Below are positions 1 to 6,413 of a DNA stretch of 6,413 bases, piece after piece. The stretch's first letter is position 1. Each line of letters begins with the position of its first letter. Source of the stretch: Candidatus Poribacteria bacterium (GTDB lineage: Bacteria > Poribacteria > DTPJ01 > WJIO01); NCBI GenBank assembly GCA_014730235.1, contig WJIO01000046.1:1-6413 (forward strand). Reading direction: 5' to 3'. The notes beneath the pieces were generated by a model. The model was not told the DNA's origin. It did not search any database and saw only the letters and a program-made list of their open reading frames with translations. A program made the position numbers and the translations under genes.

Positions 1-48
1 GAAATGTGATTGCATAGTCCATCACACTCTCCTTTGTAATTTCTGAGA

Positions 49-81
49 GTTGATGATTACTGGGCTGAGGGGTATTGATGC
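49..81 (+). repeat. Possible decayed CRISPR repeat, upstream remnant
   Basis: This 33-nt stretch starts with GTTGA like the intact repeat and ends with GGTATTGATGC, which resembles the repeat end GATATTGAAAC. It aligns over its length if about four bases have been lost from the middle; the last 17 positions match the intact repeat at 12 sites. It lies about 80 bases before the next repeat end, close to the 73-74 base period of the array. The match is imperfect and may be chance, so this is a candidate remnant only. Confidence 0.3.
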
Positions 82-124
82 TCAGAATTATGCTACCCTT
101 ACCCATCGCTGTTAAAGGCTTGGG

Positions 125-308
125 AATTTCTGAGAAGACTCTCCGTGAAGGATATTGAAACATTTCCCATTTGTCGCCAATGTGGTGAACAGCGAGACGT
201 TGAGGTAGTACTCGATCCGTGAAGGATATTGAAACGCCCCGCCTGCCGTCAGGTAAGTACGTTCCGAAAAACTTGAGGTGGTACTCGATCCGTGAAGGAT
301 ATTGAAAA
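125..308 (+). CRISPR. Short, degraded CRISPR array (three repeats, two spacers)
   Basis: Two nearly identical 37-nt repeats lie at 199-235 and 272-308. They begin (G/C)TTGAGGT and end GTGAAGGATATTGAAA(C/A). They differ at three positions: the first base, one A/G at the eighth or ninth base, and the last base. A third copy ending at 161 keeps the 3' 20 bases exactly (142-161), but its 5' part is eroded. Spacers are 37 nt (162-198) and 36 nt (236-271). The 3' end ATTGAAAC is the typical 8-nt crRNA 5' tag of type I and III systems, so crRNA is read on the plus strand, the same way as the cas genes. The last repeat, with its changed final base, looks like the trailer end. No clear leader is seen, and the erosion of the upstream copies suggests a dying or trimmed array. 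The cas operon downstream is a natural user of it. Confidence 0.85.
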
Positions 309-363
309 AGACGGCGGCGACGAAAAAAAATCAGGAAAAAGCCTTAAAAAGTTCATTTTTTTC

Positions 364-393
364 TAAACATTAACTTCCTTTCTATGGTATAAT
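364..393 (+). promoter_or_regulatory. Extended -10 promoter of the leader ORF and sigma gene
   Basis: A perfect TATAAT at 388-393 is preceded by TGG, giving the extended -10 motif TGnTATAAT. A weak -35 (TAAACA, 364-369, four of six consensus bases) lies 18 bases upstream. Transcription should begin near 400. A short inverted repeat TACCG-G-CGGTA (395-405) sits just after the -10, around the expected start site, where a repressor could bind. It is the only strong promoter seen between the CRISPR array and the sigma gene. Confidence 0.7.
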
Positions 394-440
394 CTACCGG
401 CGGTAAATACTAAATCACTCAAGCTTCTAAAACTATACAA

Positions 441-446
441 AAGGAG
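441..446 (+). promoter_or_regulatory. Ribosome binding site of the leader ORF
   Basis: AAGGAG stands 5 bases before the ATG at 452. It is the best Shine-Dalgarno match upstream of the sigma gene, yet it serves the 27-codon ORF rather than the sigma start. This is the main reason for believing that the short ORF is translated. Confidence 0.65.
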
Positions 447-451
447 TAACT

Positions 452-535
452 ATGCTGTTATTTCCCCTGGGTCACGAGTCTGACTTTGTGTGTCTGATTT
501 CCCTCACTTTGACCTTTAACAAAGTGGGGTGTTAA
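452..535 (+). CDS. 27-residue leader peptide, probably coupled to the sigma gene
   Basis: The ORF starts at ATG 452 behind AAGGAG and ends with TAA at 533-535. The next base, 536, is the A of the sigma-factor ATG, so stop and start abut as TAAATG. The peptide reads MLLFPLGHESDFVCLISLTL followed by TFNKVGC. It has a hydrophobic middle, six leucines, and no run of a single amino acid of the kind used in classical amino-acid attenuators. Its last codons cover the hairpin at 502-529, which hides the sigma ribosome binding site. Translation of this ORF would therefore melt the hairpin and deliver ribosomes to the sigma start. The peptide itself has no recognised function; a regulatory role through the act of translation is inferred. 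It could instead be a small membrane-active peptide, but it is short for that. Confidence 0.55.
   Translation: MLLFPLGHESDFVCLISLTLTFNKVGC
502..529 (+). promoter_or_regulatory. RNA hairpin sequestering the sigma-gene ribosome binding site
   Basis: CCTCACTTTG (502-511) pairs with CAAAGTGGGG (520-529) over ten base pairs, with one U-G wobble, around the 8-nt loop ACCUUUAA. The 3' arm contains the GUGGGG that is the only Shine-Dalgarno-like sequence before the ATG at 536 (6-base spacing). Folded, the hairpin would block sigma translation. A ribosome finishing the leader ORF would open it. No U-tract follows, so it is not an intrinsic terminator. Confidence 0.6.
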
Positions 536-1153
536 ATGACTAAGGGTAATGTAGTTAGCGGAGTAGAAGGAAGTATTATTTCCCAGAGTATTAACAATAA
601 CGAAAGGGAGAATCTATTGAAGAAACATCTCGGTTTGGCAGAAAAGATTGCTAGTAAACGAAGTCAAATGGGGTTTGATTATGACGACTGCTATGAAGCA
701 GCACTTTTCGGTCTATATAAGGCATCCAGAGATTACGATCCTGGTAAAGGAGTTAAATTCATAACTCTTGCCTCTAAATATATACGAACCGAAATACATG
801 ATGCTGTTCGTAAGCAAAAAAAATACTACGAACATCATCTACCTCTTGACAGTTCTAATGACAGCAATAATTCTCTTTCATCCGATTTGTCCTCAGAATA
901 TACCGATATTTCCCCATCGTCGTCACCAGTAGTCAACGTTCAACGCAGGGAGCTGATACAGGTAGTCAAAGGTTCCCTGAAACCCCAGTATTGGCAGATA
1001 GTGTCTATGTCTATAGAAGGTTACACTTCAGACGAGACCGCTTCCAGGTTGTCTGAAAAGGAAGCCACAGTCCGTTCCCAGCGGAATCGAGCTTTCCTTA
1101 AATTAAAAGGCAACTCAAAGGTGGTTGACTATAACGGTGGTTTTGCCGCCTGA
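536..1153 (+). CDS. Sigma-70 family RNA polymerase sigma factor (SigH/Spo0H-like architecture)
   Basis: This protein should direct RNA polymerase to a particular promoter set. Residues 25-95 form sigma region 2: an L-[AE]-K-I helix, then DYDDCYEAALFGLYKASRDYDP and GVKFITLASKYIRTEI. This corresponds to the core-binding and -10-recognition helices; the GLYKA-RD-D pattern resembles SigH. Residues 138-192 form region 4, with a helix-turn-helix at about 164-191 (TSDETASRLSEKEATVRSQR). Region 3 is absent. A serine-rich linker (about 104-132, including SLSSDLSSEYTDISPSSSP) joins the two domains, and the C-terminal tail is short. The 205-residue length suits a group 3 or ECF-sized factor. The ATG abuts the leader ORF stop, and its GUGGGG ribosome binding site is inside a hairpin, so translation looks coupled. 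A terminator separates it from the cas operon. Its target genes are unknown; control of the CRISPR locus is possible but not shown. No anti-sigma gene is visible nearby. Confidence 0.85.
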   Translation: MTKGNVVSGVEGSIISQSINNNERENLLKKHLGLAEKIASKRSQMGFDYDDCYEAALFGLYKASRDYDPGKGVKFITLASKYIRTEIHDAVRKQKKYYEHHLPLDSSNDSNNSLSSDLSSEYTDISPSSSPVVNVQRRELIQVVKGSLKPQYWQIVSMSIEGYTSDETASRLSEKEATVRSQRNRAFLKLKGNSKVVDYNGGFAA

Positions 1154-1163
1154 AAAATATTAC

Positions 1164-1196
1164 AGCCCTGCCACACTCAAAATGGCAGGGCTTTTT
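1164..1196 (+). terminator. Rho-independent terminator after the sigma gene
   Basis: AGCCCTGCCA (1164-1173) and TGGCAGGGCT (1183-1192) form a perfect GC-rich ten-base-pair stem with a 9-base loop, followed by a short T run through 1196. It lies ten bases after the sigma stop codon. It should end the leader-sigma transcript and make the cas operon a separate unit. Confidence 0.9.
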
Positions 1197-1253
1197 CCAT
1201 TCTATCCAGTCTTATATCCTTCCAAAATATAGTTTTTATATCCCTGAATGCGT

Positions 1254-1268
1254 TTTTTTGACAAAAAA
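1254..1268. promoter_or_regulatory. T/A-rich inverted repeat upstream of the cas promoter
   Basis: TTTTTTG-A-CAAAAAA is a perfect inverted repeat with seven-base arms. It includes an additional TTGACA (1258-1263), exactly 25 bases before the -35 hexamer of the main promoter. It may be a bent-DNA or UP-like activating element, or an operator. Nothing in the window identifies a binding protein. Confidence 0.3.
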
Positions 1269-1282
1269 GACGAAAAATGTCG

Positions 1283-1311
1283 TTGACATAGATTTATCTA
1301 TATGTTATAAA
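1283..1311 (+). promoter_or_regulatory. Near-consensus sigma-A promoter of the cas operon
   Basis: A perfect TTGACA (1283-1288) is separated by 17 bases from TATAAA (1306-1311). TGT just before the -10 supplies the extended -10 motif. Transcription should start near 1318, leaving a leader of about 108 nt before cas10. Such a promoter would be strongly read by the housekeeping polymerase, so quiet expression would need repression; the palindrome in its spacer fits that. A weaker second -10 (TATAAT, 1366-1371) without a good -35 lies further downstream. Confidence 0.8.
1288..1301. promoter_or_regulatory. Palindromic operator candidate inside the cas promoter spacer
   Basis: ATAGAT-TT-ATCTAT is a perfect inverted repeat lying between the -35 and -10 hexamers. 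A dimeric helix-turn-helix repressor bound there would exclude RNA polymerase. No matching regulator gene is present in the window, and the assignment rests only on symmetry and position. Confidence 0.5.
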
Positions 1312-1411
1312 TGGGTGTGTAAAGCAAGGCTATTTTAATTCTGATCAATACACAATATTCCAAAATATAATACAAACTGATATGTCAAAAGGTTAAAACC
1401 CTTGGTACAAT

Positions 1412-1417
1412 GGGAGG
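1412..1417 (+). promoter_or_regulatory. Ribosome binding site that sets the cas10 start
   Basis: GGGAGG lies 8 bases before the ATG at 1426. This supports that ATG over the in-frame TTG at 1402, which would add eight residues (MVQWEADP) and has only a poor AAAGG upstream. The TTG start would also place the ribosome binding site inside the coding region. Confidence 0.8.
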
Positions 1418-1425
1418 CCGATCCT

Positions 1426-3051
1426 ATGGGTAAATACCTGATAGTTGGTGACGTAGATCATATCCAGGACTATGTCTTTGGCTCAACTCGCCTTCGCTCC
1501 ATTAGAGGTGCTTCAGCCTTTTTAGATATAGTTGCTGAAAAAGTTAAGCTATCCCCTCCTCTTCCACTGGAATCTAAAGATATATTACGCTGGCGCGGTG
1601 GCCAGATAGTTGCCTTATTAAAAAATGGTACAGAGGCTCAGGCAGAAGCTATATGCGCTTATATAGAAGATACATATCGCCGATTGAGTGCTGGAGAGGC
1701 CAGCATTACTATGAAATACGAGCCATACGATAATTTTTCTGATAGCATTGCCAATGTTTTTAGAAAAATACAGAATGAGAAGGATGAGCGACAGACCTTT
1801 GGCTCTTATGGAGAAGGTTGGCTTACAAGCTCTTATGATCATAGATGTGAGTTTATTCCATCTCTTAGTTCGGCTTGTCATATACCAATTGGACAAAAAC
1901 CAGATATCGCGAGAAAATATATGTCTCGCGCAGCTCTTAAACGTTGGAATATAGTAACATCCGGAAGTGAAATTCCGTCAGACCGGGACTTAAAATGTAA
2001 ATTTTCTGCAGAGGGAATAAAGACTGGAATTATACCTTATAAACCTGAGGACCTTTGGTCAAATGATTCGGATGAAAGGTATATGGCCTTTGTAATGGCG
2101 GACGGCAATGGTTTTGGACAACTTCTTCAGAGCATACCCAATGAAGATCTATACCGGGCATATTCTCAAGAACTTCACCAGTTAGTATTGAGTTCTATTG
2201 TAATGGCATCAGAAATGAGTGGAATCACCACATTCCTCAGCAAATCTCTTAAAGGAGATACCTTGCCTTTGATCCCTATAATTCTAGGCGGGGATGACAT
2301 GAGTTTTCTAATCAGAGATGAGCATGCAGTGGGATTTGCCTATCATCTATGCAATTCGTTCTGGAAACTCTCCGACAATAAGTCTTCAGATGGAATCAGT
2401 TATAAATATCCAGCTATTCAGGAAGTTATTAATCATTTCATTTGCAATAATAGAGAAATGGGGAAATTGCTATTTCCCAACAATCTAAGAAGACTTACCC
2501 TATCTACCGGCATTGCAATTGCAAAGATAAATTTCCCAATTTCCTTGTTTCGTCGTACAGCCAAGGAATTAGAGGAATCTGCAAAGGCCAAGATTCGCAG
2601 TGAACCCAATTACATCTTAGAAGGCGGTGCAATTGATTTTGCAGTAATAACAACCTCTACAGTTCAACCGCTCGATGATATTAGAAAGCAATATACATTT
2701 GTTGATGAATTTGCCGATACATTTTCAGGTCATACATTATTGACGCAGCGTCCTTATACTGTAAAGCAATTTGGCAAACTTCAGCAACTTTCAGAGGCAT
2801 TCAAAAATATCCCACGAAGTAAGCGAAAACTACTGTATCAAGAGTTTTTCAAGGGTAAAGCGCGGGCAACAGAAACATACCAATTTGTAATGTCGCGAGA
2901 AAAAGAGAATAAAGAGAAATTAGATGATATATTAAGGGATCAATTTAATTATGAAAGAGGTAACGATACTCCTTTTCACAAAGATATAAGAGATGATAAA
3001 ACCCCAATATTAGATGCTCTGGAATTAGCAGAACTTAATCCGGAGGAATAA
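1426..3051 (+). CDS. cas10: Cas10, large subunit of a type III-D effector, HD-less
   Basis: This is the signature subunit of the type III crRNA complex. It is expected to make cyclic oligoadenylate from ATP when target RNA is bound. The 541-residue product begins directly with the first palm domain: GDVDHIQDYVFGSTRLRSIR at residues 8-27, a typical Cas10 N-terminal motif. There is no room for the usual N-terminal HD nuclease. Palm 2 carries VMADGNGFG (about 223-231, metal-binding Asp226), GGDD (288-291) and LSTGIAIAKINFPISLFRRT (about 359-378). The catalytic residues look intact. The cysteines between the palms (141, 151, 191) do not form the usual paired CxxC zinc finger. The C-terminal 120 residues are helical and resemble the D4 region. 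Lack of HD is the known pattern in type III-D, so target DNA cutting by this subunit is not expected. It is the first gene of the operon. An isolated GGDEF diguanylate cyclase is ruled out by the palm 1 motif and the neighbours. Confidence 0.92.
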   Translation: MGKYLIVGDVDHIQDYVFGSTRLRSIRGASAFLDIVAEKVKLSPPLPLESKDILRWRGGQIVALLKNGTEAQAEAICAYIEDTYRRLSAGEASITMKYEPYDNFSDSIANVFRKIQNEKDERQTFGSYGEGWLTSSYDHRCEFIPSLSSACHIPIGQKPDIARKYMSRAALKRWNIVTSGSEIPSDRDLKCKFSAEGIKTGIIPYKPEDLWSNDSDERYMAFVMADGNGFGQLLQSIPNEDLYRAYSQELHQLVLSSIVMASEMSGITTFLSKSLKGDTLPLIPIILGGDDMSFLIRDEHAVGFAYHLCNSFWKLSDNKSSDGISYKYPAIQEVINHFICNNREMGKLLFPNNLRRLTLSTGIAIAKINFPISLFRRTAKELEESAKAKIRSEPNYILEGGAIDFAVITTSTVQPLDDIRKQYTFVDEFADTFSGHTLLTQRPYTVKQFGKLQQLSEAFKNIPRSKRKLLYQEFFKGKARATETYQFVMSREKENKEKLDDILRDQFNYERGNDTPFHKDIRDDKTPILDALELAELNPEE

Positions 3052-3053
3052 TT

Positions 3054-3788
3054 GTGATTATTAGCTACAAGCTTCATGTGACAAGTGATTTACATATAGG
3101 CAGTGGAATTGGCTTACCTGGAGTCATTGATGAGTATGTCGTTAGGGACCAGGATAATTTTCCTTTTTTACCAGGAAGTGAAATAAAGGGGATATTACGA
3201 AGCAATTGTGTAAACCTGCTTAAATATACTGGTAAATGGGAAAGCAATGTCTGTGAAGGGCAGAAACAGTGGCATGATAAGATGGAAGAGATGATGTCCG
3301 GCATTAAACTGGAAAATTTTTGCGCTCTGGCTGAAGATGAAGAAACATGCGTTTTATGTTCCATATTTGGTTCTCCTGCGGGAAAGGGCAATTGGTGGTT
3401 TTCAACTGCAACATATCCGAAACCTTATCGAGATGCAATAAGAAATGCTGAATTAGAAAATAAAGAGTTGCGACTGGCTTTCCGAGACATGGCGACAAGT
3501 GCTCATACCACTATTGACAAAGAAACTAAGCGGACTAAAGAAAACCATCTCATCAATTTAGAGGTTGTAAGAATAGAAGATAATAGATACTTAAAAGGCA
3601 GCGTAGAGATGATAAACTCCAATAATATTGGTAACGATCAGATAGGTTGGTTGACTGCATCTCTTCTGTTTACCCGTAGAATAGGTGGAAAGAAGAGACG
3701 CGGTTGGGGAAAATGCAGATTTGAATTGGTTAGTCCGGATAAATCAAATGCGCTGACTGCAATGGAAAAAGTAATCAGGAGCAGCTAA
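3054..3788 (+). CDS. cas7: Csm3-like Cas7 RAMP subunit with slicer aspartate
   Basis: This is a single-domain backbone subunit that should bind crRNA and cut target RNA. It shows the Cas7/Csm3 order of motifs: an N-terminal strand LHVTSDLHIGSG; VIDEYVVRD (24-32), in which Asp26 aligns with the catalytic Asp of Csm3; FLPGSEIKGILRS (38-50); a thumb-like motif SAHTTIDKETKRTKENHLIN (149-168); and a C-terminal glycine-rich loop RIGGKKRRGWGK (209-220). Cys67, Cys90, Cys99 and Cys102 (CVLCSIFGSP) could hold a zinc ion, as in other Cas7 proteins. The start is GTG at 3054, 7 bases after a GGAGG that lies in the end of cas10; the two genes are 2 bases apart. The 244-residue length is normal for Csm3. 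Distinction from Cmr4 rests on the Csx10 context. Confidence 0.88.
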   Translation: MIISYKLHVTSDLHIGSGIGLPGVIDEYVVRDQDNFPFLPGSEIKGILRSNCVNLLKYTGKWESNVCEGQKQWHDKMEEMMSGIKLENFCALAEDEETCVLCSIFGSPAGKGNWWFSTATYPKPYRDAIRNAELENKELRLAFRDMATSAHTTIDKETKRTKENHLINLEVVRIEDNRYLKGSVEMINSNNIGNDQIGWLTASLLFTRRIGGKKRRGWGKCRFELVSPDKSNALTAMEKVIRSS

Positions 3789-3790
3789 TA

Positions 3791-4921
3791 ATGTCGGAAA
3801 TATATAAGAAAATACAAGGGACTTTGCTAAGTCCATGTTGTTTTAGTGATAGGCCTGCCATGGGTAATGAGGTTGATACGCTGGATTATATTCCAGGCAG
3901 TGCTGTTAGAGGGATACTGGCAAATGCTTTTCTGAATAATGGCAATGATGCAAATGAAGATTTTCGCAATATATTCTGTAGTGATAGTATTTGTTTCCCA
4001 AATTTATATCCACAGCATAGGGATAGCGATAGTCAGACCTATCCCATCCCGCTTTCCATATATACCTGCAAAACCAAACCAGGTTTTATTAATGAACCAA
4101 ACACTCATGGCGCTCGTGATATGCTATTTGAGAATTTTGATGGTTCCAATGACAGAAGATGTGAAGTTGATTCAGATTGCGGTTACGCTCCACTTGTGCC
4201 AATAAAAGGTTTTTACAATGGTAATAGTCAGCGACCAAAACAATATATTCCTGATAAACTAATTATTACTAGGACAGCAGTAAATTCAATTAGCAATAGT
4301 GCTTTAGAAGCAAGTTTACATTCTCAGCAGGAGTTGCCAGAAGGAAGTAGGTTACAGGGAGTTATTTCTTTAAAAGACGATGATTTATATATCAAATTAA
4401 TTGAAGGTTTAGGATCAGAAGAATTAGTGGTTTATGCTGGCAGAAGACGTATGGGGAAAATAGAGTTAAACCTATCTGAAAATGCTGTAAAACCAAATTC
4501 GGAATTTTTGGATATTCCTAAAGAAGAAGGATTCATGTTCTTTACTTTAACTCTTTTATCAGATGCAATTGTGATGGATGAGTTACTGCGTCCTGTTATC
4601 ACATTAACTCCAACAATTATGAAAGACAGACAGATAGGTTTTCCAGAAGATGTAGATATTACTATAGTTAAAGCCTTTTGCGGTAAACGGATTATATCAG
4701 GATGGCACAGCGTTGCTAAAATATTTAAACCGGATGATCTTGCCATAATAAAAGGCTCCACATTCCTTATGAGGATAGAAGAAAAGCACAAAGATATGGT
4801 GAAGAAATGGATGGAAGAAATACTTTGTACTGGTATAGGCCTGAGAAGAAGCGAAGGCTTTGGTCAAATATCCATTAGCGCTAATATCCATATTATGGGT
4901 AGTAGGGGAGATGCTTTATGA
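3791..4921 (+). CDS. csx10: Csx10, Cas5-like RAMP protein of type III-D
   Basis: This subunit should hold the 5' tag end of the crRNA, the Cas5 position, in the effector. The 376-residue protein has features of Csx10: DTLDYIPGSAVRGILANAF (29-47); PIPLSIYTCK (85-94) followed by GARDMLF; a cysteine pair CEVDSDC (124-130) running into GYAPLVPIKGFY; a RAMP core NSALEASLHSQQELPEGSRL (169-188); a first glycine/arginine loop YAGRRRMGKIEL (215-226); and, at the C-terminus, GWHSVAKIFKPDDLAIIKGS (304-323) and the G-loop GIGLRRSEGFGQI (348-360). Additional cysteines at 63, 68 and 93 may contribute to metal binding. AGGAG lies 9 bases before the ATG, and the gene follows cas7 by 2 bases. Its stop overlaps the next start as ATGA. 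Csx10 plus an HD-less Cas10 defines the III-D assignment. Confidence 0.85.
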   Translation: MSEIYKKIQGTLLSPCCFSDRPAMGNEVDTLDYIPGSAVRGILANAFLNNGNDANEDFRNIFCSDSICFPNLYPQHRDSDSQTYPIPLSIYTCKTKPGFINEPNTHGARDMLFENFDGSNDRRCEVDSDCGYAPLVPIKGFYNGNSQRPKQYIPDKLIITRTAVNSISNSALEASLHSQQELPEGSRLQGVISLKDDDLYIKLIEGLGSEELVVYAGRRRMGKIELNLSENAVKPNSEFLDIPKEEGFMFFTLTLLSDAIVMDELLRPVITLTPTIMKDRQIGFPEDVDITIVKAFCGKRIISGWHSVAKIFKPDDLAIIKGSTFLMRIEEKHKDMVKKWMEEILCTGIGLRRSEGFGQISISANIHIMGSRGDAL

Positions 4922-5487
4922 GGTCGTCTTTGAGTAGGTTTGTCCAGGATTCTGCACGAATAGGGAGTAATTTGGAAGAAAAAATTATGATTGATATATA
5001 CCTGGCTATTTTGGAAAGGCATCTTGCCAAATATGTCCAACATTCCTTAAGAGACTTAATGGGTTCAATAGATGGAACCTTAAGAGACTTAATGGGTTCA
5101 ATAGATGGAAAACCTGCCTCTCTTCAGCAATTCAAAAATGTTGTACTACGTTATGAAGAGCCAAAGAAATGGAAAGCCTTTTTGGATGGTGTAACTATAC
5201 GCAAGGGTGAATTGGAATGGGTGAAAAAAATTCAGGGATGGTTTGAAGATAATTCGAATAGTCCAGTTAATCAATGCCTGGAGAAAGTAAAAACTGATAT
5301 TTATAGAATGTATTATTCTTTGGACGAGTTGGACGAGTACCCAGAAAACCGGCCTAATACAAATTTACCCCATGATGAGTGGAATGTTTTAGTAGATAGT
5401 TTAGAAAATACAATGAAAGAAAACGTTATGCGAGAGTTTTTACTTAGAGTAACAGAATTTTTACTTAGAGTAACAGAAAGGGCATAA
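4918..5487 (+). CDS. Small helical subunit, probably Cas11-like, with internal duplications
   Basis: The 189-residue protein is predicted by eye to be mostly alpha-helical and has no RAMP glycine loop, signal peptide or membrane segment. A small helical protein between Csx10 and a Cas7 gene fits the Cas11 (small subunit) position, which stacks along the crRNA-target duplex. Csx19, an uncharacterised III-D companion, is the main alternative, and sequence motifs cannot decide between them. The gene overlaps csx10 by four bases (ATGA) and has GGGGAG 7 bases upstream, so translation is coupled. A later in-frame ATG at 4987 (residue 24) has only a weak ribosome binding site. The reading frame contains three perfect tandem duplications: SLRDLMGSIDG/TLRDLMGSIDG (43-64), LDE/LDE (135-140) and EFLLRVT/EFLLRVT (173-186). 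Without them it would be about 168 residues. All keep the frame, so the protein is probably made. Confidence 0.6.
   Translation: MRSSLSRFVQDSARIGSNLEEKIMIDIYLAILERHLAKYVQHSLRDLMGSIDGTLRDLMGSIDGKPASLQQFKNVVLRYEEPKKWKAFLDGVTIRKGELEWVKKIQGWFEDNSNSPVNQCLEKVKTDIYRMYYSLDELDEYPENRPNTNLPHDEWNVLVDSLENTMKENVMREFLLRVTEFLLRVTERA
5045..5110 (+). repeat. Perfect 33-bp tandem duplication in the small-subunit gene
   Basis: Positions 5045-5077 are repeated exactly at 5078-5110, each starting CCTTAAGAGACTTAATGGG and ending with GATGGAA. The unit is eleven codons, so the frame is kept. The absence of any mismatch points to a recent event or an active slippage site. Confidence 0.97.
5320..5337 (+). repeat. Nine-base tandem duplication (TTGGACGAG twice)
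   Basis: TTGGACGAG occurs at 5320-5328 and 5329-5337, encoding LDE twice in frame. It is the second of three tandem repeats in the same gene. Confidence 0.9.
5437..5478 (+). repeat. Perfect 21-bp tandem duplication near the 3' end of the small-subunit gene
   Basis: TTTTTACTTAGAGTAACAGA plus one A (5437-5457) is repeated exactly at 5458-5478. The unit is seven codons, encoding FLLRVTE twice. It lies just before the stop codon and spans the upstream side of the next gene's weak ribosome binding site. Confidence 0.97.
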
Positions 5488-5492
5488 CAGAA

Positions 5493-6413
5493 ATGAGTAA
5501 TGATTATATCTGCCATAGGTTGATCATAAAAGGTGAAATTTTGATACCACAGACCTTTCATATTGGTTCTGGAGAATCAAGCTTGCAGACTGACGCTCCT
5601 ATTCAGAGAGATAAAGGCGGTAAACCACATATTCCCGGAACGACAATTGCCGGCCTGATGAGATCTACGGCCCGGGATTTTGCGCCTTATTTGCTGCCAA
5701 ACGGCCTTGAGATAATTGATGATTTATTTGGCGCAGTTAAAAAAAATGGAGATAATACAAAAAGCAATGCATCCAGAATCTTTATTGAAGACGCAATCCT
5801 GATAGAGAATACTATATCAGATGCAATGGAGGTACGTGACCATGTAGGAATAGATCGCAATTCTGGTTCGGCACGAAAAAACCTCAAGTATGACAAAGAG
5901 GTAGCACCTTCAGTTACATCATATTCCTTGGAAATAAGTATTGAAAAACCCAACTCTAACGACCTTCGCATATTACTTGACGTTTTGGATTTCTGGAGCG
6001 CGTTTGACTTCACATTTCACATAGGCGGGCGATCGACTACAGGCTTGGGAAGAGCAAAACTGGAAAAGCATCTGGAGTTTTATAAATTAGATTTTGGAAA
6101 TCCGGATGTCTTGATAGATTATCTAATAGGCGGGGAACCCAAACAGGAATATATTCCGGTAAAGCCTACTAAGCGTTGCGATATTGAAAAGCTGGCAGTA
6201 AGCGCGTTGGAAGTTCCAAATGTTATGGATGATAAGAAGCCTTATCCTGAAGCATTCTTATCCCAGCATATTGTTATGGGAATAGCTTTAATACCACAAG
6301 AACCTCTGCTTATTCAGGGGTCAATACCAGAAATCCCAGATGCTGAAGGACAAAATATTGGGCCATATCGCTCTTCTGATGCAGATTTTGTAACTGCTAT
6401 TACTGTGCAGAAA
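5493..6413 (+). CDS. cas7: Cas7-type RAMP protein, probably double-domain (Cas7-2x), 3' end cut by window
   Basis: The frame is open from ATG 5493 to the window end (307 codons), so the gene is partial. The first domain is a Csm3-like Cas7: FHIGSGESSLQTDAPIQRD (22-40, with Asp34 in the slicer position), HIPGTTIAGLMRSTAR (46-61), VRDHVGIDRNSGSARKN (114-130) and the glycine loop IGGRSTTGLGRAKLE (177-191). It would be complete at about residue 215. After a linker, residues from about 259 (HIVMGIALIPQEPLLIQGS) look like the first strand of a second RAMP domain, followed by GPYRSSDADFVTAITVQK, the usual lead-in to a PGxS loop that lies beyond the window. This suggests the two-domain Cas7-2x known from some III-D complexes. 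AAAGGG stands 10 bases upstream and the gap to the previous stop is 5 bases, so it belongs to the same operon. Confidence 0.82.
   Translation, partial: MSNDYICHRLIIKGEILIPQTFHIGSGESSLQTDAPIQRDKGGKPHIPGTTIAGLMRSTARDFAPYLLPNGLEIIDDLFGAVKKNGDNTKSNASRIFIEDAILIENTISDAMEVRDHVGIDRNSGSARKNLKYDKEVAPSVTSYSLEISIEKPNSNDLRILLDVLDFWSAFDFTFHIGGRSTTGLGRAKLEKHLEFYKLDFGNPDVLIDYLIGGEPKQEYIPVKPTKRCDIEKLAVSALEVPNVMDDKKPYPEAFLSQHIVMGIALIPQEPLLIQGSIPEIPDAEGQNIGPYRSSDADFVTAITVQK

Follow-up and report, generated by a model that had tools for sequence, protein, structure and literature searches.

An ECF-like sigma factor gene preceded by a short leader ORF and a predicted masking hairpin, next to a type III-D-like CRISPR locus in Candidatus Poribacteria

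Leaders that control the translation of a downstream gene are of several kinds. In erm-type attenuators a leader ORF is combined with a hairpin that hides the ribosome binding site of the downstream gene, and the stop codon of the leader precedes the masking hairpin, while in the leaders of heat-shock sigma factors the ribosome binding site is masked by structure. Coupling of a gene to a short upstream ORF (uORF) is also described, for instance for iraD in E. coli (PMC12548453, PMC7652899), and such short ORFs may act merely as ribosome delivery (PMC12548453). In native gene pairs coupling is strongest when the genes overlap or lie at near-zero distance (PMC10666635). Directly 5' of the ECF-type sigma gene rpoE of E. 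coli lies the small ORF rseD, and rpoE is found in an operon with anti-sigma genes (PMC8595263). Sigma factors linked to CRISPR loci are known as well, namely CalpS (PMC11229360) and CASP-sigma (PMC10028731), with protease and anti-sigma partners, and the descriptions of sigma control in type III systems so far, which concern these two cases, place it at the protein level.

The window, i.e. the whole stretch of DNA that was analysed, is the entire contig C410 with 6413 bases, from an assembly of 5.5 Mb in 451 contigs. A foreign or mis-binned contig was rejected, since the composition matches that of the genome both in GC content (0.387 against a mean of 0.393) and in tetranucleotide correlation (0.934 against 0.941 +/- 0.037). 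A sigma gene is placed between CRISPR repeats and a type III-D-like cas operon, and the features of the region are as follows.

126-307: CRISPR repeats, three copies, the first degenerate, with the end ...GATCCGTGAAGGATATTGAAA
364-393, plus strand: promoter-like site, TAAACA, 18 bases, TATAAT preceded by TG (10/12 in the consensus scan)
441-446, plus strand: leader ribosome binding site AAGGAG, anti-SD energy -8.2, five bases 5' of ATG 452
452-535, plus strand: leader ORF, 27 codons, peptide MLLFPLGHESDFVCLISLTLTFNKVGC, ending with TAA 533-535
502-529, plus strand: hairpin, arms CCTCACTTTG (502-511) and CAAAGTGGGG (520-529), loop 512-519
524-531, plus strand: sigma ribosome binding site GTGGGGTG, serving ATG 536, anti-SD energy -8.2 as for the leader site, 6 of its 8 bases in the stem
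536-1153, plus strand: sigma-70-family factor, ECF-like, 205 residues, region 2 (27-96) and region 4 (141-190), with Pfam and NCBIfam matches
604-619, plus strand: TTG 617 (codon 28) with AAGGGAG before it, a possible second start not covered by the hairpin
1164-1197, plus strand: intrinsic terminator after the sigma gene, 10-pair stem and then a T run, fold -18.9 kcal/mol
1283-1311: promoter of the cas operon, TTGACA-17-TATAAA, strong, housekeeping-type, separate from the sigma promoter
1426-3051: Cas10, 541 residues, III-D-like, cyclase motif GGDD present, HD domain not detected
4918-5487: ORF of 189 residues, unmatched, located where a small subunit of Cas11-like type would lie

The inferred sigma protein matches TIGR02937, Sigma70_r2 and Sigma70_r4_2, and like CalpS and CASP-sigma it is an ECF-like factor, with regions 2 and 4, encoded beside a type III CRISPR locus. 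From the promoter-like sequence a transcript start is expected near position 400. The region 1164-1197 was flagged by the terminator scan on the reverse strand, and the last base of the promoter at 1283-1311 made the consensus scan overlook it. With a promoter-like site of its own, a terminator behind it and a separate promoter for the cas genes, the sigma gene is probably its own transcription unit and monocistronic as judged by sequence, whereas rpoE shares an operon with its anti-sigma genes. Having its own housekeeping-type promoter, the cas operon need not depend on the adjacent sigma factor.

The leader ORF has a ribosome binding site of its own and ends at the main start, the TAA abutting the sigma ATG at a distance of 0 and in a shared reading frame. 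The stem inside it consists of ten pairs, one of them G-U, around a loop of 8, with -13.8 kcal/mol when folded alone, and it persists when the whole region 395-600 is folded. The earlier note had described just this, a 27-codon ORF with a good ribosome binding site set against the sigma ATG and a ten-base-pair hairpin within it that masks the GUGGGG of the sigma start, and both descriptions are borne out; the arrangement is of a known kind and its anatomy is real. Plain minimum-energy folding shows the region to be only mildly structured, with z about -1.8 to -2.0, and no Rfam element or terminator was found at the hairpin. With the short uORFs of the iraD type the locus has in common a short, translated-looking ORF that ends at the main start and a masked downstream site, but here translation of the leader is a prediction, conservation was not found and a regulator of the leader was not recognised. 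With rseD-rpoE it shares a small ORF directly 5' of an ECF-type sigma gene, although the rseD peptide and the leader peptide are unrelated as far as tested. The pairing of a leader ORF with a site-hiding hairpin is common to the erm-type attenuators and this locus; here, however, the hairpin (502-529) is inside the leader ORF (452-535) and the stop codon comes after it, and ordinary translation of the full leader should therefore open it.

The leader is best explained as a device for ordinary translational coupling of the sigma gene, to which we give a probability of about 0.5. The sigma mRNA would be made alone from the promoter near 364-393, and the sigma site at 524-531 would be folded into the 10-bp hairpin, so that few ribosomes should initiate directly at ATG 536. 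A ribosome starting at ATG 452 would pass through the hairpin and melt it, terminate at TAA 533-535 against ATG 536, and either reinitiate there or leave the site open for another ribosome. The output of sigma factor would then track initiation at the leader, and the leader peptide itself would probably be irrelevant. The reading is built on the ORF, its abutment, the hairpin in prediction and the strengths of the two ribosome binding sites, from which we infer leader translation, a hairpin that also forms in the cell, and coupling between the two frames. The rarity of the combination and the wide use of SD sites in the genome, both given below, speak for coupling as well, and so do the published preference for near-zero distances and the view of short ORFs as ribosome delivery. 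In constrained folding the sigma site is 0.14 unpaired without ribosomes, and a ribosome placed on leader codons 23-28 raises this to 1.0.

This rise, as well as the layout, fits coupling. The earlier proposal went further and made leader translation a strict requirement for sigma synthesis, which is weakened by a second SD, outside the hairpin, before TTG 617. The statement that the sigma gene has no ribosome binding site besides the masked one is not confirmed, since AAGGGAG at 604-610 (anti-SD energy -8.4) stands before this in-frame TTG with a 6-base spacer. An equally good site before an in-frame start is present in 3% of 40-codon gene interiors in the genome, and AAGGGAG is predicted to be mostly paired in a longer fold. 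A factor initiated at 617 would be short of about one residue of region 2, its first. Codons 2-27 of the sigma gene are coding-like (they rank at the 63rd percentile among real gene pieces, and 1% of out-of-frame pieces score above them), and the start at 536 is favoured for this reason. The codon usage of the leader is non-coding-like, at the 2nd percentile of real gene pieces and with 44% of out-of-frame pieces higher, which fits an unselected peptide and chance equally well. In addition, the leader AAGGAG lies inside a weak 8-bp hairpin (about 443-464, about -6.9 kcal/mol), and initiation at the leader is therefore not obviously free. The non-coding-like codons, TTG 617 and the hairpin at the leader site count against coupling, as do the lack of relatives in the searches described below and the expectation of about one chance case per genome.

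This last figure comes from dinucleotide shuffles and from a comparison with 211 genes with free upstream DNA, drawn from 0.8 Mb of the contigs of the same genome; a simple script with a preference for good SD sites set their starts, and the figures are therefore approximate. A short uORF with an SD and ending at the start precedes 4 of the 211, a stem of at least 10 pairs lies over the SD in 2.4%, and the two features together, even with stems of 8, in none (0/211). Both features appeared in one of 3000 dinucleotide shuffles of 395-535. An SD of -6 or better is found at 59% of the scripted starts against 8% of random positions, the former value being inflated because starts were picked partly by their SD. 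This puts the chance rate at roughly 1 in 2000-3000 per gene: the layout of leader, hairpin and sigma gene is unusual for one gene, yet about one per genome should arise by chance, and the case was selected by a reader seeking such arrangements. No similar design is seen in the genome's other sigma genes with an assignable start, some twenty in number. Another gene with sigma region 2, L122:1471, has an 11-bp hairpin just 5' of a possible TTG start, the start being uncertain.

Coincidence is a serious rival and quite possible; the ORF and the hairpin would then be chance features of a 5' untranslated region, with direct initiation at ATG 536 or TTG 617. The expected one case per genome, the non-coding-like leader codons, the strong SD before the internal TTG outside the hairpin and energy z-scores of merely about -2 are all in line with it. 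It has to bring together an exact abutment, a leader SD and an SD-masking stem at one and the same gene, however, and in the variant with initiation at 617 it is disfavoured by the coding-like sigma codons 2-27.

The remaining alternatives are weaker. The earlier note had suggested that initiation or stalling in the leader would set the sigma level. An erm-like attenuator, in which a pause around codons 14-17 opens the 5' arm so that a second ribosome can reach the sigma site, has some appeal in that the site is 0.6-0.7 unpaired in constrained folding with a ribosome at these codons and the spacing would accommodate two ribosomes. It is nevertheless unlikely: no stall motif was recognised in the leader, its codons are non-coding-like and conservation was not found, the stop codon lies on the other side of the hairpin from that of an erm-type leader, and full translation already opens the hairpin, which makes a stall unnecessary. 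Neither a stalling nor a sensing role of the leader is supported.

Another possibility, a very unlikely one, is that the dyad serves as an operator in the DNA, bound by a repressor or by a regulator of the sigma gene itself, with the RNA hairpin being incidental. The 10-bp half-sites are near-perfect, spaced by 8 bases and close to the promoter, but the dyad core occurs only once in the genome and a local regulator gene was not recognised in the window. The leader region as a whole is single copy in the genome, and a repeated element was rejected on this ground.

The shared frame of leader and sigma gene could suggest that the leader is a former N-terminus of the sigma factor cut off by the in-frame TAA, or that the TAA is read through. 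There is little to recommend this in the contrast between the non-coding-like leader codons and the coding-like sigma codons 2-27, and region 2, with its first residue at 27, is spaced normally from ATG 536; we regard it as most improbable. An RNA thermometer, in which the sigma site would be unmasked by heat in the manner of heat-shock sigma leaders with their masked sites, was rejected, since no melting of the hairpin is predicted (the unpaired fraction of the site stays at 0.14-0.19 between 20 and 75 C) and an Rfam match is absent.

Relatives of the locus were sought in several ways. No orthologue of the sigma factor was found in viral, genome or phage contig collections, and a plasmid collection gave no usable one, with a single weak match to region 2. 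The 84 genomes of the phylum contain generic sigma factors only, with 23-37% identity, and no orthologue. Searches across the phylum with the leader peptide and the leader DNA returned only weak or low-complexity chance matches. Nor was a close relative of the window's Cas10, sought as a handle on syntenic loci, found. Translational coupling at this gene, if real, would add another sigma factor under translated-leader control, located beside a type III-D CRISPR operon; as one sequence without relatives found it is mainly a testable lead.

The cas operon encodes Cas10, two Cas7-type proteins and Csx10/Cas5, with the end of the contig falling inside it, and no second-messenger effector was found in the window. 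Compared with the loci of CalpS and CASP-sigma, the effector here is III-D-like, and no comparable sigma gene lies near any of the 20 further cas10-like loci examined in the phylum (0/20). Two sigma matches near such loci resemble, with 52-54% identity, the sigma factor L109 of this genome, a 623-residue frame that is probably the housekeeping one. Among the proteins of the window no protease or anti-sigma partner was recognised, in an operon that is interrupted by the contig end and includes the unmatched ORF 4918-5487. A functional link between the sigma factor and the CRISPR system is thus hypothetical, as partners were not recognised and the 20 other loci lack a comparable sigma gene. We regard it as quite a long shot that a CRISPR-linked sigma factor is gated by translation of the leader, so that changes in translation during infection (a shortage of ribosomes or a pause in the leader) would set a transcriptional antiviral response beside the type III-D system. 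A CRISPR-regulated mini-ORF toxin like CreTA was rejected as far as the spacers inside the contig go: its three spacer-like stretches gave no seed match of 8-12 bases to 330-560 on either strand.

The repeat of the window is also found, in decayed form, on contig C377 beside a type I cas operon in which Cas6, a Cas8-like protein, Cas7, Cas5, Cas3, Cas4, Cas1 and Cas2 were identified by reading the protein sequences, and because of this common repeat the type III-D-like and type I systems may share crRNAs. A second III-D-like locus, only distantly related, is carried by contig C435. ORF 4918-5487 contains three in-frame tandem duplications, exact or nearly so and recent-looking, of 33 bases at 5045-5110, 9 bases at 5320-5338 and 21 bases at 5433-5478.
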